Both the position numbers and the translations under genes were made by a program. The notes under the pieces were generated by a model that was not told the origin of the DNA, made no database searches, and was given only the letters and a program-made list of their open reading frames with translations. This document shows, in pieces, positions 1 through 64,000 of a stretch of 64,000 bases of DNA. This DNA is from Propionibacteriaceae bacterium (GTDB taxonomy: Bacteria > Actinomycetota > Actinomycetes > Propionibacteriales > Propionibacteriaceae). The stretch is from positions 1 to 64,000 of the forward strand of contig JAOPXN010000096.1 in the NCBI GenBank assembly GCA_025965155.1, read 5' to 3'. Numbering within the stretch: the stretch's first letter is position 1; each line of letters opens with the position of its first letter.

Positions 1-89
1 CGTGTCGCCGCCAGGCCCAGGTCATTGGCCGCCGCTTCGATCACGTCGAGCACCACCTGGGGATCGGCTCCGGCCGCCGAGGAGTTCAC
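1..89 (-). CDS. N-terminal fragment of an unidentified protein, cut by the window edge
   Basis: Reading leftward from a GTG at position 89, the frame stays open to the edge and encodes a start such as MNSSAAGADPQVVLDVIEAA, followed by an Ala/Leu-rich stretch that looks helical. The start is supported by a TACGCT -10 box whose last base lies 6 nt upstream, the leaderless arrangement seen repeatedly in this window. About 29 residues are visible, too few to assign a family. The product is unknown; a regulator or enzyme N-terminus would both fit. The gene would be transcribed in the same direction as the amylosucrase gene that ends just upstream. Confidence 0.5.
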   Translation of the reverse strand, partial: MNSSAAGADPQVVLDVIEAAANDLGLAAT

Positions 90-95
90 CGATCG

Positions 96-101
96 AGCGT
101 A
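96..101 (-). promoter_or_regulatory. -10 box of a probable leaderless promoter for the edge gene
   Basis: The hexamer TACGCT (minus strand) fits TAnnnT and lies 6 nt before a GTG start, so the transcript probably begins at the start codon. The same TACGCT-6-GTG arrangement recurs at 21932. Confidence 0.45.
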
Positions 102-111
102 CCTAGGCCGG

Positions 112-2007
112 TCAGGTCTGCTGGACCAGCCAGCGGCACTGGTACGGCTCCAGCCAGGTCTCGCCAGGGGTGAGCGGCGTCTCGTCGGTCAACGCGTCCC
201 ACGCGTCGTCGGCCAGCGGCACCGTCCAGCGCGGCAGGGCCTGGCGGCTCGGCGTCACGTTGTACAGCCCGACCAACGTCTGGGTGGGCGCCCGCCTCAG
301 GAACACCAGCACCGCCGGGTTCACCGGGTCCGCGATCTCCGACTCGACCGAGGCGTCCATCGCCGGCAGCGAGGCCCGCACCGCGATCATGTGCCGTAGC
401 GCATGCCACACCCGGTGCTCCACCGTGCCCGGCTGATTGCGCCGCTCCGCCACGTCCCACCGCATCGGCGGCCGGTGCACCCACCGGTTGTCGTCGGCAT
501 GGTCGGGGTTGTCGACGAAGTCGTAGAAGTTGGTCAGGGCGAACTCATCACCCATATACAGCAAGGGCAGGCCGCCGAAGCCGAGCATGATCTGGTGTGC
601 CAGCAGGAACCGGCGCAGGGCCAGGTCAAGGTGCTGGTCGTCGCCGGAGTTCAGGGCCGACTCGATCCCGGCCAGTGAGGCGGCGGTGCCGCTGATCCGG
701 CGGTCGCCGGTGGCCAGGTTCTCCTGGAAGACCATCCCCCGCGCGTCGCTCATCGGGTACGCCCCGGCGTAGTAGTCGGACAGGAAGCTGCGGTGAGCCC
801 AGCCCTCCAGCCCGACCGAGGCCGCGTCGCCGTCATCGATCGCCCAGCCGATGTCGTCATGGCAGCGGAGGTAAGTGCCCCACGCGGTGGTCGTGGGCTT
901 GGCCGGGAACCGGTTCATCGCGGCGCAGAACAGCCGGGTGTCCTTGGCGGCCAGCGCGGACCAGATCTGCACCATCAGCGAGTTCTGGTACGCCAGGTCA
1001 CTGACCTTGCCGGCGTGCTTGCCGACACCGAGGTACGGCACCAGGTCGGTGGGTCCGACGATCGCCTCGGCCTTGAAGATCAGCGCCGGGGCCGCGATCC
1101 GGGCCACCGTACGCAACGCCTGGGTGATCGAGTGCACCTCGGGCTGGTTCTGGCAGGAGGTCCCCATCCGCTTGAACATGAAGGCGATGGCGTCCAGCCG
1201 GATGCACTCCACGCCGAGGTTCGCCAGCCAGCAGACCAGGTCGGCGAACTCGTAGAAGACGTCCGGGTTCTGCCAGTTCAGGTCCCATTGCCACTCGTTG
1301 AAGGTGGTCCACACCCAGGCCTGCGCCTCTTCGGACCAGGTGAAGTTGCCCGGAGCGAAGTCGGGGAACACCTCCGGCAGCGACCGCTCGTAGGCGTCCG
1401 GCAGCTCGCGGTCGGCGAACATGTGGAAGTAGCCGCGGTAGAAGTCGTCACCGGCGCGGGCGTTGCGGGCCCAGACGTGCTCGGCGGCGACATGGTTGAG
1501 CACCAGGTCAAGGGTGAGCGAGATGCCCCGGCCACGGAGTACCGTCGCCAGGTCACGGAGGTCGTCGATGGTGCCCAGATCATCGCGTACCGCCCGGTAG
1601 TCCATGACCGCGTAGCCGCCGTCACTCTGGCCCGGGCGCGGCTTCAACAACGGCATCAGGTGCAGGTAGCTGACGCCCAGCTCGGCGAGATAGTCCACCC
1701 GGTCCGCCACCCCGCGCAGGTCGCCGGCGAAGAGGTCGGTGTAGGTGGCGTAGCCGAGCATCTGCGGGTGCTGGAACCAGTGCGGGTCTGCGTGCCGGCG
1801 CAGGTCGAGCAACCGGAGGTCCGCCGGACGCTGCTTGAAGTTGTCGGCGGCAATCTCGACCAGCCGCGCCGCCATCTGCGGAGCGTGCTCGGGATAGGCC
1901 CCAGACAGTGCGGTCAGCAGGTCCGGCCAGTAACGCTGGAGTCTGGTCTCGAAGACCACTTGGTCGTGAAGCGGCTCATCGGCCAGCAGGTCCGCAATCT
2001 TCGGCAT
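112..2007 (-). CDS. Amylosucrase-like GH13 enzyme
   Basis: Predicted GH13 subfamily 4 enzyme using sucrose as glucosyl donor to build an alpha-1,4-glucan (amylosucrase) or to hydrolyse sucrose. The (beta/alpha)8 catalytic residues are visible: nucleophile Asp in RLDAIAFMFKRMGTSC, acid/base Glu in FKAEAIVG, and stabilising Asp in LRCHDDIGW. The segment after the nucleophile (MGTSCQNQPEVH) closely resembles that of Neisseria amylosucrase. The length of 631 aa matches amylosucrases (about 630-650). There is no signal peptide, so it is cytoplasmic. I start at ATG 2007; an in-frame TTG at 2016 lies 6 nt after a TACCCT -10 box and is an alternative. Sucrose hydrolase and trehalose synthase are the main alternative functions; the Cys-containing loop favours amylosucrase. 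Confidence 0.85.
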   Translation of the reverse strand: MPKIADLLADEPLHDQVVFETRLQRYWPDLLTALSGAYPEHAPQMAARLVEIAADNFKQRPADLRLLDLRRHADPHWFQHPQMLGYATYTDLFAGDLRGVADRVDYLAELGVSYLHLMPLLKPRPGQSDGGYAVMDYRAVRDDLGTIDDLRDLATVLRGRGISLTLDLVLNHVAAEHVWARNARAGDDFYRGYFHMFADRELPDAYERSLPEVFPDFAPGNFTWSEEAQAWVWTTFNEWQWDLNWQNPDVFYEFADLVCWLANLGVECIRLDAIAFMFKRMGTSCQNQPEVHSITQALRTVARIAAPALIFKAEAIVGPTDLVPYLGVGKHAGKVSDLAYQNSLMVQIWSALAAKDTRLFCAAMNRFPAKPTTTAWGTYLRCHDDIGWAIDDGDAASVGLEGWAHRSFLSDYYAGAYPMSDARGMVFQENLATGDRRISGTAASLAGIESALNSGDDQHLDLALRRFLLAHQIMLGFGGLPLLYMGDEFALTNFYDFVDNPDHADDNRWVHRPPMRWDVAERRNQPGTVEHRVWHALRHMIAVRASLPAMDASVESEIADPVNPAVLVFLRRAPTQTLVGLYNVTPSRQALPRWTVPLADDAWDALTDETPLTPGETWLEPYQCRWLVQQT

Positions 2008-2071
2008 GGTAGTCAAGGCGCCAGGGTAAGGGACGACGTCACCGGCTGTCAGTAGCTGCGCCGATTCGGCT

Positions 2072-3205
2072 TCAGCCGCCGGTCTTGGTCTCGCTCCGGC
2101 GAAGCTTGAGCCGTTTCCTGAACTCGTCGGTGAACATGTCCCGGAGCTGCTCGTTGTCGATGACCGAGCCGACCGCGCCGAAGCCGCCCTTCACCACCCG
2201 CTGACAGACGACCAGCCAGGCCTGCCCCATCGCATAGGTGAAGCTCGAGGCGACCCCGGCACCGATCATCCCGCCGGCGAGTGTCCCGGCTCCCGGGACC
2301 ATCTTCAGCAGTCCGGTGAAGGTGGCGCGACCGGCGGAGGTGGCGGCGGTGGTGGATGCCACCGCCAGCAGCGCGGCCCGGTCGAACTTGATCTTGTAGA
2401 TCTGCGAGATCCGAGCCATCATGGCCAGCTGGATCGGGATCAGCATCGCGGCGTCGGAGAACGGGATCGGACTGGCCGCGGCCGCCGCAGCGCTGGTCGC
2501 CGCGACCGTTATGTGCTTTTGGGCCTCCTTGGCCTTCCGAGCGAGATCGATTTCCTGCGCCGCGATGAGTGCCCCTTCCACCCCGACCGGGGCAACGCGA
2601 AAGGTGGCATCGAGGACTTCCTGCAGTCCGTGCGGGCGTTGGCCGGTGAACGGGTCGTACTTGGCGTAGGCGAGGAAGGGGCGACCGCCGACGATCGGCA
2701 GCCGCTTGGCGGCGATCTGCTCGGCCAGCATGACCGCATCCGGGTGGTAGTGACCCTCGCGCATCGGCACCTGGGTCAGCACCACGACCACCGGGAGCCC
2801 CAGGTCGTCCAGCCGTCTGATGAACTCGGCCTCGGTTTCCTCGAAGCGCCGGTCCATCCCCCGGATGCAGTACCAGGCGAGGTGGATCTGCTCATGCAGC
2901 TCCATTCTGCGCATCTGGCTGACCGCCTTGTTCAGGTCAGAGATGATCTCCTTGTCGTCCTTGCCGATCTCCAGCCCTTGGGTGTCGATCAACCCGAGGT
3001 GGCCGACCTTGTCCAGGTACAGGTGGCTGCCGCGGGTGACCGGCTCGCCGATGCCGGTGCGGGCGACCTCCTCGCCGAAGATGGCGTTGATCAGGGTCGA
3101 CTTCCCGACGCCGGTCTTGCCGAAGATGGCCAGGTTGAACCGGCCCATCACCGCCGACTGCTTGTCGAACTCCTGACGGAAGGAGTCCTTGAACCAATCC
3201 GCCAC
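2072..3205 (-). CDS. Era/dynamin-type P-loop GTPase with hydrophobic C-terminal half
   Basis: Cytoplasmic or membrane-associated GTPase of 377 aa. The G domain shows G1 GKTGVGKSTL, G3 DTQG, and a candidate G4 region around VVVLTQV, which has TQ in place of NKxD. The C-terminal half contains Ala/Gly-rich hydrophobic stretches (around TSAAAAAASPIPFSDAAML and GAGTLAGGMIGAGVASS), as in DUF697/YcjF-like GTPases. The GTG at 3205 was chosen because GGAGG lies 5 nt upstream and the protein then begins just before WFKDSFRQEF; the longer frame upstream is Arg-rich and unlikely. A TAGAGT -10 box lies at 3255-3260. It is divergent from typA. Its precise role is unknown; stress or membrane remodelling is a guess. 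Confidence 0.8.
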   Translation of the reverse strand: MADWFKDSFRQEFDKQSAVMGRFNLAIFGKTGVGKSTLINAIFGEEVARTGIGEPVTRGSHLYLDKVGHLGLIDTQGLEIGKDDKEIISDLNKAVSQMRRMELHEQIHLAWYCIRGMDRRFEETEAEFIRRLDDLGLPVVVVLTQVPMREGHYHPDAVMLAEQIAAKRLPIVGGRPFLAYAKYDPFTGQRPHGLQEVLDATFRVAPVGVEGALIAAQEIDLARKAKEAQKHITVAATSAAAAAASPIPFSDAAMLIPIQLAMMARISQIYKIKFDRAALLAVASTTAATSAGRATFTGLLKMVPGAGTLAGGMIGAGVASSFTYAMGQAWLVVCQRVVKGGFGAVGSVIDNEQLRDMFTDEFRKRLKLRRSETKTGG

Positions 3206-3254
3206 TACGTCCTCCGTGCCTTGGTGGGGCACCTCGTCCCGGTGCCGTGCGTCC

Positions 3255-3260
3255 ACTCTA
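3255..3260 (-). promoter_or_regulatory. Candidate -10 box for the GTPase gene
   Basis: TAGAGT on the minus strand, about 50 nt before the GTG start and before a GGAGG ribosome binding site. No convincing -35 was seen. Confidence 0.35.
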
Positions 3261-3386
3261 CGGACCCGCCGGGGTGGCTCACTGGTCGCAGCCGGGGCAC
3301 GGCTACCCGGCGAGCCGCCGCTGGTGCGCCGGCAGCGCACCGGTTGGCGCCGCCTCGCGGGTTTCGCTGATGTATACCTACGCGGC

Positions 3387-3392
3387 TAGACT
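3387..3392 (+). promoter_or_regulatory. Candidate -10 box for typA
   Basis: TAGACT precedes typA and predicts a transcript with a 5' leader of about 60 nt carrying a GGAG ribosome binding site just before ATG 3462. The -35 is weak. The 256-base divergent region between the GTPase gene and typA holds nothing else I recognise. Confidence 0.4.
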
Positions 3393-3461
3393 CTTAGGGC
3401 TGCGCTGTCGCCCAGTTCCCTGCCGAGGACGGCAGCCCCCCATACGTACGGAGTACTTCGC

Positions 3462-5324
<1,863 letters not shown>

Positions 5325-5330
5325 GCCAAT

Positions 5331-5378
5331 CGAGCGGCGGATCCCGCGTCAGCGCACTGATCTGGCACCCGCCGCTCG
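5331..5378 (+). terminator. Inverted repeat downstream of typA
   Basis: CGAGCGGCGG and its exact complement CCGCCGCTCG are separated by 28 nt, starting 6 nt after the typA stop codon. There is no T-run, so it may be a Rho-assisted terminator or an mRNA-end stabiliser rather than a classical intrinsic terminator. Confidence 0.4.
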
Positions 5379-5464
5379 TCTCAGCGTGTATCAGCACGGC
5401 CCCCGGCGCCTCCTCTGCTTTTAGACCCGGAGTGATCTGCGACGGGGGCCGCGCTGTGTCGTCA

Positions 5465-5515
5465 GCGCCGATATATTTGGCTCAGCGATCTAGCTGCGCA
5501 GCGATATATTGGCGC
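5465..5515. repeat. AT-rich imperfect inverted repeat upstream of the L,D-transpeptidase gene
   Basis: GCGCCGATATATT and GATATATTGGCGC form inverted arms (11 of 13 matching) around a CAGCGATCTAGCTG centre. The AT-rich GATATATT cores stand out from the high-GC background, about 80-130 bases before the next gene. This may be an operator or promoter region; no regulator was assigned. The rest of the 269-base gap after typA shows nothing clear. Confidence 0.35.
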
Positions 5516-5593
5516 AGCAATGCAACCATCGGCCCTTCCCCGCCGTAATCATCACGACATCACGACCCAGTGCAAAGGTAGAGGGAAGCAGCG

Positions 5594-6331
5594 ATGAAGA
5601 AACTCGTCAGGGTGTTGCTCGGCGTGGCGATGATGACCGCCCTGATCGGCGCCAGCACCGGTACGGCACCGGTAGCCACCACCGCGTCCGCGGCCAGCTA
5701 CGTCTCGTCGACGTACCACGCGCCCAAGAAGGGCCAGACGTCCAAGCACGTCAAGGCGCTGCAGCAGCGCCTGGTCAAGGCCAAGGTGTTGAAGTCGGAG
5801 TATGTGACGTCCTACTACGGCCCGATGACCGTCAAGGCCGTCAAGAAGTTCCAGCGGAAGTACGACCTGAAGGCGACCGGCAAGGTGAACCGGAAGACCT
5901 GGTCCAAGCTCGTCGACAAGACCGGCCGGATCAAGATCAGCAGTAAGCCGAAGGGCATCGACAAACGGTGCATGGTCAGCGGCCGCGCGCTCTGCGTCGA
6001 CAAGACCAGGGACAAGCTGTACTACATGAAGGCCGGCAAGGTGCTACGGACCTACGACGCCCGGTTCGGCTGCGCCAACATGCGGACCCGGGAGGGCAAG
6101 TTCTCGGTGCTGTGGAAGAGCCGCCACCACGTCTCGTCCATCTACCACACCCCGATGCCGTATGCGATGTTCTTCAGCGGCGGCCAGGCCGTGCATTACT
6201 CGGCCGACTTCGCAGCCCGCGGCTACAACGGCTGCAGCCACGGCTGCGTCAACATCCGCAACCGCGCCGGCATCCGCTGGATCTTCAACCAGGTCCGGGT
6301 CGGCGACCGGGTCGTGGTGTACCGCAGCTGA
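5594..6331 (+). CDS. Secreted L,D-transpeptidase (YkuD) with peptidoglycan-binding domain
   Basis: Cell-wall enzyme predicted to form 3-3 peptidoglycan cross-links. The N-terminus is a signal peptide (MKKLVRVLLGVAMMTALIG, then an Ala-rich cleavage region ending near SAAS). A PG_binding_1 domain follows (KHVKALQQRL, GPMTVKAVKKFQ, GKVNRKTW, about residues 50-110). The C-terminal YkuD domain carries the catalytic motif CSHGCVNIRN at about residues 217-226, preceded by the conserved His in AVHYSAD. The 245 aa length suits a minimal secreted enzyme. It is lysine-rich and probably basic. A clear AGAGGGAAGCAGCG ribosome-binding region precedes the ATG. It is a single gene closed by a strong terminator. 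Confidence 0.9.
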   Translation: MKKLVRVLLGVAMMTALIGASTGTAPVATTASAASYVSSTYHAPKKGQTSKHVKALQQRLVKAKVLKSEYVTSYYGPMTVKAVKKFQRKYDLKATGKVNRKTWSKLVDKTGRIKISSKPKGIDKRCMVSGRALCVDKTRDKLYYMKAGKVLRTYDARFGCANMRTREGKFSVLWKSRHHVSSIYHTPMPYAMFFSGGQAVHYSADFAARGYNGCSHGCVNIRNRAGIRWIFNQVRVGDRVVVYRS

Positions 6332-6361
6332 GGGGTGCTTGGTTTCCCACGTGTACGTGTG

Positions 6362-6407
6362 AAACTGGCGCCTCACCCACGAAGTAACGTGGGTGAGGCG
6401 CCAGTTT
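6362..6407. terminator. Strong bidirectional intrinsic terminator
   Basis: A perfect 20-bp stem (left arm starts AAACTGGCGCCTCACC) with a 6-nt AAGTAA loop, ending in TTTT on the plus strand and carrying A's on the other side, lies between convergent genes. It should stop transcription of both the L,D-transpeptidase and the HBHA-like gene. Confidence 0.9.
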
Positions 6408-6427
6408 TGTGGGTGGAGCAACGGCGG

Positions 6428-7078
6428 TCAGTCGGCCTTCTTGGCTGCGGTCTTCCTGGCCGGCGCCTTCTTCGCGGTGCTGCTGCCGGAACTCGCCTTG
6501 CGGGTGGCGGACGCCTTGGCCGCACTGCGTGGGGTGGTGGTCTCGGTAGCCGAGCGGCCGGTGGTGGACCGGCGAGCGGTGGTGACCGTCTCCTGCACCT
6601 TCTCCAACGCCGGGTCGACCGCGTCGGCCAGGTCGGACTGGACGTCGTCGGCTTTCTGCTCCGCCTTGGTGGACAGTCTCCGAGCGGTGACCAGCGCGTC
6701 GTCCACGGCACGTTTGCCGCGGCCGGCCAGGTCGGCGTACGCGCTGCCCGCCTCAGCCAGGTAGGACTCGGCCTGCTTCTGTACGTCGACCAACCGGGCG
6801 CGGGTCTGGCCGGGGAGGCCCTTGACCTGCTCCGGAAGCGACTTCAGCTGCTCCGGCAGGGCGGTGATCAGCCTCGCCAGCTCGTCGGCCTGCTGAGCCG
6901 GCTTGGCGCGCAGGTCGGAGGCGCGCTTGGCTGCCTTGTCCTGGGTCTGGGCGAGCGTGCTGCGTACGGTGGTGACGGCTGCATCGGTCAGGCCGGCCAC
7001 TGCGTACAGCGGGGTGAGGTCTGATCCGAGCGCGGACTTGCGTGCCTGCGCCGGGGTCTGCTTGCGAGTGGTGGTCAT
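6428..7078 (-). CDS. HBHA-like surface protein with Lys/Ala-rich tail
   Basis: 216 aa resembling mycobacterial heparin-binding hemagglutinin. The central region (about residues 30-150) is a long charged helix or coiled coil (repeated Ala, Arg, Glu and Gln; LPEQLKSLPEQVKGLPGQ). The C-terminus is a low-complexity Lys/Ala/Ser/Thr tail (SSTAKKAPARKTAAKKAD) like the heparin- or DNA-binding tails of HBHA. There is no classical signal peptide, as in HBHA. It sits 7 bases after the XRE gene, the same pairing as Rv0474-Rv0475 (recalled). In the family the role is adhesion, lipid-droplet binding or membrane organisation; a nucleoid-associated role is possible given the histone-like tail. Confidence 0.75.
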   Translation of the reverse strand: MTTTRKQTPAQARKSALGSDLTPLYAVAGLTDAAVTTVRSTLAQTQDKAAKRASDLRAKPAQQADELARLITALPEQLKSLPEQVKGLPGQTRARLVDVQKQAESYLAEAGSAYADLAGRGKRAVDDALVTARRLSTKAEQKADDVQSDLADAVDPALEKVQETVTTARRSTTGRSATETTTPRSAAKASATRKASSGSSTAKKAPARKTAAKKAD

Positions 7079-7085
7079 GTGGTCC

Positions 7086-7535
7086 TCACTTCTTGGTGGT
7101 GGTGGTCTTCTTGGCCGGGGTACGGCGGGGGCGCGGCTTCGCCGCAGCCGTCGGTGCCGGCTCGGACAGGTCTGCGTTCTCCTTGACGAAGGAGGCGTAG
7201 ACGTCGATCAGCACACGCTTCTGCCGCTCGGTGATGGCCGGGTCGGCCAGCACGGCCATCTCGACCGTGGTCGCCGGGTGGTCCGTCGGGTCCAAGATGC
7301 CGGCCCGAACGTAGAGCGTCTCCGCCGAGACCCGCAGCGCCTTCGACAGCTGCTGCAGCACCTCGGCCGACGGCTTGCGCAGCCCGCGTTCGATCTGGCT
7401 GAGGTACGGGTTGGAGATCCCGGTCTGCTCCGCCAGCTGACGCAACGACAGCTCCGCCGCGCGTCGCTGGGCTGCGATGAACTCGCCCAACGATCCCAGC
7501 TGCTCACCCAGATGTGGTGCCTTCATCTTCGCCAT
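7086..7535 (-). CDS. XRE-family transcriptional regulator upstream of the HBHA-like gene
   Basis: 149 aa regulator. An HTH_XRE domain spans about residues 10-70 (RRAAELSLRQLAEQTGISNP, then YLSQIERGLRKPSAEVLQQL). A middle region follows, and the C-terminus is Lys/Thr/Pro-rich (PRPRRTPAKKTTTTKK), similar in flavour to the tail of its neighbour. The ATG at 7535 (MAKMKAPHLGEQLG) was preferred because the frame upstream runs through a perfect palindrome that is probably its operator. It is cotranscribed with the HBHA-like gene and probably autoregulated. Confidence 0.85.
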   Translation of the reverse strand: MAKMKAPHLGEQLGSLGEFIAAQRRAAELSLRQLAEQTGISNPYLSQIERGLRKPSAEVLQQLSKALRVSAETLYVRAGILDPTDHPATTVEMAVLADPAITERQKRVLIDVYASFVKENADLSEPAPTAAAKPRPRRTPAKKTTTTKK

Positions 7536-7545
7536 GCATCCAGTG

Positions 7546-7563
7546 TGCTTGCAATTGCAAGCA
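7546..7563. promoter_or_regulatory. Perfect 18-bp palindrome, probable XRE autoregulatory operator
   Basis: TGCTTGCAATTGCAAGCA is a perfect palindrome beginning 11 bases upstream of the XRE start codon. Size, symmetry and position fit a dimeric repressor site overlapping its own promoter. Confidence 0.65.
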
Positions 7564-7609
7564 GACGCAAACCCGAGCAAGCGTGAGGGCGGTCACGGCG
7601 CCGTTGTCC

Positions 7610-7681
7610 GTCGAGTCGAACTCGCGACGGTTAGTCGAGTCGAACTCGCGACGGTTAGTCGAGTCGAGGTCGCGACGGTTA
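7610..7681. repeat. Three tandem 24-bp repeats upstream of the permease gene
   Basis: Three adjacent 24-bp units beginning GTCGAGTCGA and ending GCGACGGTTA; units 1 and 2 are identical and unit 3 differs at two bases. They lie in the divergent region between the XRE gene and the permease. Each unit contains near-symmetric GTCGAG/CTCGCGAC halves, so they could be iterated binding sites. Confidence 0.8.
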
Positions 7682-7774
7682 CAGGTGCGTCGTCTTGTCG
7701 CACGGTGGTCGGTGGTACACAGTGAGACCACCACTGAGAACGGCGTCGAAGTCAGTCAGCCCGAAGGAGTGAGG

Positions 7775-9226
7775 ATGTCCCACCTACAGACTGCAGAGAG
7801 ATCGGACAGCGACCAGCCCGAGCTGAAGCGGGTGATGGGGCCCAAGCTGCTGCTGCTGTTCATCGTCGGCGACATCCTGGGTACCGGCATCTACGCCGTT
7901 ACCGGCACGGTGGCCAAGGAGGTCGGCGGCGTTGTCTGGCTGCCGTTCCTGGTCGCTTTCGTCGTGGCCACCCTGACCGCTTTCTCCTACCTGGAGCTGG
8001 TGACGAAGTACCCGCAGGCCGCGGGTGCCGCGCTGTATGCGCACAAGGCATTCGGGATCCACTTCGTCACCTTCTTGATCGCCTTCACGGTGATGTGTTC
8101 GGGCATCACCTCGGCCTCGACCGCCTCCCGCGCCTTCGCGGCCAACTTCGAAGCCATGATCAACGTCGTCCGCGCCGACTGGATGGGCATCGGCGAGGTC
8201 GAGGTCAGCGACGGCCTGACCACCGTACTGGCGCTGATGTTCATGGCGCTGGTGGCGCTGATCAACCTCCGCGGCGTCGCCGAGAGTGTGTACGCCAACG
8301 TGGTGCTGACCTGCATCGAGCTGTCCGGGCTGCTGATCGTGATCTTTGTCGGTTTCTTCGCGATCACCCAGGGGCGGGCCGACTTCTCCCGGGTGGTGAT
8401 GTTCGATACGCCCGAGGACAAGGGAATCTTCCTGGCTGTGACGGCAGCCACGTCGCTCGCCTTCTTCGCCATGGTCGGGTTCGAGGACTCCGTCAACATG
8501 GCCGAGGAGACCAAGGACCCGGAGAAGGTTTTTCCGAAGATCATGCTCACCGGGCTCGGCATCACCGGGCTGATCTACGTGCTGGTATCCATCTCCGCCA
8601 TCTCGCTGGTGCCGGCTGGTGAGCTCGGCCAGGGCGAGGCGCCACTCCTCAAGGTGGTCCAGGCCGGCGCACCGAACCTGCCCATCGACCAGATCTTCCC
8701 GCTGATCAGCATGTTCGCCGTGGCGAACTCGGCGTTGATCAACATGCTGATGGCCAGCCGGCTGCTGTACGGGATGGCCAGGCAGCGGGTGCTGCCGCCG
8801 GTATTGGGCAAGGTGCTCGCCGGCCGGCGGACGCCGTGGGTGTCGATCCTGTTCACCACCGCGCTGGCCTTCGGTCTGATCACCGTGGTCGGCCGGGTGA
8901 GCAGCCTGGGCGGCACCACGGCGCTGCTGCTGCTGGCCGTCTTCACGGTGGTGAACATCTGCTGCCTGATCCTGCGCCGCGACCCGCAATCGCACAAGCA
9001 CTTCGTCGCTCCGACAGCGATCCCAGTGCTGGGCGCCCTGTGCTGCGCTTACCTGGTCGGACCGTGGACCGGCCGCAACCCCGAGCAGTACGGTATCGCC
9101 GGAGTGCTGATAGCGATCGGGATCGTGCTGTGGGCGATCACCTGGCTGATCAACCGGGCGATCTACTCCCGCAAGACCTACCTCAAGGACCCGTCGGAAC
9201 TGGAGTCCGACGGACCACATAACTGA
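7775..9226 (+). CDS. APC-family amino-acid permease
   Basis: Integral membrane transporter of 483 aa with about 12 hydrophobic segments. The APC signature near the first helix is present (LLLFIVGDILGTGIYAVTG, about residues 27-45), as is the family's FFAMVGFEDSVNMAEETKDP segment near the middle. It probably imports an amino acid or polyamine by proton symport; the substrate cannot be read from sequence. ATG 7775 was chosen because GAAGGAG lies upstream, whereas the longer open frame translates the tandem repeats and cannot be real. It is convergent with the GH65 gene. Confidence 0.85.
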   Translation: MSHLQTAERSDSDQPELKRVMGPKLLLLFIVGDILGTGIYAVTGTVAKEVGGVVWLPFLVAFVVATLTAFSYLELVTKYPQAAGAALYAHKAFGIHFVTFLIAFTVMCSGITSASTASRAFAANFEAMINVVRADWMGIGEVEVSDGLTTVLALMFMALVALINLRGVAESVYANVVLTCIELSGLLIVIFVGFFAITQGRADFSRVVMFDTPEDKGIFLAVTAATSLAFFAMVGFEDSVNMAEETKDPEKVFPKIMLTGLGITGLIYVLVSISAISLVPAGELGQGEAPLLKVVQAGAPNLPIDQIFPLISMFAVANSALINMLMASRLLYGMARQRVLPPVLGKVLAGRRTPWVSILFTTALAFGLITVVGRVSSLGGTTALLLLAVFTVVNICCLILRRDPQSHKHFVAPTAIPVLGALCCAYLVGPWTGRNPEQYGIAGVLIAIGIVLWAITWLINRAIYSRKTYLKDPSELESDGPHN

Positions 9227-9273
9227 CCGACCTCCGGCAGCCGGGGCGCGTCGCCCGGCCACCGGACCGGTCA
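9225..9273. terminator. GC-rich hairpin between convergent permease and GH65 genes
   Basis: CTGACC at the permease stop and GGTCAG near the GH65 stop enclose further pairing CCGG and GCCGGG/CCCGGC around a CGT turn. There is no T-run. It may end both transcripts but is weaker evidence than the 6.4 kb terminator. Confidence 0.4.
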
Positions 9274-9281
9274 GCCGGCGG

Positions 9282-11774
9282 TCACAGCCCCGGCACCGTG
9301 GCGGTGATCAGACTGCCGTCCTCGCGCCGACCGCCGCGTTGCGCGGCCAGCGAGATGTCGGCTTCGATCCGCGGACCCTGGTCCGCCAGCGGCACTGAGA
9401 CCGGGCCGGCGGCGCCCACCTTCAGGTCGCGGCCACGGACCGACACCACGACCGGCTCGTTGCCCTCCTCGGCGGTGAACTCGATCGCGTCGCCGGTCAG
9501 GTGCACCCGGACCCGGGTGCCCTGCAGCAGGACCCGGAAGGTCAGCGACTCCCAGGACTCGGGTAGCCGGGGGTCGAAGGTGATCTGCCCGTTGTAGTCG
9601 CGCATCCCGCCGAACCCGTACGCCAGCGCGTTCCACACGCCGCCGGTGGAGGCGACGTGCACACCGTCGGAGGTGTTGCCGTGCAGGTCGACGAGGTCGA
9701 CGAACAGTGAGCTGGTGAAGTACCGCAGCGCCAGCTCGTGGTAACCCACCTCCGCGGCGATGATCGACTGCACCACCCCGGACAGGGTGGAGTCACCGGT
9801 GGTGATCGCGTCGTAGTACTCGAAGTCGGCCCGCTTCTCCGCCTCGGTGAAGTGATCACCCTGCAGGAACAGCGCCAACACGACGTCTGCCTGCTTCAGC
9901 ACCTGGAAGCGGTAGATCACCAACGGGTGGTAGTAGAGCATCAGCGGCCGCTTGGACTGCGGGGTGCGCTCCAGGTCCCAGACCTCACGCTCCAGGAAGA
10001 GCGAGTCCTGCGGGTGGATGCCGGTCTGCGGGTCGAACGGGATCGCCATCGCGTCGGCGACCTCGGCCCATTCGTCGACCTCCTCGCTGGTCACACCCAG
10101 CCGGCCCACCATCCGTTCGAAGGCCTCCGGTGCGGACAGCTCCATCTGCTGGACGACCTCGGCCGCCTTGCTCAGGTTGAACCGGGCCATCACGTTGGTG
10201 AACAGGTTGTCGTTCACCACGGTGGTGTACTCGTCCGGGCCGGTCACGCCGTGGATGTGGAAGACGCGGCTGCCGTCCTCGCGCCAGAAGCCGAGGTCGG
10301 CCCACATCCGTGCGGTCTCGACCAGGATGTCCACGCCTTCGCGCCACATGAACTCGTCGTCACCGGTGGCGGCGACGTACTTGCACAGGGCGTAGGAGAT
10401 GTCGGCGTCGATGTGGTACTGGGCCGTACCGGCCGCGTAGTAGGCCGACGCCTCCTCACCGTTGATGGTGCGCCACGGGAACAGTGCACCCCGCTGAGTC
10501 AGGTCCCGGGCCCGGCGACGCCCGGCGTCGAGCATGTTGTAGCGGAACCGCAGTGCGCTGCGCGCCATCCCCGGCGAGGTGTAGGTCAGGAACGGCAGGA
10601 CGTAGATCTCGGTGTCCCAGAAGTAATGGCCACCGTAGCCCGACCCGGTGACACCCTTGGCCGGAACGCCGGCCTGCTCGGCCCGGGCGGTCGCCTGGGC
10701 GAGCTGGAACAGGTTCCAGCGGATCGCCTGCTGCAGCTCGGGCTGCCCGGCCACCTCGACGTCGGACCGGCGCCAGAAGGCGTCCAGCCACTCCCGCTGC
10801 TCCACGAACTGCTGCGGCACGCCCTGCTCCCGTACCCGGTCCAGGGTCCGCCGGCTCCGGTCCACCAGCTCGCGCACCGGAACCCCGCGGGAGGTGTGGT
10901 ACGCGACGGTCTTGGTGACCTTGAGCGGGACGCCGGGCCGGGCCTGCACCCGGTAGACCATCTTGCCGGTGTCCTCGTCGGCGTACATCCGCTGGCTGTA
11001 GTCGTTCTCGGTGTCGATCTGGTGGTCGACGCCGACGGCCAGGGTCATCTTGGAGTTGGCAGCCCGGTAGCCGAGCAGGATCCGGTCGTCGCCGGACCAG
11101 TGGGTCTGCGGCTCCAGCACCCGCTCCGCGAAGGCCTCCGCCTTGCGCGGGTCAGCGCCCTCCCCCATTGCTGCGGCGCGGACGTGGTACTCGTCCTTGC
11201 CGTCCTGCCGGTTCAAGACCTGCGACGAGATGACCACCGGTGCACCCTCGTCGAGCATCGTCACCTCGATCGACATGATCGCCAGATGCCTTTGGGTGAA
11301 CGAAACCATCCGCTCCGAGGTGACCTTGACCCGCTTGCCGGCCGGGGTCCGCCAGATGATCTCGCGGCGCAGCACACCATCGCGGAAGTCCAGCGACCGG
11401 TCGTAGGACTCCAGGTCGGCGACCGACAACAAGAGCGGCTCGTCGTCGACGTAGAGCTTCATCACCTTGTTGTCGGGCACGTTGACGATGGTCTGTCCCA
11501 CCCGGGCGAACCCGAACGCCTCCTCGGCGTGCCGGATCGGCCACACCTCGTGGAAGCCGTTGATGAAGGTGCCGTGAGTGTGGGCCTCCCGACCCTCCTC
11601 CACGTTCCCGCGCATCCCGAGGTAGCCGTTGCCGACCGCGAACAGCGTCTCGGTGACACCAAGATCATCTTTGCTGTAGATCCGCTCGGACAGCTTCCAC
11701 TCATCCGCAGGGAACCGGGTCCGGTTCAGCGGATCAATCTCGGTCAGCGGAGCGTCACCGTTGGAGCCCTTCAT
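9282..11774 (-). CDS. GH65 disaccharide phosphorylase (maltose/trehalose/kojibiose type)
   Basis: Predicted cytoplasmic inverting phosphorylase that splits an alpha-glucosyl disaccharide with phosphate to give beta-glucose 1-phosphate and glucose. The GH65 N-terminal domain (ETLFAVGNGYLGMRGN, about residues 40-55), central (alpha/alpha)6 barrel and C-terminal domain are present. The catalytic acid Glu sits in HGVTGPDEYTTVVNDN. The 830 aa length is typical. Its start overlaps the stop of the HAD gene by 4 bases (ATGA), and that neighbour would convert beta-glucose 1-phosphate to glucose 6-phosphate, which supports phosphorylase over hydrolase activity. Substrate choice (maltose, trehalose, kojibiose, nigerose) is not decidable here. 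Confidence 0.92.
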   Translation of the reverse strand: MKGSNGDAPLTEIDPLNRTRFPADEWKLSERIYSKDDLGVTETLFAVGNGYLGMRGNVEEGREAHTHGTFINGFHEVWPIRHAEEAFGFARVGQTIVNVPDNKVMKLYVDDEPLLLSVADLESYDRSLDFRDGVLRREIIWRTPAGKRVKVTSERMVSFTQRHLAIMSIEVTMLDEGAPVVISSQVLNRQDGKDEYHVRAAAMGEGADPRKAEAFAERVLEPQTHWSGDDRILLGYRAANSKMTLAVGVDHQIDTENDYSQRMYADEDTGKMVYRVQARPGVPLKVTKTVAYHTSRGVPVRELVDRSRRTLDRVREQGVPQQFVEQREWLDAFWRRSDVEVAGQPELQQAIRWNLFQLAQATARAEQAGVPAKGVTGSGYGGHYFWDTEIYVLPFLTYTSPGMARSALRFRYNMLDAGRRRARDLTQRGALFPWRTINGEEASAYYAAGTAQYHIDADISYALCKYVAATGDDEFMWREGVDILVETARMWADLGFWREDGSRVFHIHGVTGPDEYTTVVNDNLFTNVMARFNLSKAAEVVQQMELSAPEAFERMVGRLGVTSEEVDEWAEVADAMAIPFDPQTGIHPQDSLFLEREVWDLERTPQSKRPLMLYYHPLVIYRFQVLKQADVVLALFLQGDHFTEAEKRADFEYYDAITTGDSTLSGVVQSIIAAEVGYHELALRYFTSSLFVDLVDLHGNTSDGVHVASTGGVWNALAYGFGGMRDYNGQITFDPRLPESWESLTFRVLLQGTRVRVHLTGDAIEFTAEEGNEPVVVSVRGRDLKVGAAGPVSVPLADQGPRIEADISLAAQRGGRREDGSLITATVPGL

Positions 11775-12487
11775 CGCTGCACCAGCTCGGCCAGGTCGGT
11801 GACAACCACGTCGGCGCCGGCCAGCTTCAGCTGGTCCGCACCGACGCCTCGGTCGACGCCGACCACCAAGCCGAACCCGCCGGAACGGCCGGCTTCCACG
11901 CCGGAGATGGCGTCCTCCACCACCACAGCGCGCTCAACCGGGGTGTTCAGCTGCTCGGCCGCGAAGACGAACGTCTCGGGAGACGGCTTGCCTGCCAGCC
12001 CTTTGCCGCTGGCGACCGAGCCGTCCACGACTACCTCGAACCTGTCAGCCAGGCCGGCGGCCTGGAGCACGGCCGGCGCATTCCGGGATGAGGACACCAC
12101 AGCGATCTTGGTTCCGCGGGCCGCCAGCGCGTCCAGCAGGGCCACCGAGCCCGGGTACGGCTGCACGCCTTCAGACTCCAGCACCGAGGAGAACACGTCG
12201 TTCTTCCGGTTACCCAGACCGCACACGGTCTCAACGCTGGGGCCGTCGTCGGGGTTGCCGTCGGGTAGCACGATGTCCCGAGAGGCAAGGAAGGAGCGAA
12301 CTCCGTCGTAGCGCGGTTTGCCGTCGATGTAGGCGTAGTAGTCCTGCTCGATGTACGGCTCACTGACCCCACGGGAGGCCAGGAACTCTGAGAACATCTG
12401 TTCCCAGGCACGCATATGCACGTCCGCAGTCGGCGTCAGCACGCCGTCGAGGTCGAACAGCGCGGTGTCGAAGTCGTCCCAGTTCAC
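11771..12487 (-). CDS. Beta-phosphoglucomutase-like HAD hydrolase
   Basis: 238 aa HAD enzyme, probably interconverting beta-glucose 1-phosphate and glucose 6-phosphate for the coupled GH65 phosphorylase. HAD motif I is FDLDGVLTPT (about residues 8-17), motif II is in VVSSSRNAP, the Lys motif is in GKPSPETFVFA, and motif IV is VVEDAISGVEAG. The second Asp usual in mutase motif I (DxD) is present as DLD. The GTG at 12487 was chosen because TACGCT ends 7 nt upstream and no ribosome binding site exists, so the mRNA is probably leaderless. The alternative ATG at 12520 lies upstream of that -10 box. Confidence 0.88.
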   Translation of the reverse strand: MNWDDFDTALFDLDGVLTPTADVHMRAWEQMFSEFLASRGVSEPYIEQDYYAYIDGKPRYDGVRSFLASRDIVLPDGNPDDGPSVETVCGLGNRKNDVFSSVLESEGVQPYPGSVALLDALAARGTKIAVVSSSRNAPAVLQAAGLADRFEVVVDGSVASGKGLAGKPSPETFVFAAEQLNTPVERAVVVEDAISGVEAGRSGGFGLVVGVDRGVGADQLKLAGADVVVTDLAELVQR

Positions 12488-12494
12488 ACGGAGA

Positions 12495-12500
12495 AGCGTA
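12495..12500 (-). promoter_or_regulatory. -10 box of a leaderless promoter for the HAD-GH65 operon
   Basis: TACGCT (minus strand) ends 7 nt before the GTG start codon, so the transcript likely begins at or next to the GTG. Confidence 0.5.
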
Positions 12501-12623
12501 GGCCCACCGCACCCGGGCATCACAATTCGAGGCGAGGTGTTCCCGGTCACGCCCGCCCTCGAGACCTTGACTGCCCAAAACCTTATCGGGGCGCGCACCG
12601 CCAGGTCGCAGCGGGCCGGTGCG

Positions 12624-13601
12624 TCAGCTACCGATCATGGCCAGCGTCGGGGCGTACGGGCGCAGCTCGCCAACCCGTTCACCGTGACCCAGCACCGGCA
12701 TCGCGGCCTGCTCGGTCAGCGTCGGATGCTCGAACCCCAGCCGCTGCAGCACCCCGGCCATGGCGACCTGGCGGGCCCGAGCCGACCCGTCACTGATCTT
12801 CAGCGCAATCCCACGGCCGTCCGGCAACCCTGCTGCGTACACCGCCTCGGCGCCGGCCTTGACCATCAGCCCCGGGATGGCCCGGTGCAGTGCCCGCTCG
12901 TCCCGGCGGGTTCCTGAGGTCCACTCCGGATGCGTACGGATCGCGTCGGCCACCCGCCGCTCGTTGCCGTCCGCGGCGGACGCGATCCGGCCGAAGGCGC
13001 GCGCCAGACCGATCAGGCTGATGGAGAACAGCGGCGCCCCGCAGCCGTCGACCGCGACGTCGGCGGCAATCTCCCCGGCCAACTCGTCGATGCCGTCCTG
13101 CAGGGCCATCTGCAGCGGGTGCCGCGGGTCGCGGTAGGTGGAGACGTCCCACCCGTTCAGCACCGTGGTGCGCAGCATGCCGGCATGCTTGCCGGAACAG
13201 TTCATGGCCAGCGGTGTCCTGCCTCCTCCGGCGCGGAGCACTGCCTCCTTCGCGACCTCGTCGACCGGCCAGTCCGGTGGAGTCTGCAGGGCGGACTGGT
13301 CCAGGCCCGATCGCGCCAGGATCTGCCGTACGCCGTCCAGGTGGAACGGCTCCCCGGAATGGGAGGCGCTGACCAGCGCCAGCAGCTCGCCGCTCAGGTC
13401 CAGTCCGCGACGCAGCATCCCCACGGCCTGCAACGGCTTGCTGGAGCTTCGCGGGTACATCACCGCGGAGGCAGCCCCGACGAACGACGCCACGCTGCCG
13501 TCGGGATTCGTAACGACTGCGCGACCGGAGTGGACGCTCTCGACGAAGCCGTTCCGGATGACCTCGACCAGGATCGGGTCTTCTTCGAAAGGATGTGCCA
13601 C
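12624..13601 (-). CDS. Asparaginase (PF06089 / COG4448 type)
   Basis: 325 aa enzyme of the actinobacterial and rhizobial asparaginase II family, hydrolysing L-asparagine to aspartate and ammonia. Conserved blocks seen: RNGFVESVHSG near the N-terminus, YPRSSSKPLQAVGML, SASHSGEPFH, LAMNCSGKHAGML and DGCGAPLFSISL. There is no signal peptide. The GTG at 13601 is preceded by a TACCCT box ending 6 nt upstream, so a leaderless transcript is likely. It stands alone between the HAD operon and the ygfZ operon. Confidence 0.88.
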   Translation of the reverse strand: MAHPFEEDPILVEVIRNGFVESVHSGRAVVTNPDGSVASFVGAASAVMYPRSSSKPLQAVGMLRRGLDLSGELLALVSASHSGEPFHLDGVRQILARSGLDQSALQTPPDWPVDEVAKEAVLRAGGGRTPLAMNCSGKHAGMLRTTVLNGWDVSTYRDPRHPLQMALQDGIDELAGEIAADVAVDGCGAPLFSISLIGLARAFGRIASAADGNERRVADAIRTHPEWTSGTRRDERALHRAIPGLMVKAGAEAVYAAGLPDGRGIALKISDGSARARQVAMAGVLQRLGFEHPTLTEQAAMPVLGHGERVGELRPYAPTLAMIGS

Positions 13602-13607
13602 CCGTGC

Positions 13608-13613
13608 AGGGTA
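13608..13613 (-). promoter_or_regulatory. -10 box of a leaderless promoter for the asparaginase gene
   Basis: TACCCT (minus strand) with a 6-nt gap to the GTG start codon. Confidence 0.45.
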
Positions 13614-13628
13614 CCGGCCGGACCGGCC

Positions 13629-14585
13629 CTACAGCCGGGCGCGCACGTGCAGCCCGACATCGGGGTCGACCACGACCTCCTGCGCCGCGGCGATCCCGCT
13701 CACGACCAGCGGCTCGGTCTCGGGAACGTTCCGTTTGATCATTCCGAGCGCGATCGGGCCGAGCTCGTGGTGCCGGGCCGCGGAGCCGGCGAACCCGACC
13801 GTCCGACCGCCAGCCTCCAGCTCCGAACCCGGCTCCGGCAGGGCGTTGGCGGTCCCGTCCAGGTGCAGCCGAACCAGCCGCCGGGGCGGTCGGCCCAGCG
13901 TGTGCACCCGCGCCACCGTCTCCTGGCCGCGGTAGCAGCCCTTGTCCAGGTGGACGGCTACGCCGAGCAGCCCGATCTCGTTGGGGATGGTGCGATGGTC
14001 GGTGTCCAGCCCGATCCGCGGCACGCCGGCGGCGATCCGCCGAGCCTCGTACGCCCAGGTTCCGGCCAGCACCTCCTCCGCCGCCAGTACCGCCGGGAGC
14101 GAGGCACGGGGCACGAACAGCTCGTAGCCGCCGAGGGAGTCCAGCCCGGGGCGGGCCAGCAGGGCGGGGTCGAACGTGCCGCCGGCCTTCCAGAGCACGG
14201 CGAACTCGTCGGTCCGGTCAGCCACCTCGACCCGCATCATGAAGCGCATCCGGTCCAGCCAGGCCACCGCGGCGGCGGCCGTCCCCGGCTCGGTGTGGGC
14301 CCAGAAGGTCTCGCCGTCGTCCACGCCGTAGAGAGCATGCTCGATATGGCCCTGAGGGGAGAGGATCAGCGCGGTGACTCCCTGGCCGGGGGCCAGCTGC
14401 TGCAGATGCTGGGTGGTGAGCGAGTGCAGCCAGCTGAGCCGGTCCGGGCCGGTGATGGTGAGGACTCCGCGATGGGACAGCTCCACCGCGCCCCGCCCCT
14501 GCTCCAGCTGGCGTTGTTCACGCATCGGGTCCCCGTAGTGCCACGGCACTCCGGCGTCCGGTCCGTCCTGTCCGATGACGGCCAT
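13629..14585 (-). CDS. ygfZ: YgfZ/GcvT-like folate-binding protein
   Basis: 318 aa folate-binding protein of the YgfZ/IBA57 family, which supports repair or assembly of some iron-sulfur enzymes using tetrahydrofolate. The family signature KGCYRGQETVAR is present, and the N-terminal GcvT-like half has ELSHRGVLTITGPDRLSWLH. ATG 14585 was chosen because GAGGAAC lies just upstream; it starts 8 bases after the stop of the FABP-like gene, whose TGA is embedded in that ribosome binding site, so the two are coupled. It is the last gene of the GNAT - small membrane protein - FABP - ygfZ unit. Confidence 0.88.
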   Translation of the reverse strand: MAVIGQDGPDAGVPWHYGDPMREQRQLEQGRGAVELSHRGVLTITGPDRLSWLHSLTTQHLQQLAPGQGVTALILSPQGHIEHALYGVDDGETFWAHTEPGTAAAAVAWLDRMRFMMRVEVADRTDEFAVLWKAGGTFDPALLARPGLDSLGGYELFVPRASLPAVLAAEEVLAGTWAYEARRIAAGVPRIGLDTDHRTIPNEIGLLGVAVHLDKGCYRGQETVARVHTLGRPPRRLVRLHLDGTANALPEPGSELEAGGRTVGFAGSAARHHELGPIALGMIKRNVPETEPLVVSGIAAAQEVVVDPDVGLHVRARL

Positions 14586-14592
14586 CAGTTCC

Positions 14593-15102
14593 TCACCCCG
14601 TCTGGTCACTCACTCGCTTGAGCCGGGCCCAGAGGTACGACTGCAGCGGCTGACCGTGGGCCGCCTTGTCGAAGGTCCACAGCAGATCGCCTTCGACGTT
14701 GCCGTAGAGCCGCTGACCGGCGGTGTAGTCCTCGGCACTGGAGGTCCGGACGACCGCGTCGGTGCTGAGCTCGATCTTGGCGCCGGTGATGGCGCCGTAC
14801 CAGACCTCGGCGTACCCGCTGGGGTGACACATCACTACCTCGATGGTGCCGTCGTGCTTGGGTCGCCAGAAGCCGGTCTCCATCGAGAGAGGCCGGATCG
14901 CCTTGCCGTCGGGACCGATCTCGAACGTCTGGGACAGATAGTGCAGATAGTTCTCGCCGTTGTGCGCGAAGTCGATCTGCTGGCCGAACTCGAAGTCGGG
15001 GGTACCGGGGTAGGTGCCCTTACCCATGCCTTCCCAGCGGCCGACCATCCACGCAACCCCGACGAGGTCGGAGTGAAGCCCTTCGGGAATCTGGAACGGC
15101 AT
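14593..15102 (-). CDS. FABP-like/nitrobindin-family beta-barrel protein
   Basis: 169 aa, ten-stranded barrel family (nitrobindin, THAP4, Rv0813c). The lipocalin-like motif GRWEGMGKGTYP is at about residues 21-32. In heme-binding nitrobindins a C-terminal His ligates the iron; at the recalled equivalent place this protein has Tyr in GQPLQSYLWARLKR, which resembles the Rv0813c branch and argues for a small ligand such as a fatty acid instead of heme. The gene lies next to ygfZ and near the sseC-cysA2 operon, an order like Rv0811-Rv0815. The ligand is unknown. Confidence 0.85.
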   Translation of the reverse strand: MPFQIPEGLHSDLVGVAWMVGRWEGMGKGTYPGTPDFEFGQQIDFAHNGENYLHYLSQTFEIGPDGKAIRPLSMETGFWRPKHDGTIEVVMCHPSGYAEVWYGAITGAKIELSTDAVVRTSSAEDYTAGQRLYGNVEGDLLWTFDKAAHGQPLQSYLWARLKRVSDQTG

Positions 15103-15106
15103 CGTT

Positions 15107-15226
15107 TCAGCGCCCTTCCAGCCGGGGGCTGTGGCGCATCAACCGCACCAGCGCGACCAGGGCGGCGACGCCGATCGCCGCGACACCGACGACTAGACAG
15201 AGGGAGACGACGAGGGCAACTGACAC
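15107..15226 (-). CDS. Small single-pass membrane protein (39 aa)
   Basis: A GTG-started 39-codon frame encodes a Val/Ala/Leu-rich transmembrane segment (SVALVVSLCLVVGVAAIGV, then AALVALV) and a short basic tail (RLMRHSPRLEGR), predicted to face the cytoplasm. It fills the gap between the GNAT gene (10 bases upstream) and the FABP-like gene (4 bases downstream), same strand, without overlap, which is the best support that it is real. There is no clear ribosome binding site. Function unknown; it could also be a chance open frame. Confidence 0.5.
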   Translation of the reverse strand: MSVALVVSLCLVVGVAAIGVAALVALVRLMRHSPRLEGR

Positions 15227-15236
15227 GCCGTTGAGT

Positions 15237-15740
15237 CTAGACGCCCGCCCCCAGCCGGTGCTCCATCACCGTGCACACGGTCACGTAGGTGTCGCCACCA
15301 GCCACCGGCCAGCCGTCCAGCTCGGTGCCGCAGTCCCGGTAACCCAGCCGGCGGTACAGCCGGCGCGCCCGGGGGTTGTCATGCTCGACGCCCAGCCTGG
15401 CACGGCCCACACCCCGACTCCGGACCCGATCCTCCAGGGCCCGGATCAGCATGCTGCCGACGCCGAGGGACTGGAAGGTCTCATGCACCGACAGCATCCA
15501 CAGCTCGCCGTAGCCGGCCGACTTTGAGAAGTCCACCGCCCCATGGGCGACCAGCCGGCCGTTGGGCAGGGTGATCACGATGGAGGCAACCTCGCCCGAC
15601 CAGCAACGCTGCAGCACCTCCGCGATCGCGTTCAGGTGCTCGGGGCCACCGGACCAGTCCAGGTCGGTCAGATCCTCCGGCTCGAGGTCACGGACGGTCA
15701 GCGCGATCTCCATGGTCGGGTCCGCCTGGTTTGTGCTCAT
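15237..15740 (-). CDS. GNAT-family N-acetyltransferase
   Basis: 167 aa cytoplasmic acetyltransferase. The acetyl-CoA binding motif A is visible as LSVHETFQSLGVGSMLI (Q/RxxGxG/A type, about residues 85-101), followed by motif B near VEHDNPRARRLYRRLGY, the usual C-terminal GNAT signature. The substrate is unknown. It is first in the leftward unit ending with ygfZ. The start ATG is chosen from the frame; GGTGAAGATC upstream is a weak ribosome binding site. Confidence 0.85.
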   Translation of the reverse strand: MSTNQADPTMEIALTVRDLEPEDLTDLDWSGGPEHLNAIAEVLQRCWSGEVASIVITLPNGRLVAHGAVDFSKSAGYGELWMLSVHETFQSLGVGSMLIRALEDRVRSRGVGRARLGVEHDNPRARRLYRRLGYRDCGTELDGWPVAGGDTYVTVCTVMEHRLGAGV

Positions 15741-15817
15741 CCGCCGATCTTCACCGGCGCAGGCGCGGTGCGCAAACCCGGATCAGCCGGCGGCCGACGG
15801 CACACCGCCACCGGCCC

Positions 15818-15865
15818 CATCCGCCGACTGGTCCCGTCTTCCGCGCCCTGGGCGGCGTGTCGCGG
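15818..15865 (+). repeat. Interspersed element, copy A (CCGCCGACTGGTCCCG core)
   Basis: This stretch of about 46 bases begins CATCCGCCGACTGGTCCCG and ends GGCGTGTCGCGG. A similar stretch lies at the right edge of the window (63953-64000), identical over the 16-base core and about two thirds identical after it. Confidence 0.6.
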
Positions 15866-16040
15866 CACAGGCGACGCGTCGGCGAGAGACCGGGAGGGGG
15901 GTGGAGCGGGTGAGGTCCAGTAATGCGACCCTCATGGTGGCCGGCAGGCCCGTTGGACGGCGTGTCGCTGTTGAGGCGGCGACGACGGGCCGGTTTCTGG
16001 AATCGGGCCCAACAGACTCGTCAGCGGACCGGGTCCCGAC

Positions 16041-16190
16041 CGCTCCGCCACCGACACCCCGGACGGCCGCCAGCTGGGCCACAACTCACCCGTCCGCGAC
16101 TGACGCCGGGCGGCTGCTAGCTGGGTTCACCTCGCCCGCTCCGCTACCGACGCCGGAGGCTGCCAGCTGGGGCCAGCTCGCCCGCTCCGC
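16041..16190. repeat. Imperfect 46-bp tandem repeat, about 3.2 units
   Basis: Units start at about 16041, 16091, 16137 and 16183. Each has the layout CGCTCCGC...CGACGCCGG...GCCAGCTGGG...CTCGCC; units 2 and 3 are exactly 46 bases and unit 1 about 50. Divergence between units suggests an old duplication. Confidence 0.7.
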
Positions 16191-16246
16191 CAGTAGTCGC
16201 CTCCGCCGCGACACACCGACGAGGGGGCGGCGGCGGCGACTACTGG
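16190..16246. repeat. 20-bp inverted repeat (stem-loop)
   Basis: Left arm CCAGTAGTCGCCTCCGCCGC and right arm GCGGCGGCGGCGACTACTGG pair at 19 of 20 positions around a 17-nt loop. It lies about 60 bases before the -10 box of the PanE-like gene. Confidence 0.8.
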
Positions 16247-16306
16247 GCAGGAGGGGTGGTCGGTCAGGGGTCGGCGGCGGCGGATACGCCGGCCGTGGGG
16301 CCTGAC

Positions 16307-16312
16307 TACAGT
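16307..16312 (+). promoter_or_regulatory. -10 box of a leaderless promoter for the PanE-like gene
   Basis: TACAGT ends 6 nt before ATG 16319 and there is no ribosome binding site, so the transcript probably starts at the ATG. Confidence 0.55.
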
Positions 16313-16318
16313 TTGGGC

Positions 16319-17362
16319 ATGACCCGTTACATCATCATCGGCGCCGGCGCGATCGGCGGAGCGCTGGGTGGCCGGCTGACCCACGCCGGCTCTCGGGCGG
16401 TGCTGGTGGCCCGCGGCGAGCATCTGGCCGCGATGCGGAAGTCGGGGCTCCGCCTGCGGACCCCGAACGAGGACCTGCAGATCCCGGTGACCGCGGTCGG
16501 TGGGCCGGATGAGCTCGAGCTGAGTCCCGACGACGTGCTGGTCGTGGCGACCAAGACCCACCAGGTCGGTGAGGCGCTGGCCGCCTGGGCCGACGCGCCC
16601 CTATCCGGTACGAAGGGGCTGCAGTCCGGCGATGAAGTGGCCGGTACGGCGGGCGAGCACCTGCCGGTCTTGATGGCGCTGAACGGTGTCGCCAGCGAAG
16701 GCATAGCGCTGCGCTACTTCGACCGCGTGTTCGGGGTCTGTGTCTGGATGCCGGCGGTCCACCTGGTGCCCGGCGAGGTGATCGTCCGTGGCGCCCCCAC
16801 CTCCGGCATGTTCCACCTCGGCCGGGTTCCGGCTGATCTGACCGGTGAGGCTGACCATCAGCTGCTCGAGCGGATCCGGCAGGACTGGACGGCCGCGAAC
16901 TTCGACGTCCGGCTTCCCGGCGATGTGATGCCGTGGAAGTACCGCAAGCTGATCAGCAACATCGGCAACGCGTTCCAGGCACTGGTCGGCTCCGGCGGTG
17001 ATGTCAAGCCGTTGGTCGATGCCGCCGTCTTGGAGGCCCGTACGGTGCTGGAGAAGGCTGGGGTGGCGTTCACCAGCGACGAGGAGGAGCAGGAAGCGCG
17101 GGCGGCCGGCTTCACCATGCGCCCGGTACCCGGCGAGCCGGCCGACATGGGCGGTTCGACCTGGCAGTCACTCGCCCGCGGCACCGGCAACGTGGAGACC
17201 GACTACCTCAACGGTGAGATTGCGCTGCTGGCCCGTCAGCACGGGATCACCGCGCCGATCAACGCCGCCATGGCATCCCTGTCGCGGGTGGCGGCGGCCA
17301 CCGGGCAGCGACCGGGGGCGATCTCCGCCGCCGAGCTGGCCCGTCGGCTCGGCCTGCACTGA
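16319..17362 (+). CDS. 2-dehydropantoate 2-reductase-like (ApbA/PanE family) protein
   Basis: 347 aa NADPH-dependent ketoreductase-like protein. The N-terminal Rossmann motif is GAGAIGGALGG (about residues 8-18), and the C-terminal helical domain contains PWKYRKLISNIGNAF, including the catalytic Lys region of PanE, and a late GSTWQSLARGTGNVETDYLNG segment typical of the family. Many paralogs of PanE are not pantothenate enzymes, so the substrate is uncertain; no pan genes are nearby. ATG 16319 is supported by the adjacent TACAGT box and by homology beginning at TRYIIIGAGAIGG. Confidence 0.82.
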   Translation: MTRYIIIGAGAIGGALGGRLTHAGSRAVLVARGEHLAAMRKSGLRLRTPNEDLQIPVTAVGGPDELELSPDDVLVVATKTHQVGEALAAWADAPLSGTKGLQSGDEVAGTAGEHLPVLMALNGVASEGIALRYFDRVFGVCVWMPAVHLVPGEVIVRGAPTSGMFHLGRVPADLTGEADHQLLERIRQDWTAANFDVRLPGDVMPWKYRKLISNIGNAFQALVGSGGDVKPLVDAAVLEARTVLEKAGVAFTSDEEEQEARAAGFTMRPVPGEPADMGGSTWQSLARGTGNVETDYLNGEIALLARQHGITAPINAAMASLSRVAAATGQRPGAISAAELARRLGLH

Positions 17363-17372
17363 GCCGTGCCGC

Positions 17373-18407
17373 TCACTCGTACATGATGTAGTCGGGTTTC
17401 GGCTTGATCATCAGCACCTGCCGGGGTGTCATCAGGCTTCCGCTGCGGCTGTCCTCGTCAAGGAAGAGCTTGAAGCCGGGGTGCACGAACTTCGGCGTGC
17501 TGGCGTTCACCCGCCGGTAGGTGTGGAGCTTCTGCTGCCGGGTGCCGATCCCGTCCACGGATTTGACCAGCACCACGCCTCGGTGCCGGTTCAGCTGTGA
17601 CTCTCCGCGGACGATCCGCGGCGCCAGCTGGTGGTAGACCACGACTTTCTCCGGCAGGTGGTTGCGGGCCACGATCCGGGCCACGTGCGCCGCGACCTCG
17701 TCCACCACCTCGCCGGTGGTGTGACCGAAGACCTCACCGGGGACCTGTCCGGGGCCCATCGCCCACTCGGGGTCCAGCGCGAGACCGACATCCGGCTCGG
17801 CCAGCCAGTCGTCGTAGGCCTTGACCTCGTCGATGAACCGAGCTCGGCCCGGCTGGATGTTCAGCAGCAGCAGCGCCCTGTGCGCCCGGGCCTGCCTAAG
17901 GTATGGCCGGATCCTCGCATCCGAGATCCGGGTCCGGTACAGACCGTCGCGACCGGGCTCGGACTGCACGATGGTCGCGATCACCTCAAGCACCGGGAGT
18001 ACCTCTTTGCCGTCGGCGTACGGCGCCGCCCGTTTCTCCAGCTCGTCGAGCCGGTCCGCTACCCGGCCGATGCCCAACCGGCCCAGCGCCGGCGATCCGG
18101 TGAGACCGGCGTACCCGACCAGCCGGTGCCGCGGGAAGATCGTGGTGCCCCCGCGGGGCAACTGGCGTCTCACCGGGCCGCTGTCGGGTCTTGTCGTGGG
18201 CGTCGGGGTCCCGGCGGTCGTGGGCGCCGGGGTTCCAGCGGGCCTGCGGCTGCTCGGTGCGGCCGGGGTAGGAGAGCTCGGGGACGCGCTTGCGGCTGGC
18301 CCGCTTCCCTCCGCTGACTCCACCGGCGTAACCGTCTGTGCGCCGAACCCGCAGCCGGCGACCAGCAGCAGCGCCGCGATACTCGCCCGCGTCCGGATGC
18401 CGCGCAT
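17373..18407 (-). CDS. Lipoprotein of unknown function with TIM-barrel-like layout
   Basis: 344 aa. A signal peptide with lipobox LVAGC (about residues 16-20) anchors it outside the membrane, followed by a long Ser/Pro/Thr linker. The remainder alternates strand-like segments (ALLLLNIQPGR, VGLALDPEW, KVVVYHQLAPR, GVVLVKSVDG, KFVHPGFKLFLDED, PDYIMYE) with helices, as in a (beta/alpha)8 barrel. Acidic residues at strand ends (DPEW, LDED) resemble glycosidase active sites, but I cannot name a family. It starts 4 bases after the DsrE gene stop and is probably cotranscribed. Confidence 0.75.
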   Translation of the reverse strand: MRGIRTRASIAALLLVAGCGFGAQTVTPVESAEGSGPAASASPSSPTPAAPSSRRPAGTPAPTTAGTPTPTTRPDSGPVRRQLPRGGTTIFPRHRLVGYAGLTGSPALGRLGIGRVADRLDELEKRAAPYADGKEVLPVLEVIATIVQSEPGRDGLYRTRISDARIRPYLRQARAHRALLLLNIQPGRARFIDEVKAYDDWLAEPDVGLALDPEWAMGPGQVPGEVFGHTTGEVVDEVAAHVARIVARNHLPEKVVVYHQLAPRIVRGESQLNRHRGVVLVKSVDGIGTRQQKLHTYRRVNASTPKFVHPGFKLFLDEDSRSGSLMTPRQVLMIKPKPDYIMYE

Positions 18408-18411
18408 GCGT

Positions 18412-18774
18412 CTAGTAGACCAACGCCTGGGTGCCGTCGGCCAGCGCCGCCTCGACAAAGCCCGCCGCGCCCTGGATCCGGGCCTCCGGCAGCAGGTCGG
18501 CCTCGGTTAGCTCACGCCGGGCCGCGCACTGGCTGCAGACCCGGATCGAGCCCGATGTATGGATCAGCTCCACCAGCTCGGCGACTGGAGTGGCGTGGGG
18601 CAGCGCAAGATCTGGCTGCCGTCCCGGCACCGCGAACCAGACCGCCTCACCGGTCAGCCAGACCGACACCTCGGCACCGGCGGCGATACCCATCGCCGCG
18701 ACGGTCCAGGCCTGGTTCGCCCGCTCGGCCGCTTCCGCTCCGCAGGTGACCTTGACGACCAGCGAACGTGTCAT
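18412..18774 (-). CDS. DsrE-family protein
   Basis: 120 aa single-domain DsrE/YchN-like protein (LVVKVTCGAEAAERANQAW at the N-terminus, then MGIAAGAEVSVWLTGEAV). A CSQC pair in RVCSQCAARRE (about residues 79-82) marks a possible persulfide-carrying or redox site, as in sulfur-relay DsrE relatives. It is cytoplasmic. It precedes the lipoprotein gene by 4 bases. Given the sulfurtransferase operon 2 kb away a sulfur-relay role is conceivable but unproven. Confidence 0.78.
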   Translation of the reverse strand: MTRSLVVKVTCGAEAAERANQAWTVAAMGIAAGAEVSVWLTGEAVWFAVPGRQPDLALPHATPVAELVELIHTSGSIRVCSQCAARRELTEADLLPEARIQGAAGFVEAALADGTQALVY

Positions 18775-18888
18775 CCGTGCCGTCGCGGCACAGGAGGTGT
18801 GGGCATGCCGTCATTCTGGCAGACCTGCTGCGGCGACATCACCGGATCAGGACATCCGGGCTCTGCTCACGGTGCCAGACTGAGCCGC

Positions 18889-19245
18889 ATGATCGGACGA
18901 CTGCACGGCACCGTGATCGACTGCGCGGCCCCGCAGAAGCTGGCTTCGTTCTATGAAGCCCTGCTAGGCATGCAGCGGGTCCAGGACGAGCCTGGCTGGG
19001 TGGTGATCGGGGATGGTCCGGACCGGCCCGGACTGGCCTTCGCCCAGGTCGAGGACTACCGTCCGCCGACCTGGCCGGCCGGCGACCGTCCGCAGTACCG
19101 GCACTTCGACGTACGGGTCGAGGACCTGGACGTGGCCGAGGCTGCCGTCGTCGAGCTCGGGGCGACGCGGCTGAGCGGTGGCGGTGACCGCTTCCGGGTG
19201 TTCGCCGACCCGGTCGGCCACCCGTTCTGCCTGGTCGCCTTCTAG
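18889..19245 (+). CDS. VOC/glyoxalase-like small protein
   Basis: 118 aa single-module vicinal-oxygen-chelate protein: the strand pattern GRLHGTVIDCAAPQKLASFY at the start, a paired RHFDVRVEDLDVAEAAVVEL and the C-terminal FADPVGHPFCLVAF typical of glyoxalase-like domains (Glyoxalase_6 type). Metal ligands of canonical glyoxalase are only partly present, so it may bind a ligand without catalysis. ATG 18889 is preceded by CAGACT 7 nt upstream, a possible variant leaderless -10. Confidence 0.78.
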   Translation: MIGRLHGTVIDCAAPQKLASFYEALLGMQRVQDEPGWVVIGDGPDRPGLAFAQVEDYRPPTWPAGDRPQYRHFDVRVEDLDVAEAAVVELGATRLSGGGDRFRVFADPVGHPFCLVAF

Positions 19246-19291
19246 CCCGGGCTCTGAGTACTCAGCGCGGCGGCCGGGCGGCCGATCCCGC

Positions 19292-19297
19292 TAGGCT
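19292..19297 (+). promoter_or_regulatory. -10 box of a leaderless promoter for dtd
   Basis: TAGGCT with a 6-nt gap to the dtd ATG and no ribosome binding site. The 12-bp palindrome CTGAGTACTCAG lies about 30 bases upstream (19254-19265) and might be an operator. Confidence 0.5.
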
Positions 19298-19303
19298 CCC
19301 GCC

Positions 19304-19735
19304 ATGCGTCTGGTGCTGCAGCGAGCCCGTTCGGCTGAGGTCCGGGTGGACGGCGAGGTGGTCGGGCAGCTGACCCGCCCGGGTCTGCTGGTGCTGGTGG
19401 GTGTCACCCATTCCGACACTGCTGCGGTGGCGGCGCGACTCGCGGAGAAGGCGTGGACCTTGCGCATCCTCGCCGATGAGCAGTCCTGCGCTCAGCAGAA
19501 CGCACCCCTGCTGGTGGTCAGCCAGTTCACCCTCTACGCCGACACCCGCAAGGGGCGGCGTCCGTCCTGGAGTGCGGCAGCACCGCGACCGGTGAGCGAG
19601 CCGATGGTGCAGGCCTTCGTCGACGCACTCCGCGCTCTCGGCGCCGAGGTGTCGACCGGTGTCTTCGGTGCAGACATGCAGGTCTCGCTGGTCAACGACG
19701 GGCCGGTGACGCTGGTACTGGACTCCGACTCCTAG
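19304..19735 (+). CDS. dtd: D-aminoacyl-tRNA deacylase
   Basis: 143 aa, removes D-amino acids (and glycine) mischarged on tRNA. Both active-site motifs are present: [16 protein letters not shown] (about residues 76-91) and the Gly-cisPro motif NDGPVT near the C-terminus. A few residues are missing between TLRILADE and LLVVSQFTL compared with the E. coli protein, which shortens one loop. It is a single gene. Confidence 0.95.
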
Positions 19736-19769
19736 GCCCGGTCAGGGCCCGGGCCGGAGGCCGTCTCGA

Positions 19770-20405
19770 TCAAGCACGCGGTCCCGCGAAGGCGACGCCG
19801 GAGATGAGCACAGCGTCCCGACTGCTCGCCTTCCTCCCGGGCCTGGAAGAGGAGTCGATGGTCAAGTTGACCTGCGCCAGCCGGGTATCGGCCGCGGCGC
19901 CGGCCTGGCCGCCGGTCCGCTCGCGGAGCACCATGACGCCGACCACCATCGCGGCGATCAGAATGAGCACCAGTGCAATCAGGACCACCACTCCGGCCGG
20001 GTTGCGCCGTCTGCCGAGAGGCGGCCGAGCCGGGGCAGCTGCGCCCGGTCCTGCTGCCGGGTCAAGGTCCGGCGCGGTGGACTTGATCGGGTGCTCGTCG
20101 AGCATCGGCGGCAGGGGCTGGGCACCGGCAGGCTGGGATTCTCCGGCCTGGGAATCTTCAGTCTCCGGCGGGTCGGCCGGCTTCTCGCGGTACAGCCAGC
20201 CATACGTGTCCCCAACCCGGTCCTCATCGGCCGGCGGGCGGAGCGAGGGCTCCCAGTGCCTAGGTGTCGGTCGATCCGGCTGACCGGAGTTCCGGTACAG
20301 CGACTCGTATGGGTGTGGTCGGCCCGGGTCAGTGCTGAGCTCGTGGTCGAAGGGGCTCGACCGCGGGTGGCGGGGGTCGGAGTCGTCGGCAGGCGGCTGA
20401 GTCAT
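19770..20405 (-). CDS. Pro-rich single-pass membrane protein of unknown function
   Basis: 211 aa. The first ~130 residues are hydrophilic and Pro/Asp/Glu-rich, with the motif pair YESLYRNSG and TYGWLYREK. One transmembrane segment follows (VVVLIALVLILIAAMVVGVM, about residues 143-162), then a short domain ending VLISGVAFAGPRA. No family recognised. ATG 20405 follows GGAGG, but a TACAGT box ends only 8 nt upstream, so transcription may begin almost at the ATG. It lies beyond the terminator hairpin of the sseC gene and is thus a separate unit. Confidence 0.65.
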   Translation of the reverse strand: MTQPPADDSDPRHPRSSPFDHELSTDPGRPHPYESLYRNSGQPDRPTPRHWEPSLRPPADEDRVGDTYGWLYREKPADPPETEDSQAGESQPAGAQPLPPMLDEHPIKSTAPDLDPAAGPGAAAPARPPLGRRRNPAGVVVLIALVLILIAAMVVGVMVLRERTGGQAGAAADTRLAQVNLTIDSSSRPGRKASSRDAVLISGVAFAGPRA

Positions 20406-20424
20406 CGTCCTCCACTGTAACCCG

Positions 20425-20460
20425 CAAGGGACGTCCGGCACTTCTGCCGAACGTCCCTTG
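20425..20460 (-). terminator. Terminator hairpin after the cysA2-sseC operon
   Basis: CAAGGGACGT pairs with ACGTCCCTTG, with an inner CGGCA/TGCCG stem and a CTTC loop. It is 45 bases after the sseC stop and before the next same-strand promoter. There is no T-run. Confidence 0.65.
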
Positions 20461-20505
20461 ACACGTCACCGCGGCGCAGCGGCCGCTGTGTTACTCCTCG
20501 TGAGC

Positions 20506-20808
20506 TCAGGCCGCTTCGAGCTCGACGTCGATCTCGGCCACGTTGCCGCGGGTGGCGACGACGCGACGGTCTGTCTGGGCTCCCGGCGCGAGGGTCCGCA
20601 GGGTCCACGCGCCGTCCCCGGCGAAGAACCGGAAGTGACCGGTCGCTGAGGTCGGGACCTCAGCGGTGAACTCGCCACCTGAGTCGAGCAGTCGGACGTA
20701 GGCACCCGCGACCGGTGTGCCGCCTCGCAGTACCCGACCCTGGATCACTGCCTCCTTGGTGACATCGATGCCCGCCACGCTGAGACCGCCCTTAGTTGCT
20801 CCGCACAT
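20506..20808 (-). CDS. DUF1416 (SseC-like) protein
   Basis: 100 aa actinobacterial protein always found beside a thiosulfate sulfurtransferase (sseC in mycobacteria). It starts MCGATKGGLSVAGIDV, with the single Cys at residue 2 and the conserved GGTPVAGAYVRLLDSGGEF, then FRFFAGDGAWTLRTLAPGA; the pattern suggests a beta-sandwich like a carboxypeptidase regulatory domain. The invariant N-terminal Cys suggests sulfur handling, but the function is unknown. AGGAGAATCACC precedes the ATG. It is 32 bases downstream of the sulfurtransferase gene. Confidence 0.88.
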   Translation of the reverse strand: MCGATKGGLSVAGIDVTKEAVIQGRVLRGGTPVAGAYVRLLDSGGEFTAEVPTSATGHFRFFAGDGAWTLRTLAPGAQTDRRVVATRGNVAEIDVELEAA

Positions 20809-20840
20809 GGTGATTCTCCTTAGCTCAAGAGTCTGGAAGT

Positions 20841-21689
20841 TCAGAGGGTTCCGGGCTCGTCGCCCACAGCCACGGGAACGCCGACGAGGGAGCCGTACTC
20901 GGTCCACGAGCCGTCGTAGTTCTTGACATTCTTCTGGCCGAGCAACTCCTGCAGCACGAACCAGCTGTGTGCGCTGCGCTCACCGATCCGGCAGTACGCG
21001 ATGATGTCGCCGTCCCAGTCCACGCCAGCCTCGCTGTAGATCTGCTTCAGCTCGTCGTCGGACTTGAAGGTGCCGTCGTCGTTGGCCGCCTTGCTCCACG
21101 GGACGTTCACCGCGGTGGGAATGTGACCGCCGCGCTGCGACTGCTCCTGCGGCAGGTGGGCCGGAGCAAGCAGCCGGCCGGCGAACTCGTCAGGGCTACG
21201 GACGTCCACCAGGCTCTTCTTGCCGATGGCCTCGACAACCTCGTCCCGGAAAGCCCGGATCTGAAGGTTCTGCTCGGACGCGGTGTAGCTGGTGGCCGGG
21301 CGGGTCACCGTCTCGGCGCTCAGCTCGCGGGCCTCGAGCTCCCACTTCTTACGGCCGCCGTTGAGCAGCCGGACGTCGTTGTGACCGTAGAGCTTGAAGT
21401 ACCAGTAGGCGTAGGCCGCGAACCAGTTGTTGTTTCCGCCGTACAGAACGACGGTGTCGTCGTTGCTGACACCCTTCTCAGACAGCAGCTTCTCGAACTG
21501 CTCCTTGTTGACGAAGTCGCGGCGGACCGGATCCTGCAGGTCGGTCCTCCAGTCCAGCTTGATGGCTCCGGCGATGTGGCCACCGTCGTAGGCAGTGGTG
21601 TCCTCATCGACCTCGATCAGAACGATGTTGTCGTCGGTTGCGTGCTCGGCCACCCAGTCGGCGTCGACGAGTACTTCTTGCCTGCTCAT
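20841..21689 (-). CDS. Thiosulfate sulfurtransferase (tandem rhodanese, CysA2/SseA type)
   Basis: 282 aa with two rhodanese domains; only the second is active, with the catalytic Cys in the loop IAYCRIGERSAH (about residues 233-244). It moves sulfane sulfur from thiosulfate to cyanide or thiols. It is cytoplasmic. The start follows CAGGAGACAACAAATC. The gene sits behind a cysteine-containing leader peptide and a hairpin, and before sseC, so expression is probably tied to cysteine supply. Confidence 0.93.
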   Translation of the reverse strand: MSRQEVLVDADWVAEHATDDNIVLIEVDEDTTAYDGGHIAGAIKLDWRTDLQDPVRRDFVNKEQFEKLLSEKGVSNDDTVVLYGGNNNWFAAYAYWYFKLYGHNDVRLLNGGRKKWELEARELSAETVTRPATSYTASEQNLQIRAFRDEVVEAIGKKSLVDVRSPDEFAGRLLAPAHLPQEQSQRGGHIPTAVNVPWSKAANDDGTFKSDDELKQIYSEAGVDWDGDIIAYCRIGERSAHSWFVLQELLGQKNVKNYDGSWTEYGSLVGVPVAVGDEPGTL

Positions 21690-21745
21690 GATTTGTTGTC
21701 TCCTGATGGTGTGATGGGCTCTTGATGTGCGCGTGTTTTCGAGGG

Positions 21746-21764
21746 CCCTGCTCGACGAGCAGGG
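21746..21764 (-). promoter_or_regulatory. Attenuator-like hairpin between leader peptide and sulfurtransferase gene
   Basis: CCCTGCTCGACGAGCAGGG is a perfect 8-bp stem with a 3-nt loop, 60 bases after the leader stop codon and 57 before the sulfurtransferase ATG. It is not followed by a T-run, so control could be Rho-dependent or translational. Confidence 0.5.
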
Positions 21765-21824
21765 AATGCAGCAGAGACGTCGCCAATGCCCGGGGGTGGG
21801 CAGGGATCGAACCGAACGACGCCT

Positions 21825-21932
21825 CTACAGCATTCGAGTCGGCAACAGGCGACACAGCGACGAGCGCATCCGGCCAAGGTCGACGGCCAGGCGGCGGGTG
21901 AGCGGCTTCGCCCACGAGTTCGTCGCGGTCAC
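21825..21932 (-). CDS. Cysteine-responsive leader peptide (35 aa) of the cysA2-sseC operon
   Basis: Not a catalytic protein: a short upstream ORF whose translation probably senses cysteine. It starts at a GTG placed 6 nt after a TACGCT -10 box, so it should be leaderless. The C-terminal part reads RRLAVDLGRMRSSLCRLL, matching the VDL-x-R-x2-S-x2-C core of the second leader in this window (37920-38006) and, from memory, the HVDLxRxxSAxC leader peptides upstream of actinobacterial sulfur genes. Slow decoding of the Cys codon, or an early stop, would alter ribosome position relative to the downstream hairpin. It is too short for automated callers. Confidence 0.75.
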   Translation of the reverse strand: MTATNSWAKPLTRRLAVDLGRMRSSLCRLLPTRML

Positions 21933-21938
21933 CCGCTC

Positions 21939-21968
21939 AGCGTACGGGTAGCCCTCCGCCCATCCCAA
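21939..21968 (-). promoter_or_regulatory. Promoter of the leader-cysA2-sseC operon
   Basis: Minus strand -35 TTGGGA, 18-bp spacer and -10 TACGCT, followed by 6 nt and the leader GTG. Just upstream are AT-rich symmetric sequences, GCGATATCGC (21985-21994) and CTATCTCAAATAG, that may bind a regulator. Confidence 0.55.
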
Positions 21969-22090
21969 GCGGCTATCTCAAATAGCGATATCGCGTCTCA
22001 TTATCCAAGATACGCGCGTGAGTTAGAGCACCTAGATACGGCAGGAACTGCGTGAATGCGGCGTTTTGCGGCGAAAAACAGCCGAATCCC

Positions 22091-22348
22091 TCAGGAGCCG
22101 CCGGCGAACGGGGGCAGAATCTCGACCTTCACGGCCCCCTGGACGACTCGGTCGAGCTGAGCCTGATGTACCGCCACACCGTCGATCAGCACTGAGCTGA
22201 TGCTCAGAACCCGGTCAAACTTGGGATCTGCACGGTTTGCCCTCGCTAGGGCAAGCGCCTCCTTCACCGACTGGGCCTCGATCTCCTCCCCTTCAACGCC
22301 GGCCGCGGCCTTGGCCCCCGCCCAGTAATGAATCGAAATGGTCGCCAT
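22091..22348 (-). CDS. MoaD/ThiS-family ubiquitin-like sulfur carrier with GGS tail
   Basis: 85 aa beta-grasp protein (ISIHYWAGAKAAAGVEGEEI at the start, ...ILPPFAGGS at the end). In MoaD, ThiS and CysO the chain ends in GG, which is adenylated and thiocarboxylated. Here a Ser follows the GG and then a TGA stop, so a protease would have to remove it, or the protein is not a carrier. It is divergent from glnR, in a sulfur-gene neighbourhood. I start at ATG 22348; ATG 22366 is possible. Confidence 0.8.
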   Translation of the reverse strand: MATISIHYWAGAKAAAGVEGEEIEAQSVKEALALARANRADPKFDRVLSISSVLIDGVAVHQAQLDRVVQGAVKVEILPPFAGGS

Positions 22349-22370
22349 TGCAGTAGTCTCATGCATGCAG

Positions 22371-22401
22371 AGAGGCCCCGGCTAGCAAGCCACGGGCCTC
22401 T
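22371..22401. other. Two-tier hairpin in the thiS-glnR divergent region
   Basis: AGAGGCCC pairs with GGGCCTCT, with an inner GGCT/AGCC stem around AGCA. It is followed on the plus strand by TACGTCTTTACA. It lies in the 109-base divergent promoter region, an unusual place for a terminator; it might fold in the glnR 5' leader or block read-through. Confidence 0.5.
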
Positions 22402-22457
22402 ACGTCTTTACACCGACGTGATCTGCTGTTCATCTCATCGATGCCAAGGAGACAGTA

Positions 22458-23147
22458 ATGGCCACCTTGTTGCTGTTGACCAATGACATGCACACGTCCG
22501 CGGAGATCCTCCCGGCGCTGGAGCTGCTCCCCCATCAGATCAAGGTTGCCCACGCCGAGGCCACCGCGCTCTTGGATGCGCCCGCCGCCGACGTGATTCT
22601 GCTTGACGCCCGTCGTGACCTGGTCGGCGCCCGCTCCCTGTGCCGGCTGATCGAGACCACCGGCAAGGAGGCGCCGCTGCTGGTCATCGTCAGTGAGGGC
22701 GGCCTGGCCGCCCTGTCCTCCGACTGGGGGTTCGACGACCTGCTGCTCTCCACTGCCGGTCCGGCCGAGGTCGACGTACGGCTGCGGCTGGCCATGGCCC
22801 CGGTGGCCGCCTCGGGTGTGGACCCGCTGATCCAGACCGGAAATATCGTCATCGATGAGGCCGGCTACTCGGCCAAGCTCAACGGTGAGCAGCTCGACCT
22901 GACCTACACCGAGTTCGAGCTGCTGAAGTACCTGGCTCAGCACCCGGGCCGGGTCTTCAGCCGCCAGCAGCTGCTCAGCGATGTCTGGGGCTACGACTAC
23001 TACGGCGGCACCCGCACCGTCGACGTGCACGTTCGGCGCCTGCGCGCCAAGCTCGGGCCGGAGTACGAATCGGTGATCGGTACGGTCCGCAACGTCGGCT
23101 ACCGCTTCGTCGCCCCCTCCGAGGAGGGGTCCCGGGTCACCTCCTGA
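22458..23147 (+). CDS. glnR: GlnR-type winged-helix nitrogen regulator
   Basis: 229 aa OmpR-family regulator of nitrogen assimilation genes. The N-terminal receiver-like domain (about residues 1-110) keeps [20 protein letters not shown]; as expected for atypical GlnR receivers it lacks a full phospho-acceptor pocket. The C-terminal Trans_reg_C domain is strongly conserved ([46 protein letters not shown]). It lies next to mshD as Rv0818-Rv0819 do. AAGGAGACAGTA precedes the ATG. Confidence 0.93.
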
Positions 23148-23185
23148 CTCCCGATTCTGCTAGCAGCCGAGGCCGATCAGCTCGG

Positions 23186-23758
23186 CTAGGAGCCGAGGCG
23201 AGCCCGCCGCTCCCGCTCGGCCAGCCGTCGCATGTGCGCCGGCAGCGTCCCGGGCGGGCCGCTCTCTCGCAGGTACTGCACCGCGGCGGTCACCTGCGCG
23301 GCCAGCATCAAGACCAGGGAGAGGGTCAGCATCACCGCGGAGATCGCAGCCCAGCCGGCAAGGACGACCGCTGAAATGGTCGACCACAGCGAGAGCAGAA
23401 CCACCAGGTACGAGACCAGGTGCAGGATCCACGACACCCGCATCAGTGGCTCCAGCCGGGCGTCCGCCTGACCGGACCACACCTTCATCGCGCGCAGCCA
23501 GCAGATGTGCTGGAAGCTGCAGATCAGCAGCAGGACCGCGCTGCAGGCCAGCGTCGTCAGCGCCCAGCCCACACCGCCGACGGTCGGATAGTTCGGATAC
23601 CGCACGACGCCGACCACCGCAGCCACCAGTGCCAGCAGCGCCACCAGGTTGCCGAGCTGAGTCAGCCGCAGCTGCGGTTTCATCCGAGCCACCAGGGCGG
23701 GTTGGGCGCGGACACCGTACTCGCCGATCTGGTCGGGCTGGTACTGCTCGTCTCGCAT
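23186..23758 (-). CDS. Four-helix membrane protein of unknown function
   Basis: 190 aa with about four transmembrane segments (LVALLALVAAVVGVV; LTTLACSAVLLLICSFQ; ILHLVSYLVVLLSLW; ISAVMLTLSLVLMLAAQ) between hydrophilic ends; the C-terminus is basic (RRLAERERRARLGS). The ATG at 23758 has GGAGG upstream. It is convergent with glnR and divergent from mshD. No family recognised; a second reading frame over the same region is a shadow. Confidence 0.7.
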   Translation of the reverse strand: MRDEQYQPDQIGEYGVRAQPALVARMKPQLRLTQLGNLVALLALVAAVVGVVRYPNYPTVGGVGWALTTLACSAVLLLICSFQHICWLRAMKVWSGQADARLEPLMRVSWILHLVSYLVVLLSLWSTISAVVLAGWAAISAVMLTLSLVLMLAAQVTAAVQYLRESGPPGTLPAHMRRLAERERRARLGS

Positions 23759-23847
23759 GCAAGTCCTCCGGTTAGTGGGCGGGCACACGCGCACTCGGAT
23801 CCGCAGCCGGTGCAGTCACTACCCTCTTCGGACCCAGCATAGGCCGG

Positions 23848-23853
23848 TACGGT
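23848..23853 (+). promoter_or_regulatory. -10 box of a leaderless promoter for mshD
   Basis: TACGGT with a 7-nt gap to ATG 23861; no ribosome binding site. Confidence 0.5.
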
Positions 23854-23860
23854 GTTGGCC

Positions 23861-24772
23861 ATGACCGAGCGCCTGAGGATAGATCGGACCACCACCGTCG
23901 ACGCCGGCCAGGTCGACGAGGTGGCCGCGCTGGTCCAGGCGGCGGCGGCCACGGACGGCTTCGAAGGCCTGAACGAGGCCGCGCTGCTGGCGCTGCGCTA
24001 CAACGATCCCGGCAGCACCCATCTGCTGGCGCGCGTCGGCGAGACGCTGGTCGGCTACGCACAGCTGCTGGAGCTGGGTGGGTCCACCAGCGGGGTACTG
24101 GTGGTCGCCCCGTCGGCCCGGCGGCGCGGACTCGGCAGCGAGCTGCTGACCCAGCTGATCGACAACGCCGGGTCGCCGCTGCACATCTGGGGTATGCACG
24201 ACACCGAGGCCGCGCACCGGCTGGCCCGTCGGCACCAGCTGGTCCGCGCCAGGGAGCTGTTGATCATGACCAGGTCGCTCGATGCGCCGGTGCCGGAGAC
24301 AGGACCCCCTGCCGGCACATGGATCCGTACCTTCGAGGTCGGCCGGGACGAGGAGGCCTGGCTGAGGGTCAACGCGCGCGCCTTCGCCCACCACCCCGAG
24401 CAGGGGTCGCTCACCCGGGTGGACCTGGACGAACGGATGGCCGAACCCTGGTTTGACCCGTCCGGCTTCTTCGTCGCCGAGCGCGACGGCCGCATGGTCG
24501 GGTTCCACTGGACCAAGCAGCACGAAGATCATCGGGGCGAGGTATACGTGCTGGGCGTTGACCCGGAGGCCGGCGGCGGTGGCCTCGGCACCGCCCTGCT
24601 GCACAGCGGGCTGCGGCACCTGGCCGCCACCGGCAACACCGAAGTCCTGCTCTACGTCGAGGCCGACCATGAGCGCGCAGTCAAGCTGTACGCAACCAAT
24701 GGCTTCTCCGAGTCCAGTCGTGATGTCATGTACTCCCAGCCCGTGCGGGCCGCGCAGGTCGGGCGCGACTAG
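23861..24772 (+). CDS. mshD: Mycothiol synthase (acetyl-CoA:Cys-GlcN-Ins acetyltransferase)
   Basis: 303 aa, last step of mycothiol synthesis, acetylating Cys-GlcN-Ins. It has two tandem GNAT domains: the N-terminal with [15 protein letters not shown] (about residues 87-101), the C-terminal with [18 protein letters not shown] and the ending [20 protein letters not shown], which is characteristic of MshD. It follows glnR as in mycobacteria. The ATG at 23861 fits the adjacent leaderless -10 box. Mycothione reductase at 35.7-37.1 kb completes a mycothiol theme. Confidence 0.94.
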
Positions 24773-24803
24773 GATTCAAGCCCACGGAGACGCAGGAGAA
24801 CTG

Positions 24804-26945
24804 ATGGACGCAGGCGACTACCACTCGACTCTGACAGAGCCGCGCACCGAGGCGCCAAGCACCTCCATCGTGCCCGCCGAGCTTCCTCCGGACCGGTTCT
24901 TGGACCGGGAGCTGTCCTGGCTGGCCTTCAACAACCGGGTACTCGACCTGGCCAAGGACCAGCTCCGGGTGCCGCTGCTGGAGCGCGCCAAGTTCCTTGC
25001 CATCTTCGCCAGCAACCTGGATGAGTTCTTCATGGTCCGCGTTGCCGGCCTCAAGCGCCGGATCGCCGCCGGCGTCGCCGTCCCCAGTGTCAGCGGAATG
25101 ATGCCGCGTGAGGTGCACGCCGCCATCCTGCAGCGGACCCGGGAGCTGGTGGCTGAACAGGCCCGCGTGTTCACCGACGAAATCCGGCCGCAGCTCGCCG
25201 CCGAGGGGATCGAGATCCTGAGCTGGCACGAGCTGACCACCGCCGAGAAGGACCGGATGCGGGAGCTGTTCGCGGAGCGGATCTTCCCGGTGCTGACCCC
25301 GCTTGCGGTCGACCCATCCCATCCTTTCCCCTACATCTCCGGGCTGTCGATCAACCTCGCCGTGCTGGTGAAGAACCCCGAGACCGGAGTACGGCAGTTC
25401 GCCCGGGTCAAGGTGCCGGCCGTGCTGCCCCGCTTCCTGTCCCTGTCCGAGGGCCGGTTCGTGGCCCTGGAGGACGTCATCGCGCGCCACCTGGACCAGC
25501 TGTTCGGTGGCATGCAGGTGGTCGGCCACCACACCTTCCGGGTCACCCGGAACGAGGACGTCGAGGTGGAGGAGGACGACGCAGAGAACCTGCTGCTGGC
25601 CCTGGAGAAGGAGCTGCTGCGACGCAAGGTCGGCAGGCCACCGGTCCGGCTCGAGGTCGAGGACGACATCGACCCCAAGATGTTGGAGCTGCTGATCAGC
25701 GAGCTCGACATCACCCCCAAGGAGGTCTTCTTGGTGCCGGGGCCGCTCGACCTGCGCGGCCTGTTCTCACTGACCAACATCGACCGGGCCGAGCTCAAGT
25801 ACCCGGTCTTCCTGCCCTCCACCCACCCGCACCTGGCGGAGGTGGAGACCGCCAAGCCGGCCGACATGTTCGCCGCCCTGAAGAACCGCGACGTGCTGCT
25901 GCACCATCCGTACGACTCGTTCGCCACGAGCGTCCAGCGGTTCATCGAGCAGGCCGCCGACGACCCGCAGGTGTTGGCGATCAAGCAGACGCTGTACCGG
26001 ACCTCGGGCGACTCGCCGATCGTCGATGCCCTGATCGAGGCGGCCGAGGCCGGCAAACAGGTGCTGGCCCTGGTCGAGATCAAGGCCCGCTTCGACGAAC
26101 AGGCCAACATCGCCTGGGCCCGCCGGCTCGAGCAGCACGGCTGTCACGTGGTCTACGGGGTGGTCGGGCTGAAGACCCACTGCAAGCTGTCGATGGTGGT
26201 CCGGGACGAGCCCGACGGCCTGCGCCGCTACGCCCACGTGGGTACCGGCAACTACAACCCGAAGACGGCGCGGCTGTACGAGGACATCGGGCTGCTGACG
26301 GCCAACCCGATCATCACCGAAGACATCGGCCGGCTGTTCAACCATCTGTCCGGCATGTCGCAGGAGACCTCGTACCGCCGGCTGCTGGTCGCCCCGCACG
26401 GCATCCGGATCGGTCTGATCGACCGGATCAACAACGAGATCGCCAACTTCGAGGACGGCAAGCCGGCCGGTATCAAGATCAAGGTCAACTCGTTGGTGGA
26501 CGAGGCTGTCACCGACGCCCTGTACCGCGCTTCGATTGCGGGGGTGCCGGTCGACCTGTGGGTCCGCGGTATCTGCACCATCCGACCCGGCGTGCCAGGG
26601 TTGAGCGAAAACATCCGGGTGCGCAGCATCCTTGGGCGGTTCCTGGAGCACAGCCGGCTCTTCTGGTTCGCCAACGACGGCCAGCCGTCGGTCGGTATCG
26701 GCTCCGCGGACCTGATGCACCGCAACCTGGACCGGCGGGTCGAGGTGCTGGCCTCGATCACCAACCCGACCCACATCGCCGAGATCAGCGATCTCTTCGT
26801 GATCGCGTTCGATCCGGGCACCGCCGCCTGGCACCTGGACTCCGACGGTCATTGGACCCAGGTCACCACCGACGACCAGGGCAAGCCGTTGCTCGACATG
26901 CAGGAGTACCTGATCAACTCCAAGAGCCGGCGCCGGGCGAAATGA
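24804..26945 (+). CDS. ppk1: Polyphosphate kinase 1
   Basis: 713 aa enzyme that reversibly makes polyphosphate from ATP at the membrane. The PPK N-terminal domain opens with [17 protein letters not shown]. The phospholipase-D-like C-terminal domains hold the autophosphorylated His in [12 protein letters not shown], the [20 protein letters not shown] signature, and [19 protein letters not shown] 24804 has CAGGAGAACTG upstream and a TAGGAT box about 30 bases further. It is linked to mutT1 by a tiny overlapping ORF. Its place next to the Pst system suits phosphate storage. Confidence 0.97.
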
Positions 26946-27013
26946 GCCGGTACGGGCCGCCCGACCTGGGCGGGCCAGACGGATGGCGCGGTCGGCAGCG
27001 GGCCGAAGCATGA
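26942..27013 (+). CDS. 23-codon linker ORF between ppk1 and mutT1
   Basis: ATG overlaps the ppk1 stop (AATGA) and its own TGA overlaps the mutT1 ATG (CATGA). The peptide would be [15 protein letters not shown] followed by RGRQRAEA. No function is expected of the product; it could carry ribosomes from ppk1 to mutT1, which has no good ribosome binding site of its own. It could equally be chance. Confidence 0.35.
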
Positions 27014-27885
27014 AGCTGATCCTGGCGGGCGGGGCTGTGGTGACCCGCGAGCACCCCGTGCGCGGCACCGAGGTGGTGATCGTCCACCGCAAGCGCTACG
27101 ACGACTGGAGCCTGCCCAAGGGCAAGGCCCGGGCCGGCGAGTCGATCCCGGCCGCCGCGGCACGGGAGGTCTGGGAGGAGACCGGAGTCAAGATCCGGTT
27201 AGACGTCCCGCTGGACACGATTCGGTACCAGACCCCGAAGGGCGACAAACGGGTCGACTACTGGAGAGGCACGGTCCTCGACACGGTCCGACGGGCACCG
27301 GACTCCGAGGTGGACGTCGTCGCCTGGCTCCCGATCCGGGCCGCGATGAGCCGGCTGACCTACGCCCATGACCACTTCCTGCTCACTCAGTTCAGAGAGC
27401 AGCCGGCCACCACGCCGCTGCTGCTGGTCCGGCACGGCAAGGCGATGGACCGGAAGGACTGGTCGAAGAAGGACGCCCTCCGGCCGCTGGTCACCCGCGG
27501 CCGGAGCCAGGCGAAGCTGTTGGTGCCGATGCTCGGTGCGTTCGGCGTCAGCGCCCTGATCAGCTCCACCTCGACCCGGTGCGTCAGCACCCTGGCCCCG
27601 TACGCGGAGCAACACAACCTCACCATCGACCGGTACAGCAAGCTGAGCGAGGAAGAGGGGGCCAACGACGGCCGCGGTGTCCGCAAGGTCGTCTCGGCCA
27701 TCCGCGACCGGGCGCTCGGCACGGGTCAGCCGCTGGCCATCTCCGTTCATCGCCCGGTGCTGCCACACATCCTGGACACGCTCGGGATTGCGCCGATGAA
27801 CCTGGTCACCGGCGAGTTCATCGTGGCGCACCTGACCGCCAAAGGTGACGTGCACGCCATCGAACGGCACCGTCCGGACGCCTGA
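27010..27885 (+). CDS. mutT1: MutT1-type Nudix hydrolase with C-terminal histidine phosphatase domain
   Basis: 291 aa, two domains as in mycobacterial MutT1 (Rv2985), which acts on 8-oxo-(d)GTP and diadenosine polyphosphates. Nudix box GKARAGESIPAAAAREVWEE (about residues 38-57); the second domain starts at TPLLLVRHGKAMD (RHG catalytic His) and has SSTSTRCVSTLAPYA and a late ISVHRPVLPHIL. I start at ATG 27010 ([14 protein letters not shown]); an ATG at 26983 is an alternative. ppk1-mutT1 adjacency is conserved with mycobacteria. Confidence 0.92.
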   Translation: MKLILAGGAVVTREHPVRGTEVVIVHRKRYDDWSLPKGKARAGESIPAAAAREVWEETGVKIRLDVPLDTIRYQTPKGDKRVDYWRGTVLDTVRRAPDSEVDVVAWLPIRAAMSRLTYAHDHFLLTQFREQPATTPLLLVRHGKAMDRKDWSKKDALRPLVTRGRSQAKLLVPMLGAFGVSALISSTSTRCVSTLAPYAEQHNLTIDRYSKLSEEEGANDGRGVRKVVSAIRDRALGTGQPLAISVHRPVLPHILDTLGIAPMNLVTGEFIVAHLTAKGDVHAIERHRPDA

Positions 27886-27960
27886 GCCGACCGCGTCGTC
27901 CCCGCAACGTCGGACCCAGAACGGCGGCGAGTCAAGATGTAAGCCCCGTGTAAGCGGATG

Positions 27961-27982
27961 GTTCATCTGCTGTTCACCTTCC
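27961..27982 (+). promoter_or_regulatory. PHO box upstream of pstS
   Basis: Two adjacent 11-bp direct repeats, GTTCATCTGCT and GTTCACCTTCC, match the Streptomyces PhoP site (GTTCACC-type units every 11 bases). A further GTTCACTGCC occurs at about 28013, near a possible TAGGTT -10. PhoP-type induction of pstSCAB under phosphate limitation is expected. Confidence 0.7.
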
Positions 27983-28112
27983 AGCGCCCATCCAGTCACG
28001 TGAGGTCCGTAGGTTCACTGCCAGACGGGGGCGGTGTGCCCTCGGCTCACGGGGGCAGGGTCGCTCCCGGAAACTCCGGGGCCGTGTGCCCCATGAGCTT
28101 GTAAGGACACGC

Positions 28113-29255
28113 ATGACCATGAACCGTCGAGCGACGACGCGTCTTGCCAAGGTAGCCGCGGTACTGACGATTGGCACCTTCGGTCTCGCCGCCTGCGGCT
28201 CCGACCCCGCCCCGGCCGGCAGCAGCACGAGCGGTGCTCAGTCCAGCAGCGCCTCCAGCCTCGCCTGCCCGGCCGGCAAGCTGACCGCCGAGGGCTCCAG
28301 CGCCCAGGCCAACGCCATCAGCGAGGTCATCTCCGGCTACAACGCCGAGTGTGGCGACAAGGCCACCATCGAGTACAACCCGACTGGCTCCGGCGCCGGC
28401 ATCAAGGCCTTCTACAACGGCCTGGTCGACTTCGCCGGCTCCGACTCCGCGCTGAAGAGCCAGGCGGTCGACGGAGCGGTGGAGACCGACAAGGCCAAGG
28501 AGCGCTGCCAGGGCAACCCGGCGTGGAACCTGCCGATGGTCGTGGGTCCGATCGCGTTCGCCTACAACGTCGACGGCGTTGACAAGCTGGTGCTGAACGC
28601 AAAGGTGCTGGCTGAGATCTTCAGCGGCGCCATCAAGACCTGGAACGACCCCAAGATCGCCGCCTTGAACTCAGGTGTCACGCTGCCCAGCGACACGATC
28701 ACCGTCTTCTTCCGCTCCGACGAGTCGGGCACCACGGAGAACGTCACCAAGTTCCTCAAGGCAGCCGGCGGCGGCGCCTGGACCCACGAGCCGGCCAAGA
28801 GCTGGACCGGTACGGGCGAGGGCAAGAACAAGTCCTCCGGTGTCGCCGAGGGTGTCACCGGCACAAAGAACTCGATCTCCTACATGGAGTGGAGCTACGC
28901 CAAGGACAACAACCTCAAGATCGCTGAGCTCGACAACGGCGCGGGGCCGGTGGCGCTGACCGCCGACGCCGTGGCCAAAGCAGTGTCCGAGGCCGAGATC
29001 AAGGGATCCGGGAACGACCTGAGCCTCAACGTCAAGTACACCGGCACGGCCGCCGGCGCGTACCCGGCGCTGCTGGTCACGTACGAGATCGTCTGCAGCG
29101 CAGGTCTGGAGGCTGACAAGACCGCCATCGTCAAGGACTTCCTGGGCTACTTCGCCAGCGGAGGCACCCAGTCGGGGCTGGAGGAGCTCGGGTACGCTCC
29201 GCTGCCTGAGGACCTGCGTGGCAAGGTGGAAGCTGCGGTTGCGGCGGTCAAGTAA
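28113..29255 (+). CDS. pstS: Phosphate-binding lipoprotein PstS
   Basis: 380 aa substrate-binding protein of the high-affinity phosphate ABC transporter. Signal peptide with lipobox GLAAC (about residues 25-29), Ser-rich linker, then PstS motifs TAEGSSAQANAISEVISGY, NPTGSGAGIKAFYNG, DFAGSDSAL and FRSDESGTTENVTKFL. ATG 28113 has AAGGA upstream. First gene of pstSCAB; a strong hairpin follows it, expected to keep pstS mRNA in excess over the membrane genes. Confidence 0.96.
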   Translation: MTMNRRATTRLAKVAAVLTIGTFGLAACGSDPAPAGSSTSGAQSSSASSLACPAGKLTAEGSSAQANAISEVISGYNAECGDKATIEYNPTGSGAGIKAFYNGLVDFAGSDSALKSQAVDGAVETDKAKERCQGNPAWNLPMVVGPIAFAYNVDGVDKLVLNAKVLAEIFSGAIKTWNDPKIAALNSGVTLPSDTITVFFRSDESGTTENVTKFLKAAGGGAWTHEPAKSWTGTGEGKNKSSGVAEGVTGTKNSISYMEWSYAKDNNLKIAELDNGAGPVALTADAVAKAVSEAEIKGSGNDLSLNVKYTGTAAGAYPALLVTYEIVCSAGLEADKTAIVKDFLGYFASGGTQSGLEELGYAPLPEDLRGKVEAAVAAVK

Positions 29256-29332
29256 CACCTCCGTCTCGGGCGATTAGGTAGCTCCACCGTCGCGGACAAT
29301 CAAACAACCCTTCGAGTCACCAGTGCCATGAT

Positions 29333-29367
29333 GGCCTTCCCGTCGTTCGTTATCCGACGGGAAGGCC
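29333..29367 (+). terminator. Perfect 13-bp hairpin between pstS and pstC
   Basis: GGCCTTCCCGTCG and CGACGGGAAGGCC flank a 9-nt loop. It is not followed by a T-run, so partial termination or 3'-end protection of the pstS mRNA is likelier than full termination. Confidence 0.8.
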
Positions 29368-29388
29368 GTTGCACAGTCAGGAACTGCG

Positions 29389-30480
29389 ATGTCAGTCACT
29401 GAGACAGGCGAGAGCGAGGCTCTCGACCCCACCAGGTCGCCGGTAGCGGGCCATAAGGACGTGTCGGCCCACACGCCCGTGCCCGCGGTCAATCCCAGTC
29501 CCCGCCGGGGAGCGGCCCCGCGCGCCAGCGACAGCCGGAGCGGGGTCAAGCTGGCCAAGATCGGCCGGGCCGGGGACCGGACGTTCCTTGGCGTGTCCGC
29601 CGGGTCCGGAGCCTTGATCGTGCTGCTGGTGGTCTTCGTCGGAGTGTTCCTGCTGGTGCTGGCATTGCCGAGCCTGCTGGACAACAAGGCCAACTTCCTG
29701 ACCTCGCAGGAATGGAAGGTGTCCGGCTCGGAGCTCCGCTTCGGCATCGCCGGACTGCTCTGGACCACAGTCCTCTCGTCGGTCGTGGCGATGGCGGTTG
29801 CTGTCCCGATCGCGATCGGTGTTGCTCTGTTCATCACCCAGTACGCTCCGCGCCGGGTCGCCGGACCACTGGCGTTCCTGGTCGATCTGCTGGCTGCGGT
29901 CCCCTCGGTCGTCTTCGGCCTCTGGGGCATCGCCGTCCTCGGGCCGCGGCTGGTTCCGGTCTCGGAATGGCTCAGCACCCATCTCGGCTTCATCCCGCTC
30001 TTCGCCCCGGGCATCCGCTCTCCGGGCACCGTGTTCGTGGTAGCGATCGTGCTGGCCATCATGATCCTGCCGATTGTCACCGCGATCTCCCGGGACGTGT
30101 TCATGCAGACGCCGCGGGACCACATGGAGGCGGCGCTGGCACTGGGCGCCACCCGCTGGGAGACCATCCGCACCGCGGTCCTGCCGTACGGACGCTCCGG
30201 TGTGATCAGCGCCTCGATGCTCGGCCTCGGTCGTGCTCTCGGGGAGACGATCGCGGTGATGATCATCTTGTCCAAACCGGCCGACAACGCCGGCTTCGTA
30301 CCTTCGCTGTTCGCCGGCGGCGAGACCTTCGCCAGCAAGATCGCCAACAACGCCCAGGAGTTCGACACACCGTCCAAGACGGGCGCCTACATTGCCTCCG
30401 GTCTGGTGTTGTTCATCGTCACCTTCGCCGTCAACGCGGTAGCCCGCGTCATCGCCGAACGGGGGCACGCCAAGTCATGA
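29389..30480 (+). CDS. pstC: Phosphate ABC transporter permease PstC
   Basis: 363 aa membrane subunit with about six helices after a long hydrophilic N-terminal extension (about 75 residues). Family motifs: TTVLSSVVAMAVAVPIAIGV, LLAAVPSVVFGLWGIAVLGP and the EAA loop DHMEAALALGATRWETIRTAV, which contacts PstB. Pairs with PstA. Same direction as pstS, 133 bases downstream across the hairpin. Confidence 0.96.
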   Translation: MSVTETGESEALDPTRSPVAGHKDVSAHTPVPAVNPSPRRGAAPRASDSRSGVKLAKIGRAGDRTFLGVSAGSGALIVLLVVFVGVFLLVLALPSLLDNKANFLTSQEWKVSGSELRFGIAGLLWTTVLSSVVAMAVAVPIAIGVALFITQYAPRRVAGPLAFLVDLLAAVPSVVFGLWGIAVLGPRLVPVSEWLSTHLGFIPLFAPGIRSPGTVFVVAIVLAIMILPIVTAISRDVFMQTPRDHMEAALALGATRWETIRTAVLPYGRSGVISASMLGLGRALGETIAVMIILSKPADNAGFVPSLFAGGETFASKIANNAQEFDTPSKTGAYIASGLVLFIVTFAVNAVARVIAERGHAKS

Positions 30481-30523
30481 GAGCACAAGACCGCGCCCTG
30501 CAGCGCCCGGAAAGGGGTCGGCC

Positions 30524-31429
30524 ATGAGCGCCAGCATCACCGGTACCGACAAGGTCACCTTGACCCGCCCGAGCGGAGCACGGACCATCAAGAACTCGCT
30601 GGCAGCGGTCTACGTCACGCTGGCGACTGTGCTGGCGATCGTCCCGCTGGCATCGATCCTCTACTCGGTGATCAGCAAGGGTTTCCACCTGATTACCAGC
30701 TCCAGTTGGTGGCTACAGAGCCAGCGAGGCATCACCCCCCGGCGTGAGGGCGGCGGCCTCTACCACGCCCTGGTCGGCACCGTGGAGATCGCGCTGATCT
30801 GTGCCGCGATCGCCGTGCCGATCGGCGTGCTGGGCGCCATCTACCTGATCGAGTACGCCCGCGGCAAGAAGGTCGCCCGCGCGGTCAGCTTCGCCGTCGA
30901 CATCCTCAGTGGCATCCCCTCGATCGTGGCGGCGCTGTTCATCTACGCGCTGTTCATCACCGTCTTCGGTTTCGGCCGCTCGGCCATTGCCGTCTCCTGC
31001 GCCCTGGTGCTGCTGATGCTGCCCACGGTGCTCCGATCCACCGAGGAGATGTTGAAGCTGGTCCCCGACACCCTCCGGGAGGCGTCGTACGCGCTCGGGG
31101 TGCCGAAATGGAAGACGATCCTGAAGGTCGTCATCCCGACCGCGTTCAGCGGCATCAGCACCGGCATCGTGCTCGGTCTGGCCCGGGTCATGGGTGAGAC
31201 GGCGCCGCTGCTGATTCTGGTGGCGTACGGCCAGGGCATCAACTTCTCCCCCACCTCCGACGTGATGGCGGCGCTGCCCACCATGATCAACTCCGGCCGC
31301 GACCAGGCGCAGCAGATGCCCGGCTACGAACGCGTCTGGGGCGCCGCGCTGACGCTGATCCTGATCGTCATGGTGCTCAACCTGATCGCCCGCGGCATCG
31401 CCCGGATGAGCAAGCTCAAGGAGAAGTGA
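30524..31429 (+). CDS. pstA: Phosphate ABC transporter permease PstA
   Basis: 301 aa membrane subunit with six helices; motifs LVGTVEIALICAAIAVPIGV, SFAVDILSGIPSIVAALFIY, the EAA loop LREASYALGVPKWKTILKVV and the ending RGIARMSKLKEK. GGAAAGGGGTCGGCC precedes the ATG, 43 bases after pstC. Its TGA overlaps the ATG of an 18-codon ORF leading to pstB. Confidence 0.96.
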   Translation: MSASITGTDKVTLTRPSGARTIKNSLAAVYVTLATVLAIVPLASILYSVISKGFHLITSSSWWLQSQRGITPRREGGGLYHALVGTVEIALICAAIAVPIGVLGAIYLIEYARGKKVARAVSFAVDILSGIPSIVAALFIYALFITVFGFGRSAIAVSCALVLLMLPTVLRSTEEMLKLVPDTLREASYALGVPKWKTILKVVIPTAFSGISTGIVLGLARVMGETAPLLILVAYGQGINFSPTSDVMAALPTMINSGRDQAQQMPGYERVWGAALTLILIVMVLNLIARGIARMSKLKEK

Positions 31430-31485
31430 TGGCCACCTCCGCAGCGATCATCGACTCCACCTCCTCTGACTTGAACGGACACTGA
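31429..31485 (+). CDS. 18-codon linker ORF between pstA and pstB
   Basis: The ATG shares its A with the pstA stop (TGATG) and the frame reads MATSAAIIDSTSSDLNGH then TGA, CAC and the pstB ATG. It is in frame with pstB, separated only by the TGA codon. A coupling ORF or a former pstB N-terminal extension are the two readings; chance is possible. Confidence 0.35.
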   Translation: MATSAAIIDSTSSDLNGH

Positions 31486-31488
31486 CAC

Positions 31489-32265
31489 ATGGCTAAGCGC
31501 ATCGACGTCACCGACGTCGACATCTTCTACGGCGCCTTCCACGCGGTCGCCGACGTCTCCATGACCGTGGAGCCCCGTACGGTGACCGCGTTCATCGGGC
31601 CCTCCGGCTGCGGCAAGTCCACCTTGCTACGGACGCTGAACCGGATGCACGAGGTAATCCCCGGCGCCCACGTCCAAGGCAGCGTTGAGCTCGACGGGAC
31701 GAACCTCTACGCCCCCGGCGTGGATCCGGTCGCGGTGCGCCGGGTGGTCGGCATGGTGTTCCAGCGGCCCAACCCGTTCCCCTCGATGTCCATCTTCGAC
31801 AACGTCGCCTCTGGGCTGCGGCTCAACGGCGTCAAGAACAAGAAGGTGCTGTCCGAGGCAGTGGAGCGTTCGCTGGTCGCCGCCAACCTGTGGAATGAGG
31901 TGAAGGACCGCCTCGGCAAGGCAGGCATCGGACTGTCCGGTGGACAGCAGCAGCGGCTCTGCATCGCCCGGGCCATCGCGGTCGAGCCTCAGGTGCTGCT
32001 GATGGACGAGCCCTGCTCCGCCCTTGACCCCATCTCCACCCTGGCCATTGAGGACCTGATCGGGGAGCTGAAGGAGAAGTACACGGTGGTGATCGTCACC
32101 CACAACATGCAGCAGGCCGCCCGGGTGAGCGACCAGACCGCGTTCTTCAACCTGGCCGCGCAGGGCAAGCCCGGCAAGCTGATCGAGATCGGCTCCACCG
32201 AGAAGATCTTCTCCAACCCGGACCAGAAGGCGACCGAGGACTACATCACCGGCCGCTTCGGCTGA
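31489..32265 (+). CDS. pstB: Phosphate ABC transporter ATPase PstB
   Basis: 258 aa ABC ATPase. Walker [21 protein letters not shown] (about residues 34-53), Q-loop region [11 protein letters not shown], signature [15 protein letters not shown], Walker [16 protein letters not shown]-loop [10 protein letters not shown]. PstB proteins end near DYITGRFG as here. Its ribosome binding site is weak, which makes coupling with the 18-codon ORF plausible. No phoU follows; the next gene is unrelated. Confidence 0.97.
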
Positions 32266-32382
32266 GTAGTCGGTGCTGCCGGCGCTGCTGCGGCGTGTCC
32301 CGGCCGGTGTGACGCGTCGGCGTGGGTTGCGGCCGCCTGGGCACCAGTTTTGGCGACTGCTTCGGTTGCCGCCGGCGCCACC

Positions 32383-32388
32383 TAAACT
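32383..32388 (+). promoter_or_regulatory. -10 box of a leaderless promoter for the DUF2510 gene
   Basis: TAAACT, 6 nt before GTG 32395 and 3 nt before an alternative GTG 32392. Confidence 0.5.
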
Positions 32389-32394
32389 GCTGTG

Positions 32395-33480
32395 GTGAGC
32401 GCTAACGCGGGGTGGTATCCCGATCCGGGCGGCAGCCCCGGCCTGTTCCGCTACTGGGACGGCAGAGCGTGGTCTGCCGCCGTCTCGCCGAACCCCAACG
32501 GCGCGCTTCCGCCACAGAGCCTGACCGGCACGACAGCGTCTCACCCGGCGCTCGGCGGTAGCCAGCACTACGGTGCCGGCCAGCTGGGGCCGTCCGGCCA
32601 CGGCCACCATGGCTACCCAGGTCAGCAGGGCTCCGCGGGTCAGCCGGGCTCCCCGGGGCAGCAGGACTCCGCGGGCCAGCGCAGTCATCCCGGCCAGCGG
32701 GAGTATCTGGGTCAGCACACCCCTGGGCAGCCGTACGGCCAGGGCAACCCGAACGCCTACGCCGACTACCGGCAGGCGGCCAAGGAACGCACCCCGCTGG
32801 GCTGGTGGATCGGTGCTGCGGCCGTGGTCGTGGTGGCCATCATCGTCGCCGTGATCGCCATCCGGGCCACCACCGGCGGCGGGGTCATCGGCTCCAATCC
32901 TGGCCGCGGCCAGGCCACCCAGGACGTCTGTCCGCAGCCCAAGTTCGAGTCCGAGTCACCGATCCCGCACCCCAACGACGGACGAGTCCACGGCGGCCCG
33001 GTGTCGTACCCCGAGCTGGGCGACCCATGGGGACCGCCGACCGGGGACAACCGGGTTCCGTTCGGCCGGGATGTGCTGAGCCAGCTCGTCACCGTGGAAA
33101 GCAACTACCGGCCGGGCAACAACTGGGTGGCGTCGGTGCTGGTTGGCGAGCTGCAGGCCGGTGACGGCTTCTACACCCCGGAGCAAGGCTCTCAGATCGT
33201 CGTCAAGTGCATCCTCGGCGCCTTCTACGGTGAGAACGAGGTGAACAGCAATGTGACCGTCAACCGGGCGGCCACGATCGACGGCCACGACGCCTGGCTG
33301 GTCGAGTCGCAGCTGAGCTTCGACATCACAGGCCTGGAGACCAAGGGCGAGCTGCTGATCGTCGCGGTCGTGGCCACCGGTTCCACCGCTGGCCTGTTCT
33401 ATGCCTCAATCCCCGACACGACCCCGCAGCTGGTGCAGCCGGCGCGGGATGCGCTGGCCAAGCTTCAGGTGGACGGCTAG
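32395..33480 (+). CDS. DUF2510 membrane protein with Gly/Gln-rich linker
   Basis: 361 aa. The N-terminal DUF2510 module GWYPDPGGSPGLFRYWDGRA (about residues 6-25) is common in actinobacterial membrane proteins. A low-complexity PGQQGS/PGSPGQQ linker of about 60 residues follows, then one transmembrane segment (GAAAVVVVAIIVAVIAI) and an extracellular domain of about 200 residues (FVSYPELGDP-like region, GNNWVASVLVGELQ, IVVKCILGAFYGENEV). Function unknown; the extracellular domain resembles other lipoprotein or sensor domains of unknown role. Confidence 0.8.
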   Translation: MSANAGWYPDPGGSPGLFRYWDGRAWSAAVSPNPNGALPPQSLTGTTASHPALGGSQHYGAGQLGPSGHGHHGYPGQQGSAGQPGSPGQQDSAGQRSHPGQREYLGQHTPGQPYGQGNPNAYADYRQAAKERTPLGWWIGAAAVVVVAIIVAVIAIRATTGGGVIGSNPGRGQATQDVCPQPKFESESPIPHPNDGRVHGGPVSYPELGDPWGPPTGDNRVPFGRDVLSQLVTVESNYRPGNNWVASVLVGELQAGDGFYTPEQGSQIVVKCILGAFYGENEVNSNVTVNRAATIDGHDAWLVESQLSFDITGLETKGELLIVAVVATGSTAGLFYASIPDTTPQLVQPARDALAKLQVDG

Positions 33481-33545
33481 AGGCGTACCTGCTCCACGCC
33501 GGCCGGCTTGTGCGTGCTCTCGGGCCGGCTGCCGCCGGGGCCCGG

Positions 33546-34844
33546 TCAGCGGCACTGGGTCAGCTGGTGGCGGGCTTTCATCTTGAGGACCCGGGTGGTG
33601 TGCTGAAGCACCGCGTCCGCGAACTTCGGGTCCGAACGTGCCTCCCGCCGGACCGCCGCCGCCATGCCGGGCAGCAACGACGGGTCGCCAACGATCATCA
33701 GGTCACCGCCGGCCCGGAGGAACTGCAACGCGCGCTGCCCGGGCGACAGGTACCGCACCGCCTCGGCAGCCAGGTCGTCTGACACGACCACACCGGTGAA
33801 CCCGAGATCGCCGCGGACCATCCGCCGTACCACCGTGCTGGAGAAGGCAGCAGGACGGGCGGCGTCGATCTTGGCGTAGTACGCCGACGACATCATCACC
33901 ATGTCGGCACCGGAATCCACAGCTGCACGGAAGCCGGCCAGCGCGGGATCGTGGCGCGTGGTGGTCCGGTCGACCACCCGGGGCTGGAAGTCGGTGTTGC
34001 CGCGGACCCGCCCGAGGCCAGGGAAATGCTTGACGCTGGTGACTACGCCCGCGGCCCGCATTCCCTTGGTGAACGCCGACACCTTGTGGGCTACAACCTT
34101 CGGGTTGGCCCCGTAGCCGCGCCGCAGCACACCGATCGGCTGGTTCACGTTCCGCAGCTTTGCCGGCACCACGTCCGCCACCGGGGCCAGGTCGGCGTCG
34201 ACGCCCGCCCTCTTCAGCTGGCGGCCCCAGATCTGGGCATGGGCGCGCAGCGCGGAGTTGGACTGTCTTGCCTGGTCAACCGCACTCGGGATCCGGTCGA
34301 ACCCGGCACCTTGCAGCCGTTGCACCCGGCCGCCCTCCTGGTCGGCCGCCACCATCAGCTTCACCTCGGGGAGCTCCGCTCCGGTCTGCCGTACGGTCCG
34401 GGCGAGCCGACGTACCCCGGTTGTGCCTGCGGTGGTGTTGCCCAGCAGCACGGCGCTGCCGACGTGCTGCGCCGCCATCATGGCTGCCTGGCTGCGGCCC
34501 AGTCCGGCGCGGGTGTCCACTCCGACCATGAAGAGCTGGCCCACGCGCTGCGCACGGCTCAGTGACCGGGCGAGCTCGGCGCACGACCGCCCGGCGGGCT
34601 TCGGCTTCGGCTTCGCGTCCGGGGCCGGTGACGGCGCTGGTGACGGCAGCCGGGCAGTGTCCCGGCTGGGAGCGGGCGTGGTGGCGCCGACCGAGGGACC
34701 TATCGCCGAGGAAACCGGCGCCGGGCTGGGGCCGGGTGGAGGTGCGGCGGACGGCACTCCCCCGCAACCGGGCAGCATCCCGCCAAGCGCAACTGTCAGC
34801 GCGGTCGCCACGAGTAACGGCCGGGGCCCGCGGGCGGTCTTCAT
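33546..34844 (-). CDS. LpqI-like GH3 beta-N-acetylglucosaminidase lipoprotein
   Basis: 432 aa. Signal peptide with lipobox LPGC, a Pro/Ser linker of about 55 residues, then a single GH3 (beta/alpha)8 domain. Conserved pieces: AADQEGGRVQRLQGAGF (about position 160), VKHFPGLGRVRGNTDF and the nucleophile Asp in GVVVSDDL. In Gram-negative NagZ the loop is KHFPGHG with a His/Asp pair; here Leu replaces that His, as I recall for mycobacterial LpqI, so the acid/base residue differs. Expected role is release of GlcNAc from cell-wall fragments. ATG 34844 gives a normal signal peptide. Confidence 0.85.
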   Translation of the reverse strand: MKTARGPRPLLVATALTVALGGMLPGCGGVPSAAPPPGPSPAPVSSAIGPSVGATTPAPSRDTARLPSPAPSPAPDAKPKPKPAGRSCAELARSLSRAQRVGQLFMVGVDTRAGLGRSQAAMMAAQHVGSAVLLGNTTAGTTGVRRLARTVRQTGAELPEVKLMVAADQEGGRVQRLQGAGFDRIPSAVDQARQSNSALRAHAQIWGRQLKRAGVDADLAPVADVVPAKLRNVNQPIGVLRRGYGANPKVVAHKVSAFTKGMRAAGVVTSVKHFPGLGRVRGNTDFQPRVVDRTTTRHDPALAGFRAAVDSGADMVMMSSAYYAKIDAARPAAFSSTVVRRMVRGDLGFTGVVVSDDLAAEAVRYLSPGQRALQFLRAGGDLMIVGDPSLLPGMAAAVRREARSDPKFADAVLQHTTRVLKMKARHQLTQCR

Positions 34845-35023
34845 GGGAAGCGGCTCCTCGTAGTCCATCTTCGCGGCCGATGGGTTCGCCCGGCAAGTGG
34901 CTTGGTGTCACCGATTGGGCTCTACCTGACAGTAGCCGGGGTGCTGCCCTAGGGTTACCCGCAGTGCACTGACGCAGCGCTGCGCCTCACGCACCTGATC
35001 TGCCCACGAGTCGGAGGACACCT

Positions 35024-35602
35024 ATGTCAAGCATCACCAGCGTCGGCCCGCGTACCCTGGCCGACGCAATCCCCGGCGGCCTGGTCCGCAACATCGCTCT
35101 CGTCGCCGGTGGCGCCGCCTTCGTCGGTCTGGCCGCCCAGGTCGTCATCCCACTGCCCGGTACTCCGGTGCCGCTCACCCTGCAGACCTTCGCGGTGCTG
35201 CTCACGGGTGCGGCCCTCGGCAGCAAGCGAGGACTGTTGGCCATGAGTGTGTACGCGCTCGCCGGGATCGTTGGCGTGCCGTGGTTCGCCGACGGCAACA
35301 GCGGTTGGGCGTTGGCCTCATTCGGCTACATCCTCGGTTTCATCGTCGCTGCGGCTCTGGTTGGCAGGCTCGCCGAGCGCGGGGCGGACCGTACCCCGCT
35401 CAAGGCACTCGGCCTGATGCTGTTGGGCAACCTCGCCATCTACGCCGTGGGTGTCCCCTGGCTGATGATGGCAACCGGGATGGACCTGCCCACCGCCGTC
35501 GCGAAGGGCGTCGTTCCGTTCCTGATCGGCGACGCCATCAAGACCGTGATCGCCGCCGCCGTTCTGCCCGTCACCTGGAAAGCCGTCAACTTCCGCCGGT
35601 AG
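35024..35602 (+). CDS. bioY: Biotin transporter substrate-binding component BioY
   Basis: 192 aa, six-helix S component of an ECF biotin transporter. Family signatures VVIPLPGTPVPLTLQTFAVL (about residues 40-59) and GAALGSKRGLLAMSVYALAG, then GVPWFADGNSGW and GYILGFIVAAALVGRLAE. No ecfA or ecfT lies nearby, so it either uses a shared ECF module or acts alone. GTCGGAGGACACCT precedes the ATG; the 12-bp palindrome CGCAGCGCTGCG (34973-34984) upstream might be regulatory. Confidence 0.94.
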   Translation: MSSITSVGPRTLADAIPGGLVRNIALVAGGAAFVGLAAQVVIPLPGTPVPLTLQTFAVLLTGAALGSKRGLLAMSVYALAGIVGVPWFADGNSGWALASFGYILGFIVAAALVGRLAERGADRTPLKALGLMLLGNLAIYAVGVPWLMMATGMDLPTAVAKGVVPFLIGDAIKTVIAAAVLPVTWKAVNFRR

Positions 35603-35653
35603 CGCTGAGGCCAGCGGCCCCGAACTTGCGTGGCGCTGGGCCCCGCCACACCT

Positions 35654-35718
35654 CCGCCGACTGGTCACCTCCGCCGCGACGCGCCTGCAAAGGCGCGGCG
35701 GAGGTGACCAGTCGGCGG
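35654..35718. repeat. Perfect 25-bp inverted repeat between bioY and mycothione reductase
   Basis: Left arm starts CCGCCGACTGGTCACCTCCG and the right arm is its exact complement; the 15-nt loop is ACGCGCCTGCAAAGG. On the plus strand it is followed by GTTTGTTTGGGG, so it can terminate bioY, and it lies 14 bases after the reverse gene's stop codon. The arms begin with the same CCGCCGACTGGTC word as the elements at 15.8 and 63.96 kb. Confidence 0.85.
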
Positions 35719-35731
35719 GTTTGTTTGGGGG

Positions 35732-37108
35732 TCAGTCCAGCGGGAGTGCCAGTAGTGCGTTCTCGACCAGCTCGGCCATCGCGGGGTGAATCCAGTACTG
35801 GCCGCGGGCCATCTCTTGGGCGGGCAGGCCGAAGCTCATGGCCTGGATCAGTGGCTGGATCAGGGACGAGGCCTGCGGCCCGATGATGTGGGCGCCCAGC
35901 AGCTGGCCGGTGGCTGGGTCGGCGAGCAGCTTGGCGAAGTGCTCGGTGTCCTCCATCGCCCAGCCGTAGGCGATGGAGCCGTAGTTCTGCACGGCACTGA
36001 CGTAGCGGACGCCGTCGTTCTTCGCCTGCTGCTCGGTCAGGCCGACGCTGGCGACCTGGGGCTCGGAGAAGACAGCATGCGGGATGAACCGGTGGTCGCT
36101 GGCCATCAGATCGTCGGGATGGAGCAGGTTGTGCTGCACCACGCGCATCTCATGGTTGGCCACGTGCTTGAGCTGGTGCGGCGAGCTGACGTCACCGAGA
36201 GCGAAGATGCCGGCTGCCGTTGTCCGCTGATACTCATCGACCAGCACATGGCCCCGCTCGTCGACAGCCACTCCGGTGGCATCGAGATTCAGCGTGTCGC
36301 TGTTGGAGACCCGTCCCACCGCCACCAGCAGCACATCGGCGGCGAGAGTCTCGGTCTCCCCGTCCTCGTTGCTGACTGTGACGGCGACTCCGTCGACGTC
36401 GCGCCGCTCTATCCGAGATACGGCGCGGTTCAGCCGCAGGTCCACCCGCTTGCTCATCAGCTCGGTGAACCGCGCCGACACGTCCTGGTCCTCCTGCCTG
36501 AGTAGCGCGTCGGAGCGGTTGATGATCGTCACCTGCACCCCGTACGAGGAGAAGATGTGTGCGAACTCGGCGGCGACGAATCCGCCACCGAGGATGATCA
36601 TCGAGTCGGGCAGCTGGTCGAGGCGCATCACCGTGTCGGAGGTGTGCACCGTCACCGTGTCGAGGCCCGGGATCTGCGGCAGCACCGGCCGGCTACCCGC
36701 CGCGATCACGAACCGGTCGGCGGTGATGATCTCACCGGTGCCGGTGTCGAGGGTCTTCGGACCGATGAAGTGCGCCCGTTCGCGGTACAAGGTGATGTTC
36801 GGACCCTCCTGCCGCCACGTCTCACCGCCGGCGGAGATGGGGTCGATCCGGCCGAAGATGCGGTCCCGGATCTCGGCCCAGCGGACCTTGTTGAAGCTCA
36901 GCTCCACTCCGAGCGGGTCGGCCAGGGCGGGGCTGTGGGCGAGATCGGCCGGGTACACGAACATCTTGGTCGGGATGCAGCCCACATTGAGGCAGGTGCC
37001 GCCGTAGATGCCTTTCTCGACAATGGCGATGTCGAGGTCGGCGAAACGCTCGTCGGGGATGGAGTTACCCGAGCCGCTGCCGATGATGCACAGATCGAAG
37101 TGACGCAT
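35732..37108 (-). CDS. mtr: Mycothione reductase
   Basis: 458 aa flavoprotein disulfide reductase that reduces oxidised mycothiol with NADPH. FAD motif IIGSGSGNS (about residues 7-15), redox disulfide [16 protein letters not shown](P) motif [19 protein letters not shown] and the C-terminal [18 protein letters not shown] with the catalytic His of the dimer partner. GSGSGNS in place of GGGPGG at the FAD site is typical of Mtr compared with lipoamide dehydrogenase. ATG 37108 ([12 protein letters not shown]) chosen by homology. Confidence 0.95.
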
Positions 37109-37209
37109 ATGGGCAATCGTGCCAGGAATGCTCAACCGCCACCTAGCCGACCACGGTGACCCTTGCCGGGGGTGCAGGCACTGAGGTGGCGGCAGCGCTG
37201 CCGGTTCAG

Positions 37210-37728
37210 TCAGACGACGGTGATGCCCAGCGGCACGCTGATACCGAGCCCGCTGCGGGTGTCACGACCGTACTGTGCGATCTCCTTGTCCAGGTCCAGC
37301 TTTGCCACCCCCACCGTGATGTCGTCGGTCAGCAGGTGGGCGGGAATCAGCCAGACGATCTCGAACTCGAGCCCGTCCGGGTCCTTGCCGTAGAGCGACT
37401 TGGTGGTGCCATGGTCGGAGGAGCCCACCAGCGCGCCGGCCGCGAGCAGGTCGTTCCTTACCGTCTCCAGGTCGCCGAGAGTGCTTACCTCCCAGGCGAG
37501 GTGGTAGAGCCCGACGGCGCCCCGACCGGCCATGCTGTCGGCGGCGTCGGCGCCGATGGCGAACAGCGCGAGATCGTGGTCGTTGGCCGAGTCCGGAGCA
37601 CGGAGGAAGGCCGCGCGGTCGGCCATCGAGCCGACCACCGTGAACTTGAGGACCTCAGTGTAGAAGCTGACCGACACCGGCACGTCGCGGACGTAGAGCA
37701 CCGCATGGTTGAGACGGTGGATGGGCAT
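37210..37728 (-). CDS. VOC-family (catechol dioxygenase-like) protein
   Basis: 172 aa, two-module VOC protein. Putative metal ligands: His in [11 protein letters not shown] (about residue 8), His in GLYHLAWEV and Glu in [11 protein letters not shown], the set expected for an extradiol dioxygenase or glyoxalase-like metal enzyme. A C-terminal extension of about 50 residues is present. GAAGGTGGTCGG precedes ATG 37728. The promoter is well formed and overlapped by a palindrome, suggesting induction by a small phenolic or electrophilic ligand; substrate unknown. Confidence 0.82.
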
Positions 37729-37741
37729 CCGACCACCTTCC

Positions 37742-37761
37742 TTACTTGAAGATTCAAGCAA
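37742..37761 (-). promoter_or_regulatory. Palindromic operator at the VOC gene transcription start
   Basis: TTACTTGAAGATTCAAGCAA is an inverted repeat with core CTTGAA-GA-TTCAAG. It begins right after the -10 box, over the predicted start site. Spacing and sequence resemble MarR-family sites; no marR gene is adjacent. Confidence 0.65.
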
Positions 37762-37789
37762 GGTTACGCCGAAGAAGCTCCGTATGCAA
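37761..37789 (-). promoter_or_regulatory. Promoter of the VOC gene
   Basis: Minus strand -35 TTGCAT, exactly 17 bp spacer, -10 TAACCT. Confidence 0.6.
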
Positions 37790-37824
37790 GAGATTGACAC
37801 CTCCGCCATTAACCCGTTATTTCC

Positions 37825-37830
37825 TATAGT
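37825..37830 (+). promoter_or_regulatory. -10 box of the leader-cysteine dioxygenase operon
   Basis: TATAGT, the best -10 match in the area, predicts a start near 37837 and a leader of about 80 nt before the leader peptide ATG. Confidence 0.5.
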
Positions 37831-37919
37831 GAGACAGGGGATTGTCCGCGGTGCGCACCCGAACTACGGTGGGGGCACCTGACCGACACGGCCGTGCGCC
37901 GTCCACACCAGGAAGTGAC

Positions 37920-38006
37920 ATGGCCCGCACCTTCCACTCTCGGATTCACGTCGATCTTCATCGGACGGCGAGCGCGACCTGTCTGCGAATGCCTCCGCTT
38001 CGCTGA
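37920..38006 (+). CDS. Cysteine-containing leader peptide (28 aa) of the cysteine dioxygenase operon
   Basis: A short ORF with CAGGAAGTGAC ribosome binding site, starting MARTFHS and containing RIHVDLHRTASATCLR. The core VDL-x-R-x2-S-x2-C is the same as in the leader upstream of the sulfurtransferase gene (21825-21932), and Cys is again the only cysteine. It ends 60 bases before the dioxygenase ATG with a hairpin between. A translational sensor of Cys-tRNA is the likely role; the recalled actinobacterial leader peptide consensus HVDLxRxxSAxC fits exactly. Confidence 0.8.
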   Translation: MARTFHSRIHVDLHRTASATCLRMPPLR

Positions 38007-38019
38007 CCGTGCCGCCCCC

Positions 38020-38035
38020 GCCCGCACCTGCGGGC
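38020..38035 (+). promoter_or_regulatory. Hairpin between leader peptide and cysteine dioxygenase
   Basis: GCCCGCACCTGCGGGC can form a 6-bp stem around ACCT, 14 bases after the leader stop codon. A paused or released ribosome on the leader would alter its folding. Confidence 0.45.
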
Positions 38036-38066
38036 ATCACCAATCCGTCGAGAAACAGGAAGTCCC

Positions 38067-38549
38067 ATGTCCAGAAAACTTCGCGCCCAGATCAACCTTG
38101 TCCAGATCGCCACCCAGCTCGCCGCCCAGCAGGTTCTGTGGGAACCGCTGATCGCCTACGATCCCGTCTCCCGCTACTACGCACGGCTCGCCGCCGAACC
38201 GCAGTTCGAGGCTTGGCTGCTCACCTGGGTGCCCGGGCAGGGCACCGACTGGCACGACCACGGTGGTAGCGCGGGCGCGTTCATCACCCTGCGTGGCACG
38301 CTGACGGAGCAGCATGCCCGGGTCGACCGGGATGCGGCGCCGGTGATCGAACCGCAGGCCCGAGAGCTGGTCACCGGGTCGCTGCGCGCGTTCGGCACCA
38401 AGCATCTGCACAAGGTGACCAACAACGGGCTCGAGCCTGCAGTCAGCCTGCACGTCTACTCCCCCGCCCTGGTGGAGATGAACAGGTACGAGCCACGCGG
38501 GGCCCGCCTCGAGCGGGTCGAGTCCCAGCTGGTGGGGGTGAACTGGTGA
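38067..38549 (+). CDS. Cysteine dioxygenase family protein
   Basis: 160 aa cupin that oxidises cysteine (or another thiol) to the sulfinate. The metal-binding His residues are in TDWHDHGGSAGAFITLRG (about residues 60-77) and SLHVYSPAL (about residue 133). No Cys equivalent to the mammalian Cys-Tyr crosslink is seen, as usual for bacterial enzymes. It is followed with a 4-base GTGA overlap by a rhodanese. The leader peptide upstream suggests the operon responds to cysteine level, consistent with a role in removing excess cysteine. Confidence 0.9.
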   Translation: MSRKLRAQINLVQIATQLAAQQVLWEPLIAYDPVSRYYARLAAEPQFEAWLLTWVPGQGTDWHDHGGSAGAFITLRGTLTEQHARVDRDAAPVIEPQARELVTGSLRAFGTKHLHKVTNNGLEPAVSLHVYSPALVEMNRYEPRGARLERVESQLVGVNW

Positions 38550-38947
38550 CCGCCGCTGCGACAGCCGGGGCCCGGACGGGCCTACGTACGATCGACCAGG
38601 TGCTCGAGCAGGCCCGGAGTGGGCTGTCCCGGCTGACTCCGGCGCAGGCCGCCGACGCCTGGCGAGCAGGTGCGGTGGTGGTGGACATCCGTCCCGCGGC
38701 CCAGCGAGCGGCCGAAGGCGAGCTTCCCGGGGCCCTGGTGGTGGAACGGAACGTGCTGGAGTGGCGGTTCGACCCGGCCAGCGATGCACGGCTGCCGATA
38801 GCCGGCTATGACCTGCAGGTGATCGTGCTGTGCCAGGAGGGCTACACGTCCTCGCTGGCGGCCGCTGCCCTGCAGGAGCTCGGGCTGGGGCGGGCCACCG
38901 ACGTGATCGGCGGCTGGGCGGCCTGGCGGGAGCTACCGACCGCCTAG
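38546..38947 (+). CDS. Single-domain rhodanese-like protein
   Basis: 133 aa rhodanese with [20 protein letters not shown] and the catalytic Cys in IVLCQEGYTSSLAAAAL (about residues 90-106), ending with the typical IGGWAAWRELP. The loop CQEGYTS matches rhodaneses paired with cysteine dioxygenases. It is translationally coupled to the dioxygenase gene. Probable role: handling sulfane sulfur arising in cysteine breakdown. Confidence 0.9.
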   Translation: MTAAATAGARTGLRTIDQVLEQARSGLSRLTPAQAADAWRAGAVVVDIRPAAQRAAEGELPGALVVERNVLEWRFDPASDARLPIAGYDLQVIVLCQEGYTSSLAAAALQELGLGRATDVIGGWAAWRELPTA

Positions 38948-39010
38948 CCGGCTGACGCACTGGCACGACCGGGTGACCGGAGTTCACCGCCGCGCGGCCG
39001 GCGGCGCCGG

Positions 39011-40024
39011 TCACACCCCGGCGTAGGAGTGCAGCCCGGAGACCAGCAGGTTGATTCCGACGAAGTTGAACCAGAACGAGGCCAGCCCGATGATCGCGAT
39101 CACCGCCGCCTTGGTTCCCTTCCAGCCCGCGGTGGACCGTGCGTGCAGGTAGCAGGCGTAGATCACCCAGGTCACCAGCGCCCAGGTCTCCTTTGGGTCC
39201 CAGCCCCAGTAGCGGCCCCACGCGTACTCCGCCCAGACGGCGCCCGCCGCCACCGTGAAGGTCCACAACGGGAACGCGAAGGCGTGGAACCGGTAGCTCA
39301 GCAGGTCGATGCGTTTGGCTGTCGGCAGCGAGGCGAGGTAGCCACGCACCGTCCCGCGGTCCTCGGCGCGCTTCTTCACCAGGTAGAGGATCGCGGCAAG
39401 TCCGCCGACGTTGAAGGCGGCGCCGGAGATCACCGCAGCGACGATGTGGATCACGAACCAGACCGAGTGCAGCGCGGGAACCAACGGGGCGACCGCGACG
39501 TAGAAGACGGTGACCGCCAGTCCGTTGCCCACTGCGGCCAGCAGGGTGACCGGCAGCCCGAGCCAGCGCATGCCTGACTTGAACAGCATCACCAGGTAGA
39601 CGGCGACGACGAAGACCATCGCACTGGTGGTGAACTCGAACATGTTGCCCCACGGCGCCCGGCCGGCCGCGAGCCCGCGGGCCACCACCCCGGTCACGCT
39701 GAGGGCAAACCCGACCAAGGTCAGGGCGACGCCGATGCGTCCGAACATCTCCATTCGCTGACCCGGTGGCACACCGCCCGAACCGCCGTCGGCGGTGGTG
39801 GGTGCAGCGCCTTCGGCAACGCCGGCGCGCACACCGGCGGCGACGGGCGCCGACTGGCTAGCCGGTACCAGCTCACGGGCACTGTCCTGGGCCGTAACCG
39901 AAGCGCTGGGGTCGGCGACGTCCCGCCGCGCTGCCGCCCATTCGGCGGCGTGCGCGAACATGGCCAACATGTAGACCACCGCCGAGGCGACCAGCGCAAG
40001 GCTGGAGTAGTACTCGTAGTTCAT
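39011..40024 (-). CDS. ccsB: Cytochrome c biogenesis protein CcsB (CcsA/ResC-type heme handler)
   Basis: 337 aa membrane protein of system II. It has a Trp-rich heme-handling segment (WAEYAWGRYWGWDPKETWAL) and the conserved His in LHSVWFVIHIVAA and YRFHAFAFPLW. With ResB it exports heme and attaches it to apocytochromes c. ATG 40024 was chosen because it overlaps the resB stop (ATGA), while the longer upstream frame is only the resB region in another frame. Last gene of the hem-ccs unit. Confidence 0.94.
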   Translation of the reverse strand: MNYEYYSSLALVASAVVYMLAMFAHAAEWAAARRDVADPSASVTAQDSARELVPASQSAPVAAGVRAGVAEGAAPTTADGGSGGVPPGQRMEMFGRIGVALTLVGFALSVTGVVARGLAAGRAPWGNMFEFTTSAMVFVVAVYLVMLFKSGMRWLGLPVTLLAAVGNGLAVTVFYVAVAPLVPALHSVWFVIHIVAAVISGAAFNVGGLAAILYLVKKRAEDRGTVRGYLASLPTAKRIDLLSYRFHAFAFPLWTFTVAAGAVWAEYAWGRYWGWDPKETWALVTWVIYACYLHARSTAGWKGTKAAVIAIIGLASFWFNFVGINLLVSGLHSYAGV

Positions 40025-41646
40025 CGGGTGCTCGATCCCTTTCCTGTGGTGTCGCCCGACCATCCGGCGGCCAGCTCTGCCACGTCCTCGTCCAGGCCAG
40101 CCCGGGCGTCGGCCCGGTCCAGGCCGGCGACTTCCACCAGCGTAGGTCCATCCTGGCCCCGCCGCGCCCGCACCCACACCCGTCGGGGCCTGATGAACAG
40201 CGACAGGCACAGCCCGGCGACCGCGAACCCGATGGCGCCGAGCGATATCGCCACCCCGGGAGTGTCGCCGATCTGCAGCTTGACCCAACGGACCCAGCCG
40301 TCCATCTGGATGGTTCCCCTGCCGTCGGGCAAGGTGTACGACGTGCCGGGCGTGAGCGCGATCCGCAGGGTGTCGCCTCTGCCGTCCTTCAGCTGGGTCA
40401 GGCCGTCAGTGTCCAGGGAGTACACGTTCTCCGGCAGACCGGTCTCCTTCTTGGGCGGACCCGACCAGGCGTTCAGGAACAGGGCCGGGTTGGCGGCATC
40501 CGGGAACACCGACCGCGGGCCCTGATCGTCCAGGACCGCGGTGGGCAGGAACAAGCCCTCGAAGGCGAGCCGCTCCGGCCGGCCGTCGGGAACCTTGATG
40601 ACGCCGGCCGAGGTGAAGTTGCCGTCCTGCGGCAGGAAGACCACCGGGCCGGAGAAGGCGATGTCTCCGGCGCCGTCCTTGACCGTCACCGTTGGCGCGT
40701 AGCCGTGGCCGATCAGGTGCACCGTGGTGCCGTCGATGTTCAGCGGCTTGTTCACCTCGAGCTTCTGCTGCACCGGGGTGCCTCCCGGGGAGTCGGTGAC
40801 AGCCACGTCCGCCTCGAACAACCGGGCGGCGCCTCGCTGCACATTCCCGGTCTCGAACTTCGCCCGGAAGCTGGAAACCGCGACGGTGAACGGCTGCAGG
40901 TCTGAGTCTTTGAACCAGGCGCCTGCGGAGAAGTCGTCGTACTGGATCAGGTTGTTGGAGAAACCCTGTCCGGTGATGACCACGCTGGTGCCACGGAAGC
41001 CGTACAGCCCGCCGACGGCGACACCCAGCAGCAGGAACAGCAGGCTGACGTGGAACACCAGGTTGCCGGCCTCCCGCAGATAGCCGCGCTCGGCCGAGAC
41101 GGCATCACCGTCGCGGATCACCCGGTAGCGCTGCTCCTTCAGCCGGGCGGCGGCCTGCGCCAGGATCTGCTCGGCGTTCCCGCCGGGCACCTCGGCGACG
41201 GCGTACGCCGGCAGTCGGGACAGGTTCCTCGGGGTGCCCGGCGGCCGGCTCCGCAGCGCCTTGGCGTAGACCCGCACCCGGGGAATGATGCAGCCGACCA
41301 GCGAGACGAACAGCAGCAGGTAGATCGCCGAGAACCACGGTGAGGTGTAGACGTTGAAGAGGCCGACCCTGTCGTAGATCGGTCCCAGCGTCGGATGCTC
41401 GGCGATGAAGTCGGAGACCCGAATCGGGGAGATCTTGCGCTGCGGCACCAGCGAGCCGGGGATGGCCGCGACGGCGAGCGCGAACAGCAGCACCAACGCT
41501 GTCCGCATCGAGGTCAGCTGGGTCCACAAGAACCGGAGCCCACCCCCCAGACCCAGTGCCGGCGGCCCCTTCGTCGGCTTCGGCGGCCGGCCATCGGGCA
41601 GCTGCGCCGGCGCCGGGTGGACACTTGAGATCTTGGTGTCGGCCAT
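40021..41646 (-). CDS. resB: Cytochrome c biogenesis protein ResB
   Basis: 541 aa with three N-terminal transmembrane helices (LTSMRTALVLLFALAVAAIP; WFSAIYLLLFVSLVGCII; LVFHVSLLFLLLGVAVGGLY), a large extracytoplasmic domain and a final helix (AISLGAIGFAVAGLCLSLFI). ResB motifs GSLVPQR and PRVRVYAKALRSRPPGTPRN match. It begins 2 bases before the end of ccdA. Confidence 0.94.
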   Translation of the reverse strand: MADTKISSVHPAPAQLPDGRPPKPTKGPPALGLGGGLRFLWTQLTSMRTALVLLFALAVAAIPGSLVPQRKISPIRVSDFIAEHPTLGPIYDRVGLFNVYTSPWFSAIYLLLFVSLVGCIIPRVRVYAKALRSRPPGTPRNLSRLPAYAVAEVPGGNAEQILAQAAARLKEQRYRVIRDGDAVSAERGYLREAGNLVFHVSLLFLLLGVAVGGLYGFRGTSVVITGQGFSNNLIQYDDFSAGAWFKDSDLQPFTVAVSSFRAKFETGNVQRGAARLFEADVAVTDSPGGTPVQQKLEVNKPLNIDGTTVHLIGHGYAPTVTVKDGAGDIAFSGPVVFLPQDGNFTSAGVIKVPDGRPERLAFEGLFLPTAVLDDQGPRSVFPDAANPALFLNAWSGPPKKETGLPENVYSLDTDGLTQLKDGRGDTLRIALTPGTSYTLPDGRGTIQMDGWVRWVKLQIGDTPGVAISLGAIGFAVAGLCLSLFIRPRRVWVRARRGQDGPTLVEVAGLDRADARAGLDEDVAELAAGWSGDTTGKGSSTR

Positions 41647-41647
41647 C

Positions 41648-42427
41648 TCAGATCACCAGCTGGAACGAGGCGGCCCACTGCTGCAGTACACCGATCAACC
41701 GGTCCCAGATCCCGGTCACCAGCAGGAGCCCGACGACCACCATCAACAGTCCACCCAACCGCATCAAGGCCCGCTGGCGCCGGCGCAGGAACGTCACCGC
41801 CTTGGCCATCCTGCTGAACGCCAGCCCGGCGATCACGAACGGGATGCCAAGGCCGAGGGCGTAGACGAAACCGAGCAGGCCGCCACGGACAGCGCTGCCC
41901 TCGTTGAACCCCAGGTTCACCACAACGGCCAGCGTCGGTGACACGCAGGGCACCCAGCCGAGGGCGAAGACCACGCCCAGCAGCGGTGCGGCGGCGACGC
42001 CAACGGCCGGAACCCGGCTCATCCGTCGCTCCCGCTGACCGATCCGCAGCACTCCGGCGAACATCAGCCCCAGCACGATGATCAGCACCCCGAGCACCCG
42101 TGAGATGACGACCCGGTACTCCAGCAAGAGCTGACCCACCGCTCCCGCGACCACCCCGGTAGCGACGAAGATCACCGCAAACCCGAGCACGAACAGCGAC
42201 GAACCGGCAAGCATCCGCCCCTTCCGGGCGCTGCCCTCCACGACCTCGGCGGCACCCAGCCCGGTGGCGTAGGAGAGGTACCCAGGCAGCAGCGGCACCA
42301 CGCACGGGGAGAAGAAGGAGACCAGACCCGCCAACAGCGCCACTGGAAGGGCCAGGGCCATCGATCCACCCACGGCGGACTGGGCCCAGCTGCCCAGGTC
42401 CAGCGGCAGAAGTTGGACCGGTATCAC
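41648..42427 (-). CDS. ccdA: Thiol-disulfide transporter CcdA
   Basis: 259 aa, six helices. Two functional Cys: in FFSPCVVPLLPGYLSY (about residue 42) and in GWVPCVSPTLAVVVNL, the CcdA/DsbD pair that carries electrons across the membrane to the thioredoxin-like partner encoded just upstream. ATG overlaps the stop of the resA-like gene (ATGA). Confidence 0.94.
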   Translation of the reverse strand: MIPVQLLPLDLGSWAQSAVGGSMALALPVALLAGLVSFFSPCVVPLLPGYLSYATGLGAAEVVEGSARKGRMLAGSSLFVLGFAVIFVATGVVAGAVGQLLLEYRVVISRVLGVLIIVLGLMFAGVLRIGQRERRMSRVPAVGVAAAPLLGVVFALGWVPCVSPTLAVVVNLGFNEGSAVRGGLLGFVYALGLGIPFVIAGLAFSRMAKAVTFLRRRQRALMRLGGLLMVVVGLLLVTGIWDRLIGVLQQWAASFQLVI

Positions 42428-43041
42428 TTGCCGGCCGCCACGTCGTTGATCAGGTCCACCAGCGTGATCTTGCTGATCGGGCCGACGATCCGTACGGCGA
42501 TCCGGCCCTTGGCGTCAATGATCAGGGTCGACGGGATCAAGGTGGGCGGCAGGTCGTGGGCGAAGTTGAGCAGCACGCCGCCGCTCGGGTCGTAGATGCT
42601 CGGATAGCGGATGCCGAAGGCCCGGACGAAGGCCTGGGCCGGCGCCGGGTCGGTGTCGCGGGTGTTCAGTCCGATGAACTGGGCCACTCGGGCGGTTTCC
42701 ACACTGGCTGCCTGGAGGTCGGGCGCCTCATGCCGGCAGGGGCTGCACCATGATCCCCAGACATTCATCACCACGACCTTGCCGTCGTACTGGCCGGTGG
42801 AGATCTTGGTGGACTTGCCGAGCTCTACGCCGGTCGCCTCAGGTGCCATCTTCCGCTCGTCCGGCGGTACCCGGGTCAGCGACTTGCTGCCGCCGACGTA
42901 CCCGTTCGGGCCGCCGGCACGCTGCTGCTCGTCGGCGCCGGTGGCGGAGCAGGCGCCAGCCAGCAGCAGCACCGCGACAGCCAGCCCGGCCCACAGCCGG
43001 CCCAGCAGCGATCGATGCAGCGCCGATCCATGCGGTACCAC
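42424..43041 (-). CDS. ResA/TlpA-like thioredoxin lipoprotein
   Basis: 205 aa. Signal peptide with lipobox LAGAC, then a thioredoxin fold with the active site WGSWCSPCRHEAPDLQ and cis-Pro region PTLIPSTLIIDAKG. It keeps the CxxCH heme sites of apocytochromes c reduced. Starts at several GTG/ATG positions are possible; GTG 43041 has AGGTG at a good spacing and lies 1 base after the phosphatase stop. Confidence 0.9.
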   Translation of the reverse strand: MVPHGSALHRSLLGRLWAGLAVAVLLLAGACSATGADEQQRAGGPNGYVGGSKSLTRVPPDERKMAPEATGVELGKSTKISTGQYDGKVVVMNVWGSWCSPCRHEAPDLQAASVETARVAQFIGLNTRDTDPAPAQAFVRAFGIRYPSIYDPSGGVLLNFAHDLPPTLIPSTLIIDAKGRIAVRIVGPISKITLVDLINDVAAGK

Positions 43042-43042
43042 G

Positions 43043-43696
43043 TCAGGCACCTGCGGCAGGCTTGGTGCTGACGGCACGGGGAAGCAGGTCGGCGGCGGGC
43101 TCGATGTAGTTGACGGAGGTGACTCGCCCGTCGATGAGGGTCAAGGAGGTGAGGCTGGCCAGCGTGCACTCGCGGCGGCGCGGGTCATGGAACAGCCGCC
43201 GGCCTTCCACGTCGCATCGAGCCATCCAGATCGGGAGCTGGTGGGAGACGATCAGCGCCTCATGCCCGGCCGCTTCGGCGGCGGCGTCCTTGATCGCCAA
43301 CCGCATCCGAGCCACGATCTCGCGGTACGGCTCGCCCCAGGAGGGCCGGGTCGGGTTGGTGAAGTAGCGCCAGTTGGCCGGGTTGCGGAAGGCCGACATC
43401 CCCACCGACACCACTTGACCTTCGAGGAAGTTGTCGGCCTCAATCACCCGGCCGTCGGTGGTCACCGGCAGCCCGTGGATCTCGGCGTGGGGTGCCATGG
43501 TCTCCTGGGCGCGCTCCAGCGGCGAGCAACGCAGATGCACCAGGTCGGCGTTCTTCAGGTGGTCAGCCACCCGTAGGGCCATCGCCTGGCCGCGCTCGGA
43601 CAGGTGGTACTCCGGCAGCCGCCCGTACAGGACGCCACCAGGGTTCTCCACCTCCCCGTGGCGGAGCAGGTGAACGATGGTCCGGGTCTGGCTCAT
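43043..43696 (-). CDS. Histidine phosphatase (phosphoglycerate-mutase-like) of the hem-ccs cluster
   Basis: 217 aa with catalytic [10 protein letters not shown] (about residues 9-18), phosphate-binding [14 protein letters not shown] and the second His in [10 protein letters not shown]. The same kind of gene lies between hemL and the resA-like gene in mycobacteria (Rv0525, recalled), suggesting a conserved but unknown link to cytochrome assembly. The ATG overlaps the hemL stop (ATGA). Confidence 0.9.
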
Positions 43697-45063
43697 GCCT
43701 GTGTCCTTTGTGGTGTGCGGGTCCTCTCCGGTGCGGGTCGCACCGCAACGGCCGCGGCCGCCTTCGCCGCCGCCGGCAAAGCATCAATGACTCGACCCAT
43801 GGCCACCTCATCATGCGCCGCCGACAAGAACCATCCCTCGAACGCACTCGGCGGCAGGTAGACCCCGGCGTCCAGCATGGCGTGGAAGAAGGCGGCGTAC
43901 CGTGCCGTCGACTGCGTTCCCGCAGTGGAGTAGTCGGGGACGGCAGTCACACCCTCGGGTACGAAGAAGACGCTGAACAAGTTCCCGGCGCGCTGCACGA
44001 CGTGCGGCACACCCTCCGCGGCCAGCGCGGCGGAGGCGGCGGTACGCAGCTGCTCAGACACCCGGTCGACGTGGGCATAGACCTCGTCGTCGGCCAGCCG
44101 CAACGTGGTCAGGCCGGCGCTGGTGGCCACCGGGTTGCCGCTCAGCGTGCCGGCCTGGTAGACACCGCCGACCGGCGACAGGTGCTGCATCAGCTCTGCC
44201 GGCCCGCCGAACGCCGCAGCCGGAAAGCCGCCACCCATCACCTTCCCGAAGGTCATCAGGTCGGGCTGCACCCCGTCCAGGCCGTACTGGCCGGACCGGC
44301 TGACCCGGAACCCGGTCATCACCTCGTCGGAGATCAGCAGCGCCCCGTGCTGGTGCGCGATCTCGGCCAGGAACGTGTTGAAGTCGACGCCGTCCTCGAC
44401 CCCGGGTGGGATGACGCCCATGTTGCCGGGTGCGGCCTCGGTGATCACCGCGGCGATCTGAGCACCGAAACCGGCGAAGGCGTCCCGGACGGCCTGACGG
44501 TCGTTGTACTCCACGACGATGGTGTCGCCGGTGGTGGCCTGCGTCACCCCCGGGGTGCCCGGAACCGCACCGCCGGAGAACGTCGCGACTCCGGATCCGG
44601 CCGAGGCAAGCAGGGCGTCGACGTGGCCGTGGTAGCAGCCGGCGAACTTGATGATCTTGTCCCGGCCGGTGACGCCGCGCGCCAGCCGGAGCACTGACAT
44701 GGTGGCCTCGGTGCCGCTGTTGACCAGCCGTACCTGCTCGATCGGAGTCCGGTCGATGATCGCTTCAGCGAGCTCAACCTCCGCCAATGTCGGCGCCCCG
44801 AAAGAGGTGCCGTGCGCCGCGGCAGCGCCGACTGCCGCCAGCACCTCGGGGTGGGCGTGCCCGAGCAGCATCGGACCCCAGGAGCAGACCAGGTCCACCA
44901 GCTCGTTGCCGTCGATGTCGTACAGGTACGGACCCTTGGCGGCCGCGATGAACCGCGGCGTGCCGCCGACGGCGTTGAAGGCGCGGACCGGCGAGTTCAC
45001 CCCACCGGGTGTCACGCTCCGGGCTCGGGCGAACGCCTCGACCGAGCTGGCATCCGTACTCAT
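43693..45063 (-). CDS. hemL: Glutamate-1-semialdehyde 2,1-aminomutase
   Basis: 456 aa PLP enzyme of C5 heme synthesis, making 5-aminolevulinate. Substrate/cofactor blocks seen: [66 protein letters not shown] and the PLP Lys in [11 protein letters not shown]. It follows hemB with a 52-base gap. Confidence 0.97.
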
Positions 45064-45115
45064 GGTGTCACTCCTCTTGCTGGCTTCGACTGCGCTGGGA
45101 CCCGTCGCGGCGGCG

Positions 45116-46108
45116 TCACCGAGGAACGCCGGTCGCGACCTCGAGGGCCCAGTAGGACAAGATCACGTCGGCGCCGGCCCGCTTGATCGAGGTCAGCGCC
45201 TCGCTGATCGCCGCCTTCCGGTTGATCCATCCATTCGCCGCGGCGGCCTCGATCATCGAATACTCGCCCGAGACGTTATATGCCGCGACCGGGATATCCA
45301 CGGCTGCCCGGACCGCCGCCAGCACGTCGAGATAGCCCAGCGCCGGTTTGACCATGATCAGGTCGGCACCCTCGGCCACGTCCAGCGCCACCTCGCGCAG
45401 CGACTCGCGGACGTTCGCCGGGTCCTGCTGGTAGGTCTTGCGGTCACCCTGCAACGAGGACGAGACGGCTTCCCGGAACGGCCCGTAGAACGCTGAGGCG
45501 TACTTGGCGCCGTACGCCATAATGCCGATGTCGGCCTGGTCGGCCTGGTCCAGCGCCGCCCGGATGGCCCGCACCTGGCCGTCCATCATGCCGCTCGGCG
45601 CGACCAGGTGAGCGCCTGCCTCGGCGTGCAGCACCGCCATCTGGGCGTAGATCTCCACCGTTGCGTCGTTGTCGATCACGCCGCCAGCGGTGAGCACCCC
45701 GCAGTGTCCATGGTCGGTGAACTCGTCCAGGCAGACGTCCGACATCACCAAGGTGGCGTCGCCCACCTCGGCCCGGACAGCGCGGATCGCGGTGTTGAGA
45801 ATGCCGGCCGGCTCCAGTGCACCCGAGCCGACGGCGTCCTTGTGCTCCGGGATGCCGAACAGCATGATCCCGGCCAGGCCCGCCTCGGCCGCCTGGCTGG
45901 CGACCTTGCGTACCGAGTCCAGGGTGTGCTGGACGACGCCCGGCATCGAGCTGATCGGACGCGGCTCGGAGAGCCCTTCAGCGACGAACACCGGCAAGAT
46001 CAACTGCCGCGGCTCGACGCTGGTCTCGGCGACCATGGCGCGGACGGCTGCGTTCACCCGCAGCCGCCGGGGCCGGATCTGGCCGACGTTGTGCTGCCGA
46101 CTGGTCAC
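45116..46108 (-). CDS. hemB: Porphobilinogen synthase
   Basis: 330 aa, condenses two 5-aminolevulinates. Both active-site Lys are visible: [17 protein letters not shown] and [24 protein letters not shown] metal-site segment carries Cys residues, pointing to a zinc-type enzyme. GTG 46108 ([13 protein letters not shown]) was chosen from homology and a GAGGCAG ribosome binding site; the long frame upstream is an artefact. The start codon lies inside the arm of an inverted repeat. Confidence 0.95.
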
Positions 46109-46156
46109 AGCTGCCTCGACACTCCGCAGAAAGCGGGGAGGAGCAGCCCAGTCGGC
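46096..46156. repeat. Stem-loop between hemD and hemB overlapping the hemB start
   Basis: Outer arms GCCGACTGG and CCAGTCGGC (9 bp), inner arms GCTGC/GCAGC and CCGC/GCGG. The outer arm belongs to the same CCGACTGGTC family as the 35.65 kb repeat. The hemB GTG (46106-46108) lies right beside the outer arm. Confidence 0.6.
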
Positions 46157-46172
46157 GGGACGGGGGTCGCCA

Positions 46173-47837
46173 TCAGCTGCGGCGGCGGGTACCGGAGCGC
46201 CGCTGGGACGGCTTGACGACCGGCTCACCCTCGGCGATGAGAGTGTCCCGGCGGCCGGCGGCGAAGCTGGCCAGGGCGTCGGCGAGATCGACCACGGACG
46301 GCTTGGCGGCCACCACATCGACCCGCAGGCCATGCTCCTCGCAGGTCTTGGCGGTGGCCGGGCCGATGGCCGCAATGATGGTCGACGTGTGCGGCTTGCC
46401 GGCGATACCGACCAGGTTGCGCACGGTCGAGGAGGAGGTGAACACGACGGCGTCGAACTTGCCCGTCTTGATCGCCTCGCGGACGTCTGCGGCCGGCGGG
46501 GCTGCCCGAACCGTCCGGTACGCGGTGACGTCCTCGACCTCCCAGCCCAGTTCCACCAGTCCGGCGGCGAGAGTCTCGGTGGCAATGTCGGCACGCGGCA
46601 GGAAGACCCGGTTGATCGGGTCCAGCACCTCGTCGTAGGGCGGCCATTCAGCGGCCAAGCCTGCGGCGGACTGCTCGTGCTCGGGGACCAGGTCGGCGCC
46701 GATACCCCAGGCCTGCAGGGCATTCGCGGTTACGTCGCCGACCGCGGCCACCTTGAGGCCCGAGAAGGCGCGGGCGTCCAGGCCGTACTCCTCAAACTTC
46801 TCCCGGACGGCCTTGACGGCGTTGACGGAGGTGAAGGCGACCCACTCGTAGCGTCCCTCGACCAGACCACGGATGGCCTTGTCCATCTGCAGCGGGCTAC
46901 GCGGCGGCTCGACCGAGATGGTCGGCACCTCCTCGCTGTGCGCTCCGTAGGTCCGCAGCCGGGCCACCATCGGGGCGGCCTGGTCCTTGGTCCGGGGTAC
47001 CAGCACCCGCCAGCCGAACAGCGGCTTGCTCTCGTACCAGCTGAGCTCATCGCGCTGCTCCACGGCCTGGCCCATGATCACGTGCACCGGGTCGGTGGCC
47101 GGAACCTTGGAGGAGCGGACCGTCTCGACCAGGTCGGCCAGCGTGCACGGCAGGCTGATCTGCTCGGTGCTGCCGCCATGGAAGGTGGCCAGCACATGAT
47201 CATCACCGGGACGGCCGGAGGCGAGCGCGGCATCGACCAGGTCGCCGACCATGGACACCAGTGTGCTGACGACGACAGTGGAGGCGCTGCCCCACTGGCC
47301 GGTGGCCGCCTTCGTGAACCGGCCGTCGGTCACCGAGGCGAAGTGCACACCGCCACCATGGTTGAGGTCGATGCCCGCGTACTCCGGTACGGCGGTGAGG
47401 CTGGAGACGCCGGGGACGACCTCGAAGTCGATGCCGCCGCGGACACATGCTGCCGCCTCGTCGGCCACTGCGTTGTCCAGGAATGGGTCGCCGGAGACCA
47501 GTCGGACCACGCGGGCACCGCAGGCGGCGTGCTTCAGCACGATCTTGGCGCGGGCCGCCGGTGTGAGCGGCTTGCCGGCCTCGGACATCCCGAGTGTGGC
47601 CACCTCGGCCTCTGCGGAGATGCTGATGGCGGGGTGCGCCAGAATCTCACGCTGCCGTTCGGTGTCCAAGATGACAGCGTTGGCGTCGGCAAGGGCTGCG
47701 ATGGCGCCCAAGGTCAACAGGTCGGGATCTCCGGGGCCAGTACCGACGAAGATGACCCGACCGCGCGTGGCGGTCGGCGCCGACGGTGCGCTGGCGGAGG
47801 TTGAGGTACGGGACTTGCGGACCGAGGAAGTGCTCAC
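46173..47837 (-). CDS. Fused uroporphyrinogen-III C-methyltransferase and uroporphyrinogen-III synthase
   Basis: 554 aa bifunctional protein as in mycobacteria. The N-terminal SUMT domain shows [16 protein letters not shown] (about residue 30), [10 protein letters not shown] and the DPVHVIMGQ region. The C-terminal HemD domain spans from [12 protein letters not shown] to [14 protein letters not shown]. Strict SUMT acceptor residues differ from standalone CobA, so methyltransferase activity should be tested; the synthase part makes uroporphyrinogen III. GTG 47837 was preferred for ribosome binding site spacing; GTG 47849 is possible. A basic tail ([10 protein letters not shown]) ends it. Confidence 0.9.
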
Positions 47838-47872
47838 TGGCGTTCTCACGTTCTCTTGTTCAGCCTCGCCAC

Positions 47873-48925
47873 TCAGTGACAAGCGCGTTGTATGGCGTGC
47901 AGCTCCGACAGGCACCGCTCAGCCGCATCTACCCCAAACTGCGCCGGATCAACGCTTGATCCGTGCAGATCCAGTCGGATCGGGGGTCCGCTCTTGGTCG
48001 GTTCTGACAAGTTGCTCACTAAGGTTCTCCCAATTACTGCGGCAAGAGTCAAATCGAGGCTTGTACCACGGACCGATTTGACAACTGCATGGGCACCCAC
48101 TGGAGCTGTGCAACCTGCCTCTAGCCTAGCCAGGAACCCCCGTTCCACAAGGCATTCCGCTCGCGCGGTGGGGTTATCGACGGCACGCACCAGCCCGGCC
48201 AACTGCGGGTCCAGCGCCTGGTGAATTTCTAGGCCGAGTGCCCCCTGGCCGGGGGCCGGAAGCATTACTTGATGGGTCAATATCTCACCGGTCAGGTCCG
48301 CGCCAACCGAGACAACGTTGTCAGATTCCTCCAAGGAACGCTGCTGCAGGAGCCCGAGCCGTCGAAGCCCGGCGGCTGCCAGCACCACGGCGTCCACCTG
48401 CCCGCTGCGGACCAGGTTCAGCCGGGTGTCCACGTTGCCGCGGATCGCCACGATGTCGACCTCGATCCCGGCTCGCCCGGCGTAGTCGGCCAGTTGGAGA
48501 GCGCGTCGAGGTGCCCCGGTTCCGATCCGTACCGGCCCGGACACCCCGGCGGACCCGAGCTCGGCCAGCCGACGGCCGACCAGCACATCCCGGGTGTCCT
48601 CGCGGTCCGGCACGGCGGCTATCTCCAGACCGGGCTCGACAGCGGTCGGGAGGTCCTTCAGGGAGTGCACGGCTACGTCGATGGTTCCGGCATGGAGGGC
48701 GTCACGGACAGCCGTCGCGAATACTCCGGTACCGCCGATCTCGGTGAGGTGCCGCCGGTCCACGTCCCCGGTGGTGGTGACACCGACGAAGGTGGTCTCC
48801 ACCCCGCTGCCGCGCAGCAGTGCGGCGACGTGGTCTGCCTGGGCGCGGGCCAGCGGGGAGGTACGGGCGCCGATCCGGAGTGGGCGGGTCACCAGCAAAG
48901 GCGCCGACTCGGTACGAGCGCGCAC
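47873..48925 (-). CDS. hemC: Hydroxymethylbilane synthase
   Basis: 350 aa. Motifs IGARTSPLARAQADHVA, VHSLKDLPT, GTGAPRRALQL, MLPAPGQGALGLEI and the dipyrromethane Cys in ARLEAGCTAPVGAHA. The GTG overlaps the hemA stop (TAGTG). A start at the GTG before RPLRIGART is an alternative. It makes the linear tetrapyrrole. Confidence 0.96.
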   Translation of the reverse strand: MRARTESAPLLVTRPLRIGARTSPLARAQADHVAALLRGSGVETTFVGVTTTGDVDRRHLTEIGGTGVFATAVRDALHAGTIDVAVHSLKDLPTAVEPGLEIAAVPDREDTRDVLVGRRLAELGSAGVSGPVRIGTGAPRRALQLADYAGRAGIEVDIVAIRGNVDTRLNLVRSGQVDAVVLAAAGLRRLGLLQQRSLEESDNVVSVGADLTGEILTHQVMLPAPGQGALGLEIHQALDPQLAGLVRAVDNPTARAECLVERGFLARLEAGCTAPVGAHAVVKSVRGTSLDLTLAAVIGRTLVSNLSEPTKSGPPIRLDLHGSSVDPAQFGVDAAERCLSELHAIQRACH

Positions 48926-50199
48926 TACCGCTGGACCTCTGGCGACATCATCACGGCCACGGTGTGCGGATCCAGGGCGAACAGCTCCCGGAGGGCAGCG
49001 GCGTAGTCCACCGACTCGGTGTCGGAAGCCAGTTCCTGCACCCGGACGGTCGGCTGGTGCAACAGCTTGTCCACCACCCTGCGGACCGTCCGGTACACCT
49101 CATCCCGTTCGGACGCGGCGAGCTGCGGCAGCCGGGAGTCGAGCCGCGCCATCTCGGCAGACACCACGTCGGAGGCCATGGTTCGCAGCGCCACCACTGT
49201 GGGCGCCACCTGGGCCGCACGCCGAAGCCCGAGGAAGTCCTGTACCTCGGCACGGACCAGCTCACGGGCCGCTTCAATCTCTGCCGCGGTGGCCGAGTCG
49301 ACCTGATCGTCGACCAGCCGGTCCAGGTTGACCAGGGTGATGCCGAGGTCCCGGACGTCGTCGGACACGTCGGCCGGCAGGGCAAGGTCCACGACGCCAC
49401 GGACCGAGGTCCCGGCGAGCCGGTCTGCCCCGATCAGCATGTCCTTGGCCCCGGTGCAGGTAACCAGGATGTCAGCCTCGGCCAGCGCCGCGTCGAGCTG
49501 GGCCAGCGGCACAGCAGTGCCGGCCACGCTATCGGCCAGCCGCCGTGCCCGCTCGAACGTCCGGCTCGCGCAGGTCACGTCTGCCCCAGCGGCGGCAGCG
49601 GTACGGGCGGCCAGACCAGCCATCGCACCCGCGCCCAGAACCAGCACTCGGCGACCCTGGAGCGGGCCGCACTGCCGGGCCAGCAGCTCGTACGCGGCGC
49701 TGACCAGCGAACGGCCGGCCGAGCCGATGGTGGTCTCGGTCTGCACCCGCTTGCCCACCCGGATCGCCTGCTGGAACAGCGAGTTCAGCAGCGTGCCGAC
49801 CGTTCCCTGCGCCTGGGCATGGGTCAGAGCAGCCTTGACCTGACCAAGGATCTGGCTCTCACCGACAACCATCGAGTCGAGTCCGGAGGCGACCGCGAAC
49901 GTATGGGCGACGGCGCCCTCGTCGAAGTAGACCGAGCACATCTGCTGCAGGTCGGCCACCTGGGAACCGGTGAAGTCCGACAACGTGGTGGTCAGGTCGT
50001 CGAGGCCGCCGTGGAACCGTGACACCACCGCGTAGAGCTCGGTCCGGTTGCAGGTCGATACGACGACCGCCTCCTCCACGTGCTCGGAGGTGAGCATCGA
50101 CTCGGCGAGCTTGGTCGCTGTGGCCGGGTCCATGGCCACCCGAGCCAGGACGTCGACGGACGTGGTCTTGTGCGAGATGCTGACGGTAAGGATGCTCAC
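48925..50199 (-). CDS. hemA: Glutamyl-tRNA reductase
   Basis: 424 aa, first committed step of C5 heme synthesis. Catalytic Cys in STCNRTELYAVV (about residue 50), VVGESQILGQVKAAL, the NADPH motif VLVLGAGAMAGLAART and the C-terminal dimerisation helix with VVALRTMASDVV. Its GTG overlaps the rex stop (GTGA), so it is coupled to the redox repressor. Confidence 0.97.
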   Translation of the reverse strand: MSILTVSISHKTTSVDVLARVAMDPATATKLAESMLTSEHVEEAVVVSTCNRTELYAVVSRFHGGLDDLTTTLSDFTGSQVADLQQMCSVYFDEGAVAHTFAVASGLDSMVVGESQILGQVKAALTHAQAQGTVGTLLNSLFQQAIRVGKRVQTETTIGSAGRSLVSAAYELLARQCGPLQGRRVLVLGAGAMAGLAARTAAAAGADVTCASRTFERARRLADSVAGTAVPLAQLDAALAEADILVTCTGAKDMLIGADRLAGTSVRGVVDLALPADVSDDVRDLGITLVNLDRLVDDQVDSATAAEIEAARELVRAEVQDFLGLRRAAQVAPTVVALRTMASDVVSAEMARLDSRLPQLAASERDEVYRTVRRVVDKLLHQPTVRVQELASDTESVDYAAALRELFALDPHTVAVMMSPEVQR

Positions 50200-50990
50200 T
50201 GCGCTGTCCCCCCTCTTTCTAGTTCACGCTGTACGTCGTCGGACTTGCGCTGCTCGTGGTAGGCCAATATCTGCAGCTCTTGGCCAAGGTCGACCTTGCG
50301 TACGTTCACGCCGTCGGGCACGGCCAGAACGGTTGCTGCGAAGTTGAGAATGCTGGTGACGCCGAGATAAACCAGCCGGTCGGCCACCGCCTGGGCCGCC
50401 TCGGCCGGAGTCGCTAGAACGGCGATGGCTGCACCGGTGCGGGCCACTTCCTCCTCCAGATCGGCCAGGTCGGTGATAGCGACACCGTGGATCCGCTTGC
50501 CGATCAGGTCCGGTGAGGGGTCGACCATGGCAACGACCCGGAAGCCGCGCGAGGTGAACCCGGAGTAGTTGGCCAACGCTGTTCCAAGGTTCCCAAGCCC
50601 GACAATAATAACCGGCCACTCGTGGGCGGATCCCACCTCGCGCCCGATCTGGAACCGGAGATACTCCACGTCGTAGCCGACGCCACGGGTGCCGTAGGAG
50701 CCGAGATAGGACAGGTCCTTGCGCAGCTGTGCGGAGTTGACTCCAGCCGCCTCTGCCAGCGCGCCGCTGCTGATGGTGTCGATGCCGCGGTCGGCCAGAC
50801 TGGTCAGAGCCCGTAGATAGACCGGCAGTCTGGCGATGGTGGCTTCCGGGATGCCTTTGGCGGCAGCAGCCACCTGGACCTGACTGCCGCCGTCCAAGGA
50901 GCGACCGGCGCTCGACATGCTCGAGTCCCGCGGCGTGTCAGCCGTGGAGCTGGGTTGAGCTGGAGGCAACATCTCTCCTGAGCATTCCAT
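50196..50990 (-). CDS. rex: Redox-sensing transcriptional repressor Rex
   Basis: 264 aa NADH/NAD+ sensor. The winged helix is at about residues 45-110 (LPVYLRALTSLADRG, then GVNSAQLRKDLSYLGSYGTR), the Rossmann domain follows with VGLGNLGTALANYSGF, and the ending is the domain-swap helix (VDLGQELQILAYHEQRK). The N-terminus is extended by about 40 residues. rex-hemACD is the order known from Streptomyces. ATG 50990 has GGAAC upstream. An operator matching Rex consensus lies 33 bases further up. Confidence 0.96.
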   Translation of the reverse strand: MECSGEMLPPAQPSSTADTPRDSSMSSAGRSLDGGSQVQVAAAAKGIPEATIARLPVYLRALTSLADRGIDTISSGALAEAAGVNSAQLRKDLSYLGSYGTRGVGYDVEYLRFQIGREVGSAHEWPVIIVGLGNLGTALANYSGFTSRGFRVVAMVDPSPDLIGKRIHGVAITDLADLEEEVARTGAAIAVLATPAEAAQAVADRLVYLGVTSILNFAATVLAVPDGVNVRKVDLGQELQILAYHEQRKSDDVQRELERGGTAQ

Positions 50991-51022
50991 CCGGTGTTCC
51001 GGCGAACATCCCTACTTTAGAA

Positions 51023-51044
51023 GTTTGTGAACGGTTGCACAAAC
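51023..51044. promoter_or_regulatory. Rex operator upstream of rex-hemACD
   Basis: GTTTGTG-8-CACAAAC matches the Rex site TTGTG-N8-CACAA exactly. A TAAAGT -10 (minus strand) lies a few bases downstream, so bound Rex would block the promoter. NADH accumulation would derepress the heme operon. Confidence 0.85.
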
Positions 51045-51068
51045 TCCGGCTGAGCCCCGTGCCTGCCG

Positions 51069-51398
51069 TCAGTCGACGTGAAACACCTCCTGCGCCGGGG
51101 CCCACCACTCCCCTTCTGCGACCGAGTCCAGCGGCTGCTGCTGCGGGTCGGTGATCTTCCACCACTCTTGGGTCTTGGGGTCGGCCGCCATCCGCTTCTG
51201 GTCTGCGGCGAAGTCGCTGCCGTGGTACTCGAAGTAGGCAAACAGCAGGTTCTCCGGCTCGCGCAGGAAGATCGAGTAGTTGGAGATGTTGCAATGCGAG
51301 ATCGCGGCGAGCACTTCCGGCCAGACGGCCTGGTGAATTTCCTTGTAACGCTCGATGTCCTCAGGCTTGACTTTGATGATCTGCGCAATCCGCTGCAT
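51069..51398 (-). CDS. rhaM: L-rhamnose mutarotase
   Basis: 109 aa, interconverts rhamnose anomers. Typical blocks: KPEDIERYKEIHQAVWPEVL (about residues 11-30), ISNYSIFLREPENLLFAYFEY, DPKTQEWWKITDPQQQPL. The catalytic His is in EIHQAVWP. AAAGGATGCAACG precedes ATG 51398. No other rhamnose genes are near, so it is an orphan here. Confidence 0.9.
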   Translation of the reverse strand: MQRIAQIIKVKPEDIERYKEIHQAVWPEVLAAISHCNISNYSIFLREPENLLFAYFEYHGSDFAADQKRMAADPKTQEWWKITDPQQQPLDSVAEGEWWAPAQEVFHVD

Positions 51399-51495
51399 CG
51401 TTGCATCCTTTCGCTGGCCTGGGCGAAACACTAGTGCCGTCACCGGGTGGGCGGGAGCAATAGCGGTCGGAAGCAGTACGCGCTGATCATGGCGG

Positions 51496-51741
51496 TCAGC
51501 GGCTGAGCGCGCTCAGCAGCCGTTCGGGATCGACCCGCCAGTAGTCGTGCTGGGCGCCGTCGACGAACGTCACCGGCACCTGGTCGGTGTAGCGGCGGGT
51601 GAGCTCTGGGTCGGAGGAGATGTCCTGCTCGACCCAGTCGTCTCCGGTCTGTGCGCAGACCGCGGCGATGATCGTGACCGCGTCCTCGCACAGGTGGCAG
51701 CCGGGTCTGGTGAGGACCCGGACTCGCGGCTGGATGGTCAT
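51496..51741 (-). CDS. Glutaredoxin-like protein
   Basis: 81 aa thioredoxin-fold protein with CHLC active site (RPGCHLCEDAV) and the cis-Pro segment QVPVTFVDGAQHDYWRVDPE. In mycobacteria a similar gene (Rv0508) precedes hemA. Its ATG overlaps the acyl-CoA ligase stop (ATGA). Mycoredoxin-like reduction of mixed disulfides is possible; the fold suggests DUF836/NrdH-like, but a partner is not clear. Confidence 0.85.
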   Translation of the reverse strand: MTIQPRVRVLTRPGCHLCEDAVTIIAAVCAQTGDDWVEQDISSDPELTRRYTDQVPVTFVDGAQHDYWRVDPERLLSALSR

Positions 51742-53252
51742 GATCGGTCCTCCGTCGTCCCGGCGGACGACGTCGTCGTCTGGTGGTTCAAGGGGTCGTC
51801 GAGCATCCGACGCAGTGCCCCTTTCCGGATCTTGCCGGTTGCTCCGCGCGGCAGGTCAGCGACGAGGTGAAGCTCCGTCGGCCGCTTGAACTTCGGCAAC
51901 CGTTTCGCGCAGTGGTCCAGCACCGTCTCCGGCTCGACGTTTCGCCCGACCACGAAAGCGACAACCTGATCTCCGCGTCCATCGGCGGGACGGCCGAGGA
52001 CCGCCACGGCGGCGACTCCGGGAAGGTCGCTGATCACGTCCTCGATCTCGGCCGGGTAGACATGGAACCCGTTCACCACTATCAGCTCGCGGGCCCGGTC
52101 CACCAAGAACAGCTCGCCGCCACGCAGATAGCCGATGTCGCCGGTGGCGAACCAGCCCTCCGCATCGGGCCCGTCCCGGCCGTCGGGCCAGTACCCGGAG
52201 AACAGGTTCTCGCCGCGGATGAAGATTTCCGCCGGCTCGGAGTCGTCCTCGCCGGCTCCGATCCGCACCGCCACGCCCGGCAGCACCCGTCCGACGTGGC
52301 CGGGGCCGAGCAGGTCCCCGCCCAGTGTCACCGAGACACCCGGAGCGGCTTCTGTCAGCCCGTACCCTTGGTCGACCCGCAGACCAGTGCGCTCGGTGAA
52401 CGCCGCCAGCAAGGCCGAGGGCAGCGGCGCTGCGCCCGAGATCACGGTACGTACGCTGGCCAGGCTGGTCCGAAGCTGATCATGATGCAGCAGCTTGTAG
52501 ATCAACGCCGGTGCCAGCGGAAGGTTGTTCACCTGCTCCGCGACGATCACGTCGAAGACGCTGTCACTGAAGCCGTCCATGATCACCAGCCGGCCCCCGG
52601 CCATCGCCCAGGTACCGACCACGGCGTTCAGACCGAAGATGCCGAACATCGGCAGCAGCGCGAGGGCGACCGTGTCGGCGTCAATGACGTCCAGCGGCTC
52701 GACATTTCGCAGGTGGCCAAGCAGCGCCCGGTGGGACAGCATGACGATCCTGGCGTCACCGGCGGTGCCGGCGGTATAGGCCAGCAACGCAAGGGCTTCC
52801 CGGTCCTGCGGTGAGCTGACCGGGCCGGTTGCCTCAGCACCGAGTGCAGCCAGGGCGTCGGGGGTCAGCGGCAGAACTGCGACCCCCGCTACCGAAATCG
52901 GCGCGGCACTGAGCAACAGCCGGGCACCGGTCGCCGCTAGGTCTGATCGAAGCTCGTCGGCGGAGCAGCTCGGGTCCAGCGGTACGGCGACGAAGCCTGC
53001 ACGGAGCACGGCGAAGTAGGCGATCAGAAGCTCGATGGAGTTCGGTCCGCTGAGCGCCACCCGGTGTCCGGCGATCAGCCCGTGCGCAGCGAGGCCGGCG
53101 GCAACCTTGTCAATCATGGAGTCCAGCTCAGCCCAGGTCATGGTTCGGCGGTTCGGCCCCGGCTGCACCAAGGCAACCCGGTCAGGTGCCAGCTGCGCCT
53201 GCCGACTGACCAGATGGGCGACGTTGGTCTCCTCTAGGCGATCCGTGACCAC
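51738..53252 (-). CDS. AMP-binding (acyl-CoA ligase-like) enzyme with degenerate P-loop
   Basis: 504 aa ANL-superfamily adenylate-forming enzyme. Normal motifs: GYGLTEAAPGVS (A5), FATGDIGYL (A7), DRARELIVVNGFHVYPAEIE (A8), and the A10 Lys in RGATGKIRKGALRR. The A3 phosphate-binding loop, normally YTSGTTGxPKG, reads YTAGTAGDARIVMLSH, lacking the Ser/Thr and Lys residues that contact ATP. It may be a low-activity or repurposed ligase. GTG 53252 follows AGGATC. It is coupled to the glutaredoxin gene and divergent from the HAD gene. Confidence 0.85.
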   Translation of the reverse strand: MVTDRLEETNVAHLVSRQAQLAPDRVALVQPGPNRRTMTWAELDSMIDKVAAGLAAHGLIAGHRVALSGPNSIELLIAYFAVLRAGFVAVPLDPSCSADELRSDLAATGARLLLSAAPISVAGVAVLPLTPDALAALGAEATGPVSSPQDREALALLAYTAGTAGDARIVMLSHRALLGHLRNVEPLDVIDADTVALALLPMFGIFGLNAVVGTWAMAGGRLVIMDGFSDSVFDVIVAEQVNNLPLAPALIYKLLHHDQLRTSLASVRTVISGAAPLPSALLAAFTERTGLRVDQGYGLTEAAPGVSVTLGGDLLGPGHVGRVLPGVAVRIGAGEDDSEPAEIFIRGENLFSGYWPDGRDGPDAEGWFATGDIGYLRGGELFLVDRARELIVVNGFHVYPAEIEDVISDLPGVAAVAVLGRPADGRGDQVVAFVVGRNVEPETVLDHCAKRLPKFKRPTELHLVADLPRGATGKIRKGALRRMLDDPLNHQTTTSSAGTTEDRS

Positions 53253-53326
53253 GCCGCCAGGCCGATCCTGCTGATGCACAGGTCGAGTGTCGCACAGCGG
53301 CACGGCCGGCAGCCGAGCACGGCAGT

Positions 53327-53332
53327 TAGTGT
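53327..53332 (+). promoter_or_regulatory. -10 box of a leaderless promoter for the HAD-IB gene
   Basis: TAGTGT with a 7-nt gap to ATG 53340; no ribosome binding site. Confidence 0.5.
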
Positions 53333-53339
53333 GGTGCCC

Positions 53340-54257
53340 ATGAGCGCATCCGACCGTTCCGGTCCAGCCGACGTCGGTCGGATGCTGCCCGAGACCGAGG
53401 AAGAGCTGCTGGAGCCCGAGGGCGAGCCGGGCGAAATTAACCCCGCCGACCTGCCGAAGGCGGAAGGCGCGCTGATCCAGGCCGACCCCCGGGCAGCCGC
53501 CTTCTTCGACCTGGACAACACGGTGATCCAGGGTGCGTCAATGTTCCATCTGGCCAAAGGCCTGTACCGGCGCGGCTTCTTCCCGACCCGGCTGATCTTC
53601 AAGGGTCTGTGGCTGCAGGCCTACTTCCGGATCGTCGGCCGGGAGAACGCCGATCACATCGAGGATGCCCGCAACGTCACCTTGTCCTTCATCAAGGGCC
53701 ATACTGTGGCCGAACTGGAGGAGATCGGCAGCGAGATCTACGAGGAGTCGATCGCCAGCCGGATCTGGCCGGGTACCCGGGCCATCGCGCAGATGCATCT
53801 GGACGTGGGACAGCAGGTCTGGCTGGTCACCGCTGCGCCGCTGGAGGTGGCGTCGATTATCGCCCAACGCCTGGGCCTCAGCGGAGCGGTCGGCACCACG
53901 GCGGAACATGTGGACGGGGTCTACACCGGCCGGCTCCGCGGGGAGCTGCTGCACGGGCCGGCGAAGGGCGAGGCGGTACGGTCGCTGGCCCATGATCACG
54001 GCCTCGACCTGGCCCGCTGCTTCGCGTACTCGGACTCGTTCAACGACCTGCCGATGTTGTCGCTGGTCGGCCATCCGTGCGCGATCAACCCCGACCGGCG
54101 GTTGCTGGAGTTCGCGGAGGAGAACGACTGGCAGGTCCGCGACTACCGCAGCGGCCGGAAGGCGGTCCGGCTCGGTCTGCTGGGAGCCGGGGTCGCGGGG
54201 GCCGGAGCGGGGGCGGTGGCTGCCGGCCTGTCAGTCCACCGGTACCTCAAGCGCTGA
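53340..54257 (+). CDS. HAD-IB phosphatase (SerB-like)
   Basis: 305 aa. HAD motif I FFDLDNTVIQGASMFHLAKG (about residues 54-73), motif II VTAAPLEVA, Lys motif GPAKGEAVRSLA, motif IV AYSDSFNDLPML. An acidic N-terminal arm (EEELLEPEGEPGE) precedes the domain and a Gly/Ala hydrophobic C-terminal segment (GAGVAGAGAGAVAAGLSV) may insert in the membrane. Such HAD-IB proteins near glycerolipid acyltransferases (here convergent) are lysophosphatidate or phosphoserine phosphatase-like; the substrate is uncertain. Confidence 0.88.
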   Translation: MSASDRSGPADVGRMLPETEEELLEPEGEPGEINPADLPKAEGALIQADPRAAAFFDLDNTVIQGASMFHLAKGLYRRGFFPTRLIFKGLWLQAYFRIVGRENADHIEDARNVTLSFIKGHTVAELEEIGSEIYEESIASRIWPGTRAIAQMHLDVGQQVWLVTAAPLEVASIIAQRLGLSGAVGTTAEHVDGVYTGRLRGELLHGPAKGEAVRSLAHDHGLDLARCFAYSDSFNDLPMLSLVGHPCAINPDRRLLEFAEENDWQVRDYRSGRKAVRLGLLGAGVAGAGAGAVAAGLSVHRYLKR

Positions 54258-54304
54258 GCCAGCTCGGGTACACCGCTTGCATCGTCGGTAGCTGTGAGGT
54301 CAGG

Positions 54305-55726
54305 TCAGAAGAACGCGCTTCGGCGCTGCATCAGCAAGGCGTAGAGGGTGTGCTGGATGGTTTCGCGGACCTGATCGGTGACGTTGAACACCACCATCGG
54401 ATCGTCGGCGGCGCCCGGCGGCAGCTCATCTGTCGCGATCGCCTCGCCGAACTGGATGATCCATTTGCTCGGCAGCGGGATCAGTCCCAGCGCGCCCAGC
54501 CACGGGAACAGCGGCGTGACGGGGAAGTACGGGATCCCGAGCGCGCGCGCCAGGGTGGGCAGCCCGGAGATCAGTGGATAGATCTCCTCTGATCCGACGA
54601 TGGAGACCGGGATGATCGGCACCTGCGCCCGGACGGCCGCCGACACGAACCCGCCCCGGCCGAACCGCTGCAGCTTGTAGCGGTCCGCGTACGGCTTGCC
54701 CAGGCCCTTGAAGCCTTCGGGGAACACAGCGACCAGCTGGTCGGAGGCCAGGAGCCGTTCGGCGTCCTCCTGACAGGCCAACGTCGTGCCGGTCTTGCGG
54801 GCCAGGTCGTGGGCGTACGGGGTGGAGAAGATCAGGTCGGCCCCCAGCATCCGCACGTGCCGAGCCATCTCGTCGAAGACCACGGTGTGCAGCACCATCC
54901 CGTCCAGCGGCATGGTGCCGGCGTGGTTCGACACCAGCAACGCCGACCCGGTCTCCGGGATGTTCTCCAGGCCGCGGACCTCGACCCGGAACCAGTTCTG
55001 CACCAGCGGTCGCAGCAGCGGCAGGAACACCTTCGTAGTGAACTCGGGGTCGAAGCCGAACTCGTCGATGCTGTAGTCGCCGCGCAGCCGAGAGCGGGCG
55101 AACTCGACGATCTCCTCCAGCGACTCCTGCCAGTTGACACCCAGCATCTCGGCGAGTCCGAGTACCCCACGCAGCGGGTCCACGGCGAACTGACGAAGCT
55201 GTTCCACCGGCGCCGACCGCAGAGCCTGCAACGCCAGCGACGCGGTCGAGGCGAACTCACTCAGCAAGGCGCCGAGGTCGATAGCAGGCGGCACCTGCGA
55301 CTCGCCGGTCGCGTCCGCGGTCGGGTCGGACTGGCCGACCGACGCCGCGGTCGGGTCGGACTGGTCGACCGACGCCGCGGTCGGGTCGGACTGGCCGGGC
55401 GCCTCTTTCGGTGCGGTCGTCCGACTGGGTGCCTGATCCGAACCGGGCGCGGGCGCCGAGTCGGCGCTCGACGGCTTACCCGGCCCCTTTTGGGGCGACT
55501 TGCGGCTCTGCGGCCGGACTCCCTGCTTGCCCGCAGCCGGCCGGGACGGCGGGAACTCTGTGTCTGGCGCCTCGGCGACGGGCTCAGCCGGCGGTGGGGT
55601 GACCCCCCGCCGGGCTTGCTGCGCGGCGCCCGGAGCGAGGCCGCGGGCCGCGGCAGACGGAGCGCTCCGGCTGCCTCGGCCCGGGCGGCCGTGACTGCCG
55701 AGCTGGATGATCTCGGCGTCGCTCAC
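54305..55726 (-). CDS. Glycerolipid acyltransferase with long low-complexity N-terminus
   Basis: 473 aa. The C-terminal two thirds is a PlsC-like domain: NHAGTMPLDGMVL (variant of the HX4D motif) and FPEGFKGLGKPY. The first ~170 residues are Pro/Ala/Ser-rich and disordered, with a 30-bp tandem repeat giving repeated SDPTAASVDQ/SDPTAASVGQ. In mycobacteria the counterpart is Rv0502 (recalled). Cytoplasmic face of the membrane, phospholipid synthesis likely; the acyl acceptor is unknown. ATG overlaps the SDR stop (ATGA). Confidence 0.85.
   Translation of the reverse strand: MSDAEIIQLGSHGRPGRGSRSAPSAAARGLAPGAAQQARRGVTPPPAEPVAEAPDTEFPPSRPAAGKQGVRPQSRKSPQKGPGKPSSADSAPAPGSDQAPSRTTAPKEAPGQSDPTAASVDQSDPTAASVGQSDPTADATGESQVPPAIDLGALLSEFASTASLALQALRSAPVEQLRQFAVDPLRGVLGLAEMLGVNWQESLEEIVEFARSRLRGDYSIDEFGFDPEFTTKVFLPLLRPLVQNWFRVEVRGLENIPETGSALLVSNHAGTMPLDGMVLHTVVFDEMARHVRMLGADLIFSTPYAHDLARKTGTTLACQEDAERLLASDQLVAVFPEGFKGLGKPYADRYKLQRFGRGGFVSAAVRAQVPIIPVSIVGSEEIYPLISGLPTLARALGIPYFPVTPLFPWLGALGLIPLPSKWIIQFGEAIATDELPPGAADDPMVVFNVTDQVRETIQHTLYALLMQRRSAFF
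55321..55400. repeat. 30-bp tandem repeat within the acyltransferase gene
   Basis: Three consecutive units start TCGGGTCGGACTGG; units 1 and 2 differ at one base and unit 3 is truncated at about 20 bases. In frame (10 codons), so the repeat number could vary without breaking the gene. Confidence 0.85.
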
Positions 55727-56745
55727 GATCGCTCCTGCGGGGCTAGCAGCCGAGCGACGGAGTCCAGCAGGTGGTCGACCCGCTCCTCGGCTAACAACCC
55801 CCGCTTGGCCAGAGCCACGAACTCCTCCAGCGCCTGCCGCGAGGAGTAGCGCGGCCGGAACCCGGTGGCCTCGGTGAAGCGGCTGGAATCCATGCCTCGA
55901 CCGTACGTCAGGGCGTCGATCTGGTCAGCAGAGAAGTCGATCAGCCTCGCCTGGCGGACCAGTCCGGCGAGCGAAGGCGCCAGCAGTTGCGGAACGCCGA
56001 CAGTGGGGCGTCCCATCATCCGCAACGCCTGGGACAACGTCACCACGTCTTCGGCGCCGACGTTGAAGGTTCCGGGGACGTCCTCGCGGGTGACGGTGAG
56101 CAACGCCTCGACGGCGTCGGTGGGGTGCAGGAACTGGAGCCGAGCGTCGAAGCCCATCACGGTCGGCACGACCGGCAACGACAGGTAGCGGGCGACATGA
56201 CTGTCCACCCCGGCGCCCATCAGGTTGGCCAGCCGCAACGTGGTGACGACGACGTCCGGCCGTCGCCGGGCCAGCCCGCGGACGTACGTCTCGATCTCCA
56301 CCGAGTCCTTGCCGAAGCCGGTCCGTGGTTGCACCCGCGGCGACATCTCCTCGGTGAACTTCACCGGGTCGCGGGGTGACGCCCCGTACACCGAGACAGA
56401 GCTCTGCACCACGAGCTTGCGGACCGAGTCGGCCTTCTGACACGCAGCCAGCAGCTGCATGGTGCCGATGACGTTGATCTCCTTCATCGACGACCGGCCG
56501 CCGGCGGACGCGGGGATCGCGACCATCGCCATATGCACGACGGTGTCAACGGCTGCGTTGGCGATCACCTTGGAGATGACCGGGTTGCGGATGTCGGCCC
56601 GGACGTAACGGACCCGTCCCAGATCGTGCCGCGGCGGGGTCACATCGACCCCGATGACGTCGAGTTCATCGTCGGAGGCCAAAGCACGCGCGTACCGGGC
56701 CCCGAGGTCTCGAGAGACCCCGGTCACCAAGACGACACGCGTCAT
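55723..56745 (-). CDS. NAD-dependent epimerase/dehydratase (extended SDR)
   Basis: 340 aa. N-terminal TGVSRDLGARYARALASD is the Rossmann glycine region in a degenerate form, VVHMAMVAIPAS and the active-site segment VQSSVSVYGAS follow; the usual YxxxK Tyr/Lys is not obvious after it, so catalysis is uncertain. Corresponds in order to mycobacterial galE2 (Rv0501). GGGGGG precedes the ATG, 22 bases after the bS22 stop. Confidence 0.82.
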   Translation of the reverse strand: MTRVVLVTGVSRDLGARYARALASDDELDVIGVDVTPPRHDLGRVRYVRADIRNPVISKVIANAAVDTVVHMAMVAIPASAGGRSSMKEINVIGTMQLLAACQKADSVRKLVVQSSVSVYGASPRDPVKFTEEMSPRVQPRTGFGKDSVEIETYVRGLARRRPDVVVTTLRLANLMGAGVDSHVARYLSLPVVPTVMGFDARLQFLHPTDAVEALLTVTREDVPGTFNVGAEDVVTLSQALRMMGRPTVGVPQLLAPSLAGLVRQARLIDFSADQIDALTYGRGMDSSRFTEATGFRPRYSSRQALEEFVALAKRGLLAEERVDHLLDSVARLLAPQERS

Positions 56746-56767
56746 CTAGCCCCCCAACAACGCCTTG

Positions 56768-56869
56768 CTACTTACCGGCGCGACGACGCTGAATACGCGT
56801 GCGCTTCAACAGCTTGCGGTGCTTCTTCTTTGCCATCCGCTTGCGGCGCTTCTTGATGACCGAACCCAC
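56768..56869 (-). CDS. Small ribosomal protein bS22-type / AURKAIP1-COX24 domain protein (33 aa)
   Basis: A GTG-started 34-codon frame encodes [18 protein letters not shown] followed by [15 protein letters not shown], almost entirely Lys/Arg. This matches the mycobacterial bS22 ribosomal peptide as I recall it. It should bind 16S rRNA in the small subunit. GAGGTCGAAAATA precedes the GTG. It is commonly missed by gene callers. It leads the bS22-SDR-acyltransferase operon. Confidence 0.9.
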
Positions 56870-57029
56870 TATTTTCGACCTCTCCACATTCCGGGCAACG
56901 CGTCGCCCGGACACACTTTTTCAATAGACAAGACATGGACCAACCAGGCTGGTCGGGCAAGCACGAGATATTACCCGCCACACGGGTGTCGGCGCGAATC
57001 AGCATGACCGGCCGGACCGCGGGCCAGAT

Positions 57030-57051
57030 GTGAGGGGAACGCTTTCCTCAC
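57030..57051. promoter_or_regulatory. Candidate operator upstream of the beta-galactosidase gene
   Basis: GTGAGG-10-CCTCAC inverted repeat, 72 bases before the ATG and just upstream of a possible CATGAT -10 (57064-57069). The regulator is unknown; no LacI-type gene lies in the window. Confidence 0.4.
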
Positions 57052-57123
57052 TTCCTGGCCTGCCATGATGGCTCTCGACCGACCGAACCATCCTCCGCCT
57101 CACGAAAGGCGCACCTTTCCTCC

Positions 57124-60100
57124 ATGAGCACCCAGACCGGCGCGGCCCTCAACTACTTCGAAGACTTCACCCCGGGTTCGGGCAGACGCAGCCCGGTACG
57201 GTCGTGGCTGCACTCGGACGCGCCGCGGCTCAGCTTGAACGGCGACTGGCGGTTCCGGCTGTGGCCGACCGCAAATGCCGACGACGCGGTGGCTTCGGTG
57301 GACTTCGACGACTCGGACTGGGACCTGCTGCCCGTCCCCTCGCACTGGGTGCTCGAGCAGGACGGCCGGTACGGCCGGCCGGCGTACACCAACGTGCAGT
57401 ACCCGTTCCCGATCGACCCCCCCTACGTCCCGGACGAGAACCCGACCGGCGACCACCGTCGTAGCTTCGAGCCGCCCGACTGGGAGGTAGAGCGAATTCT
57501 GCTGCGTTTCGACGGGGTCGAGTCAACCTACAAGGTGTGGCTGAACGGGACCGAGGTGGGCGTCGGCAAGGGCAGCCGGCTGGCGCAGGAGTTCGACGTC
57601 ACCGAGCTGGTGCGACCGGGCAGCAACGTGCTCGTGGTCCGGGTACATCAGTGGTCGTCGATGAGCTATCTGGAGGACCAGGACCAGTGGTGGCTGCCGG
57701 GCATCTTCCGCGAGGTGAACCTGGTCGGCCGGCCGCACGGCGGGATCGACGACGTCTGGCTGCAGGCCGACTTCGACCACAGCACGGGTACCGGCTCGGT
57801 CCGCACCGAGGTGCGGGCGGCCGCGGCTGCGTACCCGATCACCATCGAGATCCCCGAGCTGGGGCTCAGCCACACGCTCGACTCCCCCGGTGACCCGGAG
57901 CTGCTCGATGCCGGTGCCGTGGGGCCCTGGAGTGCCGAGTCGCCCCGACTGTACGACGCCACGGTGACCTCACGCGGCGAGCAGATCAGCCTGCGGCTCG
58001 GCTTCCGGACGGTCCAGATCCTCGGTGACCTCTTCACCGTGAACGGCTCCCAGGTGACTTTCCGGGGGATGAACCGGCACGAGACCCACCCGGTCCGCGG
58101 CCGGATGTTCGACGAGGACCATGCTCGGTCGGACATGATCTTGATGAAGCAGCACAACGTCAACGCCATCCGGACCAGTCACTACCCGCCGCACCCACGG
58201 GTCCTCGACCTGTGTGACGAGCTGGGGTTCTGGGTGATCGACGAGTGTGACCTGGAGACCCATGGCTTCCACTATCTGAACTGGGTAGGCAATCCGAGCG
58301 ACGACCCACGCTGGGAGTCCGCCTACCTGGACCGGATGGAGCGGACCGTCGAGCGGGACAAGAACCATCCGTCGGTGATCATCTGGTCGCTCGGCAACGA
58401 GTCGGGCACCGGCCGCAACTTGGCCCAGATGTCTCGCTGGGTGCACCGGCGTGACCCAAGCCGGCCGGTGCACTACGAGGGCGACTACACCTGCTCCTAC
58501 ACCGATATCTATTCGCGGATGTACCCCAACCTCGTGGAGACAGCGAACATCGGCGGCGACACCGGCCCGTTGCTGGAATGCGGTCCGGCGGAGGGAGTAC
58601 GGGTTCGCTCCAAGCCCTTCTTGATGTGCGAGTACGCGCATGCCATGGGCAACGGCCCGGGCGCACTGAGCGAGTACGACGAGCTGGCGGAGCGGTTCCC
58701 GCGGCTGCACGGCGGGTTCATCTGGGAGTGGCGGGACCACGGCCTGCTGACTTCCGCCGCCGACGGCACCGAGTTCTACGGGTACGGCGGCGACTTCGAC
58801 GAGGTGGTGCATGACAGCAACTTCGTGATGGACGGCATGGTGCTGCCCGACGACACGCCGACCCCCGGCCTGGCCGAGTTCGCCGCCGTGTCGGCTCCGA
58901 TCATGTTCGGGCTGGACGGTACGACGCTGACCATCCGGAACCGCTACGCCACCGTCGACACCGGCCACCTCCGCTTCGTCGCGACACTGGAGTGCGACGG
59001 TGTCGAGCAGCAGAGCTGGACCCTCGACGTACCGGCGGTCCCGGCTGGCGGTTCCACCACGGTTGGACTCCCACAGGAGGCGGTCACCGCTGGCAAGACT
59101 GGTGAAACCTGGGTCGGTGTCCGGGCCGAGCTGGCAGCAAGCTGCAGCTGGGCGGACGCCGGCCACGTCGTCGGTCGGGCGCAGTACCCGGTGAGCACCG
59201 CTGACCTGCCCTCCACCGCACCGGTGCTGACCAATGACGCACCGACCGCGGTACCGGCGGGCGCACCCCTCACCCTGGGTCCGGCCGAGTTCGACCCGGC
59301 GACCGGGCAGCTCACCCGGCTGCACGGGCTCCCGGTGTCGGGTCCGCGGCTGGAGCTCTGGCGCGGACCGACCGACAACGACCGGAGCGACAGCCGCGGG
59401 TCCTTCGAGCTGGGCCTACCGGAGCTGACCGGCGGCGAAGGCGCCCCCGGCCCCTCGTCGGAGCGTCGCTGGCGAAACCGCGGCCTGGACCGGTTGGTGC
59501 ACCGGGTCACCGAGGTCGCAGCATCGTCGACGTCGGTGGTGAGCCGAGTCCGGGTCAGTGCTGCCAACAGCGGGCAGAGCGTCGACGTGGCGTACCGGTG
59601 GAGTATCGACCCGGCGGACCCGGCGGCGGTCCGGCTGCTGGTGGAGGTCGCCCCGACACCCAACTGGGACTGCACCTGGCCACGAGTCGGGGTGCGGCTT
59701 GATCTGCCCAAGGACCTCACCCGGGCGACCTGGTTCGGCACCGGACCGCACGAGTCGTATCCGGACACCCGCCGGGCCGCCCGGGTGGGCCGGTTCGAGG
59801 CGGATGTGGAGGAGCTGAACGTCGTCTACTCGCGACCGCAGGAGACCGGTCACCGGGCCGAGCTCCGCTCCCTCGACCTGAGCGACGGCACCCGTCGCCG
59901 GTTCAGCCTGAGCACCGTGGCCGACCCGCAGGGGCACCGGCCGGGCTTCACCCTGACCCGGCACACGCCGCAGCAGCTCGATCAGGCCGCGCACCCGTAC
60001 GAGCTGCCCGAGAACGACAACCTGTTCTTGTTCATCGACGACGCGGTGCACGGCGTCGGCTCGCGGGCGTGCGGCATCGACGTTCTGCCGCAACATGCCC

Positions 60101-60165
60101 TCTGGCCGGGCGCGCGCTCGTTCGGTGTGGTCATCCACGACCCGAGCACCCGCGCACTGAGCTGA
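57124..60165 (+). CDS. lacZ: GH2 beta-galactosidase (LacZ type)
   Basis: 1013 aa, close to E. coli LacZ length, with the five-domain layout. Jelly roll with QYPFPIDPPYVPDENPTG, VVRVHQWSSMSYLEDQDQWW, then the TIM barrel with GMNRHETHPVRGRMFDEDHA, acid/base Glu in IIWSLGNESGTGRNL (about residue 426) and nucleophile Glu in FLMCEYAHAMGNGPG. C-terminal Bgal_small_N domain with LWRGPTDNDRSDSRGSF and YSRPQETGHR. There is no signal peptide, so it is cytoplasmic. AAGGCGCACCTTTCCTCC precedes the ATG with a weak ribosome binding site. It stands alone between bS22 and the HTH gene. Confidence 0.97.
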   Translation: MSTQTGAALNYFEDFTPGSGRRSPVRSWLHSDAPRLSLNGDWRFRLWPTANADDAVASVDFDDSDWDLLPVPSHWVLEQDGRYGRPAYTNVQYPFPIDPPYVPDENPTGDHRRSFEPPDWEVERILLRFDGVESTYKVWLNGTEVGVGKGSRLAQEFDVTELVRPGSNVLVVRVHQWSSMSYLEDQDQWWLPGIFREVNLVGRPHGGIDDVWLQADFDHSTGTGSVRTEVRAAAAAYPITIEIPELGLSHTLDSPGDPELLDAGAVGPWSAESPRLYDATVTSRGEQISLRLGFRTVQILGDLFTVNGSQVTFRGMNRHETHPVRGRMFDEDHARSDMILMKQHNVNAIRTSHYPPHPRVLDLCDELGFWVIDECDLETHGFHYLNWVGNPSDDPRWESAYLDRMERTVERDKNHPSVIIWSLGNESGTGRNLAQMSRWVHRRDPSRPVHYEGDYTCSYTDIYSRMYPNLVETANIGGDTGPLLECGPAEGVRVRSKPFLMCEYAHAMGNGPGALSEYDELAERFPRLHGGFIWEWRDHGLLTSAADGTEFYGYGGDFDEVVHDSNFVMDGMVLPDDTPTPGLAEFAAVSAPIMFGLDGTTLTIRNRYATVDTGHLRFVATLECDGVEQQSWTLDVPAVPAGGSTTVGLPQEAVTAGKTGETWVGVRAELAASCSWADAGHVVGRAQYPVSTADLPSTAPVLTNDAPTAVPAGAPLTLGPAEFDPATGQLTRLHGLPVSGPRLELWRGPTDNDRSDSRGSFELGLPELTGGEGAPGPSSERRWRNRGLDRLVHRVTEVAASSTSVVSRVRVSAANSGQSVDVAYRWSIDPADPAAVRLLVEVAPTPNWDCTWPRVGVRLDLPKDLTRATWFGTGPHESYPDTRRAARVGRFEADVEELNVVYSRPQETGHRAELRSLDLSDGTRRRFSLSTVADPQGHRPGFTLTRHTPQQLDQAAHPYELPENDNLFLFIDDAVHGVGSRACGIDVLPQHALWPGARSFGVVIHDPSTRALS

Positions 60166-60280
60166 TCTGGAGACCGATCTAGAGACGTGCCGAAGTAGTA
60201 ATGGCGGGGTCTGACGCGGTCAGGCCTCGCCTGCTCAAGCGGTCCGGGCTGAGCCGGGGCCGCGGTCCTGCGGCTTCTGG

Positions 60281-60511
60281 CTATCCCGTCTCGTAGTAGG
60301 AGCCACGCAGATAGGCGTCCACGGCCGGTTCGGGTACCCGGAAGCTGCGGCCGAAGCGGACCGCTTCGAGCTCGCCGGAGTGGATCAGCCGGTAGACCGA
60401 CATCTTCGACACGCGCATGATGGCGGCGACTTCGGCAACAGTCAGGAACTTGACGCCGGCGAGGTTCCCCCCAATCGGGGCAACGTCGCCTGGCTTGGAC
60501 TCAGGGGTCAT
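60281..60511 (-). CDS. Small MerR/excisionase-type DNA-binding protein
   Basis: 76 aa. HTH_17-type winged helix: FLTVAEVAAIMRVSKMSVYR followed by LIHSGELEAVRFGRSFRVPE (about residues 22-61), ending AYLRGSYYETG. This matches the BldC-like/Rv0500A small regulators that sit next to proC in many actinobacteria. ATG 60511 (MTPESKPGD) gives the conserved length. Probably a developmental or phase regulator rather than a phage excisionase, as no integrase is nearby. Confidence 0.85.
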   Translation of the reverse strand: MTPESKPGDVAPIGGNLAGVKFLTVAEVAAIMRVSKMSVYRLIHSGELEAVRFGRSFRVPEPAVDAYLRGSYYETG

Positions 60512-60871
60512 TTCGCACCATTCCAGCACGGGTCAGCGCTGGCTTCCCCTCCAGCGTCATGCTCGTACTGCTGTGAGAGTAGTGGTAAGTGGTGCCATTG
60601 GGAAAGGGCATGCACAAAGATTGCGTTCGACACGCCGGGTAGGAAGTTGACGTACAGCGGGAACCGCCTGACACTCTGCACCCATACTCCAGACATCTCG
60701 GTGCTGGCAGCCTGAACCGGACCGCCGCGACCCCAACCACCTGGCTCCGTTCGGGCGGCGCGAGCAGCTGAAATCCATAAATCGGCCACTGGTGGGATCG
60801 GTGCCGCCCAGATGCCGCGTGTCGCGGGTCGGCGGCCCGATAAGGGGCCGATTTCTGGATTCAGAACCGGA
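60512..60871. other. Intergenic region with a long imperfect inverted repeat
   Basis: 360 bases between the HTH gene and the acuC stop. Short open frames here are not supported. The notable content is an inverted pair: TGAAATCCATAAATCGGCC at about 60769-60787 and GGCCGATTTCTGGATTCA at 60845-60862. The right arm resembles a copy at 15987-16004 (GGCCGGTTTCTGGAATC). About 60 bases between the arms include GTGTCGCGGGTCGGCGG, similar to the end of the 15.8 kb element. Confidence 0.6.
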
Positions 60872-62014
60872 TCAGAGGTCCGCGTCGAGCCCCAGCTCAG
60901 GGTAGACAGCCCGCCTGGTCGCCATAATCGCCTGATCGACCCGGCTCTCCGGGGTCATCCCTCGGGCGAACGGCACATAGTCGACTGAGGCATGGTCGGT
61001 CATCTCGGTCGGCGCGTACTCCCCCAGCTGGTCCCGCCAGGACTGCGGGATCAGCGTCTCCGGCGGTACCGGCTGTCCGCTCACCACGCCCAGCAGATGC
61101 GTCCAGGCCCGCGGGACCACGTCGAGCACCGCATAGCCGCCGCCGCCCGCGGAGACCCAGCGCCCCTGACAGATCTCGTCAGCCAAGTCCGCCAGTGCGA
61201 GGTAGGACGCCCGCTGGCCGTCGACACTCAGGTTCAGGTCGGCCAGCGGGTCGTGCCGGTGGGAGTCGCAGCCATGCTGGGTCACCAGCACGGTGGGCTT
61301 GAAGGCACGCAACACGTCGGGCACTATCGCGTGGAAGGCCCGGAGCCAGCCCGAGTCTGAGGTTCCGGCCGGGAGTGCCACGTTGACGGCCGACCCCTCG
61401 GCGCCCGGCCCACCGGTCTCGGCCGGGAACCCCGTACCCGGGAACAGCGATGCGGGTGTTTCGTGCAGGCTCACGGTCAGCACCCGCGGGTCGTCGTAGA
61501 AGATCGCCTGCACGCCGTCACCGTGATGGACGTCCACGTCCACGTAGGCAACGCGTTCACAGCCGGAGGCGAGCAGCCAGCGGATCGCGATGGCGAGGTC
61601 GTTGTAGACGCAGAAACCACTGGTGAAGCCCGGCATCGCGTGGTGCAGGCCGCCGCTGATGTTGTTGGCCCGAAGGCAGTTCCCCGACCACACCTGACGA
61701 GCCGCCTCGACGCTGGCCATCGCAATGCGCCCGGAGATCTCGTGCATACCGGGGAAGATCGGGTTGTCGGCAGTGCCCAGGCCGTAGGCGAAGTCGGGTA
61801 CGCAGCGCTGGACTGCGTCGATGTAGTCGGCGTTATGAACCGTCCGCAGCAGGTCGACGTCGATCTCGGGTGGCGGTACCACCTCGAGGCGATCCAGCAC
61901 CCCGAGAGCGCGGGAGAGTGAGATGGTGTTGGTGACCCGGCCTGGCGCCATTGGGTGGTCGAAGCCGAAGTCGTACTTGGTCAAAGCATCGGAGAAAACC
62001 AGCCGGCCCCTCAT
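60872..62014 (-). CDS. acuC: AcuC-like deacetylase (histone deacetylase superfamily)
   Basis: 380 aa Zn-dependent deacetylase that removes acyl groups from proteins such as acetyl-CoA synthetase. Motifs: GGLHHAMPGFTSGFCVYND with tandem His, VAYVDVDVHHGDGVQAIFYD (metal Asp/His), VLVTQHGCDSHRHDPLAD, and Tyr in SAGGGGYAVLDVVPRAW. Length typical. ATG overlaps the proC stop (ATGA). Partner acs gene not in the window. Confidence 0.93.
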   Translation of the reverse strand: MRGRLVFSDALTKYDFGFDHPMAPGRVTNTISLSRALGVLDRLEVVPPPEIDVDLLRTVHNADYIDAVQRCVPDFAYGLGTADNPIFPGMHEISGRIAMASVEAARQVWSGNCLRANNISGGLHHAMPGFTSGFCVYNDLAIAIRWLLASGCERVAYVDVDVHHGDGVQAIFYDDPRVLTVSLHETPASLFPGTGFPAETGGPGAEGSAVNVALPAGTSDSGWLRAFHAIVPDVLRAFKPTVLVTQHGCDSHRHDPLADLNLSVDGQRASYLALADLADEICQGRWVSAGGGGYAVLDVVPRAWTHLLGVVSGQPVPPETLIPQSWRDQLGEYAPTEMTDHASVDYVPFARGMTPESRVDQAIMATRRAVYPELGLDADL

Positions 62015-62862
62015 GGCAGACCCCGCTCACGGCGAGGTGGCTCCTGCCTGGCCGCCTCGGCCAGCTCCCGGCTACGGTCCCGGGCGGCCTCCATGGCCGT
62101 GATGAAAGCTGCGCGCACCTTGTGGTCCTCCAACTGTCGGATCGCGGCGGCCGTGGTACCGCCGGGGGAGGTGACGCGCTCCCGCAGCACGGTGGGGTGC
62201 TCACCGGTCTCCCGGAGCAGCTTGGCCGAGCCGAGCATCGTCTGCACCACCAGCTCGGTGGCCGTGTCCCGCGGCAGCCCGAGGTGCACGCCGGCCTCGA
62301 TCATGGCTTCCACAACGAAGAACAGGTACGCCGGACCGGAGCCGGAGATGGCGGTGACCGCGTCCTGGTATCGCTCCGGCACGGTCAGCACCTCACCGGT
62401 GGCCGACAGGATCGCCGTCGTCCGGTCCAGATGCGACTGGTCGGCATGCCAGCCCGGTGAGATGGCCGCCATCCCCTCGTCCACCTGGGCGGGGGTGTTC
62501 GGCATCACCCGCACTACCGGGGTCCCCTCGGGAAGCTGGCTCTCGATTGACTCGGTGTCCACACCGGCGGCCAGCGACACCACCAGGGCACCCGGCCGGA
62601 GCTTGGTCGAGATCTCCGACAGCAGGTCACGCATGTCCTGCGGCTTGACCACCAAGATCACGGTGTCCGCGGACCCGGCGGCGTCGGCATTCTCCAGTAC
62701 CCGGATGCCGTACTTCTGGCGCAGCTCGACCTGCCGCTCCGGGCGGCGATCGGTGGCGATGATCTGGTCAGGGGTCCACCCGGCGCGCAGCAGACCCGAA
62801 AGGACGGTCTCCCCCATGACCCCGGCGCCGAGGATGGCCAGGGTGGTTCCCGTCCCGCTCAT
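62011..62862 (-). CDS. proC: Pyrroline-5-carboxylate reductase
   Basis: 283 aa, last step of proline synthesis. NADPH motif ILGAGVMGETVLSGLL (about residues 9-24), VKPQDMRDLL, MPNTPAQVDEGMAAISPG and the family signature SGSGPAYLFFVVEAMIEAGV, then TVLRERVTSPGGTTAAAIRQLE. ATG 62862 is 4 bases after the asd stop. It belongs to the asd-proC-acuC operon, with the HTH gene beyond it as in mycobacteria. Confidence 0.96.
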   Translation of the reverse strand: MSGTGTTLAILGAGVMGETVLSGLLRAGWTPDQIIATDRRPERQVELRQKYGIRVLENADAAGSADTVILVVKPQDMRDLLSEISTKLRPGALVVSLAAGVDTESIESQLPEGTPVVRVMPNTPAQVDEGMAAISPGWHADQSHLDRTTAILSATGEVLTVPERYQDAVTAISGSGPAYLFFVVEAMIEAGVHLGLPRDTATELVVQTMLGSAKLLRETGEHPTVLRERVTSPGGTTAAAIRQLEDHKVRAAFITAMEAARDRSRELAEAARQEPPRRERGLP

Positions 62863-62866
62863 GCGA

Positions 62867-63925
<1,059 letters not shown>

Positions 63926-63952
63926 AGGCCGCGCCCACACCCCGCCATAACC

Positions 63953-64000
63953 CATTCCGCCGACTGGTCCCGCGCTCCCCGGTCTGGTCGGCGTGTTGCA
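63953..64000 (+). repeat. Interspersed element, copy B, truncated by the window end
   Basis: Begins CATTCCGCCGACTGGTCCCG and reaches TCGGCGTGTTGCA at the edge; similar over about 46 bases to 15818-15865. Confidence 0.6.

Follow-up and report, generated by a model that had tools for sequence, protein, structure and literature searches.

A probable single-cysteine leader peptide before a cysteine dioxygenase–rhodanese operon in Propionibacteriaceae: a possible cysteine sensor in the response to sulfur limitation

Why should a gene annotated as cysteine-degrading be preceded by a short ORF that itself contains a single cysteine codon? The question is raised by a locus of a soil actinobacterium in the window (the whole stretch of DNA analysed here, 64,000 nucleotides of contig JAOPXN010000096.1), for which a preliminary description had proposed a cysteine leader peptide before a cysteine dioxygenase (CDO)–rhodanese operon. 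The 28-codon ORF with its ribosome-binding site and one Cys, the hairpin and the CDO gene behind it were all found as described (Table 1). The peptide matched the NCBIfam family NF042934 ("putative leader peptide", cis_reg_atten) above the curated cut-off, aligning over positions 2–19 of the 19 in the profile; in a genome-wide search it was the sole match over cut-off (29.6 bits, E = 4.4e-6), and none was obtained in 14 control genomes. Its score against the polycysteine leader family NF042936 was 15.6, below the cut-off of 45, and it has one Cys and no Cys run. The window leader also has the setting of NF042934, a small reading frame that closely precedes a sulfur gene read in its own direction, and differs in its tie to CDO–rhodanese. 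Judged from these features, the ORF is very probably a leader peptide of a known regulatory kind.

Table 1. Positions of the leader ORFs, neighbouring elements and downstream genes in the window
Feature	Position	Strand	Basis or remark
Promoter-like box, imperfect inverted repeat	37821-37843	+	TTCCTATAGTGAGACAGGGGATT; upstream of leader
Leader ribosome-binding site AGGAAG	37910-37915	+	Sequence; four bases 5' of leader ATG
Leader peptide ORF	37920-38006	+	28 aa, MARTFHSRIHVDLHRTASATCLRMPPLR, then stop; NF042934 31.2 bits, cut-off 27
Sole leader Cys codon, TGT (putative sensor codon)	37980-37982	+	Conserved at codon level
Short G+C hairpin GCCCGC-ACCT-GCGGGC in leader/CDO interval, without T run	38020-38035	+	Sequence
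CDO ribosome-binding site AGGAAG	38057-38062	+	Sequence
Cysteine dioxygenase-like cupin (CDO, CDO_I), 160 aa	38067-38549	+	PF05995 81 bits, cut-off 23
Rhodanese-like gene, start overlapping CDO stop	38546-38947	+	PF00581 41 bits
Second leader ORF, GTG start assumed	21825-21932	-	VTATNSWAKPLTRRLAVDLGRMRSSLCRLLPTRML, then stop; NF042934 15.2 bits, below cut-off 27
Rhodanese-type sulfurtransferase-like gene behind second leader	20841-21689	-	Named by eye

The window holds a second ORF of this appearance, and the layout VDL-x-R-x2-S-x2-C, which the preliminary description had reported for both, was indeed common to them; the Cys codon of the second ORF is likewise TGT (21852–21854, minus strand). 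To call the second ORF independent, as had been done, is too strong, since the shared layout suggests that both ORFs belong to one peptide family, despite a score for the second that falls below the family cut-off.

The CDO genes closest to that of the window sit in Microlunatus and Friedmanniella records. Twenty genomes of the genus were sampled, 13 of them with a CDO match, giving 16 CDO loci in all (entries L018–L021 are repeats of loci also entered as L052, L053, L012 and L056). An HVDLxRxxSxxC-type ORF was present upstream of CDO at 13 of the 16 and was not seen there at L054, L056 and L058, so that the leader and its core motif are conserved at this site in relatives, the comparison that the preliminary description had suggested. 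All 11 over-cut-off NF042934 matches in the 20 genomes, one of which passes the cut-off only with its neighbours in frame, lay directly upstream of CDO, and such matches occurred in 11 of the 13 CDO-bearing genomes versus none of the seven without CDO (Fisher p 4.6e-4). At locus L014, in another genus of the family, the leader ORF also stands before CDO. The earlier assignment to a family of Cys leaders preceding actinobacterial sulfur genes is thus supported by the NF042934 match, by conservation in relatives and by the tie to CDO. At one locus from a metagenome-assembled genome near the window (L052, identical with L018), the leader frame, ~144 nt before the CDO start, continues into the CDO frame with no stop, which, unlike the window arrangement, is a leader–CDO fusion, either genuine or produced by misassembly.

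Across the class, CDO_I was present in 195 of 394 sampled genomes; NF042934 was matched at E 0.001 in 199 of 296 genomes and over its cut-off in 177. The best 30 CDO_I loci all came from one genus, g52 (probably Streptomyces), and all 30 carried a leader, typically VRLWRRVHMDLVRYAGCVCRPSC, whereas among 60 further class CDO loci, drawn from among the matches listed, a leader was found at 8; four of these 60 lie in g52 genomes, belong to another CDO type and have no leader. The link between leader and CDO is therefore recurrent in the class yet far from universal. Leaders at CDO loci were scored with a matrix built from 29 NF042934 loci, for which 2 of 216 antisense or shuffled control sequences scored high (43 and 19); L115 and L047 were counted as leaders by eye despite low scores (-0.8 and 9.2), and L231 (a duplicate of L216) and L124, L137 and L149 (doubtful leader matches) were left out of the counts. 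At L096, one of these loci, a leader of the same family diverges from CDO on the opposite strand (G180:C5:168124-168180:-), so that a genuine leader may underlie a high control score. A rhodanese match followed CDO at all 22 leader-bearing loci outside g52 and at 28 of the 30 g52 loci; it also followed 44 of 56 leaderless CDO genes, and rhodanese was accordingly rejected as a hallmark of the loci with a leader. In the g52 leaders (L022–L051) the codons TGG CGG AGG GTC are nearly invariant (AGG in 29 of 30, the others in 30 of 30) and in 28 of 30 place a GGAGG inside the leader, six bases ahead of an ATG in the same frame; because of this spacing, translation of the g52 leaders may start at the internal in-frame Met.

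Members of the same family precede other genes as well. We assembled 58 deduplicated leaders of this sort from 20 families, with loci drawn from among the matches listed, keeping a single representative where leaders differed by no more than 3 nt over 39 nt, and picking the following ORF mechanically by the longest start within 400 nt of the leader. By Pfam, these ORFs included sulfite/nitrite reductase (10), rhodanese (7), DUF4395 (6), SBP_bac_5 (5), luciferase-like monooxygenase (4), PAPS reductase (3) and sulfatase (2), with single matches to TauD, APS kinase, ThiS and others (25 of 31 families listed); many of these targets serve sulfur acquisition.

The Cys codon of these leaders was almost without exception TGT. 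It was TGT in 52 of 52 CDO leaders (14 of 14 from the 13 genus loci and L014, 30 of 30 from g52 and 8 of 8 others) and in 57 of the 58 leaders before other genes (G 209; 108 of 109 before deduplication, made up of 107 of 108 plus L082, also TGT and read separately), codon p values being indicative, with family-level kinship reduced by deduplication alone. As background, Cys codons of the ORFs behind the leaders were TGT in 57 of 390 cases (15%) and those of window genes in 17 of 99, and the Cys that occurs in DLxR of the same peptides provided a within-gene control, being TGC in 24 of 24 deduplicated cases (64 of 67 raw). The base after the sensor TGT was a pyrimidine in 73 of 78 leaders; past that base nothing was strongly conserved (information below 0.5 bit), and leaders most often had three sense codons between TGT and the stop (44 of 108). 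Upstream of TGT, four residues of RxHVDLxR (D, L and both R) were invariant in all 58 deduplicated leaders with their synonymous codons mixed, the first R being near background (G 3.8) and D, L and the second R showing a mild codon bias (G 11–16), while the Ser codon was biased to AGY (36 of 42 versus 26% in the background; G 71). Conservation thus runs at the peptide level (R-x-H-V-D-L-x-R-x-x-S-x-x) up to a fixed codon, as in arrest peptides. Because residues are kept with mixed codons, UGU is fixed and little is conserved after it, the pattern fits a peptide acting in the ribosome tunnel together with one special codon. UGU is read by wobble by the usual tRNA-Cys with a GCA anticodon. A Cys leader of another kind, found before cysS in Rhodobacterales, is reported to have mostly UGC (PMC8632094).

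We analysed the RNA behind the leader next to these codon data. As no T run follows the hairpin in the leader/CDO interval, it does not qualify as an intrinsic terminator. A T5 run was found after none of 22 CDO leaders, and the 90 nt following TGT folded no better than shuffled sequences (z -0.1 for the window; mean -0.13 for the 22 CDO leaders); an intrinsic terminator at CDO leaders, as a classical trp-type attenuator would have, was therefore rejected. For the 58 leaders before other genes, the 90 nt after the codon folded slightly better than shuffles (mean z -0.83), with a T5 run in 3 of 58, and RNA structure may matter there. Long-range pairing between the leader start and the CDO start, seen in a fold of the window, was also discarded: its z was -1.5, 16 of 200 shuffles folded at least as well, it owes much to CAUG palindromes at both start codons, and L052 and L053 gave it no clear support by eye. 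The C-rich, G-poor skew that a Rho site would give before CDO was hardly stronger at leader loci (mean 0.21, n=50) than at leaderless loci (mean 0.18, n=43) and does not discriminate between them; Rho-dependent termination and translational control of CDO are both candidates for the step behind a pause.

These results bear on two explanations in which the ribosome does not gauge cysteine. The short peptide might work in trans as a small protein with a function of its own, or UGU might be fixed by an RNA-level element overlapping the ORF; the conservation of so short a peptide is in keeping with the former, and the AGY bias at Ser points to a nucleotide-level constraint beyond the Cys codon. 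Since, however, the R, D and L codons are mixed with a mild bias at most, little is conserved after UGU and CDO leaders show no excess folding there, we regard either version as highly improbable. Alternatively, the leader may mainly aid expression through translation coupling or reinitiation, keeping the translated RNA open and bringing ribosomes to CDO, without any sensing of cysteine. Its good ribosome-binding site and the short gap of 60 nt between the leader stop and the CDO ATG would suit such a role, and translation of the ppe2 uORF in Mycobacterium tuberculosis is reported to be essential for PPE2 expression, in a paper that also names termination–reinitiation (PMC11260477). Coupling of this kind nevertheless leaves the invariant Cys, the UGU codon and the conserved preceding residues unexplained, and appears rather unlikely to be the leader's main function.

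Upstream of the leader, a SAM-IV aptamer was found at six of the 13 genus loci that carry the leader (L011, L015, L016, L055, L059 and L060), scoring 72–103 bits against a cut-off of 38. A gap of 11–19 nt, which holds the leader's ribosome-binding site, separates its 3' end from the leader start codon; from this abutting position, it is the translation of the leader, and not directly that of CDO, that would be placed under the riboswitch. SAM riboswitches are generally OFF switches. The window gave no Rfam match and its genome no SAM-IV, and riboswitch matches were absent from the 60 other CDO loci and from the 20 of the 30 g52 loci that were scanned. L017, in yet another genus, has a SAM riboswitch upstream of CDO (45.8 bits against a cut-off of 44.4). 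Behind this riboswitch, in the region ~110–180 nt before the CDO match, stands a short ORF unlike the leader, MIIDPFGRLVRRFRRGWCCRL, with two Cys codons that were read by eye as TGT TGT.

The PDB relatives of the window CDO comprise 8qfr and 8qfl, which are the best matches, and mammalian-type CDO chains. The cysteine-type residues HDH, HLH, Tyr and Arg (YYARL) are present at the aligned columns; we take HDH and HLH to supply the three metal-binding His, the Tyr to be the active-site residue and the Arg to bind the carboxylate in cysteine-type enzymes. Although their PDB record says cysteine dioxygenase, 8qfr and 8qfl are presumably ergothioneine enzymes, and an ergothioneine dioxygenase was set aside as the identity of the window enzyme, which has Arg where 8qfr and 8qfl have Ser. 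Six loci with the 8qfr-like motif HDHD(I/V)S had no leader. Among leader-bearing CDOs the Arg position was occupied by Arg in 45 of 52, with Gln in three, His in two and Leu or Glu in the others; because seven of 52 thus have a non-Arg residue, a substrate thiol other than cysteine is conceivable.

E. coli TnaC combines a conserved nascent chain with Rho-based attenuation, and it is tryptophan-induced and catabolic. It offers a model here for the conserved nascent chain and for Rho, with a sign that is likely to be the opposite. The TnaC sign would require that free cysteine or a product arrests the peptide at or near UGU, so that the operon is expressed in cysteine excess. Conservation up to one codon with little after it does resemble an arrest peptide, the target is annotated as catabolic, and the window protein keeps the cysteine-type Arg. 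Against this sign stand the occurrence of the same family ahead of genes for sulfite and PAPS reductases, for sulfatases and for TauD, the SAM-IV tandem at genus loci, the sulfur-poor proteins of the operon, and a Gordonia strain in which cysteine dioxygenase, four sulfurtransferases and others were reported to be more highly expressed on sulfonates than on sulfate as the sole sulfur source (PMC7661421). Expression in cysteine excess is, on this evidence, unlikely. Nor do the same four observations support the preliminary view of the operon as a cysteine-degrading target apart from the assimilation genes; because of them the CDO–rhodanese operon appears to belong to the response to sulfur limitation and not to cysteine overflow.

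The composition argument merits its figures. Among 47 window genes picked by eye, with an overall Cys+Met share of 2.5%, the sulfurtransferase-like gene behind the second leader ranked lowest (0.36%), CDO third (0.63%) and rhodanese fifth (0.76%), and the second gene of the other operon (20506–20907) was average (rank 23). By a binomial test, CDO (p 0.09) and rhodanese (p 0.15) were singly not significant and gave p 0.02 when pooled, so the signal is modest. Over the aligned core, leader-bearing CDOs contained 0.15% (g52) and 0.65% (others) Cys+Met versus 1.04% in leaderless ones (p 2e-10 and 0.013 respectively, ignoring kinship among CDOs), and the six 8qfr-like loci contained 2.2%; leaderless CDOs are likewise fairly sulfur-poor, with a mean of 1.0% and a median of 0.7%. 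Another very Cys/Met-poor protein is encoded in the window at 32392–33480, with 361 aa, two Cys and no Met after the start.

Taken together, we favour on balance an action of the leader in cis, in which the ribosome would gauge cysteine just upstream of CDO–rhodanese and the operon would be expressed in sulfur limitation; the stall itself, the direction of the response and the step behind it belong to our inference. UGU, read by wobble and in a weak 3' context, would serve as a deliberately slow codon, at which the ribosome would pause when Cys-tRNA is short, perhaps aided by the conserved nascent chain. By pausing a few codons short of the stop, the ribosome could shield the RNA behind it from early (Rho-dependent) transcription termination, or open the CDO start for translation, and CDO and rhodanese would be made; with ample cysteine the ribosome would pass, end and leave, and expression would fall. 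The operon would then work in sulfur limitation by freeing sulfite from thiols for re-assimilation. Several points count against this reading. The Rho-like skew is hardly stronger where a leader is present, the leader is missing at three of the 16 genus CDO loci and occurs at only 8 of the 60 further class loci, and the composition signal is modest. To degrade scarce cysteine would be hard to understand if the enzyme did not act on a different thiol, and the window CDO keeps the Arg of cysteine-type enzymes, although seven of 52 leader-bearing CDOs do not. Sensitivity to starvation could also be low, as the leader has one Cys codon only, unlike polycysteine leaders.

More tentatively, and with a probability that we place clearly lower, HVDLxRxxSxxC leaders could be programmed-arrest sensors throughout the class in Actinomycetes, gated by SAM-IV in the Microlunatus relatives and set before a thiol-scavenging CDO. 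The nascent chain, one slow UGU and the pyrimidine would then measure cysteine, so that a single Cys codon suffices, SAM-IV and leader would form a two-input sulfur gate, and CDO would scavenge thiol sulfur and not dispose of cysteine. If true, cysteine would be sensed by one Cys codon through codon choice and nascent chain instead of a Cys run; a gene annotated as cysteine-degrading would join the sulfur-limitation response, changing the presumed role of that enzyme in actinobacteria; and SAM-IV with the leader would be a natural two-signal sulfur gate.

Several known systems are close to this one. The mycobacterial polycysteine leaders of the Ms4527A type (NF042936) show in the members analysed here an RRAVDLCR core, the same core as here; they are polycysteine and leaderless, whereas the window leader has one Cys, a ribosome-binding site and CDO as its target. 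Canestrari et al. 2020 describe leaderless, cysteine-responsive attenuators in their title (cited in PMC9094748 and PMC13236596), and a 2026 paper describes the Cys leaders of M. smegmatis as translation attenuation (PMC13236596). Seliverstov 2005 predicted Cys leaders before cys operons in Mycobacterium and Propionibacterium acnes and before cbs in Bifidobacterium longum, found no terminator and suggested Rho (PMC1262725); these are likewise short Cys ORFs before sulfur genes, but with Cys runs and biosynthetic targets, CDO being unnamed in the parts of that paper drawn on here. For M. tuberculosis, uORFs linked to riboswitches have been described, B12/ppe2 (PMC11260477) and Mbox/pe20 (PMC12810186, with Rho involved), where the riboswitch acts with or on a small upstream ORF, as it may in the Microlunatus relatives; in the latter, unlike the M. 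tuberculosis cases, SAM-IV abuts a Cys leader, so that two sulfur signals would meet. The titles and abstract openings surveyed contained none on a CDO leader, an invariant UGU or SAM-IV combined with a Cys leader. The constraint on UGU at the codon level was found here, and the authors of the family may have noted it; Canestrari 2020 may hold the codon point.

Finally, the window and its near relatives carry a promoter-like box instead of SAM-IV. As a regulon motif the box was rejected, its pattern having a single site in the genome at up to 3 mismatches. Its TATAGT resembles a -10 element, from which we infer a promoter role, and an operator is possible. Inspection by eye of the aligned loci L052, L053, L012, L013 and L057 showed a similar box.
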